Of a stretch of 64,000 bases of DNA, positions 1 through 64,000 are shown one piece after another (the first letter of the stretch is position 1; the number at the start of each line of letters is the position of its first letter). The stretch comes from Streptomyces angustmyceticus. Lineage in GTDB: Bacteria > Actinomycetota > Actinomycetes > Streptomycetales > Streptomycetaceae. The stretch lies in NCBI RefSeq assembly GCF_019933235.1, contig NZ_CP082945.1, positions 4,563,501-4,627,500 of the forward strand. The letters run 5' to 3'. Position numbers and translations under genes: made by a program. The notes below the pieces were generated by a model that was given only the letters and a program-made list of their open reading frames with translations, was not told the origin of the DNA and did not search any database.

Positions 1-1
1 G

Positions 2-463
2 GGCGTCGATCCGCTGCTGCGCGGCCATGTGCTGTGGCACGACTGGGAGCTGGACGTCGAGGCGATGAACGCGGCCTCGCGGCCGCTGCTGGGGGAGCAC
101 GACTTCGCCGCGTACTGCAAGCGGCGCGAGGGCGCGACGACGATCCGCACGCTGCAGGAGCTGAGCTGGTCGCGCGGGGCGGACGGGATCATCACGGCGA
201 CGGTGCGGGCGGACGCGTTCTGCCACAACATGGTGCGCTCGCTGGTGGGGGCGATGCTGTTCGTCGGCGACGGGCACCGGCCGGTGGAGTGGCCCGGGAA
301 GGTGCTGGCCGCCGGGGTGCGGGACTCCGCGGTGCATGTGGTGCGGCCGCACGGGCTGACGCTGGAGGAGGTCGGCTACCCGGCCGACGAACTGCTGATG
401 GCGCGCAACCAGGAGGCGCGCAACAAGCGGACGCTGCCCGGGGCCGGCGCGGGCTGCTGCTGA
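2..463 (+). CDS. truA: tRNA pseudouridine(38-40) synthase TruA, C-terminal part (5' end outside window)
   Basis: Isomerises uridine to pseudouridine at positions 38-40 of the tRNA anticodon arm. Only the last ~153 codons are present; the frame is open from base 2. Family features of the C-terminal half are visible: the HDFAAYCKR stretch, then [18 protein letters not shown], where the NMVRSLVG segment is a conserved TruA signature. The catalytic Asp lies upstream, off the window. The Arg/Ala/Gly-rich tail ending in CC is lineage-specific. It faces the convergent gene at 522-1403. Recognition of the family is firm; nothing can be said about its promoter. Confidence 0.9.
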
Positions 464-521
464 GCGCCGGCCCCCGCGGCCCTCGGGGCGCCGCCCGGCG
501 GGGCGGCGCCCCCGGCGGCGG

Positions 522-1403
522 TCAGGACTTGCCGGCCTTCTTCTGCGCTTCCTTCAGCTGCTGCTCGGCGGCCTTCGCGGCCTGGTCCTTGCCGCGCTGG
601 GTGATCTGGCTGAACGCGTAGGCGCCGCCGTCCCGGGCGATCTGCCGGGCCTTGGTCTCGTTGGCGGTGACGTCCTTGCCGTTGAGGTAGCCGGCGATGG
701 TGAAGTAGGCGTAGCGGCCGGTGGCGTTGGTGGCCATCCGGCACTTGGTGCCCTGGCAGAAGTCCGCGGGGACGCCGGCGCCGGGCAGCGGCATGAGGTT
801 CGCCCGGTTCTCGTTCATGACCTTGGCCGCCCTGGCGGGCGAGTCGAAGACCGCGACACCGATGGTGACGGCGACGCCGCCCTTGGCGTACGTGGCACGC
901 AGCAGCTGCTTGCAGCCGTTGTGGGACAGCGAGGAGACCAGCGGACCCTGGGCGCCGGCGGTGCAGTCCTTGGTGCCGGCGGTGCGGGTGCGGGGGTAGG
1001 TGTGCTCGCCGACGACCATGCTCTTCTGCGGGAAGAGGGTGGCGGGGGTGAGCGGCGCCGTGTCCTTCTTCGGGTCGGAGATGAAGTCCCGCGGGTTGGG
1101 CGGGGGCGGCACGGAGACGTCGGGGAAGTTCGGCTTGTCGTCCGGCGCCGCGGCCTGGTCGGACGCCGTGGGCGACGCCGTCGGATTGCCGCCCGCGCCG
1201 CCGCTGCCACCGCTCAGGACGGCGACGGTGACGATGCCGGCCACCGCGAGGGCCGCCAGCGCTCCGCCGCCGATCCACAGCAGGCGTCTGCGGCGGGACC
1301 GCGCCTCGCTCTCCTCGGCGAGTGCGCTCCAGTCCGGCGTGGACGACGAGGAACCCCCGGGGCCGTCGAACGGCCCCCCTTGCCCAAAGCTCATGCCGCG
1401 CAT
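522..1403 (-). CDS. Hypothetical single-pass membrane protein with extracytoplasmic domain
   Basis: Not a recognised family. The ~40-residue N-terminus is Gly/Ser-rich and cytoplasmic. An Arg cluster (RSRRRRLLW) precedes one membrane helix at about residues 41-63, and a Pro/Ala/Ser-rich linker follows. The remaining ~190 residues contain four or more Cys (KDCT, NGCK, DFCQGTKCR), suggesting a disulfide-bonded extracytoplasmic domain. The C-terminus is charged and Lys/Ala-rich, ending EAQKKAGKS. A second in-frame ATG lies at 1394 (MSFGQGG), and no clear ribosome site separates the two starts. It is divergent from the ABC-F gene with only 47 bases between, so promoters must overlap. A surface or sensor role is only inferred. 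Confidence 0.8.
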   Translation of the reverse strand: MRGMSFGQGGPFDGPGGSSSSTPDWSALAEESEARSRRRRLLWIGGGALAALAVAGIVTVAVLSGGSGGAGGNPTASPTASDQAAAPDDKPNFPDVSVPPPPNPRDFISDPKKDTAPLTPATLFPQKSMVVGEHTYPRTRTAGTKDCTAGAQGPLVSSLSHNGCKQLLRATYAKGGVAVTIGVAVFDSPARAAKVMNENRANLMPLPGAGVPADFCQGTKCRMATNATGRYAYFTIAGYLNGKDVTANETKARQIARDGGAYAFSQITQRGKDQAAKAAEQQLKEAQKKAGKS

Positions 1404-1450
1404 CCTAATGGGGTTGGTGGAATGCGGAACGGGCGGTCACAATCCCGCTC

Positions 1451-3085
1451 ATGGGACATCTTGAGGCCGGACATCTGGAGTACTGCCTGCCGGACGGGAG
1501 GGTCCTGCTGGGGGATGTGTCCTTCCGGGTGGGAGAGGGCGCGTCGGTCGCGCTGGTGGGCGCCAACGGCGCGGGCAAGACGACGCTGCTGCGCCTGATC
1601 GCGGGGGAGCTGCAGCCGCACGGCGGGGCGGTGACCGTCAGCGGCGGGCTGGGCGTGATGCCGCAGTTCGTGGGCTCGGTACGGGACGAGCGCACGGTGC
1701 GCGACCTGCTGGTCTCCGTGGCGCAGCCGCGGATCCGGCAGGCGGCGGCCGCGGTCGACGCCGCGGAGCTGGCGATGATGACCGCCGAGGGCGACGACGA
1801 GGCCGCGCAGATGGCCTACGCCCAGGCGCTCAGCGACTGGGCCGAGGCGCGCGGCTACGAGGCCGAGACGGCCTGGGACATCTGCACGACGGCGGCGCTG
1901 GGGATGCCGTACGAGAAGGCGCAGTGGCGCAAGGTGCGCACCCTGTCCGGGGGCGAGCAGAAGCGGCTGGTGCTGGAGTCGCTGCTGCGCGGCACCGACG
2001 AGGTGCTGCTGCTGGACGAGCCGGACAACTATCTGGACGTGCCCGGCAAGCGCTGGCTGGAGGAGCAGCTGCGCACCACCCGCAAGACCGTGTTGTTCGT
2101 CTCCCACGACCGGGAGCTGCTGGCCCGCGCCGCGGAGAAGATCGTCAGCGTCGAGCCGGGACCGGCGGGTTCCGACGTCTGGGTGCACGGCGGCGGCTTC
2201 GACACCTACCACCAGGCGCGCAAGGAGCGCTTCGCCCGCTTCGAGGAGCTGCGGCGGCGCTGGGACGAGAAGCACGCGCAGCTGAAGAAGCTGGTGGTCT
2301 CGCTGCGGCAGGCGGCCTCGGTCAGCCATGAGATGGCCTCGCGCTACGCGGCGGCGCAGACCCGGCTGCGGAAGTTCGAGGAGGCCGGGCCGCCGCCGGA
2401 GCCGCCGCGCGAGCAGGACATCACGATGCGGCTGCGCGGCGGGCGCACCGGCGTCCGGGCGGTGACCTGCGAGAACCTGGAGCTCACCGGCCTGATGAAG
2501 CCGTTCGACCTGGAGATCTTCTACGGCGAGCGGGTCGCGGTCCTCGGCTCCAACGGCTCCGGCAAGTCGCACTTCCTGCGTCTGCTGGCCGGCGACGAGG
2601 AGAACCCCGTCGCGCACACCGGCAGCTGGAAGCTGGGCGCCCGGGTCGTCCCCGGCCACTTCGCGCAGACCCACGCCCACCCCGAGCTGATGGGCCGGAC
2701 CCTGCTCGACATCCTGTGGACCGAGCACGCCAGGGACAAGGGCCAGGCCATGTCGGCGCTGCGCCGCTACGAGCTGGAGCAGCAGGCCGAGCAGCGCTTC
2801 GAGCGGCTCTCCGGCGGCCAGCAGGCGCGCTTCCAGATCCTGCTGCTGGAGCTGTCCGGCACGACGGCCCTGCTGCTCGACGAGCCGACGGACAACCTGG
2901 ACCTGGAGTCGGCGGAGGCGCTGCAGGAGGGGCTGGAGGCGTACGAGGGCACGGTGGTGGCGGTGACGCACGACCGGTGGTTCGCGCGGTCCTTCGACCG
3001 GTTCCTGGTGTTCGGCTCGGACGGGCTGGTCCGGGAGACGCCGGAGCCGGTGTGGGACGAGCGGCGGGTGGAGCGGCGGCGCTAG
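1451..3085 (+). CDS. ABC-F family ATPase (tandem ABC domains, no membrane domain)
   Basis: 544 aa with two ATP-binding cassettes and no transmembrane segment, as in ABC-F proteins that act on the ribosome (translation factor or antibiotic-resistance type). First cassette: Walker A GANGAGKTT (about residue 38), signature LSGGEQKR, Walker B LLLDEPDNYLD. Second cassette: GSNGSGKSH, LSGGQQAR, LLLDEPTDNLD. The inter-domain linker (about residues 245-325) is charged and helical, the place where ABC-F proteins contact the ribosome. A -10-like CACAAT ends 7 bases before the ATG and there is no ribosome site, so the transcript may be leaderless. Position next to rplM-rpsI fits a translational role; the exact subfamily cannot be assigned. 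Confidence 0.88.
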   Translation: MGHLEAGHLEYCLPDGRVLLGDVSFRVGEGASVALVGANGAGKTTLLRLIAGELQPHGGAVTVSGGLGVMPQFVGSVRDERTVRDLLVSVAQPRIRQAAAAVDAAELAMMTAEGDDEAAQMAYAQALSDWAEARGYEAETAWDICTTAALGMPYEKAQWRKVRTLSGGEQKRLVLESLLRGTDEVLLLDEPDNYLDVPGKRWLEEQLRTTRKTVLFVSHDRELLARAAEKIVSVEPGPAGSDVWVHGGGFDTYHQARKERFARFEELRRRWDEKHAQLKKLVVSLRQAASVSHEMASRYAAAQTRLRKFEEAGPPPEPPREQDITMRLRGGRTGVRAVTCENLELTGLMKPFDLEIFYGERVAVLGSNGSGKSHFLRLLAGDEENPVAHTGSWKLGARVVPGHFAQTHAHPELMGRTLLDILWTEHARDKGQAMSALRRYELEQQAEQRFERLSGGQQARFQILLLELSGTTALLLDEPTDNLDLESAEALQEGLEAYEGTVVAVTHDRWFARSFDRFLVFGSDGLVRETPEPVWDERRVERRR

Positions 3086-3171
3086 GCGGTCTCTCCGGGT
3101 GGCCGGGGCGGCACCGGCGGTGACGGTGCGGGGCGGCGGGACGGGGGCCGCGCGCCGGTCCGGGGGGCGTT

Positions 3172-3201
3172 TTGACCCCGCTGGGGACGGCCCGGTATTC
3201 T
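3172..3201 (+). promoter_or_regulatory. Candidate vegetative promoter of rplM-rpsI
   Basis: TTGACC at 3172-3177 and TATTCT at 3196-3201, spaced 18 bases, match the HrdB-type -35/-10 consensus. About 170 bases of leader follow before the rplM GTG. The leader may hold an autoregulatory structure, but no clear one was identified by eye. Confidence 0.6.
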
Positions 3202-3378
3202 GCTGGTTCGTTATGCGTATTGGCTTGCTCTATCTCACGTGAGGGGCCCTTACGCCGGTCCCTGGGCCGATGACCAGCGGCGGACGATCGGGTTGCGTCA
3301 CCCGTAGTGCCGCCCTGCTGCGTGATCGGCCACGGCGGCCAGTACAGGACCCATTCACTCAGAAGCGAAGGCTAAGAC

Positions 3379-3822
3379 GTGCGTACGTTCAGCCCCAAGC
3401 CCGGCGATGTCCAGCGCCAGTGGCACATCATTGACGCGCAGGACGTTGTCCTGGGCCGTCTGGCCAGCCAGGCCGCGTCCCTCCTGCGGGGCAAGCACAA
3501 GCCGGTCTACGCGCCGCACGTTGACATGGGTGACTTCGTCATCATCGTCAACGCCGACAAGGTGCACCTGTCCGGCAACAAGCGGACCCAGAAGATGGCC
3601 TACCGCCACTCGGGCTTCCCGGGTGGTCTGCGCTCCGTCCGCTACGACGAGCTGCTCGACAAGAACCCCGAGAAGGCCGTCGAGAAGGCCATCAAGGGCA
3701 TGCTCCCCAAGAACACCCTCGGCCGTCAGATGCTCTCGAAGCTGAAGGTCTACGCGGGCGCCGAGCACCCGCACGCTGCGCAGCAGCCGGTCCCGTTCGA
3801 GATCACCCAGGTCGCGCAGTAA
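3379..3822 (+). CDS. rplM: 50S ribosomal protein L13
   Basis: Large-subunit protein that binds 23S rRNA early in assembly. 147 aa, the usual length. Conserved stretches include [18 protein letters not shown] at the start, the [17 protein letters not shown] segment, and the [21 protein letters not shown] signature near the end. The GTG start follows a weak AAGG site at 3368-3371. It forms an operon with rpsI 44 bases downstream, the near-universal L13-S9 pair. Expression is driven by the promoter at 3172-3201. Confidence 0.98.
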
Positions 3823-3866
3823 GTCCGGCCACCCCCTAAGACGACAGAGAATTCTCAAGGAGCATC

Positions 3867-4370
3867 GTGGCTGAGACCACCCCCGAGACCCCGCTGGACG
3901 AGGTCGAGGAGTACACCACCGAGACCGAGGTCGTGGAGTCGGAGTACACCTCCGAGTCCCTCGCCTCCCGCTTCGGCGACCCGCAGCCCGCGGCCGGCCT
4001 GGGCCGTCGCAAGAACGCCATCGCCCGCGTCCGGATCGTCCCGGGCACCGGCCAGTGGAAGATCAACGGTCGCACCCTCGAGGGCTACTTCCCCAACAAG
4101 GTGCACCAGCAGGAAGTCAACGAGCCCTTCAAGGTGCTCGAGCTCGACAACCGCTACGACGTCGTGGCCCGCATCTCCGGCGGCGGCATCTCCGGCCAGG
4201 CCGGTGCGCTGCGCCTGGGTGTGGCCCGTGCGCTGAACGAGGCGGACGTGGACAACAACCGCGGCGCGCTGAAGAAGGCCGGATTCCTCAAGCGTGACGA
4301 CCGTGCGGTCGAGCGCAAGAAGGCCGGTCTGAAGAAGGCCCGTAAGGCGCCGCAGTACAGCAAGCGCTAA
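3867..4370 (+). CDS. rpsI: 30S ribosomal protein S9
   Basis: Small-subunit protein whose C-terminal tail reaches the P-site tRNA. 167 aa; the S9 fold begins near residue 45 ([15 protein letters not shown]) and ends in the diagnostic RKAPQYSKR tail. The ~45-residue acidic N-terminal extension (many Glu/Thr) is typical of actinobacterial S9. GTG start behind a good AAGGAG site at 3857-3862. Second gene of the rplM operon, followed by a strong hairpin at 4401-4438. Confidence 0.98.
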
Positions 4371-4400
4371 CCGCGCGCGCTGCACCATGCAGCTCTTGGC

Positions 4401-4438
4401 GAACGCCCCGGTGGCACCTCCGTGCTGCCGGGGCGTTC
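4401..4438 (+). terminator. Hairpin terminator after rpsI
   Basis: Perfect 11-bp outer stem GAACGCCCCGG (4401-4411) / CCGGGGCGTTC (4428-4438). A short inner GCAC/GTGC pairing lies in the loop. It has no U-tract, as usual for Streptomyces terminators, and sits 30 bases after the rpsI stop. Confidence 0.75.
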
Positions 4439-4510
4439 GGCTATCCGGGACCAGGGGCGTATACCTGGACTTCATGCTCTGGTCCAAGCTCATCTACTCG
4501 GAGGACACCA

Positions 4511-5869
4511 GTGGGACGACTCTTCGGCACTGACGGTGTGCGCGGTGTCGCCAATGCGGACCTGACGGCGGAGCTGGCGCTCGGTCTGTCGGTCGCTGCG
4601 GCGCATGTACTCGCCGAAGCCGGCACCTTCGAAGGTCACCGGCCGGTGGCGGTGGTCGGACGCGATCCACGCGCGTCCGGTGAGTTCCTGGAGGCCGCGG
4701 TCGTCGCGGGCCTGGCCAGCGCCGGCGTGGACGTGCTGCGGGTGGGTGTGCTCCCGACCCCGGCGGTCGCCTATCTGACCGGCTCGCTCGGCGCGGACCT
4801 CGGCGTGATGCTCTCCGCCAGCCACAACCCGATGCCCGACAACGGCATCAAGTTCTTCGCCCGCGGCGGCCACAAGCTCGCCGACGAGCTGGAGGACCGC
4901 ATCGAGGAGACCTACCGGGCGCACAGCTCCGGTGAGCCCTGGGAGCGGCCGACCGGCGCCGGCGTGGGCCGGGTCACCGTCTACGACGAGGGTTTCGACA
5001 ACTACGTCGCGCACCTCGTCGGCGTGCTGCCCAACCGCCTGGACGGGCTGAAGGTCGTCATCGACGGCGCCCACGGCGCGGCGGCGCGGGTCTCGCCCGA
5101 GGCGTTCGCGCGGGCCGGCGCCGAGGTCATCACGATCGGCACCGAGCCCGACGGCCTGAACATCAACGACGGCTGCGGCTCCACCCACCTGGGGCTGCTG
5201 CGCGCGGCCGTGGTCGAGCACGGCGCCGACCTCGGCGTCGCCCACGACGGCGACGCGGACCGCTGCCTGGCCGTGGACCGCGAGGGCAACGAGGTCGACG
5301 GCGACCAGATCCTGGCCGTCCTGGCGCTGGGGATGCGCGAGGCGGGGATGCTGCGCAAGAACACCGTCGTCGCCACCGTGATGTCCAACCTGGGCTTCAA
5401 GCTCGCCATGGAGCGCGCGGGCATCGACCTCGTGCGGACCGCGGTGGGCGACCGTTACGTCCTGGAGGAGATGAAGGCGCACGGCTTCGCGCTGGGCGGT
5501 GAGCAGTCCGGGCATGTGATCGTGCTCGACCACGCCACCACCGGCGACGGCACGCTGACGGGCCTGATGCTGGGTGCCCGGGTCGCCGCGACCGGCCGGT
5601 CGCTGGCCGAGCTGGCGGGCGTCATGGAGCGGCTGCCGCAGATCCTCATCAACGTCCCCGACGTCGACAGGACGCGGGTGGCCACCGCTCCCGAGCTGAC
5701 CGCCGCGGTCGCCGAGGCCGAGCGGGAGCTGGGCGCCACCGGCCGGGTGCTGCTGCGGCCGTCCGGCACCGAGCCGCTGGTGCGGGTGATGGTGGAGGCC
5801 GCGGACATCGAGCAGGCGCGGGCGGTGGCCGAGCGGCTGGCCGACGCGGTCAAGTCCGCGCTGGGCTAG
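4511..5869 (+). CDS. glmM: Phosphoglucosamine mutase
   Basis: Converts glucosamine-6-phosphate to glucosamine-1-phosphate, the second step to UDP-GlcNAc for peptidoglycan. 452 aa, typical length. N-terminus [13 protein letters not shown]. Active-site phosphoserine loop [17 protein letters not shown] at about residue 100. Metal-binding loop [12 protein letters not shown] near 245, and substrate loop GGEQSGHVI near 330. C-terminal phosphate-binding [14 protein letters not shown] near 418. GTG start behind GGAGGA at 4499-4504. It works with glmS (8390), which supplies its substrate. A bidirectional hairpin closes the gene. Confidence 0.97.
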
Positions 5870-5885
5870 CCCGGCCCTGTCCTGG

Positions 5886-5931
5886 CACGGCGAAGGCCCC
5901 GGTCCCTGTACGGGGCGGGGCCTTCGCCGTG
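5886..5931. terminator. Bidirectional hairpin between glmM and the DUF389 gene
   Basis: Perfect 15-bp stem, CACGGCGAAGGCCCC (5886-5900) with GGGGCCTTCGCCGTG (5917-5931), and a 16-base loop. It lies between the convergent stops at 5869 and 5954, so it can serve both. Confidence 0.8.
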
Positions 5932-5953
5932 GGCCGGGTTCGCGGCGCGGGGG

Positions 5954-6892
5954 CTAGCCGGTCCGCGGACCGGTGTGGTGCCGGGCCCACAGGAGCTTCT
6001 GGGTGACCAGGGTGAGGGTGCCGGCGAGCACGATGCCCGCCAGGTTCAGCCCGAGCTGGGTGGAGGAGCCCCAGGTCTGCGCGTAGTCGCCGTAGGTGAA
6101 GGCGACCGCGGCGTTGGCGGCGGCGGGGACGGTCGTCACGGAGATCGCCACGCCCACCAGAGCACCGGACTTCGCCGAGGTCAGCGAGAGGGTGCCGGCG
6201 ACACCGGCGAGGAAGGCCACCACGAACGACATCCAGTCCGGCTGCCAGATGAACGACGTGTTGGGCCGCGGGCCCTCGACCTGGTGCTCCGTGAACAGTC
6301 CCACCGCGTCCATGAAGTAGCTGAAGCCGCAGGTCAGCACCATGGCCACGACGAAGCCGACGACCAGCGCCACCAGCGAGCGCCAGGCCAGCCGCGGGGC
6401 GCGCCGCACCAGGGCCGTGGAGATGCCGGCCAGCGGGCCGAACTCGGGGCCGACCGCCATCGCGCCGACGATCAAAATGGCGTTGTCCAGCACCACACCA
6501 CAGGCCGCGATCATCGTCGCGAGGGCCAGGAACGCCAGATAGGTCGCGGAGAGCGTGGACTCCTCGTGGGTGGCGTCGGCCAGCGACTCCCATAGCACGG
6601 CGTCCGCGCCCTCGCCGGGCGCCTCGTCCTCCGCCCGGTCGGCGCGCCGGGACAGCGACAGGTCGATGTTCTCGATCGCGATCGACCCGGTGGTGTCGAG
6701 ACCCGTCTCCCGCAGCCGGGCGAGCAGTCCGTCACCGGCCTCCCGGGCGACGTCGCACATCACCACGTCGCCCTGCGGGTCGCGGGCCGCCCCGCCGAGC
6801 ACCACCAGATGGGTCACCCCCACCGTGGTCTCCAGCAGCCGGAGCACCTCGTCCGTGCGGTCCCCGGGAACGATCAGGCGTAGATGCAGCAC
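5954..6892 (-). CDS. DUF389 domain membrane protein
   Basis: 312 aa. About the first 95 residues form a soluble, ACT-like domain (LRLIVPGDRTDEVLRLLE...). An acidic linker follows, then a membrane domain with about six hydrophobic helices from residue ~117 to the end. The DUF389 signature GAMAVGPEFGPLAGIS is present at about residue 144, with SAKSGALVGVAISVTTVPAAANAAVA further on. The family's biochemical function is not established. It ends 13 bases upstream of the coaA stop on the same strand, so the two may be co-transcribed with coaA first. Confidence 0.9.
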   Translation of the reverse strand: MLHLRLIVPGDRTDEVLRLLETTVGVTHLVVLGGAARDPQGDVVMCDVAREAGDGLLARLRETGLDTTGSIAIENIDLSLSRRADRAEDEAPGEGADAVLWESLADATHEESTLSATYLAFLALATMIAACGVVLDNAILIVGAMAVGPEFGPLAGISTALVRRAPRLAWRSLVALVVGFVVAMVLTCGFSYFMDAVGLFTEHQVEGPRPNTSFIWQPDWMSFVVAFLAGVAGTLSLTSAKSGALVGVAISVTTVPAAANAAVAFTYGDYAQTWGSSTQLGLNLAGIVLAGTLTLVTQKLLWARHHTGPRTG

Positions 6893-6905
6893 GGCGGGCG
6901 ACTCC

Positions 6906-7889
6906 CTAGAGCTTGCGCAGCGACAGGCGCTGCACCTTGTGGTCCGGTCCCTTGCGCAGCACCAGGTTGGCGCGGCCGCGGGTGGGGGCGACGTTCTGCT
7001 GCAGGTTGGGCTTGTTGACGGTGCGCCAGATCATGCGGGCGTAGTCGAGGGCCTCGTCCTCGGAGACCTGGGTGTACTTGCGGAAGTACGAGAACGGGTT
7101 CTGGAAGGCGGTCTCGCGCAGCTTGCGGAAGCGGCCGAGGTACCACTTCTCGATGTCCTCGGTGCGGGCGTCGACGTAGACGGAGAAGTCGAAGAAGTCG
7201 GCGAGACCGAGGCGGGTGCGGCCGTCCTTGCCGGGCAGCGCCGGCTGCAGGACGTTCAGGCCCTCGACGATGAGGATGTCGGGGCGGTGCACGGTCAGCC
7301 GCTCGCCGGGCACGATGTCGTAGATCAGGTGCGAGTAGACCGGCGCGGTCACCTCGGCCTTGCCGGCCTTCACGTCCGCGACGAAGCGGGTCAGCGCCCG
7401 CCGGTCGTAGGACTCCGGGAAGCCCTTGCGGGACATCAGGCCGCGGCGGTGCAGCTCGCCGTTGGGGAACAGGAAACCGTCGGTGGTGACCAGTTCGACC
7501 CGCGGGTGCTCGGGCCACCGGGCCAGCAGCGCTTGCAGCAGCCGGGCGGTGGTGGACTTCCCGACGGCGACGCTGCCGGCGACCCCGATGACGAACGGGG
7601 TGCCGGTCTGGGGGCCGCCGCCCGCGTCGCCGAGGAAGGTGTTCAGCGCGCCGCGCAGGTTGCTGGTGGCGCCGACGTAGAGGTTGAGGAGCCGGGACAG
7701 CGGGAGGTAGACGTCGCGTACCTCGTCGAGGTCGATGACGTCGCCCAGGCCCCGCAGCCGTTCGACCTCGTCGGCCGTCAGGGGCAGCGGGGTCTTCTCC
7801 CGAAGGGCGCTCCACTGCGCGCGCGTCAGATCGACGTACGGGGAGCGCTCGGCGCGGCGTCGTTGCTGCGGATCGGTCGTCAGGGGCAC
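6906..7889 (-). CDS. coaA: Type I pantothenate kinase
   Basis: Phosphorylates pantothenate, the first step of CoA synthesis. 327 aa from the GTG at 7889. P-loop [12 protein letters not shown] near residue 100. The family segments [17 protein letters not shown] and [12 protein letters not shown] follow, and IVEGLNVLQ marks the Walker B region. The start was chosen because CACAAT lies 6 bases upstream of this GTG and no ribosome site exists, consistent with a leaderless message; the open frame upstream is low-complexity and unsupported. CoA supply suits the nearby acpS. Confidence 0.94.
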
Positions 7890-8086
7890 GGGCCCATTGT
7901 GCGCAGCCGCCACACGCCGTTCATCTTGGGGTGTCCCGGCGGCGTCCGGTGGGGAGGGTCTTGTGGATGTCGGGGACGGCTTGGGGGCCTTGCTGCCTGC
8001 GTGTCTGTACCCGGCGGATATTGCCCGGTACGGTCGGCGGCGGGGAGAGGCCCGGCTGCGGGCCGTGGACGAAACAAGGGGTGCGT

Positions 8087-8365
8087 GTGCGAGCGCGTAG
8101 GGCCGGCCTGCTGGGACAGCGGCCGTGGGGGAGGACCAGGGGCGCGGACGACGACCGGGCGGCGGAAGCCGCGTCGGACGGATTCGCCGCGCGGGTGTAC
8201 GCGGAGCTCGCGGAGCAGCTCCCGGACGAGGACCTGGGCGAGGATCTCGACGACGTCCTGGAGGGCTTCGAGCCGGGCAGCGGCCCGGGGGCGGACGCGG
8301 AGGCGGACGAGGAGTTCCTGGACACCGTGCGCGAGGCGCACGCGCGGATAGCACGGGGGTATTGA
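8087..8365 (+). CDS. Small acidic hypothetical protein
   Basis: About 92 aa from the GTG at 8087, preceded by AAGGGG at 8076-8081; another GTG at 8081 is possible. The N-terminus is basic ([11 protein letters not shown]) and the rest strongly acidic (Asp/Glu-rich [15 protein letters not shown]). No known domain, signal peptide or membrane segment. It sits in the gap between divergent coaA and glmS, 24 bases upstream of the glmS start. Codon use looks coding (GC at third positions). No function can be proposed. Confidence 0.6.
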
Positions 8366-8389
8366 GGGGCCCCGGCGTACGCTGCCCTC

Positions 8390-10237
8390 ATGTGCGGAAT
8401 CGTGGGATATGTGGGCGGGCAGAGCGCCCTGGACGTCGTCCTGGCCGGATTGAAGCGGCTGGAGTATCGCGGCTACGACTCGGCGGGTGTCGCCGTGCTG
8501 GCCGATGGCGGGCTGGCAGCGGCGAAGAAGGCCGGGAAACTCGCCAACCTGGAGAAGGAGCTGGCGGACCGTCCGCTGCCGGCCGGGGCGGCCGGTATCG
8601 GGCACACCCGGTGGGCCACCCATGGCGGGCCGACCGACGAGAACGCCCATCCGCATCTCGACAACGCCGGCCGGGTCTGCGTCGTGCACAACGGCATCAT
8701 CGAGAACTTCGCCGGGCTGCGCGCCGAACTCACCGACCGCGGGCACGAGTTGGCGTCCGAGACGGACACCGAGGTCGTGGCGCACCTGCTCGCCGAGTCC
8801 TACTCGTCCTGCGGGGAGCTGGCCGAGGCGATGCGGCAGGTGTGCCGGCGGCTGGAGGGCGCGTTCACGCTGGTCGCGGTGCACGCCGATGAGCCGGACG
8901 TGGTGGTCGGCGCGCGCCGGAACTCGCCGCTGGTGGTGGGCGTCGGGGACGGCGAGGCGTTCCTCGCCTCGGACGTGGCGGCGTTCATCGCGCACACCCG
9001 GGAGGCGATCGAGCTGGGCCAGGACCAGGTCGTGGAGCTGCGCCGGGAGTCGGTGACGGTCACCGACTTCGAGGGGGCGCCCGCCGAGGTGCGCGAGTAC
9101 CACGTCGACTGGGACGCCTCGGCCGCCGAGAAGGGCGGCTACGACTACTTCATGCTCAAGGAGATCGCCGAGCAGCCGAAGGCCGTGGCCGACACGCTGC
9201 TGGGGCGGATCGACGGGTCGGGCGTGCTGTCCCTGGACGAGGTGCGGATCCCGCCGGCGGTGCTGCGCGAGGTCGACAAGGTCGTGATCGTGGCGTGCGG
9301 CACGGCGTACCACGCGGGGATGATCGCCAAGTACGCGATCGAGCACTGGACGCGGATCCCCTGCGAGACGGAGCTGGCGAGCGAGTTCCGCTACCGCGAC
9401 CCGATCCTGGACCGGCGGACGCTGGTGATCGCCATCAGCCAGTCCGGCGAGACCATGGACACCTTGATGGCGCTGCGCCACGCCCGTGAGCAGGGCGCCA
9501 AGGTGCTGGCCATCTGCAACACCAACGGCTCGACCATCCCGCGCGAGTCGGACGCGGTGCTGTACACCCACGCCGGGCCGGAGGTCGCGGTGGCCTCCAC
9601 CAAGGCGTTCCTGACCCAGCTGGTGGCCTGCTACCTGGTGGCGCTGTACGTCGCGCAGGTGCGGGGCACCAAGTGGGGCGACGAGATCCGCGACGTGGTG
9701 CGCGAACTGGCGGCCATCGGCACCCAGGTCGAGCAGGTGCTCGGGACGATGGAGCCGGTGCGGGCGCTGGCGCGCTCCCTCGCCGACAAGAACACCGTGC
9801 TGTTCCTCGGCCGGCACGTGGGCTACCCGGTGGCGCTGGAGGGCGCGCTGAAGCTCAAGGAGCTCGCGTACATGCACGCCGAGGGCTTCGCGGCCGGGGA
9901 GCTCAAGCACGGGCCGATCGCGCTGATCGAGGACGACCTGCCGGTGGTGGTGGTCGTGCCGTCGCCGCGCGGACGGTCCGTCCTGCACGACAAGATCGTG
10001 TCGAACATCCAGGAGATCCGGGCCCGGGGCGCCCGGACCATCGTGATCGCGGAGGAGGGCGACGAGACGGTGGTGCCCTACGCCGACCACCTGGTGCGCA
10101 TCCCCCGGACGCCGGTGCTGCTGCAGCCGCTGGTGTCCACCGTCCCGCTGCAGGTGTTCGCCTGCGAGCTGGCCACCGCCCGTGGCAACGAGGTCGACCA
10201 GCCGCGCAACCTCGCCAAGTCGGTGACGGTGGAGTGA
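8390..10237 (+). CDS. glmS: Glutamine-fructose-6-phosphate aminotransferase (isomerising)
   Basis: Makes glucosamine-6-phosphate from fructose-6-phosphate and glutamine, the entry step to UDP-GlcNAc. 615 aa. The N-terminus MCGIVGYVG supplies the Cys2 nucleophile of the glutaminase domain. GTRWATHG-type and HNGIIENF motifs follow. Two SIS domains (about residues 290-600) include [18 protein letters not shown], and the C-terminal LAKSVTVE that closes the active site. TACGCT ends 6 bases before the ATG, so the mRNA is probably leaderless. The last bases overlap the acpS start. No glmS ribozyme is present. Confidence 0.97.
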
Positions 10238-10602
10238 TCATCGGAGTCGGGATCGACGTCGCGGAGATCGACCGCTTCGGCGCGGCGCTGGAGCGGACGC
10301 CGGAGCTGGCGCGCCGGCTGTTCCTCACCGAGGAGCTGCTGCTGCCCAGCGGCGAGCGCCGCGGCATCGCGTCGCTGGCGGCCCGCTTCGCCGCCAAGGA
10401 GGCGCTGGCCAAGGCGCTCGGCGCGCCGAGCGGGCTGCACTGGACCGATGCCGAGGTGTACGTCGAGGACAGCGGGCAGCCGCGGCTGCGGGTGCGCGGG
10501 ACCGTCGAGGCGCGCGCCAAGGAGCTCGGGGTCCGCGGCTGGCACGTCTCGCTGAGCCATGACGCGGGGGTCGCCTCCGCCGTGGTGATCGCCGAGGCGT
10601 GA
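10234..10602 (+). CDS. acpS: Holo-[acyl-carrier-protein] synthase
   Basis: Transfers phosphopantetheine from CoA to acyl carrier protein. 122 aa, typical for AcpS. The N-terminal motif [14 protein letters not shown] carries the metal-binding Asp, and [14 protein letters not shown] carries the second conserved Glu/Lys. C-terminal [17 protein letters not shown] completes the fold. The GTG start overlaps the glmS stop (GTGA, 10234-10237), indicating translational coupling. Links the CoA made by CoaA to fatty acid and polyketide carrier proteins. Confidence 0.95.
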
Positions 10603-10699
10603 GACCGTACGGCGCCCGTTCCCGCCCGCCGGGGACGGGCGCCGTCCCCGCCCGGGGAAATCCGCCGCACCCCGCGGGCGAGGGGCGAGACTTGTCCGT

Positions 10700-12124
10700 A
10701 TGAGGACTGCCTACAGCGTGGAGACCGTGCGGGCCGCGGAGCGGGAGCTCATGGCCCGCTTGCCCGAAGGGGCCCTGATGCAGCGGGCGGCGGCCGGACT
10801 GGCCGTCGCCTGCGCGGAGTTGCTGGGCCGGGTGTACGGCTCCCGGGTGGTGCTGCTGGTGGGCAGCGGCGACAACGGCGGGGACGCGCTGTACGCCGGC
10901 GCCCGGCTGGCGCGCCGCGGCGCCGGGGTGGCGGCCGTGCTGCTCTCGCCCGAACGGGCGCACCCCGGCGGGCTGGCCGCGCTGCGGGCGGCCGGGGGAC
11001 GCGTCTCGGCCGACCCCGCGCGGGACCTCGCGCGGGCCGATCTGGCCGTGGACGGGATCGTCGGGATCGGGGGGCGGGGCGGGCTGCGCCCGGACGCCGC
11101 GCAACTGGTGCGCACGGCATGGGAGTCGGCGCCGGTGCTCGCCGTCGACCTGCCCAGCGGGGTGGACGCGGACAGCGGCGAGGTGCCCGGGGACGCCGTA
11201 CGGGCCGACGCGACGGTGACGTTCGGCGCGTACAAGCCGGGGCTGCTGATCGACCCGGCGCGGGAGCGGGCCGGGGCGCTGCGGCTGGTCGACATCGGAC
11301 TGGAGCTGCCGCGGGAGGCCGACGCGGAGGCGCTGCAGCACGCGGACGTGGCGGAGCTGCTGCCGCGTCCGGCGCCCGAGAGCGACAAGTACCGGCGGGG
11401 CGTGGTCGGGGTGGTCGCCGGGTCCGCGCGCTACCCGGGGGCGGCGGTGCTCGCGGTGGCGGGCGCGCTGCGGGGCGGCGCGGGGGCCGTGCGCTATGTC
11501 GGGCCGGCCGCCGAGGCGGTGCTCGCGCGGTTCCCGGAGACGCTGGTGCACGCCGGGCCGCCCGACAAGGCCGGCCGGGTGCAGGCGTGGGTGATCGGCC
11601 CCGGCCTCGGCGACGAGTCGGACGCGCTGGACGACGTGCTCGCGGCGGAGGTCCCGGTGCTGGTGGACGCGGACGGGCTGCGGTTCCTGACCCCGGAGCG
11701 GGTCCGGGCGCGGACGGCCGGGACGCTGCTGACGCCGCACGCCGGGGAGGCCGCCGCGCTGCTCGGACGCGGACGCGAGGAGGTCGAGGCGGCCCGGCTC
11801 GTCTGCGTACGGGAGTTGGCGGCGCGCTACGGCGCCACGGTGCTGCTCAAGGGCTCGACGACGCTGGTGGCGGACGCGCGGGGGCCGGTGCGGGTCAACC
11901 CCACCGGGACCGGCTGGCTGGCGACGGCCGGGAGCGGGGACGTGCTGTCGGGGCTGACGGGCTCGCTGCTCGCCGCGGGACTGGCCACGCGGGACGCGGG
12001 ATCGGCCGGTGCGTACCTGCACGGGCTGGCGGCCCGCCGGGCGGCCGGGCCGGCCGGCGCGCCGATCCTGGCCTCGGAGGTGGCGGCCCATCTCCCCGAC
12101 GCCTGGCGCGATGTGACGGAGTGA
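10700..12124 (+). CDS. nnr: Bifunctional NAD(P)H-hydrate epimerase / ADP-dependent dehydratase
   Basis: Repairs damaged NAD(P)HX: the N-terminal domain epimerises R/S forms, and the C-terminal ribokinase-like domain dehydrates the S form using ADP. 474 aa. N-terminal nucleotide loop GSGDNGGDALYAGARLARRG near residue 53. The dehydratase domain starts near residue 225 and shows IGPGLGDES, TPHAGEAAALLGR and TAGSGDVLSGLTGSLL, the last being the catalytic Asp loop. GAGACT lies 7 bases upstream of the ATG. It stands between acpS and the L,D-transpeptidase and is separately promoted. Confidence 0.94.
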   Translation: MRTAYSVETVRAAERELMARLPEGALMQRAAAGLAVACAELLGRVYGSRVVLLVGSGDNGGDALYAGARLARRGAGVAAVLLSPERAHPGGLAALRAAGGRVSADPARDLARADLAVDGIVGIGGRGGLRPDAAQLVRTAWESAPVLAVDLPSGVDADSGEVPGDAVRADATVTFGAYKPGLLIDPARERAGALRLVDIGLELPREADAEALQHADVAELLPRPAPESDKYRRGVVGVVAGSARYPGAAVLAVAGALRGGAGAVRYVGPAAEAVLARFPETLVHAGPPDKAGRVQAWVIGPGLGDESDALDDVLAAEVPVLVDADGLRFLTPERVRARTAGTLLTPHAGEAAALLGRGREEVEAARLVCVRELAARYGATVLLKGSTTLVADARGPVRVNPTGTGWLATAGSGDVLSGLTGSLLAAGLATRDAGSAGAYLHGLAARRAAGPAGAPILASEVAAHLPDAWRDVTE

Positions 12125-12234
12125 CAGGAGGTGGCGGGCCGGCGTTACGCCCCGCGGGGGAATGGCGCGGGCACCAGGGCGAACCTGGCGCCCGTGGCGC
12201 GGGGCGGGCGCGCGGCCACGGCATGCGTCAGGGC

Positions 12235-13083
12235 ATGAAACGCACTCTTCCCGCGCTGCTGGTCTGCGCCTCGCTGCTCGTCGTCGCCGGGCCGCCCGCG
12301 GTGGCCGCGGCGCCGTCGCCCACCGCGCGTGCGGTCCCGGGGGCCGCCCCGTACCCGGCCTACGACCTGGTCCCCGGCCTCGCGCGCGAGCTGCGCGCGG
12401 CGGCGCGGGAGACCCCGGGACGGGCGCACACGCGCGGGCAGCGGTGGCACATCGAGCGCGTGCCGCGGCCCGAGGCGGTGCGCCCCGGCGCCGAGACGGC
12501 GTGCAGCCGGTCCACCGGGCCCTACCAGCGGCAGGCGGAGCGCTATCTGGGGCGGCAGGCGGACGGGCGGCAGAGCACGGGGGACTGCCGGGCGATCCGG
12601 CGGTTCCAGCGGGCGCACCGCATCGCGCCGGCGACCGGGTTCGCCGGGCCGGTCACCGGGCAGATGGTGCGGCTGATGAAGGCCGGGAAGGACCCCAACC
12701 GGGCCGGCCACTGCCCCGACCGCCCGGAGCGGACCGTGTGCGCCGATCTGAACCGGCAGCTGCTGTGGGTCCAGCAGGACGGGCGGGTGATCTTCGACCC
12801 GGTCGTGATGCGCTCCGGCGCGCCGACGATGGAGACCCGTACCGGTACGTACCGCATCTATCTGCGCCACCGGCACCACATTTCGAACCTGTACCACACG
12901 TCCATGCCGTTCGCGCAGTTCTTCGACCGCGGGGAGGCGCTGCACGCCGTCTACGACGACATCTACCAGGGTCCGGGCTCGCACGGCTGCCTCAACCTCA
13001 CATGGGAGGACGCGCGGAAGCTGTGGGATCTGCTGAAGAAGGGGGACATCGTGTACGTCTGGGGGCGGAAACCCGGCGTGTGA
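12235..13083 (+). CDS. Secreted L,D-transpeptidase with peptidoglycan-binding domain
   Basis: Forms 3-3 cross-links in peptidoglycan outside the cell. 282 aa from ATG 12235 (ATG 12223 is also possible). Sec signal peptide: KR then a hydrophobic core LPALLVCASLLVVAG and an AVAAA cleavage site. A peptidoglycan-binding domain covers about residues 90-150 (AIRRFQRAHRIAPATGFAG). A YkuD catalytic domain covers about residues 165-282 with the active-site motif GSHGCLNL, so catalytic His and Cys are present, followed by DARKLWDLLKKGDIVYVWG. Placement before alr fits a cell-wall neighbourhood. Confidence 0.92.
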   Translation: MKRTLPALLVCASLLVVAGPPAVAAAPSPTARAVPGAAPYPAYDLVPGLARELRAAARETPGRAHTRGQRWHIERVPRPEAVRPGAETACSRSTGPYQRQAERYLGRQADGRQSTGDCRAIRRFQRAHRIAPATGFAGPVTGQMVRLMKAGKDPNRAGHCPDRPERTVCADLNRQLLWVQQDGRVIFDPVVMRSGAPTMETRTGTYRIYLRHRHHISNLYHTSMPFAQFFDRGEALHAVYDDIYQGPGSHGCLNLTWEDARKLWDLLKKGDIVYVWGRKPGV

Positions 13084-13142
13084 GCGCGGTTTCCCCGCCC
13101 GTCCCCCGGGGTGTCGGGGCGGCGCCTGCGACACTGAGGGGG

Positions 13143-14330
13143 ATGAACGAGACAGCGAAGCGTGCCCGTGCCGCCATCGACGTCGCCGCCGTGCGGTCGA
13201 ACGTCGGCGCGCTGCGGGCCCGTGCACCCCGGGCCGAGCTGATGGCCGTGGTCAAGTCCGACGGCTACGGCCACGGCGCGGTGCGCTGCGCGCGCGCCGC
13301 CCGTGAGGCCGGTGCGGGCTGGCTGGGCACGGCCCTGCCCGAGGAGGCGTTCGCGCTGCGCGCGGCCGGTGACACCGGGCGCCTGATGTGCTGGCTGTGG
13401 ACGCCGGGCGGCCCCTGGCGGCGGGCGGTCGAGGAGGACATCGACGTCGCGGTGAGCGGGCTGTGGGCGCTGCGCGAAGTGACCGCGGCCGCCCGGGAAT
13501 GCGGCCGCACGGCCCGCGTCCAGCTCAAGATCGACACCGGGCTCGGCCGCAACGGCTGCCCGCCCGCCGACTGGCCCGAACTCACCGCGGCGGCCCGCGC
13601 CGCCGAGGCCGAGGGCGCGCTGACCGTCACCGGCGTCTGGTCGCACTTCGCCTGCGCCGACGAGCCCGGCCACCCCTCGATCGCCGCCCAGCTGGACGTC
13701 TTCCACGCGGCGCTCAAGACCGCCGAGACGGCCGGACTGCGCCCCGAGGTGCGGCACATCGCCAACACCCCGGCGCTGCTGACGCTGCCCGAGGCGCACT
13801 TCGACCTGGTCCGCACCGGCATCGGCATCTACGGGATCTCGCCCGGCCCCGAACTCGGCACCTCCCGGGAACTCGGGCTGCGGCCGGCGATGACGCTGGA
13901 GGCCGCGCTCGCCTCCGTCAAGCGGGTGCCCGGCGGCCACGGCGTGTCGTACGGCCACCAGTACACGACGCCCGGGGAGACCACCCTGGCGCTGGTCCCG
14001 CTGGGCTACGCCGACGGCATCCCGCGGCACGCCTCCGGCGTCGGCCCCGTGCTGATCGCCGGCAGGTGGCGGACCGTCGCCGGGCGGATCGCGATGGACC
14101 AGTTCGTCGTCGACCTGGGCGGCGAGCACGCCGAGCCGGGCGACACGGCCGTGCTCTTCGGCCCCGGGGACCGCGGCGAGCCGACCGCGGAGGACTGGGC
14201 CAGGGTGGCCGGAACCATCGGGTATGAGATCGTCACCCGGATCGGATCCCGCGTGCCGCGCGTCTATGTGGACAGCGGCACACGGAGCCAGGCCGAAGGA
14301 GACAGCGCGCTCGCGGGGGGTACGGCATGA
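13143..14330 (+). CDS. alr: Alanine racemase
   Basis: PLP enzyme that makes D-alanine for peptidoglycan. 395 aa. PLP-binding Lys in MAVVKSDGYGHGAVR near residue 37. The TIM-barrel motif KIDTGLGRNGC, and the catalytic Tyr region VSYGHQYTTPGETTLALVPLGYADG, with GRIAMDQFVVDLG at the substrate site. The start ATG has GACACT ending 7 bases upstream and no clear ribosome site. The stop overlaps the next gene (ATGA at 14327-14330), so alr and the hydrolase are translationally coupled. Confidence 0.97.
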   Translation: MNETAKRARAAIDVAAVRSNVGALRARAPRAELMAVVKSDGYGHGAVRCARAAREAGAGWLGTALPEEAFALRAAGDTGRLMCWLWTPGGPWRRAVEEDIDVAVSGLWALREVTAAARECGRTARVQLKIDTGLGRNGCPPADWPELTAAARAAEAEGALTVTGVWSHFACADEPGHPSIAAQLDVFHAALKTAETAGLRPEVRHIANTPALLTLPEAHFDLVRTGIGIYGISPGPELGTSRELGLRPAMTLEAALASVKRVPGGHGVSYGHQYTTPGETTLALVPLGYADGIPRHASGVGPVLIAGRWRTVAGRIAMDQFVVDLGGEHAEPGDTAVLFGPGDRGEPTAEDWARVAGTIGYEIVTRIGSRVPRVYVDSGTRSQAEGDSALAGGTA

Positions 14331-15658
14331 CCGACGGACACGAGGCCGCCGCGCAGGCGGTCGAGACGGCGGCCGAGGTGGCCGGCAACTGGGCACGCGC
14401 GGGCCGGCACGCCGGGTTCGCCGGCGCCGCGATCGGCGTGGTCGCGGCGGGCGCCGCGGCCGGGGTGGCGATAGAGCGGCTGACGGTCGGCCGCGGCATG
14501 CGGCGCCGCGCCCGGCTCGCCCTGGACGCCGCCGGCCCCTACGGCACGCTGCGCGGCACCCCGGGCGCCGCGGTCGCCGAGGACGGCACCGAGCTGTACT
14601 ACGAGGTCGACGAGCCGGGCCCGCCGGAGAAGGACGACGCGGGCAGGTCCGCGGTGAACGGCAAGCATCCCAAGCACGGCAGGAACGACCGGTCCGCCAA
14701 GCCGGTCCGCGGCAAGGAGGCCCGCGCCGCGCAGGAGGCCCACGGCGGCCTGCGCAAGCGGCTGACGGCGGCGCTGGGCCGGCGCTCGCAGGCCCCCACG
14801 GTCGTCTTCAGCCACGGCTACTGCCTGAGCCAGGACTCCTGGCACTTCCAGCGCTCCGCGCTGCGCGGCACGGTGCGCACCGTCCACTGGGACCAGCGCA
14901 GCCACGGCCGCTCCTCGCGCGGCCACGGCCAGATCGACGGTACGGAACCGGTCACCATCGACCTGCTGGGCCGGGACCTGAAGGCGGTGCTGGACGCCGC
15001 GGTGCCCGAGGGGCCGATCGTGCTGGTCGGGCACTCCATGGGCGGGATGACGGTGATGGCGCTGGCCGACCAGTTCCCCGAGTACGTCGCGGAGCGGGTG
15101 GTCGGGGTGGCCCTGATCGGCACCTCCGCCGGCCGGCTCAGCGAGGTCGGCTTCGGGCTGCCGTCCATGGGCGTCAAGGCCTTCCACTGGCTCGCGCCGG
15201 GCGTCCTCAAGGCGCTGGGCTGGCAGCGCGAGATCGTCGAGCGGGGCCGGCGGGCCACCGCCGACCTCTTCGCCGGGCTGGTCAAGCGGTACTCGTTCGG
15301 GACGCCCGAGAAGGTGGACCCGGGCATCGCCCGCTTCGGCGAGCGGCTGATCGAGGCGACCCCGATCGACGTGGTCGCCGAGTTCTTCCCGGCGTTCGCG
15401 GTGCACGACAAGACCGAGGCGCTGGTGGCCTACGACGCGGTGCCCGCGCTGGTGCTCGCCGGGGAGAGCGATCTGATCACCCCCGCCGACCACAGCCGGA
15501 CGATCGCCGAGGTGCTGCCCCACGCGGAGCTGGTGTGCGTCCCCGGTGCCGGGCACCTGGTGATGCTGGAGCGGCCCGAGCTGGTGAACGAGCACCTGGT
15601 GTCGCTGGTGGAGCGGGCGAGCGCGGCGGCCCGCAGCTCGCGCCACGCCCGCGCCTGA
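14327..15658 (+). CDS. Alpha/beta hydrolase, membrane-anchored N-terminus
   Basis: 443 aa. The N-terminus carries a hydrophobic Gly/Ala-rich segment at about residues 27-46 that may anchor it. A Lys/Arg-rich linker (about 105-150) follows, then an alpha/beta hydrolase fold. Catalytic triad candidates are visible: Ser in GHSMGGM, Asp in LAGESDLITP, His in GAGHLVMLE. An oxyanion-type SHGYCLSQDSW opens the domain. Substrate unknown. Its coupling to alr and position before tsaE are conserved in streptomycetes as far as remembered, but the functional reason is unclear. Confidence 0.9.
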   Translation: MTDGHEAAAQAVETAAEVAGNWARAGRHAGFAGAAIGVVAAGAAAGVAIERLTVGRGMRRRARLALDAAGPYGTLRGTPGAAVAEDGTELYYEVDEPGPPEKDDAGRSAVNGKHPKHGRNDRSAKPVRGKEARAAQEAHGGLRKRLTAALGRRSQAPTVVFSHGYCLSQDSWHFQRSALRGTVRTVHWDQRSHGRSSRGHGQIDGTEPVTIDLLGRDLKAVLDAAVPEGPIVLVGHSMGGMTVMALADQFPEYVAERVVGVALIGTSAGRLSEVGFGLPSMGVKAFHWLAPGVLKALGWQREIVERGRRATADLFAGLVKRYSFGTPEKVDPGIARFGERLIEATPIDVVAEFFPAFAVHDKTEALVAYDAVPALVLAGESDLITPADHSRTIAEVLPHAELVCVPGAGHLVMLERPELVNEHLVSLVERASAAARSSRHARA

Positions 15659-15807
15659 GGCCACGGGCCTGCCGGGCAGCGGCCGGGCAGCCCGTCGCGC
15701 CGGGTCCGCCGGGGAGCGGGCCGGGCGGGCGCGGCCGGCAGCGGTCGCGCCGGGGCGTCGTACGCGAGTGGGCCGGGCCCCGTCGGGCGGGACGTACCAT
15801 TTGCGGC

Positions 15808-16344
15808 ATGAGCACCACCGGAGCGATTGCGCACGTGACCGTCAAGTCTCCCGAACAGATGCAGGAGTTGGGCCGCCGGCTGGCCCCGCTGCTGCGCCCC
15901 GGCGACCTGGTGCTGCTCACCGGTGAGCTGGGCGCCGGCAAGACCACGCTGACCCGCGGCCTGGGGGAGGGGCTGGGCGTGCGCGGCGCCGTGACCTCGC
16001 CCACCTTCGTCATCGCCCGGGTGCACCCCCCGCTGACCGGCGGCCCCGCGCTGGTGCACGTCGACGCCTACCGGCTCGGCGGCGGGCTGGACGAGATGGA
16101 GGACCTGGACCTCGATGTCTCGCTGCCGGAGTCGGTGGTGGTCGTGGAGTGGGGCGAGGGCAAGGTCGAGGAGCTGTCCGAGGACCGGCTGCACGTGGTC
16201 ATCGGGCGTGCCGTGGGGGCCGAGGCGCCGGGCGGCGCGGACGGGCTCGTCGCGGACGACGTGGACGATGTGCGCGAGGTGACGGTCACCGGCCTCGGCG
16301 CGCGCTGGGCGGACGCCGGCCTGCCCGCGCTGGAGACCTGCTGA
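15808..16344 (+). CDS. tsaE: tRNA t6A biosynthesis ATPase TsaE
   Basis: ATPase partner of TsaB/TsaD in threonylcarbamoyl-adenosine (t6A37) formation on ANN-decoding tRNAs. 178 aa. P-loop GELGAGKTTLTRGLG near residue 40, then TSPTFVIAR, HVDAYRLGG (Walker B region) and VVVEWGEGK. TACCAT ends 7 bases before the ATG, consistent with a leaderless transcript. Its partners tsaB and tsaD lie at 17623 and 18878, separated from it by two unrelated small genes, the first on the same strand and the second opposite. Confidence 0.95.
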   Translation: MSTTGAIAHVTVKSPEQMQELGRRLAPLLRPGDLVLLTGELGAGKTTLTRGLGEGLGVRGAVTSPTFVIARVHPPLTGGPALVHVDAYRLGGGLDEMEDLDLDVSLPESVVVVEWGEGKVEELSEDRLHVVIGRAVGAEAPGGADGLVADDVDDVREVTVTGLGARWADAGLPALETC

Positions 16345-16588
16345 CTCCGGCCCCGCCCGGGATCTGCCGGGGCGCCCCGGGCCCGCCGGCGGCGGGGAAG
16401 GCGGCCCGAGCGGCGCGGACCCGCGCGCCGGCGATCCCGCCACTCCTCCCGGTAGTTTCCGACAAGCCGTCGGTAAGATGTTGCGTACCCGGTGCCGGGC
16501 GTGGTGACATGGGTGGAGACCCCAGTTAGGTCTGCCTAAGTAGCGAGCCTGGCTTCTTCGCTCGTCCCAGGAGCCCCGGGAGGCGTCC
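16345..16588 (+). promoter_or_regulatory. Promoter/leader region of the 90-aa gene, with TTAGG-N4-CCTAA palindrome
   Basis: A TAAGAT -10-like hexamer lies at 16474-16479. A palindrome TTAGGTCTGCCTAA sits at 16526-16539, recalling the ends of IdeR/DmdR iron boxes but too short to match one. A downstream GCGAGC/GCTCG pairing (16543-16563) can form a small hairpin. The gene's ribosome site GGGAGG is at 16578-16583. No terminator was recognised for tsaE. Confidence 0.35.
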
Positions 16589-16861
16589 ATGTCGGCCCAC
16601 CAGCCCTCCCCCACGCCCGAAGGGCGCGGGAGTGCCCCCTTCGCGGCGGACGGGCGCGTCGAGCACGAGGCGCGCGAGACGCCGACCATGAACGAACTGC
16701 TCGCGGCCTGCGCCGCGGCCAGCGCCGTCTCCACACCCCCCGACGCCGCAGGTGAGGCCCGTCAGGACGGACCCGGGGCGCCGGAAGCGGACGGCGCACG
16801 GGACGAGGAGCGCCCGGCGGGCCCGGGGACCGCGTCCACCGGCGGCCGCGACGCGGCGTAG
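16589..16861 (+). CDS. Small hypothetical protein, probably disordered
   Basis: 90 aa, rich in Ala, Pro, Gly, Glu and Asp, with no membrane segment. The only hydrophobic, helix-like stretch is MNELLAACAAASAVSTPPD at about residues 34-52, which contains its single Cys. The ATG follows a strong GGGAGG site 5 bases upstream and a long candidate leader, which argues that it is expressed. It lies between tsaE and the convergent transpeptidase-like gene. No family recognised; a regulatory or adaptor role would be a guess. Confidence 0.6.
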   Translation: MSAHQPSPTPEGRGSAPFAADGRVEHEARETPTMNELLAACAAASAVSTPPDAAGEARQDGPGAPEADGARDEERPAGPGTASTGGRDAA

Positions 16862-16895
16862 CCCGTTAGGGCGAAGGGCGCACGGCCCCGCGCGG

Positions 16896-16934
16896 GGTCA
16901 GGAGACCACGGCGCGGTCAGGAGACCACGACGAC
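16896..16934. repeat. 19-bp tandem duplication over a stop codon
   Basis: The 15-mer GGTCAGGAGACCACG occurs at 16896-16910 and again at 16915-16929, a 19-bp period. The second copy contains the TGA (minus strand) of the gene at 16917-17483 and its last codons; the first copy lies just beyond the stop. Confidence 0.7.
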
Positions 16935-17483
16935 CTTGGTGCCGTGCAGGGCGAAGTCCCACATCGCCTTGCCGTCCTCCCGCGACTCGCGGATGCCGCC
17001 GGTCTTCTTCGCCGAGCCCGGCTCGGGCAGGGAGCCGTCGACGGCCGCGCTGAAGCCGATGGTGACGCCGTCCACCGAGGCGAACCGCACCACGTGCTCG
17101 ATGGCGATGCCGTCCGACCCCGTGACGCTCACCGACCGCGAGGCGACCGCGTAGGCCCCCAGCGGCGGGCTCACCGCGCTCGGCGCGACCCGGTACGTGC
17201 GCAGCGCCTTGTCGTTCGCGCCCACCAGCCAGACCCGCTTGGCGTCCAGCGAGTAGACGATCCGCCGGCCCGTGCCGGACGCGTCGGGGACCGGGGCCGG
17301 GGCGGGGGCCTTGTCCTTCTTGTCCCGCTCGCGGTGACTCTTGGGCGTGCTGTGGTGGCCGGCCTTGCGGGCCTGGGTGAGGGTGTCCGGAGCGGACGCC
17401 GCGGCCTGGTAGCCGAGCACCCCGACCACGATCACGGCGGCCGTCGTCAGCGCGGTGACGATCGTGCTGCTCTTAGCGGGCAC
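16917..17483 (-). CDS. Membrane-anchored protein with YkuD-like domain lacking catalytic residues
   Basis: 188 aa from GTG 17483, which has an AGGAAAGG site upstream at about 17493-17500. One membrane helix at about residues 8-26 (IVTALTTAAVIVVGVLGY), a Lys/Arg/Pro linker, then a ~115-residue extracytoplasmic domain. That domain reads like an L,D-transpeptidase: it opens IVYSLDAKRVWLVGANDK and closes GGIRESREDGKAMWDFALHGTKVVVV, the layout of the YkuD active-site end. At the position of SHGC the protein has KKTGG, so the catalytic His and Cys are gone. Probably a structural or binding descendant; assignment rests on pattern alone. Confidence 0.78.
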   Translation of the reverse strand: MPAKSSTIVTALTTAAVIVVGVLGYQAAASAPDTLTQARKAGHHSTPKSHRERDKKDKAPAPAPVPDASGTGRRIVYSLDAKRVWLVGANDKALRTYRVAPSAVSPPLGAYAVASRSVSVTGSDGIAIEHVVRFASVDGVTIGFSAAVDGSLPEPGSAKKTGGIRESREDGKAMWDFALHGTKVVVVS

Positions 17484-17622
17484 CGCTGTGCCACCTTTCC
17501 TCCCTCTCCCTGCCACCGGCGGGGAGCCCCGGGCCTTGGAACGCCGGGCTGCTTGCTGCTGGGCTACGGGGCGACGGTAGCACCGCGACGGGTACCGCCC
17601 GCCGAGCCGTAGTCTTGAGGGC

Positions 17623-18312
17623 GTGCTGCTGCTAGCTCTTGACACCGCCACCCCCGCCGTCACCGTCGCGCTCCACGACGGCACCCGGGTCCTCGCCGAG
17701 TCCCGCCAGGTCGACGCCCGCCGCCACGGCGAGCTGCTGCTGCCCGCCGTCGACCGGGTGCTGGCCGAGGCCGGACGGAAACTCGACGACGTCAGCGACA
17801 TCGTGGCCGGCGTCGGCCCGGGGCCGTACACCGGCCTGCGGGTCGGCCTGGTGACCGCCGCGACCTTCGGGGCGGTGCTCGGCGTGCCCGTCCACGGCCT
17901 GTGCAGCCTGGACGGCCTCGCCCATGCCTCCGGGCTCACCGGGCCCTTCGTCGCGGCCACCGACGCCCGCCGCAAGGAGGTCTACTGGGCACGCTACGAG
18001 GCCGGCCCCGCGACGAGCGGCTCCGCGCCCCGCCTGATCACCCGCCTGAGCGAGCCCGCCGTCGACCGCCCCGCGGACATCGCCGACCAGGTGGCCGGCG
18101 TCCCGGCCGTGGGCGCGGGCGCCGTGCTCTACGACACCGTCTTCACCGGCCTGCGGCGCGAGGCCCCCGAGCACCAGTCCGCCGGGGCGCTGGCCGCGCT
18201 GGCCGTCGCGAAGCTGGCCGCGGGCGAGGAGCTGCCCGCCCCGCAGCCGATGTACCTGCGCCGCCCGGACGCCCAGGTGCCCGCCAACTACAAGGTGGTC
18301 ACTCCCCGGTGA
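17623..18312 (+). CDS. tsaB: tRNA t6A biosynthesis protein TsaB
   Basis: Non-catalytic ASKHA-fold partner that binds TsaD and TsaE in t6A37 synthesis. 229 aa. N-terminal [16 protein letters not shown] and the signature [17 protein letters not shown] near residue 65 are diagnostic. [16 protein letters not shown] follows. TAGTCT ends 7 bases before the GTG start, again a leaderless arrangement. The stop overlaps the rimI start, so tsaB-rimI-tsaD read as one operon, a common bacterial order. Confidence 0.95.
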
Positions 18313-18872
18313 CCACCCGCCCGTCGCCCGACCGGCGCCCCGCGGCCGCTGGGCAGGACGCGTCGCTGCGCGAGATGCGCTGGTGGGACATCGCGCCGGT
18401 GCTGGAGCTGGAGCGGGAGCTGTTCCCCGAGGACGCCTGGTCGCCGGGCATGTTCTGGTCCGAGCTGGCCCGTGCGCGCGGCCCGTACGCCACCCGCCGC
18501 TACCTCGTCGCCGAACTGGACGCGCCGCCGGGCGGCGGGCGGGGCGGCCGGCTGGTCGGCTACGGCGGGCTGGCCGCCGTCGACGGCACCGGCGACATCC
18601 AGACCATCGCCACCGCCCGCGAGATGTGGGGCACCGGCCTCGGCGCCCGGCTGCTGACCGAACTCCTCGGCGCCGCGACCGACTTCGAATGCCACGAGGT
18701 GCTGCTGGAGGTGCGGGTCGACAACCTCCGCGCCCAGCGCCTCTACGAACGCTTCGGCTTCGAGCCGATCGGCTTCCGCCGCGGCTACTACCAGCCCGGC
18801 AACGTCGACGCCCTCGTCATGCGCCGCACCACCCAGACCTCCTCCGAAGCACCCTCCGTACAAGGAACTTGA
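18309..18872 (+). CDS. rimI: Ribosomal protein S18 N-alanine acetyltransferase
   Basis: GNAT-fold acetyltransferase that modifies the N-terminal Ala of ribosomal protein S18. 187 aa; the first ~22 residues are a nonconserved extension. GNAT core: [31 protein letters not shown] at the start, acetyl-CoA loop [20 protein letters not shown], then [23 protein letters not shown] near the end. The acetyl-CoA loop is less Arg/Gln-rich than the usual RRGIG form. GTG start overlaps the tsaB stop by four bases; tsaD starts six bases downstream. Confidence 0.92.
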
Positions 18873-18877
18873 GAACC

Positions 18878-20002
18878 ATGGCTGACTCACGCGGCGGACC
18901 GCTCGTCCTCGGCATCGAGACCTCCTGCGACGAGACCGGTGTCGGCATCGTCCGCGGCCACACCCTCCTCGCCGACGCCGTCGCCTCCAGCGTCGACGAG
19001 CACGCCCGCTTCGGCGGCGTGGTGCCGGAGGTGGCCTCGCGCGCCCATCTGGAGGCGATGGTCCCCACCATCCAGCGCGCCCTGAAGGACGCCGGGGTCG
19101 CGGCCAGCGACCTGGACGGGATCGCGGTCACCGCGGGACCGGGCCTGGCCGGCGCGCTGCTGGTCGGCGTCTCGGCCGCGAAGGCGTACGCCTACGCGCT
19201 GGGCAAGCCGCTCTACGGCGTCAACCACCTCGCCTCGCACATCTGCGTCGACCAGCTGGAGCACGGCCCGCTGCCCGAGCCCACCATGGCGCTGCTGGTG
19301 TCCGGCGGCCACTCCTCCCTGCTGCTGGCCCCGGACATCACCTCCGACGTACGGCCGCTGGGCTCGACGATCGACGACGCGGCCGGCGAGGCGTTCGACA
19401 AGATCGCGCGGGTGCTGAACCTCGGCTTCCCCGGCGGCCCGGTCATCGACCGCTACGCCCGCGAGGGCAACCCCGACGCGATCCGCTTCCCGCGCGGGCT
19501 GACCGGCCCCCGCGACCCGGTCTACGACTTCTCCTTCTCCGGCCTGAAGACCGCCGTGGCCCGCTGGATCGAGGCCAAGCGGGCGGCCGGCGAGGAGGTG
19601 CCGGTGGCGGACGTCTCGGCGTCCTTCCAGGAGGCCGTGGTGGACGTGCTGACCCGTAAGGCCGTCCGGGCCTGCAAGGACAACGGCGTGGACCACCTGA
19701 TGATCGGCGGCGGCGTCGCGGCCAACTCCCGGCTGCGGGCGATGGCCCAGCGCCGCTGCGAGGACGCCGGGATCACCCTGCGGGTGCCGCGGCCCAAGCT
19801 GTGCACCGACAACGGCGCGATGGTCGCCGCCCTGGGCGCCGAGATGGTGGCGCGGGGCCGGTCCGCCTCCGCCTGGGACCTCTCCGCCGACTCGTCCCTG
19901 CCGGTCACCGAACCGCATGTGCCCGGCGAGGAGCCGGCCGCCGCGCACCACCACGACCACGACCACGTCCACGAGACGAGCAAGGACAACCTCTACTCCT
20001 GA
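18878..20002 (+). CDS. tsaD: tRNA N6-threonylcarbamoyladenosine transferase TsaD
   Basis: Catalytic subunit that attaches the threonylcarbamoyl group to A37 of ANN-decoding tRNAs. 374 aa, longer than the usual ~340. N-terminal [15 protein letters not shown]. The metal-binding HxxxH is in [15 protein letters not shown], and SGGHSSLLL and [11 protein letters not shown] are the nucleotide-site loops. The extra length is a C-terminal tail after ~340 containing HHHDHDHVH, a possible metal-binding string. ATG preceded by AAGGAA at 18862-18867. Ends the operon; hairpin at 20010-20044. Confidence 0.97.
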
Positions 20003-20009
20003 GGCCGCC

Positions 20010-20044
20010 GCGAGGGCTCGTTTTGTCGTGTCGCGAGTCCTCGC
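20010..20044 (+). terminator. Candidate hairpin terminator after tsaD
   Basis: GCGAGGGCTCG (20010-20020) pairs with CGAGTCCTCGC (20034-20044) through 10 Watson-Crick and one G-U pair. The T-rich run lies in the loop, not after the stem, so strength is uncertain. Confidence 0.5.
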
Positions 20045-20125
20045 CGCCGTCCCCGGCCCGAGCTGGGGCCAGAGGTCTTACCCTGGCAGGCAGCACCGGG
20101 CGCGCGCGTGGGGAGGCGGCAGGCT

Positions 20126-20491
20126 GTGGACTGGTTCTGGTGGGTCTTCATCTTCTTCATGGCGGGCGGCTTCGCGAAGGTCGCCGACACCGCCCGCACG
20201 GCGCTGCGCACGCGGCACGAACGCAAGATGGAGCGGCTGGAGACCGCCCGTCAGGATCGGCAGGAGCTGGCCGCGGCGCAGCAGCCGCCGCAGCCGGTGT
20301 GCGGCTGCACCCACCACCTCGCCAAGCATGACAAAAAGGGCAAGTGTCATGAGCTGGTGGAGGTCCCCGTCGCCTGGGACGCCGACCGCAAACCGGTGCA
20401 GTACGAGGCGGGCCAGTGCACCTGCCAGCAGTACATCGGACCGCAGCCGCTCTCCCAGATCTACGCCGAGGACCTCACCGACCTGGCCTGA
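20126..20491 (+). CDS. Small membrane-anchored protein with Cys/His cluster
   Basis: 121 aa from the GTG at 20126, behind GGGAGG at 20111-20116. An N-terminal Trp/Phe-rich helix (WFWWVFIFFMAGGF) is probably membrane-inserted. A basic helical region (RHERKMERLETARQDRQEL) follows. The C-terminal half holds CGCTHHLAKHDKKGKC and later CTCQQY: five Cys and three His arranged as a possible zinc or Fe-S site. No named family comes to mind. It follows tsaD and converges on the methyltransferase gene with 7 bases between stops. Confidence 0.82.
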   Translation: MDWFWWVFIFFMAGGFAKVADTARTALRTRHERKMERLETARQDRQELAAAQQPPQPVCGCTHHLAKHDKKGKCHELVEVPVAWDADRKPVQYEAGQCTCQQYIGPQPLSQIYAEDLTDLA

Positions 20492-20498
20492 GCGCCGC

Positions 20499-21746
20499 TC
20501 AGGGCGCGTCCGCGGCCGGGTGCCCCAGCAGCATCATGGGGGCGCCGGCCACCCGGGTCAGGAAGATCGTGCAGGAGTTGCGGCCGCCGCCGAGCTTCAG
20601 CTTCCTGCGCAGCTCCTCCGGCTCCACCGCCGAGCCCCGCTTCTTGATCACGGCGATGCCGACCTCGCGCTCCCGCATCAGCGCCTTGAGCCGCTTGACG
20701 TGGAACGGCAGCACATCGGTGATCGCGTAGGCGGTCGCGTACGGCGTTGCGGTCAGCCGGTCCGCGGTCAGGTACGCGATCGTCGGATCGATCAGCCGCC
20801 CGCCGATCTCCCGGGCCACGTCCGCGACCAGATGCGCGCGGATCACCGCCCCGTCCGGCTCGTACAGCCAGTCCCCGACGGGGCCCGGCTCGGGATCCGG
20901 CAGCCCCGCGCCCAGCAGCGAGTCCCCGCCCGGCAGCAGCGTGGCCCGGCGGCCGCCCGGCGCGATGCGGTCGGCGCCGCCATGCGCCGCGTCTTCCGCC
21001 CTGTGCGCCGCCGCGTCCTCCGCCGCGCCGAACCACACCACGGCTTCTTTGACGTCGCCCCCGTCCGAGATCCACTCCGTCTCGGCGTCCTCGGGCAGCG
21101 CCTCGTGCGGCACCCCCGGCGCGATCTTCAACGCCGCGACCGGTGCCTTACGGGCCGCCTCGACGGCCCACGACAGCGGCGGCGAGTACGCCTCGGGATC
21201 GAAAATCCGCCCACCCCGGGGCTTGCTGCGCCGCGCCGGATCGACGAACACCGCGTCGTATCCCGCCGTGTCGACCTCCGTCACGTCCGCGCAGCGCACC
21301 TCGATCAGCTCCGCGAGCCCCAGCGCCTCGGCATTGGCCCGCGCCGCCGCACAGGCCAGCGGGTCACGGTCGACGGCCAGCACCCGGATCCCCGCCCGGG
21401 CCAGCGCGAGCGCGTCGCCGCCGATGCCGCAGCACAGGTCCGCCAGCGACCGCACGCCCAGCGCCGCGAGGCGCTCCGCGCGGTGGGCGGCGACCGAGGC
21501 CCGGGTCGACTGCTCCACGCCGTTCGGCGTGAAGTACATCCGGCCCGCGTCCGCCCCGAACTTCGCTGCCGCGCGCTGCCGTAGCCGGGCCTGGCCCAGC
21601 GCGGCGGAGACCAGCGCGGCGGGGTACGTGCGCCGCAGCCGGGTGGCTGCCGCCAGCTCGTCCGACGGGGTGTGGTCCCGTAGCTCGGCCAGCAAGGTTT
21701 GGCCTTCGGCGGTCAGCAGGTCGGCGAAGGTGTCGGCATCGTTCAC
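20499..21746 (-). CDS. Class I SAM-dependent methyltransferase with THUMP-like domain
   Basis: 415 aa. N-terminal helical region to about residue 95. A Rossmann SAM-binding domain follows, with DLCCGIGGDALALARAG (motif I) at about residue 106 and VLAVDRDPLACAAARANAE (acidic loop). VFVDPARRSKPRGGRIFDPE is the motif-IV segment. The C-terminus (about 330-415) resembles the THUMP-like RNA-binding module. A nucleic-acid substrate is therefore likely, but unknown. The gene has its own promoter region inside the repeat-bearing gap upstream of 21746. Family call is good; function open. Confidence 0.88.
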   Translation of the reverse strand: MNDADTFADLLTAEGQTLLAELRDHTPSDELAAATRLRRTYPAALVSAALGQARLRQRAAAKFGADAGRMYFTPNGVEQSTRASVAAHRAERLAALGVRSLADLCCGIGGDALALARAGIRVLAVDRDPLACAAARANAEALGLAELIEVRCADVTEVDTAGYDAVFVDPARRSKPRGGRIFDPEAYSPPLSWAVEAARKAPVAALKIAPGVPHEALPEDAETEWISDGGDVKEAVVWFGAAEDAAAHRAEDAAHGGADRIAPGGRRATLLPGGDSLLGAGLPDPEPGPVGDWLYEPDGAVIRAHLVADVAREIGGRLIDPTIAYLTADRLTATPYATAYAITDVLPFHVKRLKALMREREVGIAVIKKRGSAVEPEELRRKLKLGGGRNSCTIFLTRVAGAPMMLLGHPAADAP

Positions 21747-21905
21747 GATGCCAATTGTCTCCCCACGTTTTTGGCTTTCCCGCCGTGGGTTCCGCTGCGC
21801 TTTGCTTGCCGCGTTTTTGGCTTTCCCGCCGTGGGTCTGTCTCGCCGTGGCGCCTGCGGCGGGCGGGTCCGCTGCGCGGGGCTGTGGGTGCGGTGACGGG
21901 CCTGC

Positions 21906-21954
21906 GGGGCAGGGGTGTGGGACTGCTTCGCTTTACGTCCCACACCCCTGCCCC
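21906..21954 (+). repeat. Covarying stem-loop, copy 1
   Basis: Arms 21906-21922 and 21938-21954 are perfectly complementary (17 bp). Loop CTGCTTCGCTTTACG at 21923-21937. Upstream flank GGGTGCGGTGACGGGCCTGC is shared with the other copies. Confidence 0.9.
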
Positions 21955-22150
21955 TCCGGCCCGTCCCCTCCCGTGAGTGAGTGAAGTGATCGTGAGTGGG
22001 TGCGGGCGTCGATCACAGCCGATTCCCTGCGCCGCAGCCATTTCCCGATGTCCACGGCCGCTTTTCCACGTCCACAACGCGCACCGGACCGCCCAGATCC
22101 ACCCCCACCGGCCTTCTTTCCCTCCCCTCAACGGGAGGGGACGGGCCGGA

Positions 22151-22199
22151 GCGGGTGGGGTGCCGGACGTAAAGCGAAGCAGTCCGGCACCCCACCCGC
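22151..22199 (-). repeat. Covarying stem-loop, copy 2
   Basis: Arms 22151-22167 and 22183-22199 are perfectly complementary (17 bp) but differ in sequence from copy 1. The loop at 22168-22182 is the exact reverse complement of the copy 1 loop. The reverse-strand flank GGGTGCCGGTGCCGGGCCTC matches the family. Confidence 0.9.
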
Positions 22200-22338
22200 G
22201 GAGGCCCGGCACCGGCACCCGAAACGCCCCGCGCAGCGGCACCGCCCGCCGCAGGCGCCACGCCGGGCGCACCCGCGCAGCGGGGCGAAACACGGCGAGC
22301 AACCACCACGGCGGGAAAGACAAAAGCGTGGGAAAAGA

Positions 22339-23754
22339 TCAAACCGGCTCACGCCGCCGCTGCGCGTGATCGCTGATCCGCAACAGCAGGGCCACCATGA
22401 CCCAGTTGGCGACCAGCGAGGAGCCCCCCTTGGCGAGGAAGGGGAGGGCCTTGCCGGTGAGGGGGATGAGGCCGGTGACGCCGCCGGCGACGACGAAGAC
22501 CTGGAGGAGCAGGGCGCCGGAGAGGCCGACCGCGAGCAGCTTGCCGAACGGGTCGCGGGCGCTCAGGCCGACGCGGAGACCTCGCTGGGCGAGGAGTACG
22601 TAGAGCATGATCACGACCATCACGCCGGCCAGCCCCATCTCCTCGCCGACGGTGGTGAGGATGAAGTCGCTGTTGCCGGCGAAGCCGATCAGCTCGGGGT
22701 GGCCCCGCCCGAGCCCGCTGCCGGAGATGCCGCCGCTGCCGAAGCTGAACAGGGCCTCGCCGAGCTGGTTGGACATGCCCTCCGCGATGCCTTGCTTGGT
22801 GAAGGCCCGCATCGGGTCGAGCCAGGCGGTGACCCGGCCGTGGACGTGGGGTTCCAGGGAGCCGACGACGGCCGCGCCGACGACGGCCATCAGCAGGCCG
22901 CAGATCACCCAGCTGGTGCGGTTCGTGGCCATGTACAGCATGATCACGAAGACGCCGAAGAAGATCAGCGAGGTGCCGAGGTCCCGCTCGAAGATCAGCA
23001 CCAGGAGGCTGATCGCCCAGATGGTGAAGATCGGCGCGAGCTGCCGCCCCGGGGGCAGTTGGATGCTCAGGACACGGCGCCCGGCCAGTGCCAGGGCGTC
23101 GCGGTTGACGGTGAGGTAGCCCGCGAAGAACACCGAGATCATGATCTTCACGAACTCGCCGGGCTGCAGGGACAGCGGCCCGAGCAGGATCCAGCGCTTG
23201 GCGCCGTACATGTCGGCGCCGAAGAAGGCCGGGGCCATCAGCAGCACCAGCGCGACGACCATCGTCAGGTAGATGTAGCGCTGCAGGACGCGGTGGTCGC
23301 GCAGCACCAGCAGGATGACGATGCAGACCGCCACCCCGATCACCGTCCACACCAGCTGCCCGCTCGCCGCCTCGGCGATCTTGAGCCGCGGCGTCTGCGC
23401 GTAGGTGAGGTCGAGGCGGTGCAGCAGCACCAGGCCGACGCCGGTCAGCAGCGTCGCCAGCGGCAGGATCAGCGGGTCGGCGCGGGGCGCGTAGCGGCGC
23501 AGGACCAGATGCGGCACCAGCGCCACGAAGAACATGCTGACGGCGAAGCCGGCCAGTCCGCCGGGCAGCCGGCCGGTCATGGACAGGCCGGTGCAGGCGT
23601 AGCCGAAGTCCGCGATCAGCACGGCGAGGGCGAGCAGCCATGCCTCGGTGCGCCGCCGGTCCGGTGCCCGGGCGAGCGCGGCGAACGTCATGGTGCGTTC
23701 GACGTCGCTCTCCGGTCGCCGGGCCGCCCGGGGAACGCGGGTCTGTCCACGCAC
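22339..23754 (-). CDS. FtsW/RodA/SpoVE family (SEDS) cell-wall polymerase
   Basis: Polytopic SEDS protein; the family polymerises peptidoglycan glycan strands with a cognate class B PBP. 471 aa with about ten or more hydrophobic helices. Conserved features: GAKRWILLGPLSLQPGEFVKIM near residue 172 (signature segment), FERDLGTSLIFFGVF, and the C-terminal ALPFLAKGGSSLVANWVMVALLLRISDHA. The N-terminal ~25 residues are basic and cytoplasmic. GTG start behind GGAGGAAA at 23759-23766 on the minus strand. No PBP gene is adjacent, so a division, elongation or sporulation role is undecided. Confidence 0.93.
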   Translation of the reverse strand: MRGQTRVPRAARRPESDVERTMTFAALARAPDRRRTEAWLLALAVLIADFGYACTGLSMTGRLPGGLAGFAVSMFFVALVPHLVLRRYAPRADPLILPLATLLTGVGLVLLHRLDLTYAQTPRLKIAEAASGQLVWTVIGVAVCIVILLVLRDHRVLQRYIYLTMVVALVLLMAPAFFGADMYGAKRWILLGPLSLQPGEFVKIMISVFFAGYLTVNRDALALAGRRVLSIQLPPGRQLAPIFTIWAISLLVLIFERDLGTSLIFFGVFVIMLYMATNRTSWVICGLLMAVVGAAVVGSLEPHVHGRVTAWLDPMRAFTKQGIAEGMSNQLGEALFSFGSGGISGSGLGRGHPELIGFAGNSDFILTTVGEEMGLAGVMVVIMLYVLLAQRGLRVGLSARDPFGKLLAVGLSGALLLQVFVVAGGVTGLIPLTGKALPFLAKGGSSLVANWVMVALLLRISDHAQRRREPV

Positions 23755-24030
23755 GGGTTTCCTCCGCCACTGATCGTCGAGGCCGCCGGCCGGCCGGGTC
23801 GTGCCCGGTTCGCCGACTCGGCAGTCGGGGAGGTAGACGAGGCAGCCCGTGGCGTGGTTGCGAGGGAACGGGAAGGTGTGTCCGATTTGATGGGAAGGTG
23901 GCCGTCTTGCGACTCCCGGTACGCCTTCGTTCCGGCCGTGCGGGGCCTGCGGGGCGGGGGTGCGGAGCCCCGGAGGTCACGGCTTCGCGGTGCCGGGCCG
24001 CCGGCGGGGAGAGAAGCGGACCTCGCCGCG

Positions 24031-24057
24031 CTGGCACTCCGCTTGACCGAGTGCTAA
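24031..24057. promoter_or_regulatory. CIRCE operator 1 of groES-groEL
   Basis: CTGGCACTC - 9 bases - GAGTGCTAA (24031-24039 and 24049-24057). The right arm is a perfect CIRCE arm; the left differs at two positions. The -35 box (24043-24048) lies in the spacer. HrcA is the known CIRCE-binding repressor. Confidence 0.85.
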
Positions 24058-24071
24058 CCGCGTCATAGTCT
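24043..24071 (+). promoter_or_regulatory. groES-groEL promoter
   Basis: TTGACC (24043-24048), 17-base spacer, TAGTCT (24066-24071). The -35 lies between the arms of the first CIRCE and the start point just before the second, so HrcA binding would block both. The 270 bases upstream (23760-24030) hold no gene; a GGGCCTGCGGGGC stretch at 23943-23955 recalls the flank of the palindromic repeats. Confidence 0.82.
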
Positions 24072-24076
24072 CGGCG

Positions 24077-24103
24077 TTGGCACTCTCCAGTGGGGAGTGC
24101 CAA
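24077..24103. promoter_or_regulatory. CIRCE operator 2 of groES-groEL
   Basis: TTGGCACTC - 9 bases - GAGTGCCAA (24077-24085 and 24095-24103). The arms are perfectly complementary, with one compensated change per arm from the consensus TTAGCACTC. It falls at the expected transcription start. Confidence 0.92.
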
Positions 24104-24202
24104 CACAGCGACGGGCAGGTCCGGCACCCGCGACGACGGATCCACCTGGTCGCCACCTCAGACAGTTAACCCCGTGAGATCTCCGAAGGGGGAGGTCGGA
24201 TC

Positions 24203-24511
24203 GTGACGACCACCAGCTCCAAGGTTGCCATCAAGCCGCTTGAGGACCGCATCGTGGTCCAGCCGCTCGACGCCGAGCAGACCACGGCCTCGGGCCTGGT
24301 CATTCCGGACACCGCCAAGGAGAAGCCCCAGGAGGGCGTTGTCCTGGCCGTGGGCCCGGGCCGTGTCGAGGACGGCAAGCGCGTCGAGCTCGACGTGAAG
24401 GTCGGCGACGTCGTGCTCTACAGCAAGTACGGCGGCACCGAGGTGAAGTACAACAACGAGGACTACCTCGTTCTCTCGGCCCGCGACGTGCTCGCGATCG
24501 TCGAGAAGTAA
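24203..24511 (+). CDS. groES: 10-kDa co-chaperonin GroES
   Basis: Heptameric lid of the GroEL folding chamber. 102 aa. [35 protein letters not shown] contains the mobile loop that docks on Gro[37 protein letters not shown] forms the barrel. GTG start with GGGGGAGG upstream at 24189-24196. First gene of the heat-shock operon under two CIRCE sites. groEL follows after 135 bases that contain a stable hairpin. Confidence 0.98.
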
Positions 24512-24532
24512 GTCACCCGGTTTTGCCGTGAT

Positions 24533-24579
24533 CTGCGCCCCTGGTTCCCGCGTCTAAACAACCCGGGGCAGGGGCGCAG
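24533..24579 (+). promoter_or_regulatory. Intercistronic hairpin between groES and groEL
   Basis: CTGCGCCCCTG (24533-24543) pairs perfectly with CAGGGGCGCAG (24569-24579) over a 25-base loop. Within an operon it may act as a partial terminator, an RNA processing site or a stabiliser that sets the GroES:GroEL ratio. Confidence 0.65.
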
Positions 24580-24628
24580 TTCGTTTGAGCGACAGCGGTC
24601 CCCACGTCGTGGCCGAGGATCGCATTGA

Positions 24629-26272
<1,644 letters not shown>

Positions 26273-26306
26273 CGCACCCTGACGGGCAGGTGACTGCCTG
26301 ACGGAC

Positions 26307-26345
26307 CGAGACCCGGTCCCCGCCGCGCGCGGGGGCCGGGTCTCG
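26307..26345. terminator. Hairpin terminator after groEL1
   Basis: CGAGACCCGGTCCCC (26307-26321) pairs with GGGGGCCGGGTCTCG (26331-26345): 15 bp with one G-T pair and a 9-base loop. It lies between convergent genes. Confidence 0.78.
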
Positions 26346-26385
26346 TGCGTGTGCGGCGGGCGGCCCGCGGCGGCGCCCCGGGCGT

Positions 26386-27471
26386 TCACGCCGAGTGGCG
26401 CAGGTGCTCCGGCCGTACGGCGCCGGTGAACGGGAGACCCCGGGCATAGCGTTCGAGTTCGTCGAGGGCGTGGTCGGCCAGACGGTGGAGTTCGGTGCCC
26501 AGCGACCCCGCCACATGGGGTGTGAGCAGGACGTTCGGCAGCTCGTACAACGGCGAGCCGGGGGGCGGGAGGTCGGGCTCGGTGACGTCGAGGACGGCGT
26601 GCAGGCGGCCGGAGACCAGCTCGGGGAGCAGGGCCGCCTCGTCGACGAGGGAGCCGCGGGCGGTGTTGACCAGCGTCGCGCCGTCGGGCAGCAGGGCCAG
26701 TTCGCGGGCGCCGAGCAGATGGCGGGTGGCGGGCAGCTCCGGGGCGTGCACGGTGACGATGTCACTGTCGGCGCAGAGCGCGTCGAGGGGGACCGGCCGC
26801 ACGCCGAGCCGGGCCGCCTCGGCGTCGGTCACGCAGGGGTCGTACAGCAGGACCCGCAGGTCGAACGGGCGCAGCAGCTCGATGACGCGGCGGCCGATGC
26901 GGGAGGCGCCGATGACGCCGACGGTGCGGCGGTAGTTGCCGGCCGCGCCGAGTTCGTGGTGCCAGTCGTGGGGTGCGCGCAGGCCGCGGTAGCGGTGCGC
27001 GGCGTGCAGCACGCGCTTGTTGGCGAAGAGGATCGCGGCGAGGGTGTATTCGGCGACCGGGAGCGCGTTGACGGCGGCCGCCGAGGAGACGGCCAGGCCG
27101 CGCGCCCAGCAGGCGTCGGTGAGGTGGTGCTTGACCGAGCCGGCGGCGTGCACGACGGCGCGCAGCCGCGGGGCCGAGTCCAGCACCCGCGCGGTGAGCG
27201 GCGGGGCGCCCCAGCAGGTCAGGAGCACCTCGGCGTCGGCGAGGGCGGCGGCCACCTCGGGGGCGGGGTCGGCCAGTTCGTGGGCGACGAGGCGGGGGTC
27301 GGTACGGGCGAGAGCCGTGAGGCGGTCGCGGTGGCGGGCGTCGAGGAGCCGCCCGGCGACGCCGGGGCCCATCGACAGCAGCACGGCGGGCCGGGCGGGG
27401 GACGCGGGCCGCTCCGCCCGCTCCACCGGTCCGGGGACGCGGTCGGGGGTGGCGGGGTGACGTGTGGTCAT
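26386..27471 (-). CDS. D-isomer-specific 2-hydroxyacid dehydrogenase family protein
   Basis: NAD(P)-dependent oxidoreductase acting on a 2-hydroxy or 2-keto acid; substrate unknown. 361 aa from ATG 27471, which has GGAG 6 bases upstream. The nucleotide motif TVGVIGASRIGRRVIELL (about residue 178) is a variant of GxGxxG. The catalytic set is recognisable: Arg in VNTARGSLVDE, Glu in LDVTEPDLPPPGSPL, His in LTPHVAGSLGTEL. The N-terminal ~35 residues are a Pro/Arg-rich extension. Convergent with groEL1; no neighbour indicates a pathway. Confidence 0.9.
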   Translation of the reverse strand: MTTRHPATPDRVPGPVERAERPASPARPAVLLSMGPGVAGRLLDARHRDRLTALARTDPRLVAHELADPAPEVAAALADAEVLLTCWGAPPLTARVLDSAPRLRAVVHAAGSVKHHLTDACWARGLAVSSAAAVNALPVAEYTLAAILFANKRVLHAAHRYRGLRAPHDWHHELGAAGNYRRTVGVIGASRIGRRVIELLRPFDLRVLLYDPCVTDAEAARLGVRPVPLDALCADSDIVTVHAPELPATRHLLGARELALLPDGATLVNTARGSLVDEAALLPELVSGRLHAVLDVTEPDLPPPGSPLYELPNVLLTPHVAGSLGTELHRLADHALDELERYARGLPFTGAVRPEHLRHSA

Positions 27472-27650
27472 CGGCGCTCCTGGACGAGTGGCTGCGCGGC
27501 GGTGCCCACCGCCCGGGGAAGCCATGCCCGGACGCCGCCCCGCGCATCCCCGGGAGCCCGGAGCGGAACGGCAGACCCCTGCGGCACACCCGCCGCGGCG
27601 CCGCCCCCCTCCCGGCGCCGCGGGACGTCACCGCACGTCAGCACCGCACG

Positions 27651-28424
27651 TCAGCGCGGCCCGTACTTGCGGCCCGTACGGGACGTCATACCGCCCAGCA
27701 CCCCACGGGGCGCCAGCTTCACGGCGCCCATGAGGGCCTTGTACCGCGGGTCCGGAATGGAGAGGGACTTCCCCCGCGTCAGGTCCTTCATCGCGGCGTC
27801 GACCAGCTTGTCCGCGTCCAGCCACATCCAGCCGGGGATGTTGTCCGTGCCCATCCCGGCCCGCTGGTGGAACTCGGTCCGTACGAATCCCGGGCACAGC
27901 GCCATCAGCCGCACGCCGCTGCCCGCCAGGTCCCGCGCGGCGCCCTGGGTGAACTGCACGACCCACGCCTTGCTCGCGCCGTAGGTGCCGCGCGGCACGA
28001 ACGCCGCCACCGACGCCACGTTGACCACCGCGCCCCGCCGGCGGTCCCGCATCCCGCGCACCCCGGCCGTGGTCAGCCGCAGCACCGCCTCGCAGTGCAC
28101 CTTCAGCATCGTCAGCTCGTCGGCCATCGGGACTTCGAGGTATTCGCCCTTGTTGCCGAACCCGGCGTTGTTCACCAGCAGGTCCACCGGGTGCTTGGGG
28201 TCCGAGAGCCGCGCCTCGACCGCGGCGATGCCCTCCTCGGTGGCCAGATCGGCGCTCAGCACCTCGGCCTCGATGCCGTGCCGGTCGTGCAACTCCGTGG
28301 CCTGCGCGTGCAGTCGCTTCCCGTCGCGCGCGACCAGCACCACGCTGTGGCCGTCACTCGCGAGCCGCCGGGCGAACGCCGCCCCGATGCCCGCCGTCGC
28401 TCCCGTGATCAATGCAGTCGTCAT
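27651..28424 (-). CDS. Short-chain dehydrogenase/reductase
   Basis: 257 aa classical SDR. N-terminal cofactor motif TGATAGIGAAFARRLA, NNAGFGN in strand 4, VNVASVAAF with the catalytic Ser, and YGASKAW with the Tyr and Lys. The C-terminal region (about 200-257) has MWLDADKLVDAAMKDLTRGK, as in the DltE/YqjQ-type SDRs. TAGCGT ends 6 bases before the ATG with no ribosome site, so it is probably leaderless. Substrate unknown. The 179 bases between it and the preceding dehydrogenase gene hold no recognised signal. Confidence 0.9.
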   Translation of the reverse strand: MTTALITGATAGIGAAFARRLASDGHSVVLVARDGKRLHAQATELHDRHGIEAEVLSADLATEEGIAAVEARLSDPKHPVDLLVNNAGFGNKGEYLEVPMADELTMLKVHCEAVLRLTTAGVRGMRDRRRGAVVNVASVAAFVPRGTYGASKAWVVQFTQGAARDLAGSGVRLMALCPGFVRTEFHQRAGMGTDNIPGWMWLDADKLVDAAMKDLTRGKSLSIPDPRYKALMGAVKLAPRGVLGGMTSRTGRKYGPR

Positions 28425-28624
28425 ACGGGCACGCTATCCGCCCGGGGCACGACGCCCGCGCCCCTCCCCCCGGCGGCGCGGCCGCCCGCGGACGCCGCCC
28501 GTCCGGCCCTCGGGAAACCGGGACGCGGGGCCCGCGGCCCCCCGCCCGCGGGGCCCGTAGCCGCCCGGCCGCCGCGGGCCCGCCCCGCCGGCATCCCGGT
28601 CCGGCCCACGCGGCCCCGGCCGGC

Positions 28625-29290
28625 TCAACCGTCCTGCCGCGCCGCGTACTTCAGCGCCTTGCGCCGGGCCTCCCCGTGGAGCGCCTCGCCCGCCGCCAGC
28701 AGCCGGGGCAGCAGCTCCCGCGAGGTGGTCAGGGCCCGGAACGCCAGCCCGACGGTCACCTCGTGATCAGGGCGGCGCACCACCTCGACGGCGTCCCCCG
28801 CGCGGATCTCGCCCGCCTCGATCACCCGGAGATACGCGCCGGGCACCGCGGCCCGGGTGAACCGTTTGATCCAGCCGTGCTCGCCGATCCACCCGTGGAA
28901 CGTGCGGCAGGGGGTGCGCGGTCCCGTGACCTCCAGCAGCAGCCGCGGGCCGACCCGCCATCGCTCGCCGATCAGGGCGCCGGTGACGTCGACGCCCAGG
29001 GTGGTGAGGTTCTCCCCGAAGCACCCGTTGGGCAGTTCACGGTCCAGCTCCCGCTGCCACGCGTCCAGGTCCTCGCGCGCGTAGGCGTAGACGGCCTGGT
29101 CGTCGCCGCCGTGGTGGCGCAGGTCGACCACGGCGTCACCGGCCAGCCCGCTGCCCGCGGTGCCGTGCGGCCCCGGGGCGGTCACCGCCACCGGGCCGTC
29201 CACGGGCCGCTTGTCGATGCCCGTGCCGCCCCCGGCATCGGTGTGCTCGGACGGGCTGGGCCGCCCCAGGTTCACGGTCAGCAGCTTCAT
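28625..29290 (-). CDS. MOSC domain-containing protein
   Basis: MOSC domains occur in molybdenum-cofactor sulfurases and in YiiM-type reductases, where they bind sulfur or the cofactor. 221 aa from ATG 29290 (KLLTVNLGRPS). Core features: HHGGDDQAVYAYAREDLDAW, NGCFGENLTTLGVDVTGALIGERWRVG, and LEVTGPRTPCRTFHGWIG with the conserved Cys. This layout is the YiiM-like subgroup. The 200 bases downstream (28425-28624) are GC-only low complexity without a gene. It is divergent from the LysR gene, its likely regulator. Confidence 0.9.
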   Translation of the reverse strand: MKLLTVNLGRPSPSEHTDAGGGTGIDKRPVDGPVAVTAPGPHGTAGSGLAGDAVVDLRHHGGDDQAVYAYAREDLDAWQRELDRELPNGCFGENLTTLGVDVTGALIGERWRVGPRLLLEVTGPRTPCRTFHGWIGEHGWIKRFTRAAVPGAYLRVIEAGEIRAGDAVEVVRRPDHEVTVGLAFRALTTSRELLPRLLAAGEALHGEARRKALKYAARQDG

Positions 29291-29446
29291 GCGGTGCTCC
29301 GTCGTTCGATCGGCAAGGTCCAGGGAAAGGCCCGTCGGGCGTCCCGCCTCACGCATGCCCGCGATCCACCTCCCCGCAGGTCAAGCCACCCAAAAGCATG
29401 GACTCGTTTTTTCCCGTTCAACCCAAGACCCGCTTATGCTTGAGTC

Positions 29447-30358
29447 ATGATCGAGGCCCGTCATCTCCGTGTGCTGCGCGCCGTCGCCAGGACCGGCTCG
29501 TTCTCCGCCGCCGCACGCGAGCTGGGCTGCACCCAGCCGGCCGTCAGCCAGCAGATGAAGGCCCTGGAGCAGTCCGCCGGCACCCCGCTGCTGGTCCGCG
29601 CGGGCCGCGAGATGCGGCTGACCCAGGCGGGCGAGGCCCTCGTCCGGCACGCCGTCGGCATCCTGGCCGGGCTCACCGCCGCCGAGGAGGAGATCGCGGC
29701 CATCGCCGGCCTGCGCGCGGGCCGGGTGCGGCTGGTCTCCTTCCCCTCCGGTAGCTCCACGCTGGTGCCGACCGCCCTGGCGACGATGCGCGCCGCCCAT
29801 CCCGGCACCCGGGTCTCGCTGGTCGAGGCCGAGCCGCCGCGCTCCATCGAGATGCTGCGCAACGGCGACTGCGAGATCGCCCTGGCGTTCCGCTATCCGG
29901 AGGTGCGCGGCGCGGACCCGGCGGCCGGAGCGGAGTGGGACGACCTGGTGGTCCGCCCGATCCTGGCGGACCGGCTGGTGGGCCTGGTCCCGGACGGCCA
30001 CCGGCTGGCCAAGGCGGGCACCGCGCAGTTCGCCGAGCTGGCCGACGAGGCCTGGATCGCGGGCTGTCCCCGCTGCCGCAGGCACCTCGTGGAGGTCTGC
30101 GAGAGCGCGGGCTTCACCCCGCGCATCGACTTCGCGACCGACGACTACCCGGCGGTGATCGGCCTGGTCGGCGCGGGCCTGGGGGTCGCCGCGCTGCCCG
30201 AGCTCACCCTGGAATCGGTACGCCCCAAGGGGGCCACGGCGATACGCATGGAGCCCGCCGTGCACCGCGAGATCGTCGCGCTCACGCTGCCGGACCTGGC
30301 ACAGGTCCCCGCCGTCGAGGCGACCCTCGACCGGCTGGCGGACGCCGCCGGTCGCTGA
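29447..30358 (+). CDS. LysR family transcriptional regulator
   Basis: 303 aa. The N-terminal winged helix-turn-helix reads IEARHLRVLRAVARTGSFSAAARELGCTQPAVSQQMKALEQ. The effector domain starts near residue 90. It contains WIAGCPRCRRHLVEVC, a CxxC with a third Cys that could sense metal or redox state. LysR proteins usually control the divergent neighbour, here the MOSC gene, from the 156-base gap; an A/T-rich stretch with a run of six T lies at 29409-29414. No ribosome site is obvious before the ATG, and TTATGCT at 29433-29439 may be the -10. Confidence 0.92.
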   Translation: MIEARHLRVLRAVARTGSFSAAARELGCTQPAVSQQMKALEQSAGTPLLVRAGREMRLTQAGEALVRHAVGILAGLTAAEEEIAAIAGLRAGRVRLVSFPSGSSTLVPTALATMRAAHPGTRVSLVEAEPPRSIEMLRNGDCEIALAFRYPEVRGADPAAGAEWDDLVVRPILADRLVGLVPDGHRLAKAGTAQFAELADEAWIAGCPRCRRHLVEVCESAGFTPRIDFATDDYPAVIGLVGAGLGVAALPELTLESVRPKGATAIRMEPAVHREIVALTLPDLAQVPAVEATLDRLADAAGR

Positions 30359-30573
30359 GCCGGGGCGCGTGCGGGCACGCCGCGCGCGGGGACGCGAGGG
30401 GGCGTCCCGTCCGCCCCGGGTGCCGGGCCGCACCGAGCCCGCACCCGTCCGAGCCCGCCCCGCACCGAGCCGCTGCCGCCCGCCCGCGGCGGCAATCTCC
30501 CCGCCCACCCTGCCGGCCGACACCGTGCGGCCATGCAGGAACGTTTCTTCAGGGGCGGCGCGCTCCCGAAGGT

Positions 30574-30906
30574 TCAGGCGCCGGAGACGCCCGCGGAACC
30601 GGTCATGGAGGAGGCGGGGATCAGCCGGTGGCGGGCCCGGCCCATCAGTTCCTCGCGTTCGTCCTCCGTCAGGCCGCCCCACACCCCGTAGGGCTCACGG
30701 ACGGCCAGCGCATGCGCCGCGCACTCGGCCCGTACCGGGCAGCGCATGCACACCTCCTTCGCCGATGTCTCACGCGCGCTGCGGGCCGCTCCGCGCTCAC
30801 CCTCGGGATGGAAGAAGAGAGAGCTGTCCACGCCGCGGCAGGCGGCGAGCAGCTGCCAGTCCCAGAGATCCGCGTTCGGGCCCGGAAGGCGGGAGAAATC
30901 TGCCAT
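30574..30906 (-). CDS. whiD: WhiB-family sporulation regulator WhiD
   Basis: [4Fe-4S] transcription factor needed for late sporulation septation and spore maturation in Streptomyces; WhiB-like proteins bind region 4 of the principal sigma factor. 110 aa, starting MADFSRLPGPNADLWDW, which matches WhiD from memory. The four cluster ligands are Cys23, Cys53, Cys56 and Cys62 (CMRCPVRAEC), followed by the YGVWGG turn and a basic tail. The start at 30906 has GAGGGGA at 30912-30918 on the minus strand. It is divergent from bldM across 379 bases rich in A/T. Confidence 0.97.
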   Translation of the reverse strand: MADFSRLPGPNADLWDWQLLAACRGVDSSLFFHPEGERGAARSARETSAKEVCMRCPVRAECAAHALAVREPYGVWGGLTEDEREELMGRARHRLIPASSMTGSAGVSGA

Positions 30907-30955
30907 TGCTTGTCCCCTCGAAGCGGTGCTGATGCGGGCTCGGTGCTCACGACGG

Positions 30956-30980
30956 TACATCTACTGTCGAAGTAGATGTA
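30956..30980. promoter_or_regulatory. Perfect inverted repeat upstream of whiD
   Basis: TACATCTACT (30956-30965), 5-base spacer, AGTAGATGTA (30971-30980). It lies 50-75 bases before the whiD ATG in unusually A/T-rich DNA for this genome. Candidate operator for a developmental regulator, or an RNA hairpin in the whiD leader. Confidence 0.6.
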
Positions 30981-31134
30981 AATATGACTCATTGCGAATC
31001 TAGTCATAGTCACCATGAAAATGGAAGAAAGAGAGCCAAATAGGGCATAGGGTGCACGCGCGGATGCCGGTCGCCCGATGAGTCGTCTGCGTATCCGGCT
31101 CCTCACGGAGCGTGCTGAACTCGGTCGCCGAAGC

Positions 31135-31162
31135 CGTAACTCTTTCGAGTGACCGTCGTTGA
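31135..31162 (+). promoter_or_regulatory. Sigma-BldN type promoter of bldM
   Basis: CGTAAC (31135-31140), 16-base spacer, CGTTGA (31157-31162). These are the -35 and -10 elements recalled for the sigma-BldN-dependent bldMp1 promoter. The bldM ATG is 124 bases downstream. Confidence 0.82.
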
Positions 31163-31285
31163 GAGTGCGGAGGCGGTTGGCAGAGGTAGTCGTCGGGCAG
31201 ATGTCCGAGGCCGCCAATCGCACAGGTGACGATACGTACCAGCCTGGAGGCTCAAGGTGACGCGCATCAGCTGCGGAGGGCGGTC

Positions 31286-31897
31286 ATGACATCCGTCCTC
31301 GTCTGCGACGACTCCCCGCTTGCCCGAGAGGCGCTCCGTCGGGCGGTTGCGACCGTGCCCGGCGTCGAGCGTGTGACGACCGCGGCCAACGGCGAGGAAG
31401 TCCTCCGCCGCTGGGGTGCCGATCGCTCGGATCTGATTCTGATGGACGTACGGATGCCCGGTCTCGGCGGTGTCGAGACCGTGCGCCGGCTGCTGTCCGC
31501 CGACCCCGGCGCCCGGATCATCATGCTCACGGTGGCCGAGGACCTCGACGGTGTCGCGCTCGCGGTCGCCGCCGGCGCCCGGGGCTATCTGCACAAGGAC
31601 GCCTCGCGCGCCGAGCTGCGGGCGACGGTGACCCAGGCGCTCGCCGACCCGACGTGGCGGCTCGCCCCGCGCCGGCTGCGGTCCGCCGAGATGGGCGCCG
31701 CGCCGACGCTGACCGCGCGCGAGATCCAGGTGCTGGAGGGCATGAGTCACGGCCGCTCCAACGCCGAGATCGGGCGTGAGCTGTTCCTCTCGGAGGACAC
31801 GGTCAAGACCCACGCGCGGCGTCTGTTCAAGAAACTCGGCGCCTCCGACCGGGCGCATGCGGTGGCCCTGGGCTTCCGCTGGGGACTGGTCCGCTAA
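31286..31897 (+). CDS. bldM: Orphan response regulator BldM
   Basis: Developmental transcription factor that, alone or with WhiI, activates aerial hyphae and sporulation genes. 203 aa starting MTSVLVCDDSPLAREALRRAV. The receiver domain has the acidic pair and LILMDVRMPGLGG with the nominal phospho-Asp near residue 54; known BldM acts without classical phosphorylation. The C-terminal NarL/LuxR helix-turn-helix reads TLTAREIQVLEGMSHGRSNAEIGRELFLSEDTVKTHARRLFKKLG. Start chosen for GGAGGG at 31275-31280. Transcribed from the sigma-BldN-type promoter; strong hairpin after the stop. Confidence 0.98.
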   Translation: MTSVLVCDDSPLAREALRRAVATVPGVERVTTAANGEEVLRRWGADRSDLILMDVRMPGLGGVETVRRLLSADPGARIIMLTVAEDLDGVALAVAAGARGYLHKDASRAELRATVTQALADPTWRLAPRRLRSAEMGAAPTLTAREIQVLEGMSHGRSNAEIGRELFLSEDTVKTHARRLFKKLGASDRAHAVALGFRWGLVR

Positions 31898-31934
31898 GGC
31901 GTTGTGACGTGCGTCGATGCGGGGGAGCGAAGAT

Positions 31935-31960
31935 CCCCGCCCGCCCTGCGGCGGGCGGGG
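31935..31960 (+). terminator. Hairpin terminator after bldM
   Basis: CCCCGCCCGCC (31935-31945), loop CTGC, GGCGGGCGGGG (31950-31960): perfect 11-bp GC stem with a 4-base loop, 38 bases after the bldM stop. Confidence 0.82.
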
Positions 31961-32083
31961 CTGTGAGGTGCTCCGCAGGCCGTCGCGTCCGCCGGCGGTC
32001 CGATTCGCCGCGCGGTGCCGCATCCTTGAGGTATGAGGTTCCTCGGGGACGGGTCGGTCGGGCACGAGGGGAGGGCGCAGGAG

Positions 32084-32752
32084 ATGACAGCCGGCGCACC
32101 TGCCGCGCATAACGCTTCAGTGCACAAGTACGGACCTGATGCCGCGGATCGTGCGGCGCCAAGGCACCATGGTCCGATGCGTGATGACGGGAAGCAGGAA
32201 ATCGGCGCTCTCGTCGCGCGAGCCGTCGAGGGTGACCAGCGGGCCACCCACGATCTCCTGGCGCATGTGCATCCCCTCGCGCTGCGTTACTGCCGCACCC
32301 GGCTGTCGAGGCTGCCGGGTGACGCCCGGCACTTCGTCGAGGACCTGGCGCAAGAGGTGTGTGTCGCGGTGCTCTGCGCGCTGCCGCGCTACCGCGACAC
32401 CGGCAAGCCCTTCGAGGCGTTCGTCTTCGCCATCGCCGGTCACAAGGTCGCCGACCTGCAGCGCGCGGCGATGCGGCATCCGGGCAGCACGGCCGTGCCG
32501 TCCGACGAGATGCCCGAGCAGCCGGACGACTCCCTGGGCCCCGAGGAGCGGGCGCTGCTGAGCAGCGACGCCGAGTGGGCCAAGAAGCTGCTGGCGAACC
32601 TTCCGGAGAACCAGCGCGAGCTGGTCCTGCTGCGGGTGGCCGTCGGGCTGACCGCCGAGGAGACCGGGCAGATGCTGGGGATGTCGCCCGGCGCGGTGCG
32701 GGTCGCCCAGCACCGGGCGCTGAGCAGGCTGCGGGCGCTCGCCGAGCAGTAG
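32084..32752 (+). CDS. shbA: ECF-type sigma factor ShbA
   Basis: Sigma factor reported (from memory, S. griseus work) to transcribe hrdB, the gene of the principal sigma factor, so central to growth. Region 2 covers [20 protein letters not shown]...[21 protein letters not shown], and region 4 covers [50 protein letters not shown]. Two starts are plausible. ATG 32084 has GGAGGG 8 bases upstream (222 aa). ATG 32177 ([10 protein letters not shown], 191 aa) begins where homologues are strongly conserved but has no ribosome site. No anti-sigma gene is adjacent. Confidence 0.9.
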
Positions 32753-32824
32753 CAGATTCCCGCTGTCCACGGCGGGATATCGCCGTAGAAATACACAAGT
32801 GACGAGGCCCTCATCGCTCGTGGA

Positions 32825-32852
32825 TTGGGACACTTCCTTAGGCCGTTAGCAT
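32825..32852 (+). promoter_or_regulatory. Candidate guaB promoter
   Basis: TTGGGA (32825-32830), 16-base spacer, TAGCAT (32847-32852), 39 bases before the guaB ATG. Confidence 0.5.
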
Positions 32853-32867
32853 GGGAGTCCGCGCTGA

Positions 32868-34394
<1,527 letters not shown>

Positions 34395-34467
34395 GGTCCC
34401 CCGGACCAGGGGATCGGATGACCATCAAGGCGCGTCACTGCACACGGCGCTAGCACGGCCCTGCCGT

Positions 34468-34500
34468 GAAGCCCGCGGCCGCACCCCGGCCGCGGGCTTC
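34468..34500 (+). terminator. Hairpin terminator after guaB
   Basis: GAAGCCCGCGGCCG (34468-34481) and CGGCCGCGGGCTTC (34487-34500) form a perfect 14-bp stem with a 5-base loop. Confidence 0.82.
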
Positions 34501-34550
34501 GGTGTGTCGGGGATACTGGAAGCGCAGACGTAGAGGGAAAGGCCACACAC

Positions 34551-35666
34551 GTGACTGAGATCGAGATCGGGCGCGGCAAGCGCGGCCGCCGGGCATACGC
34601 ATTCGACGACATCGCCGTCGTACCCAGTCGCCGCACCCGCGACCCGAAGGAGGTCTCGATCGCCTGGCAGATCGACGCCTACCGCTTCGAGCTGCCGTTC
34701 CTGGCCGCTCCCATGGACTCGGTGGTCTCCCCGCAGACCGCCATCCGCATCGGTGAGCTGGGCGGCCTGGGCGTCCTCAACCTGGAAGGTCTCTGGACCC
34801 GTTACGAGGACCCGGAGCCGCTGCTCGCCGAGATCGCGGAGCTGGACGGCCCCACCGCCACCAAGCGGCTCCAGGAGATCTACGCCGCGCCGATCAAGGA
34901 AGAGCTGATCGGGCAGCGGATCAAGGAGGTGCGGGACGCGGGCGTGGTCACCGCCGCCGCGCTCTCGCCGCAGCGCACCGCCCAGTTCTCCAAGGCCGTC
35001 GTCGACGCCGGCGTCGACATCTTCGTGATCCGCGGCACCACCGTCTCCGCCGAGCACGTCTCCTCCGCGGCCGAGCCGCTGAACCTCAAGCAGTTCATCT
35101 ACGAGCTGGACGTCCCGGTCATCGTCGGCGGCTGCGCCACGTACACCGCCGCGCTGCACCTGATGCGGACCGGCGCGGCCGGTGTGCTGGTCGGCTTCGG
35201 CGGCGGCGCCGCGCACACCACGCGCAACGTCCTGGGCATCCAGGTCCCGATGGCGACCGCGGTCGCCGACGTCGCCGCCGCGCGCCGCGACTACATGGAC
35301 GAGTCCGGCGGCCGCTACGTCCACGTCATCGCCGACGGCGGTGTGGGCTGGTCCGGCGACCTCCCCAAGGCGATCGCCTGCGGCGCCGACGCCGTGATGA
35401 TGGGCTCCCCGCTCGCCCGCGCCACGGACGCCCCCGGGCGCGGCCACCACTGGGGCATGGAGGCCGTCCACGAGGACGTGCCGCGCGGCAAGCGGATGGA
35501 CCTCGGTGCGGTCGGCACCACCGAGGAGGTGCTGCTGGGGCCGTCCACGGTTCCCGATGGCTCGATGAACTTCTTCGGCGCGTTGCGGCGGGCGATGGCG
35601 ACGACCGGGTACTCGGAGCTGAAGGAGTTCCAGCGGGTCGAGGTGACGGTGGCGCCACGGCGCTGA
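34551..35666 (+). CDS. GuaB3-family IMP dehydrogenase-related protein
   Basis: 371 aa paralogue of IMPDH typical of actinobacteria. It keeps the barrel motifs FDDIAVVPSRRTRDPKEVS, AAPMDSVVSPQTAIRIGELGGLGVLNLEG and ADGGVGWSGDLPKAIACGADAVMMGSPLA but has no CBS domains. The IMPDH catalytic loop GPGSICTTR is replaced by VGFGGGAAHTTRNVLG, without the Cys. It therefore probably does not carry out the IMPDH reaction; a GMP-reductase-like or regulatory role is possible but unproven. GTG start behind GGGAAAGG at 34536-34543. It follows guaB after a terminator and is followed by the second palindromic-repeat locus. Confidence 0.92.
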   Translation: MTEIEIGRGKRGRRAYAFDDIAVVPSRRTRDPKEVSIAWQIDAYRFELPFLAAPMDSVVSPQTAIRIGELGGLGVLNLEGLWTRYEDPEPLLAEIAELDGPTATKRLQEIYAAPIKEELIGQRIKEVRDAGVVTAAALSPQRTAQFSKAVVDAGVDIFVIRGTTVSAEHVSSAAEPLNLKQFIYELDVPVIVGGCATYTAALHLMRTGAAGVLVGFGGGAAHTTRNVLGIQVPMATAVADVAAARRDYMDESGGRYVHVIADGGVGWSGDLPKAIACGADAVMMGSPLARATDAPGRGHHWGMEAVHEDVPRGKRMDLGAVGTTEEVLLGPSTVPDGSMNFFGALRRAMATTGYSELKEFQRVEVTVAPRR

Positions 35667-35784
35667 GGCTTCCCACGTTGCCGGGTGGCCCGCCGTTTTT
35701 CTTTCTGTTGTTCTTTCCCGCCTTCGGCGGGGGCGGGGTGGGTTGTGTGGGGTGGGGCCCCATGTTTGTGGTGGGTGCCGGGTT

Positions 35785-35851
35785 CGGGGCCTGCGGGGTG
35801 GGTTGTCGGACTGCTTCGCTTTACGTCCGACAACCCACCCCGCAGGCCCCG
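35785..35851 (+). repeat. Covarying stem-loop, copy 3
   Basis: Perfect 26-bp arms, 35785-35810 and 35826-35851, the longest of the four. Loop CTGCTTCGCTTTACG at 35811-35825 is identical to copy 1. Upstream flank GGGTGCCGGGTTCGGGGCCTGC. Confidence 0.9.
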
Positions 35852-35901
35852 CCCCCTCCCGCCGTTTGTGGGGCCCCACCCCGGTGGGGGTGCAGCAAAA
35901 C

Positions 35902-35955
35902 AAAAGACCAGTAGCTGGGCCCGCATCGTGGTGCGGGCCCAGCTACTGGTCTTTT
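35902..35955. terminator. Perfect 24-bp palindrome with A and T tracts (bidirectional terminator-like)
   Basis: Arms 35902-35925 and 35932-35955 are exactly complementary with a 6-base loop (TCGTGG). The left arm begins AAAA and the right arm ends TTTT, so both strands give a GC-rich hairpin followed by a U-tract, rare in this genome. It lies between convergent genes. Confidence 0.8.
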
Positions 35956-36012
35956 GACAGATCCCCCCACCGGGCGGGGGGCGCCGTCCGGGCGGGGAGG
36001 TGGTGGGCCGGA

Positions 36013-36061
36013 GGGGCCTGTGTGGTGGACGTAAAGCGAAGCAGTCCACCACACAGGCCCC
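36013..36061 (-). repeat. Covarying stem-loop, copy 4
   Basis: Perfect 17-bp arms (36013-36029 and 36045-36061) around the reverse-complement loop at 36030-36044. Arm sequence differs from copies 1-3. Reverse-strand flank GGGTGCCGGTGGCGGGCCTC. Confidence 0.9.
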
Positions 36062-36148
36062 GGAGGCCCGCCACCGGCACCCACCGCACAGTAGAAGCGG
36101 CCCCGCCCAACAACCCCACCCCGCCGGAGGCGAACGGCAAACGGACGG

Positions 36149-37393
36149 CTACAACCGGTGCGCCGCACCGGTCGGCGTCGCCCCGCGAGTGTCCAGCAGC
36201 AGCTGCGCTTTGACCGACAGCCCCTGGAGGTCATACGTGCGGTGGGCCTGGAGAAGGACCGTCAGGTCGGCCGCGGCGGCGGCTTCGTAGAGGGAGTCGG
36301 CGCGGGGGACCGGGCGGTCCAGGACGTTCCACCGGTGGACGTACGGGTCGTGGTAGGTCAGGTGCGCGCCGAGTTCCATCAGGCGGGCGGCGATCTCGCG
36401 GGACGGTGAGCCCGTCTGGTCGGCGATGTCGGGCTTGTAGGTGACGCCCAGGAGCAGGACGCGGGCGCCGCGGGCGGACTTGCCGTGTTCGTTGAGGAGG
36501 GTGGCGCAGCGCTGGATGACGTAGCGCGGCATCCGGTCGTTCACCTCCTGGGCGAGTTCGACCATGCGCAGCGGGTGGCCGAGGGAACGGCCGGTGCCGG
36601 CGTAGTGGTTGGGGTCGACGGGGGCGGCGTGGCCGCCCACGCCGGGGCCGGGGCGGAAGGACTGGAAGCCGAACGGCTTGGTCTCCGCGCAGCGGATGAC
36701 GTCCCACAGGTCGACGCCGATGTCGTGGCAGAAGACCGCCATCTCGTTCATCAGGGCGATGTTGATGTGGCGGTAGTTGGTCTCCAGGAGCTTGGCGGTC
36801 TCCGCCTCGCGGGGGCCGCGGGCGCGGACGACCTTGTCGGTGAGGCGGCCGTAGAAGGCGGCGGCGGCCTCGGTGCAGGCGGGGGTGAGGCCGCCGATGA
36901 CCTTGGGCGTGTTGGCGTAGTGGTGGGTGCGGTTGCCGGGGTCGTGGCGGCCGGGGGAGCAGGCGAGGTGGAAGTCGCGGCCGGCGGTGAGGCCGGAGCC
37001 CTCCTCCAGGAGGGGGCGCAGGAATTCCTCGGTGGTGCCCGGGTAGGCGGTGGATTCGAGGATCACCGTGGTGTGCGGGCGCAGGTGCGCGGCCAGGGTG
37101 CGGGCGGCGTCGGCGAGGGCGGTGAGGTCCGGTGCGCGGTCCTCGCCGAGCGGTGTGGGTGCGCACAGGACCGCGGTGCGGACCCGGCCGAGGGCCGCGG
37201 GGTCGGTGGTGGTGCGGAAGCCGGCCGAGAGCAGGCGGCGGAGTTCGGTGGCGGTCAGCGGCCCGTCGGCGCCGGAGAGGGCGGCGGGCGGGTCGGGGTC
37301 GTAGCCGATGGTGCCGATGCCGGCGGAGGTGGCGGCCTGGGCGAGGGGGAGGCCGAGGTGACCGAGTCCGATGACGGCGAGGTCTGCGGGCAT
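36149..37393 (-). CDS. Nucleotide-sugar dehydrogenase (UDP-glucose/UDP-ManNAc type)
   Basis: NAD-dependent four-electron oxidation of a nucleotide sugar to the uronic acid, as for surface polysaccharides. 414 aa from ATG 37393 (MPADLAVIGLGHLGLPLAQ), with GGAAGGA upstream. N-terminal Rossmann motif GLGHLGLPLA; ESTAYPGTTEEFL; KLLETNYRHINIALMNEMAVFC (catalytic Lys region); and GPGVGGHAAPVDPNHY. The family's catalytic Cys normally lies in GPGxGGxCxxxD; here the sequence is GGHAAPVD, with Ala at that position. C-terminal domain VLLLGVTYKPDIADQTGSP. No glycosyltransferase neighbours. Activity should be tested given the missing Cys. Confidence 0.88.
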   Translation of the reverse strand: MPADLAVIGLGHLGLPLAQAATSAGIGTIGYDPDPPAALSGADGPLTATELRRLLSAGFRTTTDPAALGRVRTAVLCAPTPLGEDRAPDLTALADAARTLAAHLRPHTTVILESTAYPGTTEEFLRPLLEEGSGLTAGRDFHLACSPGRHDPGNRTHHYANTPKVIGGLTPACTEAAAAFYGRLTDKVVRARGPREAETAKLLETNYRHINIALMNEMAVFCHDIGVDLWDVIRCAETKPFGFQSFRPGPGVGGHAAPVDPNHYAGTGRSLGHPLRMVELAQEVNDRMPRYVIQRCATLLNEHGKSARGARVLLLGVTYKPDIADQTGSPSREIAARLMELGAHLTYHDPYVHRWNVLDRPVPRADSLYEAAAAADLTVLLQAHRTYDLQGLSVKAQLLLDTRGATPTGAAHRL

Positions 37394-37617
37394 GCTGCGG
37401 CCGTCCTTCCCGAGCGACTGCGAATGACGTGTGCGCATGACGTGAGCGGCTGGCGATCGTGCATAAGTAGACTAAGCGGATATTTGACCCAGAATAGGGA
37501 TTGATGGATCAAGGCGGCGGGGTGTTGTCGCCATTGAGCGGAGGGTGGATACCGGAACGCGGCGCGGACAGAATCGACGGACGGGGGGTGTGGCCCCGAT
37601 CACAGCGGGAGGCAGCG
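37394..37617. promoter_or_regulatory. Divergent promoter gap between the nucleotide-sugar dehydrogenase and glpD
   Basis: 224 bases. An A/T-rich core at 37459-37510 contains TTGACC at 37482-37487 on the plus strand, a TAGTCT-like box on the minus strand (AGACTA at 37469-37474), and GATGGATCAA. No known glycerol-repressor operator was identified. glpD has GGGAGG at 37609-37614. Confidence 0.4.
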
Positions 37618-39324
37618 GTGAAGACAGCGATACTGGGACCGGCGCAGCGGGCCGAGGCGCTCGCCCGAATGGCGGAGCGGGAGCTGGACATTCTCGTGGT
37701 CGGCGCCGGAGTCGTCGGCGCGGGGACGGCGCTGGACGCCGCGACCCGCGGTCTGTCCACCGGACTCGTCGAGGCGCGGGACTGGGCGTCGGGCACGTCC
37801 AGCCGGTCGAGCAAGCTCATCCACGGCGGTCTGCGGTATCTGGAGATGCTGGACTTCGCGCTGGTGCGCGAGGCGCTGAAGGAGCGGGGGCTGCTGCTGG
37901 AGCGGCTGGCGCCGCATCTGGTCAAGCCGGTGCCGTTCCTGTATCCGCTGCAGCACAAGGGCTGGGAGCGGTGGTACGCGGGCACCGGTGTGGCGCTGTA
38001 CGACACGATGTCCATCTCGTCGGGGCACGGCCGCGGCCTGCCCCACCACCGGCACCTCTCGCACCGGCGGGCCCTGCAGGTCGCGCCCTGCCTGAAGAAG
38101 GACGCGCTGGTCGGCGCGCTGCAGTACTACGACGCGCAGATGGACGACGCGCGCTATGTGGCGACGATGGTGCGGACCGCGGCCGCCTACGACGCGCAGG
38201 TCGCCAACCGGGCGCGGGTGGTGGGTTTTCTGCGCGAGGGCGAGCGGGTGGTCGGCGCGCGGGTGCAGGACGTCGAGGGCGGCGGCGAGTACGAGATCCG
38301 GGCGCGGCAGGTCGTCAACGCCACCGGGGTGTGGACGGACGACACCCAGCGGCTGATCGGGGAGCGCGGGCAGTTCCACGTCCGCGCCTCGAAGGGCATC
38401 CACCTGGTCGTTCCCAAGGACCGGATCCATTCGACGACCGGGCTGATCCTGCGGACCGAGAAGAGCGTGCTGTTCGTCATCCCGTGGGGGCGGCACTGGA
38501 TCGTGGGCACGACGGACACGGACTGGGACCTGGACAAGGCGCACCCGGCGGCCTCCAGCGCGGACATCGACTATCTGCTGGAGCATGTGAACGCGGTGCT
38601 GGCGACCCCGCTGACCAGGGACGACGTGGAGGGGGTGTACGCGGGGCTGCGTCCGCTGCTGGCCGGGGAGTCGGACGCCACCAGCAAGCTGTCGCGGGAG
38701 CACACCGTCGCGCACCCGGTACCGGGGCTGGTCGTGGTCGCGGGCGGCAAGTACACGACGTACCGGGTGATGGCGAAGGACGCGGTGGACGAGGCGGTGC
38801 ACGGCCTCGACCAGAGGGTCGCGGAGAGCGTCACCGAGGACATTCCGCTGGTCGGGGCCGAGGGCTACCGGGCGCTGTGGAACGCGCGGGCCCGGATCGC
38901 GGCGCGCACCGGGCTCCATGTGGCGCGCATCGAGCATCTGTTGAACCGGTACGGCTCGCTCGCCGAGGAGCTGCTGGAGCTGGTGGTGGCCGATCCCTCC
39001 CTGGGCGAACCGCTGGCGGCCGCGGACGACTACCTGCGGGCCGAGGCGGTCTACGCCTGCACGCACGAGGGCGCCCGTCATCTCGACGACGTCCTGACCC
39101 GGCGCACCCGCATCTCCATCGAGACCTTCGACCGGGGCACCCGCAGCGCCCGCGAGGTCGCCGAGCTGATCGCGCCCGCGCTGGGCTGGGAGCGCGACCA
39201 GATCGAGAAGGAGATCACGCACTACCAGAAGCGGGTCGAGGCGGAACGCGAATCCCAGCGGCAGCCGGACGATCTGACGGCGGACGCGGCGCGGCTGGGG
39301 GCTCCGGACATCGTGCCGCTGTAG
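37618..39324 (+). CDS. glpD: Glycerol-3-phosphate dehydrogenase (FAD-dependent, aerobic type)
   Basis: Oxidises glycerol-3-phosphate to dihydroxyacetone phosphate and passes electrons to the membrane quinone pool. 568 aa from GTG 37618, behind GGGAGG. FAD motif ILVVGAGVVGAGTALDAATRG near residue 24. SGTSSRSSKLIHGGLRYLEMLDFALVREAL is diagnostic. VVNATGVWTDD, FVIPWGRHWIVGTTDTDWD and VVVAGGKYTTYRVMAKDAVD follow. The C-terminal helical domain (about 410-530) is the GlpD cap. No glpK or glpF is adjacent, so this copy stands alone. Confidence 0.96.
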   Translation: MKTAILGPAQRAEALARMAERELDILVVGAGVVGAGTALDAATRGLSTGLVEARDWASGTSSRSSKLIHGGLRYLEMLDFALVREALKERGLLLERLAPHLVKPVPFLYPLQHKGWERWYAGTGVALYDTMSISSGHGRGLPHHRHLSHRRALQVAPCLKKDALVGALQYYDAQMDDARYVATMVRTAAAYDAQVANRARVVGFLREGERVVGARVQDVEGGGEYEIRARQVVNATGVWTDDTQRLIGERGQFHVRASKGIHLVVPKDRIHSTTGLILRTEKSVLFVIPWGRHWIVGTTDTDWDLDKAHPAASSADIDYLLEHVNAVLATPLTRDDVEGVYAGLRPLLAGESDATSKLSREHTVAHPVPGLVVVAGGKYTTYRVMAKDAVDEAVHGLDQRVAESVTEDIPLVGAEGYRALWNARARIAARTGLHVARIEHLLNRYGSLAEELLELVVADPSLGEPLAAADDYLRAEAVYACTHEGARHLDDVLTRRTRISIETFDRGTRSAREVAELIAPALGWERDQIEKEITHYQKRVEAERESQRQPDDLTADAARLGAPDIVPL

Positions 39325-39334
39325 GCGCCGGGCC

Positions 39335-40570
39335 TCAGTGGTGCCGGGCCGCGCAGAACTCCGCGGTGAGCACCGCCGTGCCGTGCGCCGGGTCGGGCAG
39401 GGTGTCGGTGTTGACGCGGTAGCTGACGATGTGGCGGCCGTCGGCGGTGCCCGCGGTCCGGACGTAGGAGCCGTTGATCTCGCCGTCGTGGCCCCAGACG
39501 GTGACGCCGCAGGGCAGCCTGGTCGCGTACAGGCCGAGGCCGTAGGTGCCGCCGGTGGCCTTCTCGTCGCGTATCTCGGCCATCTGGCGCGGCGCCAGGA
39601 ACCGGCCGCGGAGCAGCGCGGAGAAGAAGCGGTTGAGGTCGCCGAGGGTGGTGACCATCTCGCCGGCCGCGCCCGCCCGGCTGGGGTCCAGGGACGTGGC
39701 GTCCACCCGCCGGTCGCCGGCCCGGGAGTACGCGCGGCCGTGCGGGCGGGGCAGCACCGGGTCGGTGCCGGGGAAGGAGGTGTGGCCGAGCCGGGCGGGG
39801 ACGAGGATGCGGCGGCGGATCTCGGTGGCGTACGGGTGCCCGGTGACCGCCCGGATGACCAGGCCGAGCACCAGGTAGTTGGTGTTGGAGTAGGAGTAGC
39901 GGGTGCCCGGGGCGGCCACCGGCGGGTGGCCGAGGGCGATCCGCAGCAGCTCGGCCGGGGTGTGGCTGTCGTAGCGGTGGGCGCCGAAGCCGGAGCCGAA
40001 GAGCTGTTCCGACAGCCGGGGGTCCCGGGTGTAGTTGAACAGGCCGCTGGTGTGGTCCAGCAGCTGGCGGATCGTCACGGTGCGCAGGGTGCTGCGGTCG
40101 CCGTCGCCCGCGGCCGGGACGCCGGGCGGGAGGTGGGCGGCGGCGCTGTCGTGCAGGGACAGCCTGCCCTCGGCGACGAGTTGCAGGACGACCGTCGCGA
40201 CCAGGGTCTTGGTGAGGCTGCCGGCCCGGAAGTGGTCCCGCGGGCCGATCGCGCGGCCGCTGCGCAGATCGGCCACGCCGGCCGTGGCGTAGCGCGCGGC
40301 GGGGTATCCGGCGCGGGTGGTGAGGGCGGCCGCGCCGGGCACGCCGTCGTCGACCAGGCGCTGCAGGGCGGGCCGGGTCGCCGCGGGCGGCCGTTCGGGT
40401 GCCCGGTGCGCGACGGGGGCCGGTCCTGACGGGCCGGCGCAGCCCGTCAGGAGGAGTGCGGCCAGCGCGGCCGGGGCACCCGAACGGACCAGGGCGCGGC
40501 GCCGGCCGGTGACCGGGGGCGCGGGCGGGGGCGCGGGGGTCGTGGCCGGGCGTGGCGAGCGCTTGCGCAT
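39335..40570 (-). CDS. Serine hydrolase / beta-lactamase-fold lipoprotein
   Basis: Class C beta-lactamase-like or D-alanyl-D-alanine carboxypeptidase-like enzyme outside the cell. 411 aa. Lipoprotein signal: RRRALVRSG, hydrophobic core, LLLTGC lipobox at about residue 43. Catalytic SxxK in RAGSLTKTLVATVVLQL, YxN in YSYSNTNYLVLGLVIRAVTG, and HDG (in VWGHDGEINGSY) in place of the KTG box, as in this family. Substrate unknown. It converges on glpD with 10 bases between stops and is divergent from the kinase gene. Confidence 0.92.
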   Translation of the reverse strand: MRKRSPRPATTPAPPPAPPVTGRRRALVRSGAPAALAALLLTGCAGPSGPAPVAHRAPERPPAATRPALQRLVDDGVPGAAALTTRAGYPAARYATAGVADLRSGRAIGPRDHFRAGSLTKTLVATVVLQLVAEGRLSLHDSAAAHLPPGVPAAGDGDRSTLRTVTIRQLLDHTSGLFNYTRDPRLSEQLFGSGFGAHRYDSHTPAELLRIALGHPPVAAPGTRYSYSNTNYLVLGLVIRAVTGHPYATEIRRRILVPARLGHTSFPGTDPVLPRPHGRAYSRAGDRRVDATSLDPSRAGAAGEMVTTLGDLNRFFSALLRGRFLAPRQMAEIRDEKATGGTYGLGLYATRLPCGVTVWGHDGEINGSYVRTAGTADGRHIVSYRVNTDTLPDPAHGTAVLTAEFCAARHH

Positions 40571-40759
40571 CGTGACTCCCGTTCGTCGGGGCCATCATGA
40601 CGGGTGTGCGGTGGCGTTCGGCACAGACCCGGGCCTTCCGCATGGCCGTGGATGAGGGAGAATGAAGGCTCTGCCAGGGTGGGTTGTCCGAGTTGGGCCA
40701 GTTTGGTGATCGATGGGACGTCGAAGCTGCCAACTCGGCTGGATTGCAGAGGGGATTCA

Positions 40760-42910
40760 GTGGGCGACGAGGTCGAGATGGACGGCAAAGGGGGCAGGCT
40801 GCTCGCCGGGCGGTACCGGCTCGCCGATGTTCTCGGCCGGGGCGGCATGGGCACCGTGTGGCGGGCACGCGACGAGGTCCTGGGCCGCACGGTCGCGGTC
40901 AAGGAGCTGCGCTTCCCGGGCGGGGTCGAGGAGGACGAGAAGCGCCGCCTGATCACCCGCACGCTGCGCGAGGCCAAGGCGATCGCCCGGATCCGCAACA
41001 ACGGCGCGGTGACGGTCTATGACGTGGTCGACGAGGACGACCGCCCGTGGATCGTGATGGAGCTGGTCGAGGGCCGCTCGCTGGCCGAGGTCGTCCGCGA
41101 CGACGGCCCGCTCACCCCGCGCCGCGCCGCCGAGGTCGGCCTGGTGGTGCTCGACGTGCTGCGCGCCGCGCACGCCGAGGGCATCCTGCACCGCGATGTG
41201 AAGCCGTCCAACGTCCTGATCTCCGACGACGGCCGGGTCGTGCTGACCGACTTCGGCATCGCCCAGGTCGAGGGCGACCCCTCCGTGACCTCGACCGGCA
41301 TGCTCGTCGGCGCCCCCTCCTACATCTCCCCCGAGCGCGCCCGCGGCCACAAGCCGGGCCCGCCCGCCGACATGTGGTCGCTGGGCGGTCTGCTCTACGC
41401 CTGCGTCGAGGGCGTTCCGCCGTACGACAAGGGCTCCGCGATCGCCACGCTGACCGCGGTGATGACCGAGCCCGTCGAGCCGCCGAAGAGCGCCGGCGAG
41501 CTGGAAGAGGTCATCTACGGCCTGCTGGTGAAGGACCCGGCGGCCCGGCTCGACGACGCCGGTGCGCGGGCGCTGCTGGAGGACGTGCTCCAGGCCCCCG
41601 AGGCGAAGACGCCGGAGCCCCCGATGGACGCGACCCGGGCGATGGCGCTGCCGACGGTGCCCCGGGAGCGGGCGGAGCCGAAGCCCAAGGCCAAGCCGAA
41701 GCAGAAGCCCGCCGCGAAGGCGCGGCCGGCGAAGACCGCCGCCGCGCCGGTGGCGAAGCCGGCGGCCGGGAAGACGGGCACGTCCGAGGCCGGCGCGGCG
41801 GGCGCCGCCGCGTCCGCAAAGGCCGGCACGGGCAAGGCCGGCACGGCCACGGCCGGTGCCGCCTCCGCCGCCGCGGCGAAGACGCCGGCGCGGACCGAGC
41901 GCCCGCAGCAGAAGGCGGCCGCCGCCACGGCCGAGGAGACGACCGGCCCCGGCCGGACGGAGACGGACCGTACGGACACCGCCGCCGCGGACCGCCCCGC
42001 GGGCGCCCGCCCCGGGTTCGACGCCGAGGCCGCCAAGGAGCGGCTGCGCGGCGCCCTGCAGACCGTCCGCGGCGCCGCCGCCGCGATGGCGGCCCGCGCG
42101 GACTCCGGCTCCGGTGACGGCAGCCGCCCGGCGACGCGCGCGTCGGTGACCGACGTCGTCCCGCGCCGGACGCTGATCGTGGTGGCCGTGGTCGTCGTCC
42201 TGGCCGTGCTGGGCACGATCCTGGCCGTCTCCCTGGGCGGTGACGACGCGACGGGCAAGAGCGGCAAGTCGTCCGGCAAGCAGGACAAGGCGACGTCCGC
42301 GAGCCGGGCGAAGCCCTCGGCGGACGCGGCCGACGCGAGCGGGGACGAGGCCAAGGGCCAGGACGCGTCGAGCCCGCAGCCGCCGCCGAACCTCACCCCC
42401 GCCGAGGACACGGGCGGCAAGGACGGCGACGGCGGCAAGGGCGGCAAGGACCTGCCGGGCGGCTTCACCCAGGTCACCAACGGCAGGTTCCACTTCCGTA
42501 TGGCGATGCCCGAGGGCTTCCACCAGACGGGCACGGCGGGGGAGGGCTCCGGCGCCATATACAGCGCGTCGGGCGGCTTCCCGCGCATCCAGATCGACTA
42601 CAACGCCAAGCCCGGCGACGACGCGGCGGCCTCGTGGCGCAGCCTGGAGCCGGCCGTGCGCTCCTCCAGCGAGGACTACCACTTCATCGGCATCAAGCCG
42701 GTGAAGTGGCGGGACTACCCGACCGTCGCCGACTGGTCGTTCACCCGCCGGCAGAGCGGCGAGAAGGTACGGGTCCTCGACCGCGGCTTCCGCGCCGACG
42801 ACGACCACGGCTACGCCATCATGATCACCTGCAAGGCGGACGCCTGGTCGGACAAGCCCTGCCAGCAGATGATCAAGACCGCGTTCAAGACCTTCGCGCT
42901 GAAGGACTGA
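40760..42910 (+). CDS. Transmembrane serine/threonine protein kinase (Hanks type)
   Basis: 716 aa from GTG 40760, with GAGGGG upstream. The cytoplasmic kinase domain covers about residues 18-290: Gly loop LGRGGMGTVWRA (25-36), Lys48 in TVAVKEL, HRDVKPSN with Asp146, DFG Asp164 in TDFGIAQVE, then SYISPERARG. An Ala/Pro/Lys-rich linker (about 300-465) follows, one membrane helix (about 471-493), a charged linker and an extracytoplasmic domain (about 566-716) with a pair of Cys. No PASTA repeats, so the ligand is not muropeptide by the usual route. The next gene has the same architecture but a dead kinase domain. Confidence 0.94.
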   Translation: MGDEVEMDGKGGRLLAGRYRLADVLGRGGMGTVWRARDEVLGRTVAVKELRFPGGVEEDEKRRLITRTLREAKAIARIRNNGAVTVYDVVDEDDRPWIVMELVEGRSLAEVVRDDGPLTPRRAAEVGLVVLDVLRAAHAEGILHRDVKPSNVLISDDGRVVLTDFGIAQVEGDPSVTSTGMLVGAPSYISPERARGHKPGPPADMWSLGGLLYACVEGVPPYDKGSAIATLTAVMTEPVEPPKSAGELEEVIYGLLVKDPAARLDDAGARALLEDVLQAPEAKTPEPPMDATRAMALPTVPRERAEPKPKAKPKQKPAAKARPAKTAAAPVAKPAAGKTGTSEAGAAGAAASAKAGTGKAGTATAGAASAAAAKTPARTERPQQKAAAATAEETTGPGRTETDRTDTAAADRPAGARPGFDAEAAKERLRGALQTVRGAAAAMAARADSGSGDGSRPATRASVTDVVPRRTLIVVAVVVVLAVLGTILAVSLGGDDATGKSGKSSGKQDKATSASRAKPSADAADASGDEAKGQDASSPQPPPNLTPAEDTGGKDGDGGKGGKDLPGGFTQVTNGRFHFRMAMPEGFHQTGTAGEGSGAIYSASGGFPRIQIDYNAKPGDDAAASWRSLEPAVRSSSEDYHFIGIKPVKWRDYPTVADWSFTRRQSGEKVRVLDRGFRADDDHGYAIMITCKADAWSDKPCQQMIKTAFKTFALKD

Positions 42911-43150
42911 GCGGGGCGGCGGACGCGGGGCCCGGGTGCGGGGCCAGGGTGCGGGCCGTGCGGAGGGCACCGGTCGCGCGTCGTTGCGCCGAGCGGGCCG
43001 CAAGCGGCGATGCGGGCACGTATCGTAAGACCGCGAAGACCGTACGCATCCGCATTCGGCGGAAAGACGACCGGAAGTGACCGTTGGCGCCGACGCCGGC
43101 GGGCGGCTCCGGCGCGACGGTAGACACAGCGCGCGCTGCGGGGAGGCGTC

Positions 43151-45409
43151 GTGGACGAGTACGCGGGAAGGGTGCTCGCCGAGCGATACCGCCTGCCGTT
43201 GCGGCCCCTCGGCGACGACGACTTCACCGAGACCCGGGCGTTCGACACCTTCAGCGGCCAGGAGGTGCTGGTCCGTCAGGTGCCGCTGCCGGAGGTCGTC
43301 GAGGCGGAGGTCGTGGGCGCACCGGCGGCGGGTCCCGGCGAACGGGGCACGGGCGGCGGCCGCTTCGGCGCCGCGCGGGTGACGGCCGGGTTGCCGGCGG
43401 GGAAGGCTGACCGCAGTCCCGCCGACCCCACCGTGCGCCGCGCGCTGGACGCCGCGACGACGGCCGCGCAGCTGGCCGACCACCCGCGGCTGGAGCAGGT
43501 CTTCGACGCCTTCGCCCAGGACGGCAGCCTCTGGATCGTCGCGGAGCTGCTCACCGCCCGCCCGCTGTCCGCGCTGCTGGCCGAGCGGCCGCTGTCCCCG
43601 CACCGGGCCGCGGAGATCGCCGCGGACCTGCTGACCGCGCTGCGGGTGCTGCACGCCAACGGCTGGCTGCACCGCAACATCACCGCCCGTACCGTCCTGG
43701 TCTGCGACGACGGCCGGGCCATCCTGACCGGCCTGGCCGCGGGCGCGGCCCAGGAGGCGCTGTGCGGCTACGACTCGCCCGCCGCGGCCGGGGCGCCACG
43801 GGACCGGGCCGCCGCGGACGGACCGGCAGGGGACGGGCCGGAGGCCGACGGGCCCGCCGCCAGGACCTCGCTGACCAAGCCCGTGCCCGGCGACGACGCC
43901 CCGTACGGCCGGCCCTCCGCCGGGCTCGCCGCCGAGCGGGCGCGGCAGGCGCGGCTGACCGCCATCGGCCCGGTCACCGAGCGCTGGGCGCCCGAGCAGG
44001 CCGGACCGGTGCACGAGAACTGGCAGTTGGCGCCGCCGGTCGGCCCGGCCACCGACCTGTGGGCCGTCGGCGCGCTGCTCTACCGCAGCGTGCAGGGGCA
44101 GCCGCCGTTCCCGGAGGACAGCGTCACCGAACTGGCGCAGCTGGTCTGCTCGCAGCCGCCGGCGGTCGCCGAGGAGTGCGGGGCGCTGCGTCCGGTCGTG
44201 GAGTCCCTGCTGCGCCAGGACCCCGCCGACCGCCCGGATTTCGAGGAGCTGAGCGGCTGGCTGCGCTCGCTGATCCGTACGGCGCCGGAGCCGGAGGCCG
44301 GCAGCCTGCTGGTGACGGTGCCGGCGTCGCAGGGCGCCGATCCGGGGCGGCTGCCGATCGTGCGGCGCCGCGGTGAACTCGTCCGCAAGGGGCGCCACAA
44401 GAAGACCCGGGCATCGCGGCGCGCGCGGCCGCAGCCGGCACCGGCCGCCGTCGGGGCGGACCGGGCGCCGGCCGCCGCGGCCGCCCCGCCCGTCCCCGAG
44501 GCGCCGGAGCGGTCCGCGCCGCACGCTCCGGCGCCCCGTCCGCCGCGCCCCCCGAAGCAGCCGGGGCCGCTGGGTCAGCCCGCGCCGGTCCGGGCGGAGC
44601 GGCCCGCCGAGCCGTTCGCCGGGGCCGCCGGGGACGCGGACCGGGACCCGTACGAACAGCAGACGCTGGGCCAGGTCGGGCTGGCCTCCGGGCCGCGCCA
44701 GGGGCACCCGGCGCGCGCCCCGCGCCGCCTCGGCCGGCTGCTGCTCACCGTGGTCCTGCTCCTCCTCGTCGGCGCGGTCGTCTACGCGCTGGCGTTCCTG
44801 CCCGGCGCCGGGCGGGACAAGGGGGCCGGCGGGCGCGGCGCGGAGCGTGCGAGCACCTCGGGCGCGGCGCCCGGCACCGGGCCCACACCGTCCGCCGGCC
44901 CGGAGAAGGGCGACGGCGGGGCCCCCGGCGCGCCGCCGGCGACCCGGCCGACCGGTGCCGCCGACGGCTACGAGGTCCGCCGCGACCCCGGGGGCTTCCA
45001 GATCGCGGTCCGCAAGGACTGGCAGCGGCGCGGGGCGAACGACCGGCGCCAGGTGCGGTACGTCGGCGGGGACTTCGAGCTGGTGGTGGTGCCGGGCCGG
45101 GACACCACGGCGCACTCCGGCACCGACCCCATGGCGTACATGCAGGACAAGGAGCCCGAGCTGGCCCCGTACCGCTCCTCCGGGTGGGCGTCGGCCTCCG
45201 GTCTGCAGCGGATCGACGTCGGGAAGACGGCGATGGCCGAGGGCACCTTCTCCTGGCGGGACGGCAGCGGCCGCGAGGTGTACGTGCGCAACCTCGCGAT
45301 GATCCACAACGGCCGCTACCACCTCGTCCTCGTCATCGGCCCGGACAGCGGCCGGCACGAGGTGGACAAGCTCTACGAGCAGGCGACGAGCAGCTACCGG
45401 CCGCGCTGA
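43151..45409 (+). CDS. Transmembrane pseudokinase (protein-kinase fold lacking catalytic residues)
   Basis: 752 aa from GTG 43151, behind GGGGAGGC. The N-terminal ~380 residues follow the kinase plan but every catalytic element is changed. There is no Gly-rich loop. The VAVK Lys is Arg42 (VLVRQV). HRD is HRN (LHRNITARTVLV, Asn176), and DFG is replaced by TGLA (Gly194). The C-lobe element DLWAVGALLYRSVQGQPPFPE is retained. A long Ala/Pro/Arg linker, one membrane helix (about 530-552) and a ~135-residue extracytoplasmic domain follow, resembling the upstream kinase. Likely a scaffold or regulatory partner of that kinase. Confidence 0.88.
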   Translation: MDEYAGRVLAERYRLPLRPLGDDDFTETRAFDTFSGQEVLVRQVPLPEVVEAEVVGAPAAGPGERGTGGGRFGAARVTAGLPAGKADRSPADPTVRRALDAATTAAQLADHPRLEQVFDAFAQDGSLWIVAELLTARPLSALLAERPLSPHRAAEIAADLLTALRVLHANGWLHRNITARTVLVCDDGRAILTGLAAGAAQEALCGYDSPAAAGAPRDRAAADGPAGDGPEADGPAARTSLTKPVPGDDAPYGRPSAGLAAERARQARLTAIGPVTERWAPEQAGPVHENWQLAPPVGPATDLWAVGALLYRSVQGQPPFPEDSVTELAQLVCSQPPAVAEECGALRPVVESLLRQDPADRPDFEELSGWLRSLIRTAPEPEAGSLLVTVPASQGADPGRLPIVRRRGELVRKGRHKKTRASRRARPQPAPAAVGADRAPAAAAAPPVPEAPERSAPHAPAPRPPRPPKQPGPLGQPAPVRAERPAEPFAGAAGDADRDPYEQQTLGQVGLASGPRQGHPARAPRRLGRLLLTVVLLLLVGAVVYALAFLPGAGRDKGAGGRGAERASTSGAAPGTGPTPSAGPEKGDGGAPGAPPATRPTGAADGYEVRRDPGGFQIAVRKDWQRRGANDRRQVRYVGGDFELVVVPGRDTTAHSGTDPMAYMQDKEPELAPYRSSGWASASGLQRIDVGKTAMAEGTFSWRDGSGREVYVRNLAMIHNGRYHLVLVIGPDSGRHEVDKLYEQATSSYRPR

Positions 45410-45431
45410 GGCGGCCGGGCGGCGGGGCCCG

Positions 45432-46613
45432 TCACCGGCTCAACTCCCGCTCCAGCGGGGTCCGGAAGCGCGGGGTGACGCGGACGTCCCCGATCCAGTC
45501 CGTCAGCCGGGCCGCCTCGGCCGCCACCGCGGCGGCCGCCTCGCCGCCGCTGTCCGCCAGCCGCCAGACGATCTCGCCGTCCGCGCGCTGGGCCCAGCCG
45601 CCGATGATCCGGCCGCACCACCACACCGTCGGCCCGATGTTGCCGCTGCGGTCGAAGAGCTGCGGTACGCGGGCCGGGTCGAGGTACCAGTCGCGGGCCT
45701 TCCAGCCCATCGCGGTGGGGTCGAGGCCGGGCAGCAGGGCGGCCCAGGGGGCGGGGGCGGCGACCGGTTCGAGGTCGTCGGGCAGCGCGACGCCGGGGGC
45801 GCCGTCGTCCAGGTCCACCTCGACGGCCCCGACGGCGGCCAGGGCCTGCCGGGTCGCGGTGAGCGTCCACCCCGTCCACCACGTGAGGTCCTCGACGGTC
45901 GCCGGGCCGTACGCGGCGAGCCAGCGGCGGGCGAGGGCGGCGCGCGCCTCGGGGGCCGGCGGCGCGGGCAGTTCGGCGAACGCGGTGCCCGGCCGCCAGC
46001 GGAAGGAGCTGCTGGTCCAGCCGCCGCGCGGGCGTCCGCGCCGGATGCGGCCCTCGGCGGCCAGGGTCCGCAGGATGCGGCTGGAGACGGCGACCGTGGC
46101 CTGGTACGGCTTGCCGGGGGAGTTCACGACGGTCTCGCGCAGGTCGGGCACCTCGGCGGCGAGTTCGGCGGCGGTGGCCTCGCCGTGGGCGCGCAGCGCG
46201 GCCAGCGTCCGCGCCTCGACGTCGGCCAGCCGCCGCTCGTCCCAGCCCGGGGCGCCCTCGGTGAGCCACTTGAGCGTGCCCGCCCGCTCCTTGGCGGCGA
46301 TCGCCCGCGCGGTGGACGAGACGACGACCGGGGTCAGTGCGGCGCCGACCGCGAAGAGGGTGCGGCGCATGCACAGCAGCCGGACCAGTGATCCGTCGTC
46401 GTACAGCGCGCGTTCCACCGCGGCCGGGTCCGGGGCGGCCAGCCGGGCGCAGGCCGCCAGATGGACCGTCGCCGGGTCGCTGGCGTGCAGCGCCACGACC
46501 GCGTCGGCGACCTCCTCGCTGCGGGCGGCGCGGTGCGCGGGCGCGAGCAACTGCCGCCGTCCGAGGCGGGCACGGCGTTGGGCGGTGTCGATACGGGGGC
46601 GCGAGCGGGTCAT
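45432..46613 (-). CDS. Winged-helix DNA-binding protein, AlkZ/YcaQ-like (HTH_42)
   Basis: 393 aa from ATG 46613. The family contains DNA glycosylases such as AlkZ that unhook alkylated or cross-linked bases, as well as uncharacterised members. Visible features: ALHASDPATVHLAACARL, YDDGSLVRLLCMRRTLFAV (family signature near residue 60), and three tandem winged-helix-like stretches, e.g. EVPDLRETVVNSPGKPYQATVAVSSRILRTLAAEGRIRRG. The AlkZ catalytic Gln-x-Gln could not be placed with certainty. In Streptomyces some AlkZ-like proteins are self-resistance enzymes, but no biosynthetic cluster is visible here. Confidence 0.82.
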   Translation of the reverse strand: MTRSRPRIDTAQRRARLGRRQLLAPAHRAARSEEVADAVVALHASDPATVHLAACARLAAPDPAAVERALYDDGSLVRLLCMRRTLFAVGAALTPVVVSSTARAIAAKERAGTLKWLTEGAPGWDERRLADVEARTLAALRAHGEATAAELAAEVPDLRETVVNSPGKPYQATVAVSSRILRTLAAEGRIRRGRPRGGWTSSSFRWRPGTAFAELPAPPAPEARAALARRWLAAYGPATVEDLTWWTGWTLTATRQALAAVGAVEVDLDDGAPGVALPDDLEPVAAPAPWAALLPGLDPTAMGWKARDWYLDPARVPQLFDRSGNIGPTVWWCGRIIGGWAQRADGEIVWRLADSGGEAAAAVAAEAARLTDWIGDVRVTPRFRTPLERELSR

Positions 46614-46650
46614 ACGGTGACGGTACGGGGCGGGTAGGACAGGTGGTGTC

Positions 46651-48216
46651 CTACCCGGGCGTCGCCTCTTCGGGGGCCTGTCCGGGCGGGGCCCCGCCGT
46701 CACCCCGCCCGGCGCCGTACCGCTCCCGCAGCTCCCGTTTGAGCACCTTGCCCAGGGTGGCGCCGCGCGGCAGGGCGGCCGGCAGCTCCAGGCGTTCGGG
46801 GAGCTTGTGCGGGGCGAGGCCCTGGGCGAGGAGGTGCGAGCGGACCTCGTCCAGGGTCAGCGCGGCGGCTCCCGGCGGCTGCTCGACGACGGCGCAGACG
46901 CGTTCCCCGCGCCGGTCGTCCGGCAGCCCGATGACCGCCGCGTCGGCGACGCCGGGGTGCCGATGGAGGAGTTCCTCGATCTCCTGGGCGGAGATGTTCT
47001 CGCCCTTGCGGATGATGATGTCCTTGAGGCGGCCGGTGACGACGAGGTGGCCGGTGGGCGTGAGGCGGCCGAGGTCGCCGGTGGGCAGAAAGCCGTCGGC
47101 GTCGAAGGGGGACGGCTCGTCGAGGTAGCCGCGGCAGACGGCCGGGCCGCGCACGGATATCTCCCCGGTGCCCGGGGCGATACGGATGTCCATGCCGGCG
47201 GGGGGCCGCCCGTCGGTGGTGGCGAGGAGTTCGGGGCTGTCGTCCGGATCGCCCATGGTGACCATCGGGGCCTCGGTCAGGGCGTAGCCGTGGGCCAGCC
47301 GGCAGCCGAGTGCGGCGACGACCTCGTGGTGGAGCGCGGGCGGCCGGGGCGCCCCGCCGCCTGCCAGCAGCCGCAGCGACGGCAGCAGCCGGCGGCCCGG
47401 CGGCAGTGTGCGCTGTTCGCCGAGGAAGAGGGAGTAGAAGGCGGTGGAGCCGCCGGCGATCGTGACGCGGTGGCGGCGGTAGGCGGGCAGCGAGCCGGGC
47501 AGCGCGAAGTGTTCCAGCAGGACGGCCGGGATGCCGTGCAGCAGGAGCAGGACGGTGTAGTCGGGGCCCGCGACATGGGCGTAGGGGAAGGCCATCGAGC
47601 CGACGTCGGACGGGCGCGGGCGCAGCGCCTCGCCCAGGGTGCGGCCGGCGGTGCGCAGGCTGTGGTCGGTGTGCAGCACCCCCTTGGGGCCCGCGGTGGT
47701 GCCGGAGGTCCAGTAGATCCACCGGACCTCGTCGGCGTCGGCGGGCGGCGGGGGCAGCACGGCCGGGTCGGCGTCGGGGAGGGTGCCGTACGCGTCGAGG
47801 ACGGTGAGCGGTCCTGCCAGGCGGGCGGCCAGCCGGCGGGCCATCGCGCCGTGGTCGAAGCCGCGCAGGACGCCGGGGACGGCGAGGAAGGCGGCACCGG
47901 TGCGGCGCAGCACCTGGCCCACCTCGTGGTCGCGGTAGAGCGGGACGACCGGGCTCTGGACGGCGCCGATCCGGGCCAGGGCGAGGCTGAGCAGCACGGT
48001 CTCGATCCGGGTCGGCAGCTGCCAGACGACCCGGGTGCCGGGCCGTACGCCGCGTTCGTACAGGCCGGCCGCGACCCGTTCCGCGCGTTCGTGCAGGGCG
48101 CCGAAGGTGATCCGCCGCTCGTGCCGGGCGGACGCGGCGCCCTGGACGAGGGCGGTGGCGCCGGGGCTGCGGGCGGCCCGCCAGGCGACCAGGTCCCAGA
48201 GCGTGCTGCCGGTCAT
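46651..48216 (-). CDS. AMP-dependent acyl-CoA synthetase/ligase
   Basis: Activates a carboxylic acid to its CoA thioester via an acyl-adenylate; probably the entry enzyme of the catabolic set. 521 aa from ATG 48216, behind GGGAGGGG. AMP-binding motif IYWTSGTTAGPKGVLHT near residue 165; HGYALTEAPMVTMG; FLPTGDLGRLTPTGHLVVTGRLKDIIIRKGENISAQEIEELL; and the C-terminal catalytic Lys in LPRGATLGKVLKREL. Divergent from the acyl-CoA dehydrogenase at 48347; two palindromic operators (48234 and 48312) lie between. Confidence 0.93.
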   Translation of the reverse strand: MTGSTLWDLVAWRAARSPGATALVQGAASARHERRITFGALHERAERVAAGLYERGVRPGTRVVWQLPTRIETVLLSLALARIGAVQSPVVPLYRDHEVGQVLRRTGAAFLAVPGVLRGFDHGAMARRLAARLAGPLTVLDAYGTLPDADPAVLPPPPADADEVRWIYWTSGTTAGPKGVLHTDHSLRTAGRTLGEALRPRPSDVGSMAFPYAHVAGPDYTVLLLLHGIPAVLLEHFALPGSLPAYRRHRVTIAGGSTAFYSLFLGEQRTLPPGRRLLPSLRLLAGGGAPRPPALHHEVVAALGCRLAHGYALTEAPMVTMGDPDDSPELLATTDGRPPAGMDIRIAPGTGEISVRGPAVCRGYLDEPSPFDADGFLPTGDLGRLTPTGHLVVTGRLKDIIIRKGENISAQEIEELLHRHPGVADAAVIGLPDDRRGERVCAVVEQPPGAAALTLDEVRSHLLAQGLAPHKLPERLELPAALPRGATLGKVLKRELRERYGAGRGDGGAPPGQAPEEATPG

Positions 48217-48233
48217 CCGCCCCTCCCACAGAG

Positions 48234-48248
48234 CTGACGAAGCGTCAG
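48234..48248. promoter_or_regulatory. Operator site A (CTGACG AAG CGTCAG)
   Basis: Perfect match to CTGACGNNNCGTCAG, 18 bases before the start of the acyl-CoA synthetase gene (minus strand). Confidence 0.75.
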
Positions 48249-48311
48249 GCCAAGTGCCGAGATTAGAGGCCGGCGCCTTGTCGGTCCAGGGGGCCGCGGC
48301 TAGCCTGATAG

Positions 48312-48326
48312 CTGACGGCCCATCAG
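48312..48326. promoter_or_regulatory. Operator site B (CTGACG GCC CATCAG)
   Basis: One mismatch to CTGACGNNNCGTCAG; 21 bases before the ATG of the acyl-CoA dehydrogenase at 48347. Confidence 0.7.
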
Positions 48327-48346
48327 AAACGGTCGAGGGGGCGGCG

Positions 48347-49501
48347 ATGGACCTCACGTACTCACCGGAAGAGGAAGACTTCCGGGCCCGGCTGCGCACC
48401 TGGCTCGGCGAGGTGCTGCCGGGCCTCCCCCCGAAACCCGCCGCGCGCGACTGGCCCGGCCGGCGGGCGTACGACACGGCCTGGCAGCGGATGCTGTTCG
48501 ACGCCGGATACGCGGGCCTGCACTGGCCGCGGGACGCCGGCGGGCAGGGCGCCACCCCCACCCAGCACCTGATCTTCCTGGAGGAGACCGAGCGGGCCGG
48601 CGCGCCCTACGTCGGCGCGAACTTCGTCGGGCTGCTGCACGCCGGGCCCACCCTCGCCGCCGAGGGCAGCCCCGGGCAGCGCGCCCGCTGGCTGCCGCCG
48701 ATCCTGCGCGGCGACGACGTCTGGTGCCAGGGCTTCAGCGAACCGGACGCCGGCTCCGACCTCGCCGCGCTGCGCACCCGGGCCGTGCGCGACGGGGACA
48801 GCTACGTCGTCAGCGGCGCCAAGATCTGGACCTCGCACGCCGAGGTCGCCGACTGGTGCGAACTCCTCGTCCGCACCGACCCGGACGTGCCCCGGCACCG
48901 CGGCATCAGCTGGCTGGCGATGCCGATGGACGCCCCGGGGGTGACCGTCCGGCCGCTGCGCACCCTGGCCGGCTCGACGGAGTTCGCCGAGGTGTTCCTC
49001 GACGAGGTGCGGATACCGGTCGGCAACCGCGTCGGCGCGGAGAACGACGGCTGGCGGGTGACGATGGTGACGCTGTCCTTCGAGCGCGGCACCGCCTTCG
49101 TCGGCGAGGTGGTCGCCTGCCGCCGGGTGCTCGGCGCGCTGGCCCGGGCGGCGCGCGCCAACGGCCGCTGGGACGATGACGTGCTGCGCCGCACACTGGG
49201 CCGGCTGAACGCGGAGTTCGCGGCGCTGTGGCGGCTGACCCAGTGGAACGTGAGCGAGGCGCAGCACGGTGGCGGCGTGCCGGGGACCGGCGGCTCGGTC
49301 TTCAAGCTCCGCTACTCCCACGCCCGCCAGGAGCTCTACGACGCGGCGGCCGAGGTGCTCGGCGCCGGCGCGCTGGACGCGGACCACGAGTGGGTCGCGG
49401 ACCGGCTGTCGTCCCTCTCGTACACCATCGCGGCCGGTACCTCGCAGATCCAGAAGAACATCGTCGCCGAGCGCGTCCTCGGCCTGCCGAAGGGGCGGTG
49501 A
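48347..49501 (+). CDS. Acyl-CoA dehydrogenase family protein (first subunit of a pair)
   Basis: FAD-dependent alpha,beta-dehydrogenation of a CoA ester. 384 aa. The N-terminal helical domain opens DLTYSPEEEDFRARLRTWL; the flavin strand is WCQGFSEPDAGSDLAAL; VSGAKIWTSHAEVADWCELLVRT follows; and the C-terminal YTIAAGTSQIQKNIVAERVLGLPKG is the cofactor-binding tail. The adjacent gene encodes a second, shorter dehydrogenase starting two bases after this stop. The FadE/ChsE pairs of steroid degraders form alpha2beta2 heterotetramers from such adjacent genes, a likely model here. Operator site B is just upstream. Confidence 0.93.
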   Translation: MDLTYSPEEEDFRARLRTWLGEVLPGLPPKPAARDWPGRRAYDTAWQRMLFDAGYAGLHWPRDAGGQGATPTQHLIFLEETERAGAPYVGANFVGLLHAGPTLAAEGSPGQRARWLPPILRGDDVWCQGFSEPDAGSDLAALRTRAVRDGDSYVVSGAKIWTSHAEVADWCELLVRTDPDVPRHRGISWLAMPMDAPGVTVRPLRTLAGSTEFAEVFLDEVRIPVGNRVGAENDGWRVTMVTLSFERGTAFVGEVVACRRVLGALARAARANGRWDDDVLRRTLGRLNAEFAALWRLTQWNVSEAQHGGGVPGTGGSVFKLRYSHARQELYDAAAEVLGAGALDADHEWVADRLSSLSYTIAAGTSQIQKNIVAERVLGLPKGR

Positions 49502-49502
49502 C

Positions 49503-50525
49503 GTGGACTTCCGACTCACCGAGGAGCAGCGGGCGTTGCGGGACGGCACCCGCGAGCTGCTGGCCAAACGCTTCGGCCGGGAGCGACTGCGGGCCGCGGT
49601 CGACGCCCCGGGGCTGGACCGTGCGCTGTGGCGGGAGCTGGGCGGGGCCGGGTTCTTCGCGCTGCGGCTGCCCGAGCGGGCCGGCGGGGTGGGGCTCGGC
49701 CTGCCGGAGGCGGTGCTGGTCCTGGAGGAGGCCGGGCGGGCGCTGCTGCCGGGGCCGCTGGTGGCCTGCCAGCTGCTGGCCGGGGCGGTGGACGGGGTCG
49801 CGGCCGGCGAGCGGATCGTCGCGCTGTGCGAGGCGGAGCGGGACCCGGTGCTGTGGGAACACCCCGGGGACTGCGATGAGTTGATCTTGGTGGAGGGCGG
49901 GGCGGGCCGCGGCGGCGCCGGGCCCGGTGGTGGGTCCGGCGACGGCCCCGGGGGCGCGCTGAGGGGCGCACAGGGGCGCACGGGCGGGGCCTGTCGGAGC
50001 GCGGCGGACCGGATCGCCCGCGCCCCGTTCACCTCCCTCGACCCCCTCACCCCCCTCGCCCGCGTCACGGACCTGCGCCGCACCGCGCCCCTCGCCCTGG
50101 ACGTGCCCCGGCTCCGCCGCGAGGCCGCCCTGCTCACCGCGGCCCAGCAACTGGGCAGCGCCGTCCGCACCGTCGAGATGGCGGTGGGCCACGCCCGCGA
50201 GCGCGAGCAGTTCGGGGTGCCCATCGGCACGTTCCAGGCGATCAAGCACCTGTGCGCGCAGATGCTCGTCCGGGCGGAAATCGCCCGAAGTGCGGTGTAT
50301 GCGGCGGCGGTCACGGAGCGTGCCGACGAAGTCACGGCCGCGAAGCTGCTCGCCGACGAGGCCGCGGTGCGCAATGCGCGGGACTGCCTGCAGGTGCACG
50401 GCGGGATGGGCTTCACCTGGGACGTCGACGTCCATCTGCATCTCAAGCGGGCCTGGTTGCGGGCCGAGCGCTGGGGGTCGGCCCGCGAGGCGGAGGAACT
50501 GCTGGCGGACGGCCTGCTCGCCTGA
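49503..50525 (+). CDS. Acyl-CoA dehydrogenase family protein (second subunit of a pair)
   Basis: 340 aa, GTG start two bases after the previous stop, so translationally coupled. N-terminus DFRLTEEQRALRDGTRELLAKRFG; the C-terminal helical half has AREREQFGVPIGTFQAIKHLCAQMLV and CLQVHGGMGFTWDVDVHLHLKRA, typical of the subunit that lacks part of the middle beta domain. The middle domain here is shortened. At about residues 135-160 it carries a Gly-rich, low-complexity stretch (EGGAGRGGAGPGGGSGDGPG) that is probably a disordered loop. Likely partner of the 48347 product in a heteromeric enzyme. Confidence 0.9.
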   Translation: MDFRLTEEQRALRDGTRELLAKRFGRERLRAAVDAPGLDRALWRELGGAGFFALRLPERAGGVGLGLPEAVLVLEEAGRALLPGPLVACQLLAGAVDGVAAGERIVALCEAERDPVLWEHPGDCDELILVEGGAGRGGAGPGGGSGDGPGGALRGAQGRTGGACRSAADRIARAPFTSLDPLTPLARVTDLRRTAPLALDVPRLRREAALLTAAQQLGSAVRTVEMAVGHAREREQFGVPIGTFQAIKHLCAQMLVRAEIARSAVYAAAVTERADEVTAAKLLADEAAVRNARDCLQVHGGMGFTWDVDVHLHLKRAWLRAERWGSAREAEELLADGLLA

Positions 50526-50997
50526 CGGGGCCGGACGGCGGCCGCCGCGGTGACGGGTGGCGCCCGGCGATGCCGGACTCGGGCAACTCGTATGCGAAAT
50601 GTCGGACTCGCCACACAGAAACGGTCACGCAGTGTCGATATCGGGTTGTGTCCTGGGCGTGACTCGTCACAGGGGGGAGTCGGCGCGCGGCTCGGGTACC
50701 CTCCGTGGGGTGCGAGTGGTTCTGTGGCGCAACGGACCCGGTGTCGTCGGTGAGACGGCTCCGGGGTACGGACTGCGCGCCGCTCGCCCTTGGGCGGGGC
50801 CCGGTCGCCCCCCTTGTTCGACTCCCCGCAAAGTGCGTCGCACAGTATGCAGGACGCATACTCCCTTGCGCTGGAATATGCCCGAAGCGCTTGTTGGGGT
50901 GACTCAACGTCAACCATGCTGTGCTTCACCGGGGTCACGCACCGTGACTCCGTGGAGGCGCGAGGCGATGTTTCCGCCGGTTCGGATGGTGTGAGCG
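50526..50997. other. Non-coding gap upstream of the HATPase gene, with AGTATGC palindrome
   Basis: 472 bases with no supported gene. A perfect palindrome AGTATGC-N5-GCATACT lies at 50844-50862. Downstream is an A/T-richer stretch (TGACTCAACGTCAACC, 50900-50915) that may contain the promoter of the 50998 gene. No terminator was recognised for the preceding dehydrogenase. Confidence 0.45.
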
Positions 50998-51483
50998 GTG
51001 CAGGTGCTTCAGGTTCAGTTGGACGTACGGCCCGACCCGGCCGAGGTGGGGCGGGCCCGGCGGTGGGCCCGGTCGCGGCTCGTGGGTTCCGGTATAGGGG
51101 CCGACGAACCACTCGCGGAGACACTGATCCTCTTGATCTCCGAGCTCGTCACCAACGCCGTGGTGCACACCGGCGCGGCGGCCGAGCTGCGGATGTGCTT
51201 CTCCGGCTCGGGCGCCGTGGTCGGCACCGTCCGGGTCGAGGTGGTGGACGCCAGCGCCCGCCCGCCCCGTCAGCGGCACGCCGACGGCGACGACACCAAC
51301 GGCCGCGGCCTGGAGCTGGTGGACGGCCTGGCCGACCGCTGGGGATGGCAGCAGGAGGGCGGCGGCAAGCGGATCTGGTGCGAGGTGGACCGCGGCCAGC
51401 CGCTGCTGATGGCGTCCGGATCCGACCTGGGGGCCTACGAACCGCAGCACGCGACGCCGCACGCCGTCTCGCACCAGGCGTGA
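50998..51483 (+). CDS. ATP-binding protein with histidine-kinase-like ATPase fold (RsbW type)
   Basis: 161 aa stand-alone HATPase_c domain of the anti-sigma/serine-kinase group abundant in Streptomyces. N box ETLILLISELVTNAVVHTG near residue 45, G1-type VEVVDASARPP near 83, G2 NGRGLELVDGLADRWGW near 102. No dimerisation or phospho-His region, so not a sensor kinase. The C-terminal ~25 residues are unconserved. GTG start; no strong ribosome site. No sigma factor or anti-anti-sigma gene is adjacent, so its partner is unknown. Confidence 0.9.
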   Translation: MQVLQVQLDVRPDPAEVGRARRWARSRLVGSGIGADEPLAETLILLISELVTNAVVHTGAAAELRMCFSGSGAVVGTVRVEVVDASARPPRQRHADGDDTNGRGLELVDGLADRWGWQQEGGGKRIWCEVDRGQPLLMASGSDLGAYEPQHATPHAVSHQA

Positions 51484-51814
51484 CCGCCCGGCCCGCTACG
51501 CAGGGTGAGATTTCCGGCGTATGCGGCAAAGCCGGGCGTCACTCCTGCGGCCCCCACCGGGTGTTGACGCGGCGTGCCCGGTTGATCACTCTTGGATGGA
51601 GCGATGCGCCGCGAGGGGACGTCGAGGTCGTGGGGCCGGGATGCCGGCCGGGGCCTCGGCGAGTGCGGATCGCGGCCTGGCGGGTTCCCCGCGACAGCGG
51701 GAGTGGTGGCGGTCCGCGGTGCCGTGCTCGGGGCGCGCACGGGCGCATCGCCACCGGCCGGCCGGGCGCCGTCGGGCCGCCGGCCGTCAGGGGCGGCGGC
51801 CCGTCGCGGCCCGC
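51484..51814. other. Non-coding gap between HATPase and cyclase-family genes
   Basis: 331 bases between two convergent genes. GC-rich throughout with no conserved frame, hairpin or operator that I can support. Confidence 0.4.
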
Positions 51815-52741
51815 TCAGAGGATCGCCACGGGCGCGACCGGTGCCCCGGAGCCCCCGACGAACGGCTCGGCCATCGCGGACAGCAGGAACGTGTACCGCC
51901 CCGCCTCGGCGCAGGCCGCCGACAGCTCCTCCAGATTCCAGTTCTGGCCCTGCAGCATGCCCATCTCGACGAGGTGCAGCGCGTGCACCGGCATCCAGAG
52001 GTTCTCGATCTCCGGCGGGAAGATCTCGAAGGTCAGGGTGTCGTTGGCGACCGCCGCGACATCGCGCGCGTGGAACCACTCCGGGGTGCGCACCGACAGG
52101 CCGGGTGACGGGAACGCGTAGGACTGCCGGTCGCCGTCGAGGTAGTGCCGCAGCTGCCCGGTCCGTACGAGCACGATGTCGCCGGCCCGCACCGTCGTCC
52201 CGGCCAGCTCCTCGGCGGCGTCCAGGTCCTCCGGCGTGACGGCGTGCCCGCCGGACAGCCGGTCGGTGCCGTGGACGCGGGCCACGTCCAGGAGGATCCC
52301 GCGCGAGACGAGCGGGGCGGCCTTCTCGATGCCGAGGCGGGTGGCGCCGGCGTGCGCGGTGACCGAGTCGGCGGGGCGGTTGTTGTAGAGCCGCCCCGAG
52401 TGGGAGACATGGGCGAGGCCGTCCCAGTGGGTGGCGGCCTGGAGGCCCATCGTGACCGCGTCGTCCGTCGTCGCGACCGTGCCGGGGCCGAAGATCTCCT
52501 GGTTGACGGCGGTCATGGTGTGCAGCGGGTTGACCCGGCCGGGGATCACGCCGGTCTGTACGCCGTCCTGCCGGAGCGGGAGGGCGAGCGGCACGCGGCG
52601 GCCGCTGCGGACGCCGGCGGCGGCCTCCCGTACGACCCGGTCGGTGATCAGGTTGAGGGTGCCGATCTCGTCGTCCGCCCCCCAGCGCCCCCAGTTGTTC
52701 ACGCGTTCGGCGATGTCGTGGAACTCCTGCGGCAGGGGCAT
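51815..52741 (-). CDS. Cyclase family protein (kynurenine-formamidase-like metal hydrolase)
   Basis: 308 aa from ATG 52741, behind GAGGAGGG. The cyclase (PF04199) fold hydrolyses amide or ester/lactone bonds with a divalent metal. The signature normally reads HxGTHxDxPxH; here ATHWDGLAHVSH at about residue 118 keeps His, Asp and the downstream His. AGDIVLVRTGQLRHYLDG and a C-terminal MPVHALHLVEMGMLQGQNWNLEELSAAC complete the family pattern. Divergent from the SDR gene, with operator site C between them, so part of the catabolic regulon; probably opens a ring or hydrolyses a lactone intermediate. Confidence 0.88.
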   Translation of the reverse strand: MPLPQEFHDIAERVNNWGRWGADDEIGTLNLITDRVVREAAAGVRSGRRVPLALPLRQDGVQTGVIPGRVNPLHTMTAVNQEIFGPGTVATTDDAVTMGLQAATHWDGLAHVSHSGRLYNNRPADSVTAHAGATRLGIEKAAPLVSRGILLDVARVHGTDRLSGGHAVTPEDLDAAEELAGTTVRAGDIVLVRTGQLRHYLDGDRQSYAFPSPGLSVRTPEWFHARDVAAVANDTLTFEIFPPEIENLWMPVHALHLVEMGMLQGQNWNLEELSAACAEAGRYTFLLSAMAEPFVGGSGAPVAPVAIL

Positions 52742-52811
52742 GGGCCCTCCTCGGGCGGCCGGGTTCGATGCGCTCCGGGGTCTTGTGTTCGTTCGGTGTC
52801 TGCTCAAAAAT

Positions 52812-52826
52812 CTAACGGTCCGTCAG
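52812..52826. promoter_or_regulatory. Operator site C (CTAACG GTC CGTCAG)
   Basis: One mismatch to CTGACGNNNCGTCAG. It lies between the divergent cyclase (start 52741) and SDR (start 52849) genes, 22 bases before the latter. Confidence 0.72.
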
Positions 52827-52848
52827 AAACTGCGGGAAGGGTCACGGC

Positions 52849-53757
52849 ATGGGGAACTTCTTGGCCGGCAAAGTGATCGCCGTCACGGGGGCGGGCCGCG
52901 GCATCGGCCGGGCGGTGGCTCTCGCCTGCGCGGAGCAGGGCGCCCGGGTGATCGTCAACGACTACGGGGTCGCCATCGACGGCGGCGGACCCAGCAGTGA
53001 GGTCGCCGAGGCCGTGGTGAAGGAGATCGAGGCGGCCGGCAAAACGGCCTCCGCGGTCGCCGACGACGTGTCCACCATGGCCGGCGGACAGCGGATCGTG
53101 GACACCGCGCTGGCGCAGTACGGGCGGATCGACGGCGTGGTCTGTGTCGCCGGGATCCTGCGGGAGCGGATGCTCTTCAATATGTCCGAGGAGGAGTGGG
53201 ACCCGGTGATCGCCACCCACCTGAAGGGGACGTTCACCGTCTTCCGCGCGGCGTCCGCGGTCATGCGCCGCCAGGGCTCCGGGACCCTGCTGGGCTTCAC
53301 CAGCGGCAACCACCAGGGATCGGTGTCCCAGGCCAACTACGCGTCCGCCAAGGGCGGCGTCATCTCGCTGGTCCGCAGCGCCGCGCTGGGCCTGCACAAA
53401 TACGGGGTGACGGCCAACGCGGTGGCCCCGGTGGCGCGGACGAGGATGTCGGCGAACGTACCGATGGAACTGACGGAGATCGGCGAGCCGGAGGACGTCG
53501 CGGCGCTGGTCGTCTACCTGCTGAGCGACCGGGCCCGGGAGATCACCGGGCAGGTCTACACGGTCGCCGGGCCGAAGATCGCGGTGTGGGCCCAGCCGAG
53601 GGAGCTTCGCTCCGTGCACGCCGACGGGGGTGGGTGGACGCCGGAGCGGGTGGCGGAGGCGCTGCCGGGTTCCGTCGGGGCCGATCCCATGCCGATGCTG
53701 GCGCGGGTGGCGGAGATGGCGGCCGCGGCGGATGCGGGGGCGCGGCCGAACGTGTAG
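52849..53757 (+). CDS. SDR family oxidoreductase (MFE-2/HSD17B4-like 3-hydroxyacyl-CoA dehydrogenase type)
   Basis: 302 aa. Cofactor motif VTGAGRGIGRAVALACAEQGARVIVNDYG with an Asp after strand 2 (NAD preference). VAIDGGGPSSEVAEAVVKEIEAAG resembles the dehydrogenase unit of peroxisomal-type multifunctional enzyme 2. Catalytic Ser in LLGFTSGN and Tyr/Lys in YASAKGG. The C-terminal ~45 residues are an extension. Likely oxidises the beta-hydroxyacyl-CoA formed by the hydratase. ATG behind GGGAAGGG at 52834-52841; directly under operator site C. Confidence 0.92.
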   Translation: MGNFLAGKVIAVTGAGRGIGRAVALACAEQGARVIVNDYGVAIDGGGPSSEVAEAVVKEIEAAGKTASAVADDVSTMAGGQRIVDTALAQYGRIDGVVCVAGILRERMLFNMSEEEWDPVIATHLKGTFTVFRAASAVMRRQGSGTLLGFTSGNHQGSVSQANYASAKGGVISLVRSAALGLHKYGVTANAVAPVARTRMSANVPMELTEIGEPEDVAALVVYLLSDRAREITGQVYTVAGPKIAVWAQPRELRSVHADGGGWTPERVAEALPGSVGADPMPMLARVAEMAAAADAGARPNV

Positions 53758-53766
53758 GTCTTTCCG

Positions 53767-53790
53767 CGTCTTTGGCTTTCCCGCCGTGGT
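53767..53790 (+). repeat. Solo copy of the MITE end sequence
   Basis: CGTCTTTGGCTTTCCCGCCG followed by TGGT differs by one base from the terminal sequence of locus 1 (21766). It lies 10 bases after the SDR stop. No loop motif follows, so it looks like a remnant or solo end. Confidence 0.6.
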
Positions 53791-53889
53791 TGTTGATCGC
53801 CGTTTGCCGCCCGCTGGCGCGGTGCGCTCGCCGTTGCTCCCCGTGGGTGGGTGGGGTCAGGTGGGCGGGGGTGGGCGAGGGAGGTTTTT

Positions 53890-55083
53890 GTGGACTTTGA
53901 GTTCGGGAGTGGGGACGAGGGGTTTCGGGCGGAGGCTCGTGACTGGCTTGCGGGGCATCTCGTGGGTGTCTATGCCGAGTTGGCGGGGCGCGGCGGGCCC
54001 GGGAGCGAGCACGAGGGGGTCGAGGGGCGGCGGGCCTGGGAGCGGGAGTTGGGGGCCGGTGGGTGGATCGGGCTCGGGTGGGAGTGCGCGGAGGGGGCGT
54101 ACGGGAACCGGGTGGGGAGTCTGACGCAGCAGGTGGTGTGGGCCGAGGAGTATGCGCGGGCCAGGGCGCCGGGGCGGGCGGGGCACATCGGGGAGAACCT
54201 GTTGGCGCCGACGCTGCTCGCGTACGGGGACGAGGCGCAGCGGCGGAGGTTCCTGCCGGCCGTGGCCCGGGGCGAGGAGTTGTGGTGCCAGGGGTACAGC
54301 GAGCCGGAGGCCGGGTCGGATCTGGCGGGGCTGCGGACGGTGGCGGTCCGGGACGGCGGCGGGTATCGCGTCAGCGGGCAGAAGGTCTGGACGTCGCTGG
54401 CCCGGGAGGCCGACTGGTGTTTCGTGCTGGCGCGGACGGATCCGGGCGAGCGGCGGCATCGGGGGCTGTCGTTCCTGCTGGTGCCGATGGACCAGCCGGG
54501 GCGGATCGAGGTGCGGCCGATCCGGCAGATGTCGGGGACGGCGGAGTTCAACGAGGTGTTTTTCGACGGGGCGAGGGCCCCGTACGTGGTGGGCGGGGAG
54601 GGCGCCGGCTGGCGGGTGGCCATGGGGCTGCTGGCGCGGGAGCGGGGGGTGTCCACGCTCGTGCAGCAGATCGGGTTCGCGGCGGAGCTGGCGGAGGTCG
54701 TGGCGGCCGCGGTGCGCTCCGGTGCGCTGCGGGACCCCGTGCTGCGTGACCGACTCGTCGCGCAGTGGGCCGAGTTGAAGGTCATGCGGTGGAACGCGCT
54801 GCGGACCCTGGGCGCGGCCGGGGACGCCGGTGCGCCGAGTGTGGCGAAGCTGCTGTGGGGCGGCTGGCATCAGCGGCTGGGCGAGCTGGCGATGCGGGTG
54901 CGCGGGGCCGCCGCGGCGCTGGGCCCCGCCGACTGGACCGCGCGGGCGCCGTACGAACTCGACGCGCTGCAGCGGCTGTTCCTGTTCACCCGGGCCGACA
55001 CCCTCTACGGCGGCTCGGACGAGATCCAGCGGAACATCATCGCCGAGCGGGTGCTCGGCCTGCCCAGAGTGGAGCGGATGTGA
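53890..55083 (+). CDS. Acyl-CoA dehydrogenase family protein
   Basis: 397 aa from GTG 53890, behind GGGAGG at 53879-53884. Third dehydrogenase of the region. DFEFGSGDEGFRAEARDWLAGHL start; flavin strand LWCQGYSEPEAGSDLAGL; VSGQKVWTSLAREADWCFVLART; RQMSGTAEFNEVFFDGA; C-terminal DTLYGGSDEIQRNIIAERVLGLP. It is closer in plan to the 48347 product than to the short 49503 one. Its first 60 codons use more G-rich, less C-rich codons than its neighbours. The alcohol dehydrogenase gene overlaps its stop by four bases, so they are coupled. Confidence 0.93.
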   Translation: MDFEFGSGDEGFRAEARDWLAGHLVGVYAELAGRGGPGSEHEGVEGRRAWERELGAGGWIGLGWECAEGAYGNRVGSLTQQVVWAEEYARARAPGRAGHIGENLLAPTLLAYGDEAQRRRFLPAVARGEELWCQGYSEPEAGSDLAGLRTVAVRDGGGYRVSGQKVWTSLAREADWCFVLARTDPGERRHRGLSFLLVPMDQPGRIEVRPIRQMSGTAEFNEVFFDGARAPYVVGGEGAGWRVAMGLLARERGVSTLVQQIGFAAELAEVVAAAVRSGALRDPVLRDRLVAQWAELKVMRWNALRTLGAAGDAGAPSVAKLLWGGWHQRLGELAMRVRGAAAALGPADWTARAPYELDALQRLFLFTRADTLYGGSDEIQRNIIAERVLGLPRVERM

Positions 55084-56150
55084 GAGGTGTCGTGTTCGAC
55101 GGCGAGCAGCCCCGGGTCGTGGACGACCTGGAGGTGCGGGAGCCGGGGCCGGGCGAGGTGCTGGTCGGCATCCGGGCCGCGGGGCTGTGCCACAGCGATC
55201 TGTCGGTGGTCGACGGGACCATCCCGTTTCCGGTGCCGGTGGTGCTGGGGCACGAGGGGGCGGGGGTGGTCGAGGCCGTGGGCGCGGGCGTCGGCCATGT
55301 GGAGCCCGGTGATCATGTCGCGCTGTCGACGCTGGCCAACTGCGGGGCGTGCGCGGAGTGCGACCGGGGGCGGCCGACGATGTGCCGGAAGGCGATCGGG
55401 ATGCCCCAGAAGCCGTTCCGGCGCGGCGAATCCGAGCTGTTCAGCTTCGCGTCGAACTCGGCGTTCGCGGAGCGTACGGTCGTCAAGGCGGTGCAGGCGG
55501 TGAAGATCGCCGAGGACATTCCGCTGACGTCGGCCGCGCTGATCGGCTGCGGGGTGTTGACCGGGGTCGGGGCGGTGCTCAACCGGGCGAAGGTGGACCG
55601 CGGGGACTCCGTCGTGGTGATCGGGGCGGGCGGGATCGGCCTCAACGTCCTCCAGGGGGCGCGGATCGCCGGGGCGTCGGTGATCGTGGCGGTGGACGCC
55701 AACCCCGCGAAGGAGACGGTGGCGCGGCAGTTCGGAGCCACCCACTTCATCGACGCGTCGGCGGCGCCGGACGGCGTCAAGGCGGTGAAGGAGATCCTGC
55801 CGACCGGCGCCGACCATGCCTTCGAGTGCGTGGGCAGCACCCGGCTGATCCGGCAGGCCGTCGACCTCCTGGACCGGCACGGCCAGGCGGTGCTGCTCGG
55901 CGTGCCGCCGGCCAGTGCGGAGGCGTCGTTCCGGGTGTCGTCGATGTACCTGGACAAGTCGATCCTGGGCTGCCGCTACGGCTCGTCCCGCCCGCAGCGG
56001 GACATCGCGCTCTACGCCCGGCTGTATCGCGAAGGGCGCCTGCTGCTCGACGAGTTGGTGACGAAGACGTACCCCGTGGAGGACTTCGCGAAGGCGGCGG
56101 ACGACGCTCATCACGGGCGGGTGGCGCGGGCGGTGCTGACCTTCGGGTGA
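55080..56150 (+). CDS. Zinc-dependent class III-like alcohol dehydrogenase
   Basis: NAD-dependent medium-chain dehydrogenase. 356 aa. Catalytic zinc ligands in GLCHSDLSVVDG and GHEGAGVVE; structural zinc CGACAECDRGRPTMC near residue 90; Rossmann motif VVIGAGGIGLNVLQGARIAGA near 185. The C-terminal YLDKSILGCRYGSSRPQRDI is typical of the mycothiol/glutathione formaldehyde-dehydrogenase-like subgroup. GTG overlaps the preceding stop (55080-55083). It probably oxidises an alcohol or aldehyde intermediate of the catabolic set; substrate unknown. Confidence 0.92.
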   Translation: MRGVVFDGEQPRVVDDLEVREPGPGEVLVGIRAAGLCHSDLSVVDGTIPFPVPVVLGHEGAGVVEAVGAGVGHVEPGDHVALSTLANCGACAECDRGRPTMCRKAIGMPQKPFRRGESELFSFASNSAFAERTVVKAVQAVKIAEDIPLTSAALIGCGVLTGVGAVLNRAKVDRGDSVVVIGAGGIGLNVLQGARIAGASVIVAVDANPAKETVARQFGATHFIDASAAPDGVKAVKEILPTGADHAFECVGSTRLIRQAVDLLDRHGQAVLLGVPPASAEASFRVSSMYLDKSILGCRYGSSRPQRDIALYARLYREGRLLLDELVTKTYPVEDFAKAADDAHHGRVARAVLTFG

Positions 56151-56201
56151 GGTGTGCCGGCCGGCTCCGGCCCGATCCTGAGGAACTCCGGCCCTGGCGG
56201 A

Positions 56202-56927
56202 TCACTCCGTTACCGGCAGGCACTCGGCGAGCAGGGCGACGACGTCGCGCCAGGCCCGCCGCGCGTGCTGTGGGTGGTAGCCGACGCCGGGGCGCACGGG
56301 GTGGCCGACCGATGGGTGGTGGAAGGCGTGCAGGGCTCCGCCGTAGACCGCGAGGCGCCAGTCGACGCCCGCGGCCTGCATCTCGGCGGTGAACGCGTCC
56401 CGTTGCGCGGGCGGCATGATCGGGTCCTCCGACCCGACCCCGGCCCACACCGGGCAGCGGATGCGTGCCGCCTCGCCCGGCCGGCCCGTGGTCAGTGCGT
56501 TGACCGTCCCGATCGCACGCAGGTCCACGCCGTCGCGCCCGAGTTCCAGCGCGATCGCACCCCCGGTGCCGTAGCCGACGGCGGCGATCCGGTCGGGGTC
56601 GGCCCGCGGTTCGGCACGCAACACGTCGAGCGCCGCGTGGCCGATGCCCCGCATCCGGTCGGGGTCGGCGAGCAGCGGCATGCAACGGGCCAGCATCTCC
56701 TCGGGGTCGTCCAGATAGCGCCCGCCGTGGAGGTCGAAGGCCAGCGCCACATATCCCAGCTCGGCCAGCGCATCGGCCCGGCGGCGCTCGACGTCGCTGA
56801 GCCCCGTCCCTTCGGGGCCGATCAGGACCGCGGGCCGGCGGCCGGCACCGGCGGGGAGCGCGAGGTGCCCGGTCATCGTGAGGGCGTCGGCCGGGTAGGT
56901 GACCGTGCGCGTGGTGATCGTCGTCAT
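56202..56927 (-). CDS. Dienelactone hydrolase family protein without the usual nucleophile
   Basis: 241 aa alpha/beta hydrolase of the DLH group. PAVLIGPEGTGLSDVERRRADALAELGYVALAFDLHGG opens the domain. WAGVGSEDPIMPP holds the acid residue and GGALHAFHHPSVG the His. At the nucleophile elbow DLH has GYCxGG, whereas this protein has GYGTGG, so the Cys (or Ser) position is Gly. Either a neighbouring Thr acts or the protein is non-catalytic. It converges on the alcohol dehydrogenase gene and has no operator of the regulon in its 96-base upstream gap. Confidence 0.87.
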   Translation of the reverse strand: MTTITTRTVTYPADALTMTGHLALPAGAGRRPAVLIGPEGTGLSDVERRRADALAELGYVALAFDLHGGRYLDDPEEMLARCMPLLADPDRMRGIGHAALDVLRAEPRADPDRIAAVGYGTGGAIALELGRDGVDLRAIGTVNALTTGRPGEAARIRCPVWAGVGSEDPIMPPAQRDAFTAEMQAAGVDWRLAVYGGALHAFHHPSVGHPVRPGVGYHPQHARRAWRDVVALLAECLPVTE

Positions 56928-57023
56928 GAGGTGGGACGGTAGTGACCGTCGAGCCCGGTGGGGCCGGTGTTCACCGAGGGCAGACGGTGGTCCGCCCCGG
57001 CTGTACCACCGGGCCGGCCGTGC

Positions 57024-57644
57024 TCACCCGCCGAGTTGCCCGAAGGAACCCCGGTGGAAGAGGAGCGGGCCGTGTGCGGCGGCGGACGGGTCCGTGCCGA
57101 GGGCTTCGACGTGGCCGACCACGATCAGGTGGTCGCCGCCGGTGTGCACGGCCTGGATCGTGCAGTCGATCCAGGCGGGCACGCCCGCGAGCCGTGGTGA
57201 ACCGGTCGCCGGCGCGGCGGTGTGGTCCACACCGGCGAACTTGTCGCCGCCGCTGACCGCGAAGCCCCGGCACAGCTCGCCCTGGCCTGCGCCGAGGACG
57301 TTGACGCAGAACACCCCGGCGCGGGCGATCCGCGGCCAGGTCGTCGACGTGCGCGCCACCATGAACACCACCAGCGGCGGGTCGAGGGAGAGCGAGGCGA
57401 AGGACTGGCAGGCGAGACCGGCCGGCCCCGGCTCGCCGGGGGACGTGATGACCGTGACGCCGCTGGCGAAGTGCCCCAGGACCGCGCGGAATTCGGCCGG
57501 GTCCAGGGGGGCGCGCTCGTCGTCGCGTACCGCCCGCAGCGCCGGCCGAGGGTGGGGATCGGCGGGGGCGGCGGCCGTGGTGGGCGCGCCGACGGAGCGC
57601 AGGTACCGCACGGCCGTGGCCGCCATTGCAGCGTGTCCCATCAT
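57024..57644 (-). CDS. Flavin reductase family protein (HpaC-like)
   Basis: 206 aa. Flavin-reductase/split-barrel fold that supplies reduced FMN or FAD to a two-component monooxygenase. DPAEFRAVLGHFASGVTVITSPGEPGPAGLACQSFASLSLDPPLVVFMV is the diagnostic flavin-binding segment; ARAGVFCVNVLGAGQGELCRGFA and HLIVVGHVEALG follow. The N-terminal ~45 residues are unconserved; in-frame ATGs exist at 57644, 57641 and 57626, none with a good ribosome site. Operator site D is 14 bases upstream of 57644. A partner monooxygenase is not in the window. Confidence 0.9.
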   Translation of the reverse strand: MMGHAAMAATAVRYLRSVGAPTTAAAPADPHPRPALRAVRDDERAPLDPAEFRAVLGHFASGVTVITSPGEPGPAGLACQSFASLSLDPPLVVFMVARTSTTWPRIARAGVFCVNVLGAGQGELCRGFAVSGGDKFAGVDHTAAPATGSPRLAGVPAWIDCTIQAVHTGGDHLIVVGHVEALGTDPSAAAHGPLLFHRGSFGQLGG

Positions 57645-57657
57645 GGCTTCATTGAAT

Positions 57658-57672
57658 CTGATGCAGCGTCAG
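57658..57672. promoter_or_regulatory. Operator site D (CTGATG CAG CGTCAG)
   Basis: One mismatch to CTGACGNNNCGTCAG, directly upstream of the flavin reductase gene and 176 bases from the divergent sigma factor gene. Confidence 0.7.
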
Positions 57673-57847
57673 ATGTGAAGGAGCGGGACGCCGCGGCCAC
57701 CCGCACGTGTGGTTTGCCGGGCGATCCGGGGCGATCTCGGCTGATTCGGGGGAGATTGGGAAGCGGATTCCTGATTGCGTGTCGACCGCGCGGGTAGCGT
57801 CCACCCCGGCCGCGTCCGTAGCCGAACACGGGGGAGAGTTCCGGTAC

Positions 57848-58420
57848 ATGGCCGATGCCAGAGCGTCGTCAGCTTCGTCCGCCGCGTCACCCACCTTCGA
57901 CGAGGTCTTCTGCGGGCTGTTGCCCCGCCTCTACCGGAGGGCGGTGATGCTGGCCGGATCGCGACAGTCCGCGGAGGACGTGGTGCACGAGGCCTACCTC
58001 AGACTCGCGGCGCGTCCGCAGCGCTTCCTCGCCCATCCGGAGCCGTACGCCTACGCCTTCACCGCCGTGCTCAACGTCGCCCGGGACGCCTACCGCAAGG
58101 ACCGGCGCCAGGTCCTGGTCGACGGGATGGACGGCGTGGAGGAGGGCGGGGCGGGCGCGGGATCCGGTGCGGCCCCGGGCGGCTGGGACGGCGGGGTGGA
58201 GCGGCGGCAGGCCGAGATCGAAGCGGTGCGGCTGCTGGGGAAGCTGTCGCACCGGCAGGCCGGCATCGTCATCCTGGTCGACCTCGACGGCTACACCCTC
58301 GACCAGGCCGCCAAGATCATGAAAGTGCACCGTGGTACCGCCGCCCGCCATCGCGCCCGCGCGCTGGACAGGCTCCGCGCCTACCTCGTTGCATCGGAGC
58401 ACGGGCAGGCCGGGAGGTGA
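57848..58420 (+). CDS. ECF RNA polymerase sigma factor (SigE-like)
   Basis: 190 aa from ATG 57848, behind GGGGGAGAG. Region 2: FDEVFCGLLPRLYRRAVMLAGSRQSAEDVVHEAYLRLAARPQRFL; region 4: LLGKLSHRQAGIVILVDLDGYTLDQAAKIMKVHRGTAARHRARALDRL. Between them is a Gly-rich linker (GVEEGGAGAGSGAAPGG). The stop overlaps the start of the next gene, whose membrane protein is a candidate regulator of this sigma factor. Its target promoters are unknown. Not obviously part of the operator-defined regulon. Confidence 0.9.
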   Translation: MADARASSASSAASPTFDEVFCGLLPRLYRRAVMLAGSRQSAEDVVHEAYLRLAARPQRFLAHPEPYAYAFTAVLNVARDAYRKDRRQVLVDGMDGVEEGGAGAGSGAAPGGWDGGVERRQAEIEAVRLLGKLSHRQAGIVILVDLDGYTLDQAAKIMKVHRGTAARHRARALDRLRAYLVASEHGQAGR

Positions 58421-59082
58421 GCGGCGCGGTGGGTGTGGGGCCACGCTACGACGGCGGTGCGGGCAGTGCGGGCGGCGGCGGCCGGGACTTCGGGGGCGGC
58501 CGGGGCGGCGGCCCCGGGGACGACGCCGAAGCGCTGCTGCGGGCCCGGCTGCGGCTCGCGGACGAACAGATCGAGACACCGCCCGGCCTGTGGGGCCGCG
58601 TCAGGGACCCCGGCGCCACGCCGGCCCCCGCCGTGGCCGCACTGCCCCGGAGGCGGCCGTACGCGGTCGCGCTCGTGGTGGCGGCCGCGGTGGCCGCGGT
58701 GGTGCTGAGCGTGTGGTGGCTGGTGCGCCCCGGGCCCGTCGCGCTGCGGCCGGCGGGCCCGCCGGCGACGGTGAAGGTCACCGTCTACAACAGCGAACGG
58801 GCCTGCCGTACGGGCCGCTCCCTGGAGTGTGCCCTGCGGCTGGCCAGGGACCCGCGCGCCGAGTACGCCGCGCGCGGCAACTCCGCCGGCCGGGTCTGGC
58901 ACGGCGACGGCCTCGCCGCGCACTGCGTGGTGACCGACGGCCGGATGGTCCGCGACGAGGCGGGCGTCACCTCCACCCGCTGGTATCTCGTCACCACCGG
59001 GCAGGGCGTGCGTGGGTGGCTGCCGGGGGTGCGGACGCGGAACACCCGCGAGGTGCGGGAGTGCCCGGGGGGGGAGAGGTAG
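58417..59082 (+). CDS. Membrane protein coupled to the ECF sigma factor
   Basis: 221 aa from GTG 58417, overlapping the sigma stop (GTGA). Gly-rich cytoplasmic start, then DDAEALLRARLRLADEQIETPPGLWGRVRD, one membrane helix (about 82-102), and an extracytoplasmic domain of ~115 residues with four Cys. The C-terminal TSTRWYLVTTGQGVRGWLPGVRTRN has the Trp and Gly pattern of an SH3-like domain. There is no HxxxCxxC zinc anti-sigma motif. By position it may hold or sense for the sigma factor; this is inference. Confidence 0.8.
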   Translation: MSGAVGVGPRYDGGAGSAGGGGRDFGGGRGGGPGDDAEALLRARLRLADEQIETPPGLWGRVRDPGATPAPAVAALPRRRPYAVALVVAAAVAAVVLSVWWLVRPGPVALRPAGPPATVKVTVYNSERACRTGRSLECALRLARDPRAEYAARGNSAGRVWHGDGLAAHCVVTDGRMVRDEAGVTSTRWYLVTTGQGVRGWLPGVRTRNTREVRECPGGER

Positions 59083-59174
59083 GGCGGGCGGCCGCCGGGC
59101 CGGGGGTGCGCCTGTGGTCCGGGGCCGGGGCCGGACCGTGGCCGGAACGGTCGGCTCCGCCCGTACGGTCCGGA

Positions 59175-60092
59175 TCACCGGCCCCGGTAGGCGGGGGTGC
59201 GGCGTGCCACGAAGGCGGCGACGCCCTCCTGGGCGTCCGTCGTCGTCATATTGATCTCCTGGGCGGTGGCCTCGGCGGCGAAGGCCGTCGCCCGGTCGGC
59301 GTCGAGCGAGGCGTTGACCAGCTGCTTGGTCAGGGCCAGTGCCCGGGTCGGGCCCGTCGCCAGCCGCTCCGCCCACTCCCGTGCCGTCTTGGTCAGCTCG
59401 CCGTCGGGGACGACGCGGTTGACCAGTCCCAGCCGGGCCGCCTCGGCAGCCGGTACGGCGTCGCCGAAGAACATCAGCTCCTTGGCGCGCTGCGGGCCGA
59501 TCAGCCGCGGCAGGAGGTAGGCGCCGCCGCCGTCCGGGACCAGCCCGCGGCGTACGAACACCTCCAGGAAGCGGGCCGATTCGGCGGCCAGCACCAGATC
59601 GCAGGCGAGCGCGAGGTGGGCGCCGAGCCCGGCCGCGGTGCCGTTGACGGCGGCGATGACCGGCTTCTCGCAGTCCAGCACCGCCGCGATGAGCCGCTGG
59701 GCGCCGTCGCGGATCAGCCGGGCGACATCGCCGGCGACCCGTTCCCGCGACGACGGCGAACCGCGGAGGTCCGCACCCGCGCAGAACCCCCGGCCGGTCG
59801 CGGTGAGGACCACGGCCCGTACGCCGGGGTCGGACGAGGCGTCGGCGAGCCGGCGGATGAGGCGTTCGCGCTGCTCCTGGGTGAGGGCGTTCATCGCCTC
59901 GGGCCGGTTGAGGGTGAGCCACGCGACGCCGTTGTCAGTGGTGTGCAGTATCAAGGAATCGACGGGGTCCGCGCGGTCGGGGGAAACGGCACGGGCGGCG
60001 CCGTCGGCGGGCCGGCCGGGCCCGGCGGGCTCGACGGGCCCGGTGGGGCCGGCGGCAGGGGGAACGGCATCGGGGGACGGTGAGGGCGTCAT
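59175..60092 (-). CDS. Enoyl-CoA hydratase/isomerase family protein
   Basis: Crotonase-fold enzyme; in this set it would hydrate the enoyl-CoA made by the dehydrogenases. 305 aa. The first ~42 residues are a Pro/Ala/Gly-rich extension, so a start nearer VDSLILHTTDNG is possible. Oxyanion-hole segments ATGRGFCAGADLRG and VNGTAAGLGAHLALACDLVLAAESARF; catalytic-region FVRRGLVPDGGGAYLLPRLIG, with Asp where classical hydratases have the second Glu. C-terminal VAAFVARRTPAYRGR. Followed upstream (88 bases) by the acyl-CoA synthetase gene on the same strand, likely one transcript. Confidence 0.92.
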   Translation of the reverse strand: MTPSPSPDAVPPAAGPTGPVEPAGPGRPADGAARAVSPDRADPVDSLILHTTDNGVAWLTLNRPEAMNALTQEQRERLIRRLADASSDPGVRAVVLTATGRGFCAGADLRGSPSSRERVAGDVARLIRDGAQRLIAAVLDCEKPVIAAVNGTAAGLGAHLALACDLVLAAESARFLEVFVRRGLVPDGGGAYLLPRLIGPQRAKELMFFGDAVPAAEAARLGLVNRVVPDGELTKTAREWAERLATGPTRALALTKQLVNASLDADRATAFAAEATAQEINMTTTDAQEGVAAFVARRTPAYRGR

Positions 60093-60180
60093 GGGGGAGC
60101 GGCTCCCAAGGGTGCGGTCGTGGTGGGCATGGGTGCGGGCACGGGCATGGGTGCGGGTGCGTGGACGGGTGCGCGGGTGG

Positions 60181-62436
60181 TCAGGGGCAGATGGCCAGCG
60201 CGTCGAGGGCCACGGCGCCCTCCCCGCGGGGCAGCACCACCAGCGGATTGATGTCCAACTCGGCGAGTTCGCCGTCGAGTTCGAGCGCCATGCGCTGCAC
60301 CCTGAGCACGACCTCGACCAGCGCGTCGACGTCCGCGGGCGGTGCGCCGCGCACCCCGTCCAGCAGGGCGCGGCCGCGGAGTTCGGCGAGCATCGCGCGC
60401 GCCCGGTCCTCGCCGAAGGGCGGAATGCCCACCGCGACGTCCTGCAGGACGTCCACGAGCACCCCGCCGAGCCCCACGGTCACGGTCGGTCCGAAGAGGC
60501 TGTCGTGGGTGATGCCGACGACCATCTCGACGCCCCGCTCGATCATCTGGCAGACCAGCACACCGTCCAGCGGGACGTCCTCGTAACGGGCGATGTCGGT
60601 GAGCTCGCGATAGGCGTCCCTGACCTGGCTGGCCGAGGTCAGCTGGACCTTGACCAGGCCGAGTTCGGTCTTGTGCGCCAGCTGCGGCCCGGAGGCCTTC
60701 ATCACCACGGGATAGCCGACCAGGCTCGCCGCCCGTACGGCCGCCGCGGCGCTGGTCACCAGCTGTTCGCGCGGGACCCGGATGCCGTAGGCGCGCAGCA
60801 GCTGCTTGGCCGCGTGTTCGCTGAGCGGCTGGCCCGGGCGCATCAGCGCCCGTGCCTTGCGCGCGGAGGGGGACGCGGTGCGCGGGGCGTCGTCGAAGGG
60901 GGAGCGGTAGCCGGCGACGAAGCGGTGGTGGTCCAGATAGGCGCGTACGGCGGTGATGCAGTTGGCGAAGGTGCGGAAGGTCGCCACCCGCGAGGAGCCG
61001 AGGAGGGTGCCGCGGTAGGCGTCCTCGGTGCCGACCGGCGAGCCCCACACCACACATACCAGCTTGTCCGTCTGCTCCGCCGCGTCCACCAGGTCCTGCG
61101 CGAGCTTGTCGCTCATGGGCGGGAAGGGGCCGGTGATCGGGCAGATCAGGACGCCGACGGACGGGTCGGCCAGGAGGGCGTCGATGATCTTGCGGCCGCG
61201 CCAGTCGCCGACCGGGTGCCCGCCGTTGTCGACGGGGTTCGCGACGCTGAGGTAGTCCGGTATCCACTGGTGCAGCTCGGCCTGCTTGGCGTCCCCGAGG
61301 GTGGGCAGCCGCAGCCCCGCCGCGGTCGCCAGGTCGGAGAAGTGGGCACCCGTGCCGCCGGAGATCGAATAGACGGCCACGCCCTCCGCGGTGGGCTTCC
61401 TGGCGCGGGCCAGCAGGGCCGCGGTGTCCTGCAGCTCGTCCAGCCCGTCCACCCGGATCACGCCGAACTGCCGCATCGCCGCGTCCACGACCCCGTCGGC
61501 GCCGGTGAGCTTGCCGGTGTGCGAGAGCGCCATCCGGGCGCCGGTCTCGGTGCGTCCGACCTTCACGGCGACGACGGGCACCTTGTTGCGGGCGGCGCGG
61601 TCGGCGGCCAGCAGAAAGCTGCGGCCGTCCTTGAGGCCCTCCACATAGGCGGCGATGGCGCCGACCTCGGGGCGGGTGGCGAAGTAGGAGAGGAAGTCGG
61701 CGGTCTCCAGATCGGCCTCGTTGCCGGTGGGGGCCCAGTGCGAGAGGCGGATGCCCAGTTCCTGGAGGCTGAAGACGGGGCGGCCCTGGTGGCCCGACTG
61801 CGTGATCAGGGCGATGGCCGGGCCGTCCAGGTCCTCGCGGAACCTCTCGAAGGCGTTGAGGTTGGTGTTCGGGCCGAGCAGCCGCAGGCCGGAACGCTCG
61901 ACCACCTCGGCCAGCCGGGCCTGGGCGGCCGCGCCGCGCTCACCGGTCTCGGCGAAGCCGGAGGCGAACGCCACGGCGAACTTCACCTTGGCCTCGCCGA
62001 GCTGCTCGATGACGGGCAGCGGGTCGCCGACGAGGAGCACGGCGAGATCGACGGTCTCCGGCAGGTCGGCGACGGTGGCGTGACAAGGGCGCCCGAAGAC
62101 CTCGGCGCGTCCCGGATTGACGGGGTGGAGCCGGGCGCCGACCCGCTCCGCCCAGGCGATCAGCTGCCGGGTGATGCCCGTGTTGGGGCGGCCCTCGCTG
62201 TCCGAGGCCCCGATCACGGCCACGGACTCGGGCCGGAAGAACCGCTCCAGGTCGGGCACCGGAGCCTGCAGCGGACGCCCGCTGACATCGCGGTCGACCG
62301 CCCGTGCGCCCTGTCCGCCGTCGCCGGGATGAGGTTCACTGATGCCGTGCACGGTGTGCGGTGGTTGCTCCCCACAGGCCAAGACGCGGGCCGGCCGGGA
62401 GTGCGTGGTGAGGGTGCCGTGAGTCGATCCAAGCAT
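60181..62436 (-). CDS. Acetate-CoA ligase family protein (ADP-forming acyl-CoA synthetase, fused subunits)
   Basis: Interconverts acyl-CoA, ADP and phosphate with the free acid and ATP. 751 aa. CoA-binding domain from about residue 60 (ESVAVIGASDSEGRPNTG), then the succinyl-CoA-synthetase-like flavodoxin domains with the phospho-His segment ALSHTGKLTGADGVVDA near 300. The C-terminal ATP-grasp domain (about 530-751) reads LLRAYGIRVPREQLV, YPVVMKASGPQLAHKTELGLV and LDINPLVVLPRGEG. Start at ATG 62436, with AGGAG about 13 bases upstream; the first ~55 residues are weakly conserved. Two operators (E and F) lie just upstream. Confidence 0.92.
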   Translation of the reverse strand: MLGSTHGTLTTHSRPARVLACGEQPPHTVHGISEPHPGDGGQGARAVDRDVSGRPLQAPVPDLERFFRPESVAVIGASDSEGRPNTGITRQLIAWAERVGARLHPVNPGRAEVFGRPCHATVADLPETVDLAVLLVGDPLPVIEQLGEAKVKFAVAFASGFAETGERGAAAQARLAEVVERSGLRLLGPNTNLNAFERFREDLDGPAIALITQSGHQGRPVFSLQELGIRLSHWAPTGNEADLETADFLSYFATRPEVGAIAAYVEGLKDGRSFLLAADRAARNKVPVVAVKVGRTETGARMALSHTGKLTGADGVVDAAMRQFGVIRVDGLDELQDTAALLARARKPTAEGVAVYSISGGTGAHFSDLATAAGLRLPTLGDAKQAELHQWIPDYLSVANPVDNGGHPVGDWRGRKIIDALLADPSVGVLICPITGPFPPMSDKLAQDLVDAAEQTDKLVCVVWGSPVGTEDAYRGTLLGSSRVATFRTFANCITAVRAYLDHHRFVAGYRSPFDDAPRTASPSARKARALMRPGQPLSEHAAKQLLRAYGIRVPREQLVTSAAAAVRAASLVGYPVVMKASGPQLAHKTELGLVKVQLTSASQVRDAYRELTDIARYEDVPLDGVLVCQMIERGVEMVVGITHDSLFGPTVTVGLGGVLVDVLQDVAVGIPPFGEDRARAMLAELRGRALLDGVRGAPPADVDALVEVVLRVQRMALELDGELAELDINPLVVLPRGEGAVALDALAICP

Positions 62437-62477
62437 CGCAGACGCCCGCTCCTGTGTGAGGCCTCTCGTTCCATCAA

Positions 62478-62492
62478 CTGACGCATAGTCAG
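62478..62492. promoter_or_regulatory. Operator site E (CTGACG CAT AGTCAG)
   Basis: One mismatch to CTGACGNNNCGTCAG; 42 bases upstream of the ligase start. Confidence 0.7.
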
Positions 62493-62501
62493 ATTACTGA
62501 A

Positions 62502-62516
62502 CTGACGGCACGTCAG
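62502..62516. promoter_or_regulatory. Operator site F (CTGACG GCA CGTCAG)
   Basis: Perfect match to CTGACGNNNCGTCAG, 24 bases (centre to centre) from site E, i.e. on nearly the same DNA face. Confidence 0.78.
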
Positions 62517-62614
62517 GAATGGTCGTGCACGGGAAAGCTTGTGCGGTCCGGGGCGTGCGGGGTTGGTGGCGCGGAAGCGGCGGGCGGCGGTGGCGGGTTT
62601 CGCGAGCATCAGAA

Positions 62615-62629
62615 CTGACGTACCGTCAG
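62615..62629. promoter_or_regulatory. Operator site G (CTGACG TAC CGTCAG)
   Basis: Perfect and fully palindromic match, 127 bases before the DUF35 gene start. The 319-base gap 62437-62755 holds only sites E, F and G; no gene is supported there. Confidence 0.78.
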
Positions 62630-62755
62630 AACGGATCGATGGAGAGCGGAGCAGGAGCGGCAGTGCGGCGGGCCGCGCCGGCTTCCCGGCCGGCCCGTTG
62701 GCGATGAGGCGGCCGGCGGCGGCGTCGTTGGCTGATGACGTGAGGGGGCGGTTTC

Positions 62756-63250
62756 GTGAAGGGCGGGGCTGTGGGGGCGGAAGGGGCGCTGGGGGCCGGG
62801 GCGCGGGTGGCGCGGGGCGGGGTGCGGGGTGATCTGCCGGAGGTCGACGCGTTCACCAGGCCGTACTGGGACGCGGCGGCCGAGGGGCGGCTGCTGGTGC
62901 GCCGTTGCCGTGCGGAGGGGTGCGGCGTGGCCCATCACTACCCGCGCGAGTTCTGCCCGCGCTGCTGGAGCGAGGACGTGGGCTGGGAGCAGGCCGGCGG
63001 CCGGGCCGCCCTCTACACCTGGTCCGTCGTGCACCGTAACGACCTCCCGCCGTTCGGCGGCCGGGTCCCGTACATCGCGGCCGTGGTCGACCTCGCCGAA
63101 GGCCCCCGGATGATGACCGAGATCGTCGACTGCCCGGAGTCGGAACTACGGATCGGCATGCCGCTCGTGGTGCACTTCCGCCGCGGTGGCGGAGAGGGCG
63201 AGGGCGACGGCGGCGAAGGGGGCGCCATCCCCGTCTTCCGGCCCGCGTGA
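62756..63250 (+). CDS. Zn-ribbon OB-fold (DUF35) acyl-CoA-binding protein
   Basis: 164 aa from GTG 62756, behind GAGGGGG. The zinc ribbon CRAEGCGVAHHYPREFCPRCW (about residues 44-64) is followed by an OB-fold: GGRAALYTWSVVHRNDLPPFGGRVPYIAAVVDLAEGPRMMTEIV. DUF35 proteins pair with a thiolase-like (SCP-x/Ltp2) or hydratase partner in actinobacterial steroid and aromatic side-chain degradation. No partner is in the window, so it may lie elsewhere. The N-terminus (~25) and the Gly/Glu-rich insertion near the end are low-complexity. Operator site G lies upstream. Confidence 0.88.
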   Translation: MKGGAVGAEGALGAGARVARGGVRGDLPEVDAFTRPYWDAAAEGRLLVRRCRAEGCGVAHHYPREFCPRCWSEDVGWEQAGGRAALYTWSVVHRNDLPPFGGRVPYIAAVVDLAEGPRMMTEIVDCPESELRIGMPLVVHFRRGGGEGEGDGGEGGAIPVFRPA

Positions 63251-63254
63251 CGCC

Positions 63255-63425
63255 GTCCCGTGCCTCGCCCCATAAGCGCCTCGGCCCCTCGCCCTCCGGC
63301 CCTCTCGCCCCTCGCCCCCGCGGCTCCGATGCTCCGGGGCCCCTCGGTTCTGCGGCTCTGAGGCTCTGGGCCCCTCGCTTCGTGGCTCCGGGGCTCTTAG
63401 CCCTGCGCAGGCCGGGGCGAATTCC
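63255..63425. repeat. Low-complexity imperfect repeats (CCCCTCG / GGCTCCG words)
   Basis: Short words CCCCTCG (five or more times) and GGCTCYG/GGCTCTG recur through 63270-63400 with no fixed period. Non-coding, between the DUF35 and acetyltransferase genes. Confidence 0.5.
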
Positions 63426-63463
63426 GGTGGCGGTCGCGGCGGGTGCCGGGGGATGCTGTGGTC

Positions 63464-63952
63464 GTGTTGATCCGTGAGGCGACCGCGGGTGACTGGCCCG
63501 CCATCTGGCCCTTCCTCCACGCCATCGTGGCGGCGGGGGAGACCTACACCTATCCGCGGGACCTCGATGAGGCGACGGCCCGCGAGATGTGGATGCTGAC
63601 GCCGCCGGGCCGCACGGTCGTCGCCGTCGACGAGTCCGGCACGGTGCTCGGCACGGCCAAGATGAACCCCAACCACATGGGCGGCGCCGCGCACATCGCC
63701 AGTGCGAGCTTCATGGTCGACCCGCAGTACGGCGGCCGCGGCACCGGCCGGGCCCTGGGCGAACACGTACTGGACTGGGCCCGCGCCGAGGGCTATCGCG
63801 CGATGCAGTTCAACGCCGTGGTGGAGACCAACACCGGCGCCGTCGCTCTTTGGGAGTCCCTGGGTTTCCGGATCATGACGACGCTCCCCGAGGGCTTCCG
63901 GCACCCCACCAAGGGCTATGTGGGGCTGCACATCATGTACCGGCAGTTGTGA
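63464..63952 (+). CDS. GNAT family N-acetyltransferase
   Basis: 162 aa from GTG 63464; GTGs at 63443 and 63458 are alternatives, and GGGGGA at 63447-63452 best fits 63464. LIREATAGDWPAIWPFLHAIVAAGETYTYPRDLDE start; acetyl-CoA loop PQYGGRGTGRALGEHVLDWAR near residue 95; NAVVETNTGAVALWESLGFRIMTTLPEGFRHPTKGYVGLHIMYR at the end. Resembles the phosphinothricin-acetyltransferase-like subgroup, but the substrate cannot be told. Last gene in the window; the remaining 48 bases hold nothing recognisable. Confidence 0.9.
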   Translation: MLIREATAGDWPAIWPFLHAIVAAGETYTYPRDLDEATAREMWMLTPPGRTVVAVDESGTVLGTAKMNPNHMGGAAHIASASFMVDPQYGGRGTGRALGEHVLDWARAEGYRAMQFNAVVETNTGAVALWESLGFRIMTTLPEGFRHPTKGYVGLHIMYRQL

Positions 63953-64000
63953 GGACGTACCGGCAGTCGTGAGGGTGCGTGGGGAGCCGGCCGCCGACGA

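Follow-up and report, generated by a model that had tools for sequence, protein, structure and literature searches.

An ActPs2-like pseudokinase encoded directly behind a PkaH-type membrane Ser/Thr kinase in Streptomyces angustmyceticus and its relatives

Bacterial Ser/Thr pseudokinases have been catalogued, and a function is known for few of them (PMC12599244). One catalogued class, ActPs2 (O'Boyle et al. 2025, PMC12599244), is described as having an arginine at the β3 lysine position, HRN for HRD, a lost DFG, two inserts and a C-terminal membrane helix, and in an AlphaFold3 model ATP is held by R42 and R177 of its representative. In Streptomyces coelicolor, the five genes SCO4775-SCO4779 are handled as a cluster of kinases (PMC4416010): they are transcribed separately, SCO4776 constitutively and throughout the life cycle, while pkaH escaped detection by RT-PCR yet is highly expressed in the microarray data cited there. 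When the cluster was deleted, 16.81% of spores were dead and germinating spores became sensitive to vancomycin; sporulation was disturbed by an additional copy of SCO4776, and extra copies of the five 'kinases' caused similar spore defects (PMC4416010). There SCO4776 is counted among the kinases, and neither 'pseudokinase' nor 'lysine' is used in the available text of PMC4416010. A substrate has been reported as well: MreC is phosphorylated by PkaH and PkaI (PMC9739823).

The window analysed here, a stretch of 64,000 nucleotides of Streptomyces angustmyceticus (NZ_CP082945.1, positions 4,563,501 to 4,627,500), carries on its forward strand a 752-residue frame (43151-45409) that was characterized by Pfam, alignment, AlphaFold2, VIA-align and a profile of its core. 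Read in frame and aligned, it has R42 (43274-43276) for the β3 lysine, H174-R175-N176 (43670-43678) for HRD and G194-L195-A196 (43730-43738) for DFG, exactly the three changes that the initial annotation had proposed; in addition, the glycine-rich loop is gone and the Asn of HRDxxxxN is replaced by Thr181. The residue set of an active Ser/Thr kinase (β3 Lys, HRD Asp and DFG Asp) is thus missing from a protein that does keep the kinase plan claimed for it: Pfam Pkinase still matches it at 51.5 bits (cut-off 31.7), AlphaFold2 (with 48 sequences from the window and the related loci as input) models a kinase fold, and VIA-align superposes it on Mycobacterium tuberculosis PknB (1o6y; Z 22.1, rmsd 2.9, 239 residues aligned), which also supplies the top Foldseek matches. 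With the whole protein as query, the Foldseek and VIA lists hold kinase domains only. Block pLDDT is mostly 73-95 as far as the catalytic loop and 41-91 in the C-lobe (residues 258-380; 43922-44290), which is of mixed model confidence. Three stretches are modelled as disordered, namely residues 49-86 between β3 and αC (43295-43408; pLDDT <50), residues 209-257 of the fast-evolving activation-loop insert (43775-43921; pLDDT <50) and residues 275-296. The expected membrane helix was placed by sequence and AlphaFold2 at residues 526-549 (44726-44797), and is followed by a confidently modelled extracytoplasmic domain at residues 605-752 (44963-45406; profile comparison, domain search and AlphaFold2).

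Judged by its sequence, the protein appears to be a member of the class already named ActPs2 (PMC12599244): it shares with that class, as far as the paper describes it, the β3 Lys-to-Arg change (R42; R in 67 of 74 aligned sequences), the HRD Asp-to-Asn change (N in 74/74), the loss of DFG (GLA in 74/74, as LDGLA in 7), an insert between β3 and αC (about 32 residues in ActPs2; residues 49-86 here and 15-64 residues in relatives) and a membrane helix C-terminal to the domain. The activation-loop insert is given as about 250 residues for ActPs2 (PMC12599244), whereas the distance from GLA to ERWAPE is 80 residues in the window protein and 21 in its active neighbour. Both anchors were located in 132 of 135 collected sequences; the distance had a median of 87.5 (range 45-553) in the 122 not counted among the 11 orthologues without an extracytoplasmic domain that are described below, and was 32-52 in 10 of those 11; the two samples share genomes.

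The gene directly upstream (40760-42910, forward strand) encodes a membrane Ser/Thr kinase, for which the β3 Lys, HRDVKPSN and DFG are all present, in keeping with the active neighbour that had been postulated. Its start is the GTG at 40760 or another in-frame codon from 40604, and its 5′ boundary is provisional. The kinase domain (Pfam Pkinase, residues 19-265; 40814-41554), a membrane helix found by hydropathy (42173-42229) and an extracytoplasmic domain modelled by AlphaFold2 at pLDDT 95.5 (42443-42907) follow in that order, and the protein falls in a single clade together with the relatives' HRDVKPSN kinases; it is called PkaH-type below. No sigma-70 or terminator consensus was found between the two genes, a result that tells little in Streptomyces. 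Elsewhere in the window, the segment 35780-36075 contains three consecutive inverted repeats that can form long hairpins (arms of 32, 25 and 32 bases; 94, 100 and 88% complementary) and adjoins an ORF (36149-37438) that looks by eye like a nucleotide-sugar dehydrogenase; no tRNA was found in the 64 kb. In the window genome, four weak or partial Pkinase matches (L023, L024, L026 and L027) may include further pseudokinases.

Relatives link the pair to the published cluster. In many of their loci, two to four active kinases continue downstream of the pseudokinase, and a near-copy of the published PkaI activation-loop peptide (FGVAQVAGATTLTE) was found in a kinase of 18 loci. That kinase lies two genes downstream of the pseudokinase in 17 of the 18 and two genes upstream of it in the other (L107); the order PkaH, pseudokinase, kinase, PkaI peptide holds in 16, with L088 being cut before PkaH and L107 differing. 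The 8.9-kb contig of L107 carries a PkaI-peptide kinase, an HRDVKPDN kinase, the pseudokinase and a cut kinase, an order in which rearrangement or assembly error is possible. The usual order in relatives (PkaH, pseudokinase, kinase, PkaI type, kinase) matches that of SCO4775-SCO4779 as given in PMC4416010, and since gene order and one PkaI peptide agree, the window pair is taken as PkaH (SCO4775) plus SCO4776; gene order and one peptide thus suggest that the pseudokinase corresponds to SCO4776. The window differs from the S. coelicolor cluster in retaining its first two genes only. The cluster has been split in this genome, because the PkaI-like and PkaJ-like kinases (OWN_L009 and OWN_L010) lie at 3.27 and 5.83 Mb, far from the pair at 4.60 Mb. 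Furthermore, no further kinase was found downstream of the pair in any of 13 close relatives (about 6 kb examined); the pair therefore outlasts the cluster.

Conservation of the dead motifs was followed in two samples, the counts from which are kept separate because they share genomes (for example, L049 and L170). The first came from a scan of species genomes that found 414 relatives, the best 80 of which were retained as loci (Streptomyces, Actinacidiphila, Streptantibioticus and one Actinobacteria bacterium record); 73 of them plus the window were aligned, seven truncated or frame-shifted loci being omitted and no row being selected for its motifs. In all 74 sequences N176, T178, T181, G194, L195 and A196 are invariant, and R175 is found in 73; at position 42, 67 sequences have R, six have H, one has a gap and none has K. 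In seven sequences (LDGLA) an Asp stands one residue ahead of GLA, and the insert between β3 and αC measures 15-64 residues between window positions 50 and 95. The place of the αC Glu (101-102) is Ala or Val in 74/74, and the Glu and its salt bridge have probably been lost; this is likely rather than certain because the acidic residue often found just before it (D100 in the window; Glu in the consensus of rows mostly picked for HRN/GLA) could substitute. In the second sample, 52 regions (L148-L199) drawn evenly over the family, the exceptions are HGN in L182 and, in place of GLA, GMA in L189 and GMC in L191. The dead motifs are held constant across relatives rather than being scattered decay. 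The altered residues thus proved conserved, and restored catalytic residues, which would have argued against a pseudokinase, were seen in none of the orthologues read in the 74-sequence alignment, the family sample, the set without an extracytoplasmic domain or the divergent orthologues.

By profile search, the pseudokinase core scores at least 156 bits in 93 of 101 family genomes, with the next scores at about 100 bits; the genomes without it are G101, G117, G127, G104, G119, G129, G135 and G121. In a sample of the class, the core turned up in 39 of 40 same-genus genomes, G514 being the exception, and a profile search of 354 genomes of other families gave no clear orthologue (best 3.1e-31, 110 bits). 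A strict HRN DNA pattern hit 34 of 394 genomes, every one of them among the 40 same-genus genomes, and a 20-base pattern scan was unspecific. Spread to other families of the class was considered and rejected: in 64 other-family genomes matches reached E 1e-22 or better, and the seven that were read (L272-L277 and L280) are all active kinases.

The linkage between the two genes is close to constant. In 72 of the 80 loci, a PkaH-type kinase recognized by similarity score lies on the same strand, by a frame-based measure 52-418 bases upstream of the pseudokinase in 68 and 697-1896 bases upstream in four (L106, L075, L092 and L058, with a split frame in the last three); at the other eight loci, the contig starts inside the pseudokinase or at most 1.5 kb before it. 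In the family sample, an HRDVKPSN kinase that also has VAVKE and DFG is directly upstream in all 48 regions whose neighbourhood is complete; outside these, L195, L197 and L198 are truncated by the end of the contig and L199 is without a pseudokinase. Among 14 further regions around PkaH-like kinases, chosen from genomes that lack the extracytoplasmic domain of the pseudokinase, the pseudokinase is directly downstream of an HRDVKPSN kinase in 11, and the divergent pseudokinases L278 (HRN) and L279 (HLA, with the Asn also lost) each stand behind such a kinase. The remaining three of the 14 have no pseudokinase: L242 and L248, both of genus g5 with an HRDVKPGN kinase, and L245 (G121), where the PkaH-type kinase is followed by an unrelated gene. 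These three are natural test cases for the kinase minus an adjacent pseudokinase. Gene arrangement across these samples supports the pair as a conserved genetic unit.

The extracytoplasmic domains of the two proteins had been described as alike, and profile comparison found them homologous (probability 96.9, E 1.5e-10). With the PkaD, PkaI and PkaJ groups being set by motif and place, however, the pseudokinase domain is also related to PkaD-type (97.7) and PkaI-type (96.9) domains, with PkaJ at a weak 6.3; because it is equally similar to the PkaD- and PkaI-type domains, it is no mark of this pair. The model of the active kinase's domain matched CyanoP (2xb3; TM 0.71, E 4.5e-07) and LpqN (6e5d; TM 0.57) in Foldseek, with MTC28 of M. 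tuberculosis also among the fold matches, and Pfam PsbP matched two of 63 members only (best E 0.076). Predicted structure and profiles thus put the domains in a PsbP/Mog1-like fold, to which that of the pseudokinase is linked by profile comparison only. A literature search turned up no paper that brings together three or more of PsbP, Mog1, LpqN and serine/threonine protein kinases.

The distribution of this domain is narrower than that of the core. A strong match to it (E 1.2e-26 or better) was obtained in 53 of the 101 family genomes, with a weak one in three more. Of the 93 genomes with the core, 40 gave no strong match, and the domain was in none of the 13 of these that were read. Eleven pseudokinases without the domain (L238-L241, L243, L244, L246, L247 and L249-L251, from genera g3, g4, g11 and g14) each stop within a few residues of a single membrane helix; all read HGN, the DFG place is without an Asp in every one, and position 42 is taken by D, E, R or H but in no case by K (L241 and L244 by eye). 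Their partner kinases extend 155-255 residues beyond the helix in the eight of 11 measured. Two other kinases were seen to be short: the active PkaH-type kinase of L278 (G109) itself ends at the membrane helix without an external domain, and the PkaH-type frame of L174 (G112) stops 44 residues past the helix, possibly by truncation or frameshift.

The eleven shorter orthologues bear on two readings in which the active site would still have a part to play. The first, that catalysis of phosphotransfer or another transfer has been kept or gained with unusual residues, could draw on the invariant Asn176, Thr178, Thr181 and GLA (74/74), which are readable as a new active site, and SelO and SidJ are precedents for such catalysis; yet a G114 orthologue has HLA for HRN and GTV for GLA and the eleven have no Asp at the DFG place, and we regard this reading as quite improbable. 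The second is a nucleotide-binding switch, in which R42 and a second active-site Arg would bind ATP without phosphotransfer, as modelled by O'Boyle et al. with AlphaFold3 (PMC12599244). R42 in 67 of 74 sequences suits it; His at this position in six of the 74, the Asp, Glu, Arg or His of the eleven HGN orthologues, and the missing glycine loop and DFG Asp do not, so that a switch of this kind seems unlikely, if somewhat less so than retained catalysis. The variation at residue 42 bears directly on the proposed binding of ATP through that arginine.

A quick tree with long-branch warnings groups 20 pseudokinases in a single clade and 21 PkaH-type kinases in another (SH-aLRT 100 for both), and the branching order within the two is similar by eye; the pseudokinase stem is long, and the tree leaves its sister group unplaced. 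A rooted PkaH tree made under a careful setting had 22 PkaH-type rows plus nine others, the kinases having been picked by sequence expressions that found them in 50 of 68 regions, with rows lacking a kinase omitted. Here the 11 rows from species with a domain-bearing pseudokinase form one clade (100/98) nested inside domain-less lineages. This nesting indicates that the external domain was probably gained once, repeated loss being a less simple account of the same tree. The conserved unit of the pseudokinase is its cytoplasmic part, and the external domain looks like a later addition.

Both branch lengths and dN/dS indicate that the pseudokinase evolves faster than the active kinase. In comparisons of the window with L097, L096 and L030, dN/dS was about 0.15, 0.10 and 0.22, respectively, for the C-lobe, 0.28-0.35 for the core and 0.69-0.88 for the linker, against about 0.1 for the partner kinase domain. 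L031 is an outlier (C-lobe dN 0.183, dS 0.269, about 0.68; partner kinase domain 0.083/0.287). By these ratios the pseudokinase fold is shown to be under purifying selection. A decaying duplicate of a cluster kinase, to which the faster evolution might point, is accordingly a very improbable origin of the gene, given a core present in 93 of 101 genomes and C-lobe ratios well under 1 in three of the four comparisons. A sequencing accident or mere decay was ruled out by the conserved core together with purifying selection.

The dead kinase probably has a genuine function, and the likeliest one is to steer its neighbour in cell-wall and spore-wall building. Our preferred reading, held with moderate confidence, is of a catalytically dead, membrane-tethered, non-catalytic partner of the upstream PkaH-type kinase, as argued by the lost motifs, the purifying selection, the single clade and a near-constant linkage to one kinase that persists even after dispersal of the cluster. 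At the membrane, the pseudokinase domain would bind the kinase domain, or kinase and substrate at once, possibly by way of its C-lobe, and binding would set the place, timing or strength with which cell-wall proteins such as MreC are phosphorylated by the PkaH-type kinase; the external domain, probably added later, might contribute signal input or co-localization. The effect of extra SCO4776 on sporulation counts in favour, since SCO4776, if it is this pseudokinase, should be without kinase activity. A fixed-ratio complex fits poorly, because the S. coelicolor genes are transcribed separately, with SCO4776 constitutive and pkaH undetected by RT-PCR (PMC4416010). Against the partner reading, linkage in most Streptomyces could stem from the cluster as a whole and not from the pair, G121 has a PkaH-type kinase without an adjacent pseudokinase, L107 shows a different order with an HRDVKPDN kinase, and the C-lobe of L031 stands at 0.183/0.269.

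The same observations leave room for a less probable role, in which the protein would serve the entire kinase cluster or the spore-wall complex as scaffold or substrate and not be dedicated to PkaH, the fold and its disordered inserts forming a platform for docking or phosphorylation. At least two active kinases follow in many Streptomyces loci, the extracytoplasmic domain resembles those of PkaD and PkaI as much as that of PkaH, and cluster deletion and extra copies alike lead to spore-wall defects (PMC4416010), as such a platform would have it; but the window's close relatives have no other downstream kinases while the PkaH neighbour is constant, and the inserts are short in the orthologues without the external domain. 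The initial annotation had gone further than a partner and suggested a receptor pair sensing the same or a related external signal. Of this, the pseudokinase, the conserved pair and the homologous domains stood, whereas a domain shared with PkaD and PkaI types and absent from eleven orthologues speaks against a common signal; the idea is possible for Streptomyces and unlikely as the ancestral function.

With the partner reading, a bacterial pseudokinase can be tied to a candidate partner that has a name, to a locus that is conserved and to a phenotype already on record in a tractable laboratory host. The report on the S. coelicolor cluster (PMC4416010) may also be reread, in that one of its five 'kinases' with similar spore defects should itself be devoid of kinase activity.

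HER3 with EGFR and HER2 is a familiar case of a dead and a live kinase domain joined to related extracellular parts, a comparison that holds as a works-like analogy only, the lineage being distant. A bolder form of the partner reading, which we hold to be possible though doubtful, would make this a bacterial counterpart of the receptor kinase/pseudokinase partners: a pair that is nearly obligate and passed on vertically, whose always-dead domain, without need of nucleotide, allosterically controls one spore-wall membrane Ser/Thr kinase and was joined only later by an external domain from the kinase cluster. If so, the 'overbalanced kinase activity' phenotype described for SCO4776 in 2015 would represent titration by a pseudokinase instead of phosphorylation. 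The pseudokinase domain of MviN (ActPs3) and EssB/YukC are likewise membrane-linked bacterial pseudokinases with non-catalytic roles, but they belong to other families and architectures, and no adjacent active kinase is mentioned for them in the available text of PMC12599244. For ActPs2 itself, section 7 of that paper describes neither a neighbouring kinase nor an extracytoplasmic domain, the word 'extracellular' is absent from its main text as available, and, as a further difference, the orthologues collected here differ among themselves in residue 42 and in the HRN motif. Beyond what PMC12599244 and PMC4416010 describe in their available text, the present comparison adds a pseudokinase core found in 93 of 101 family genomes and its apparently constant place behind an HRDVKPSN kinase.
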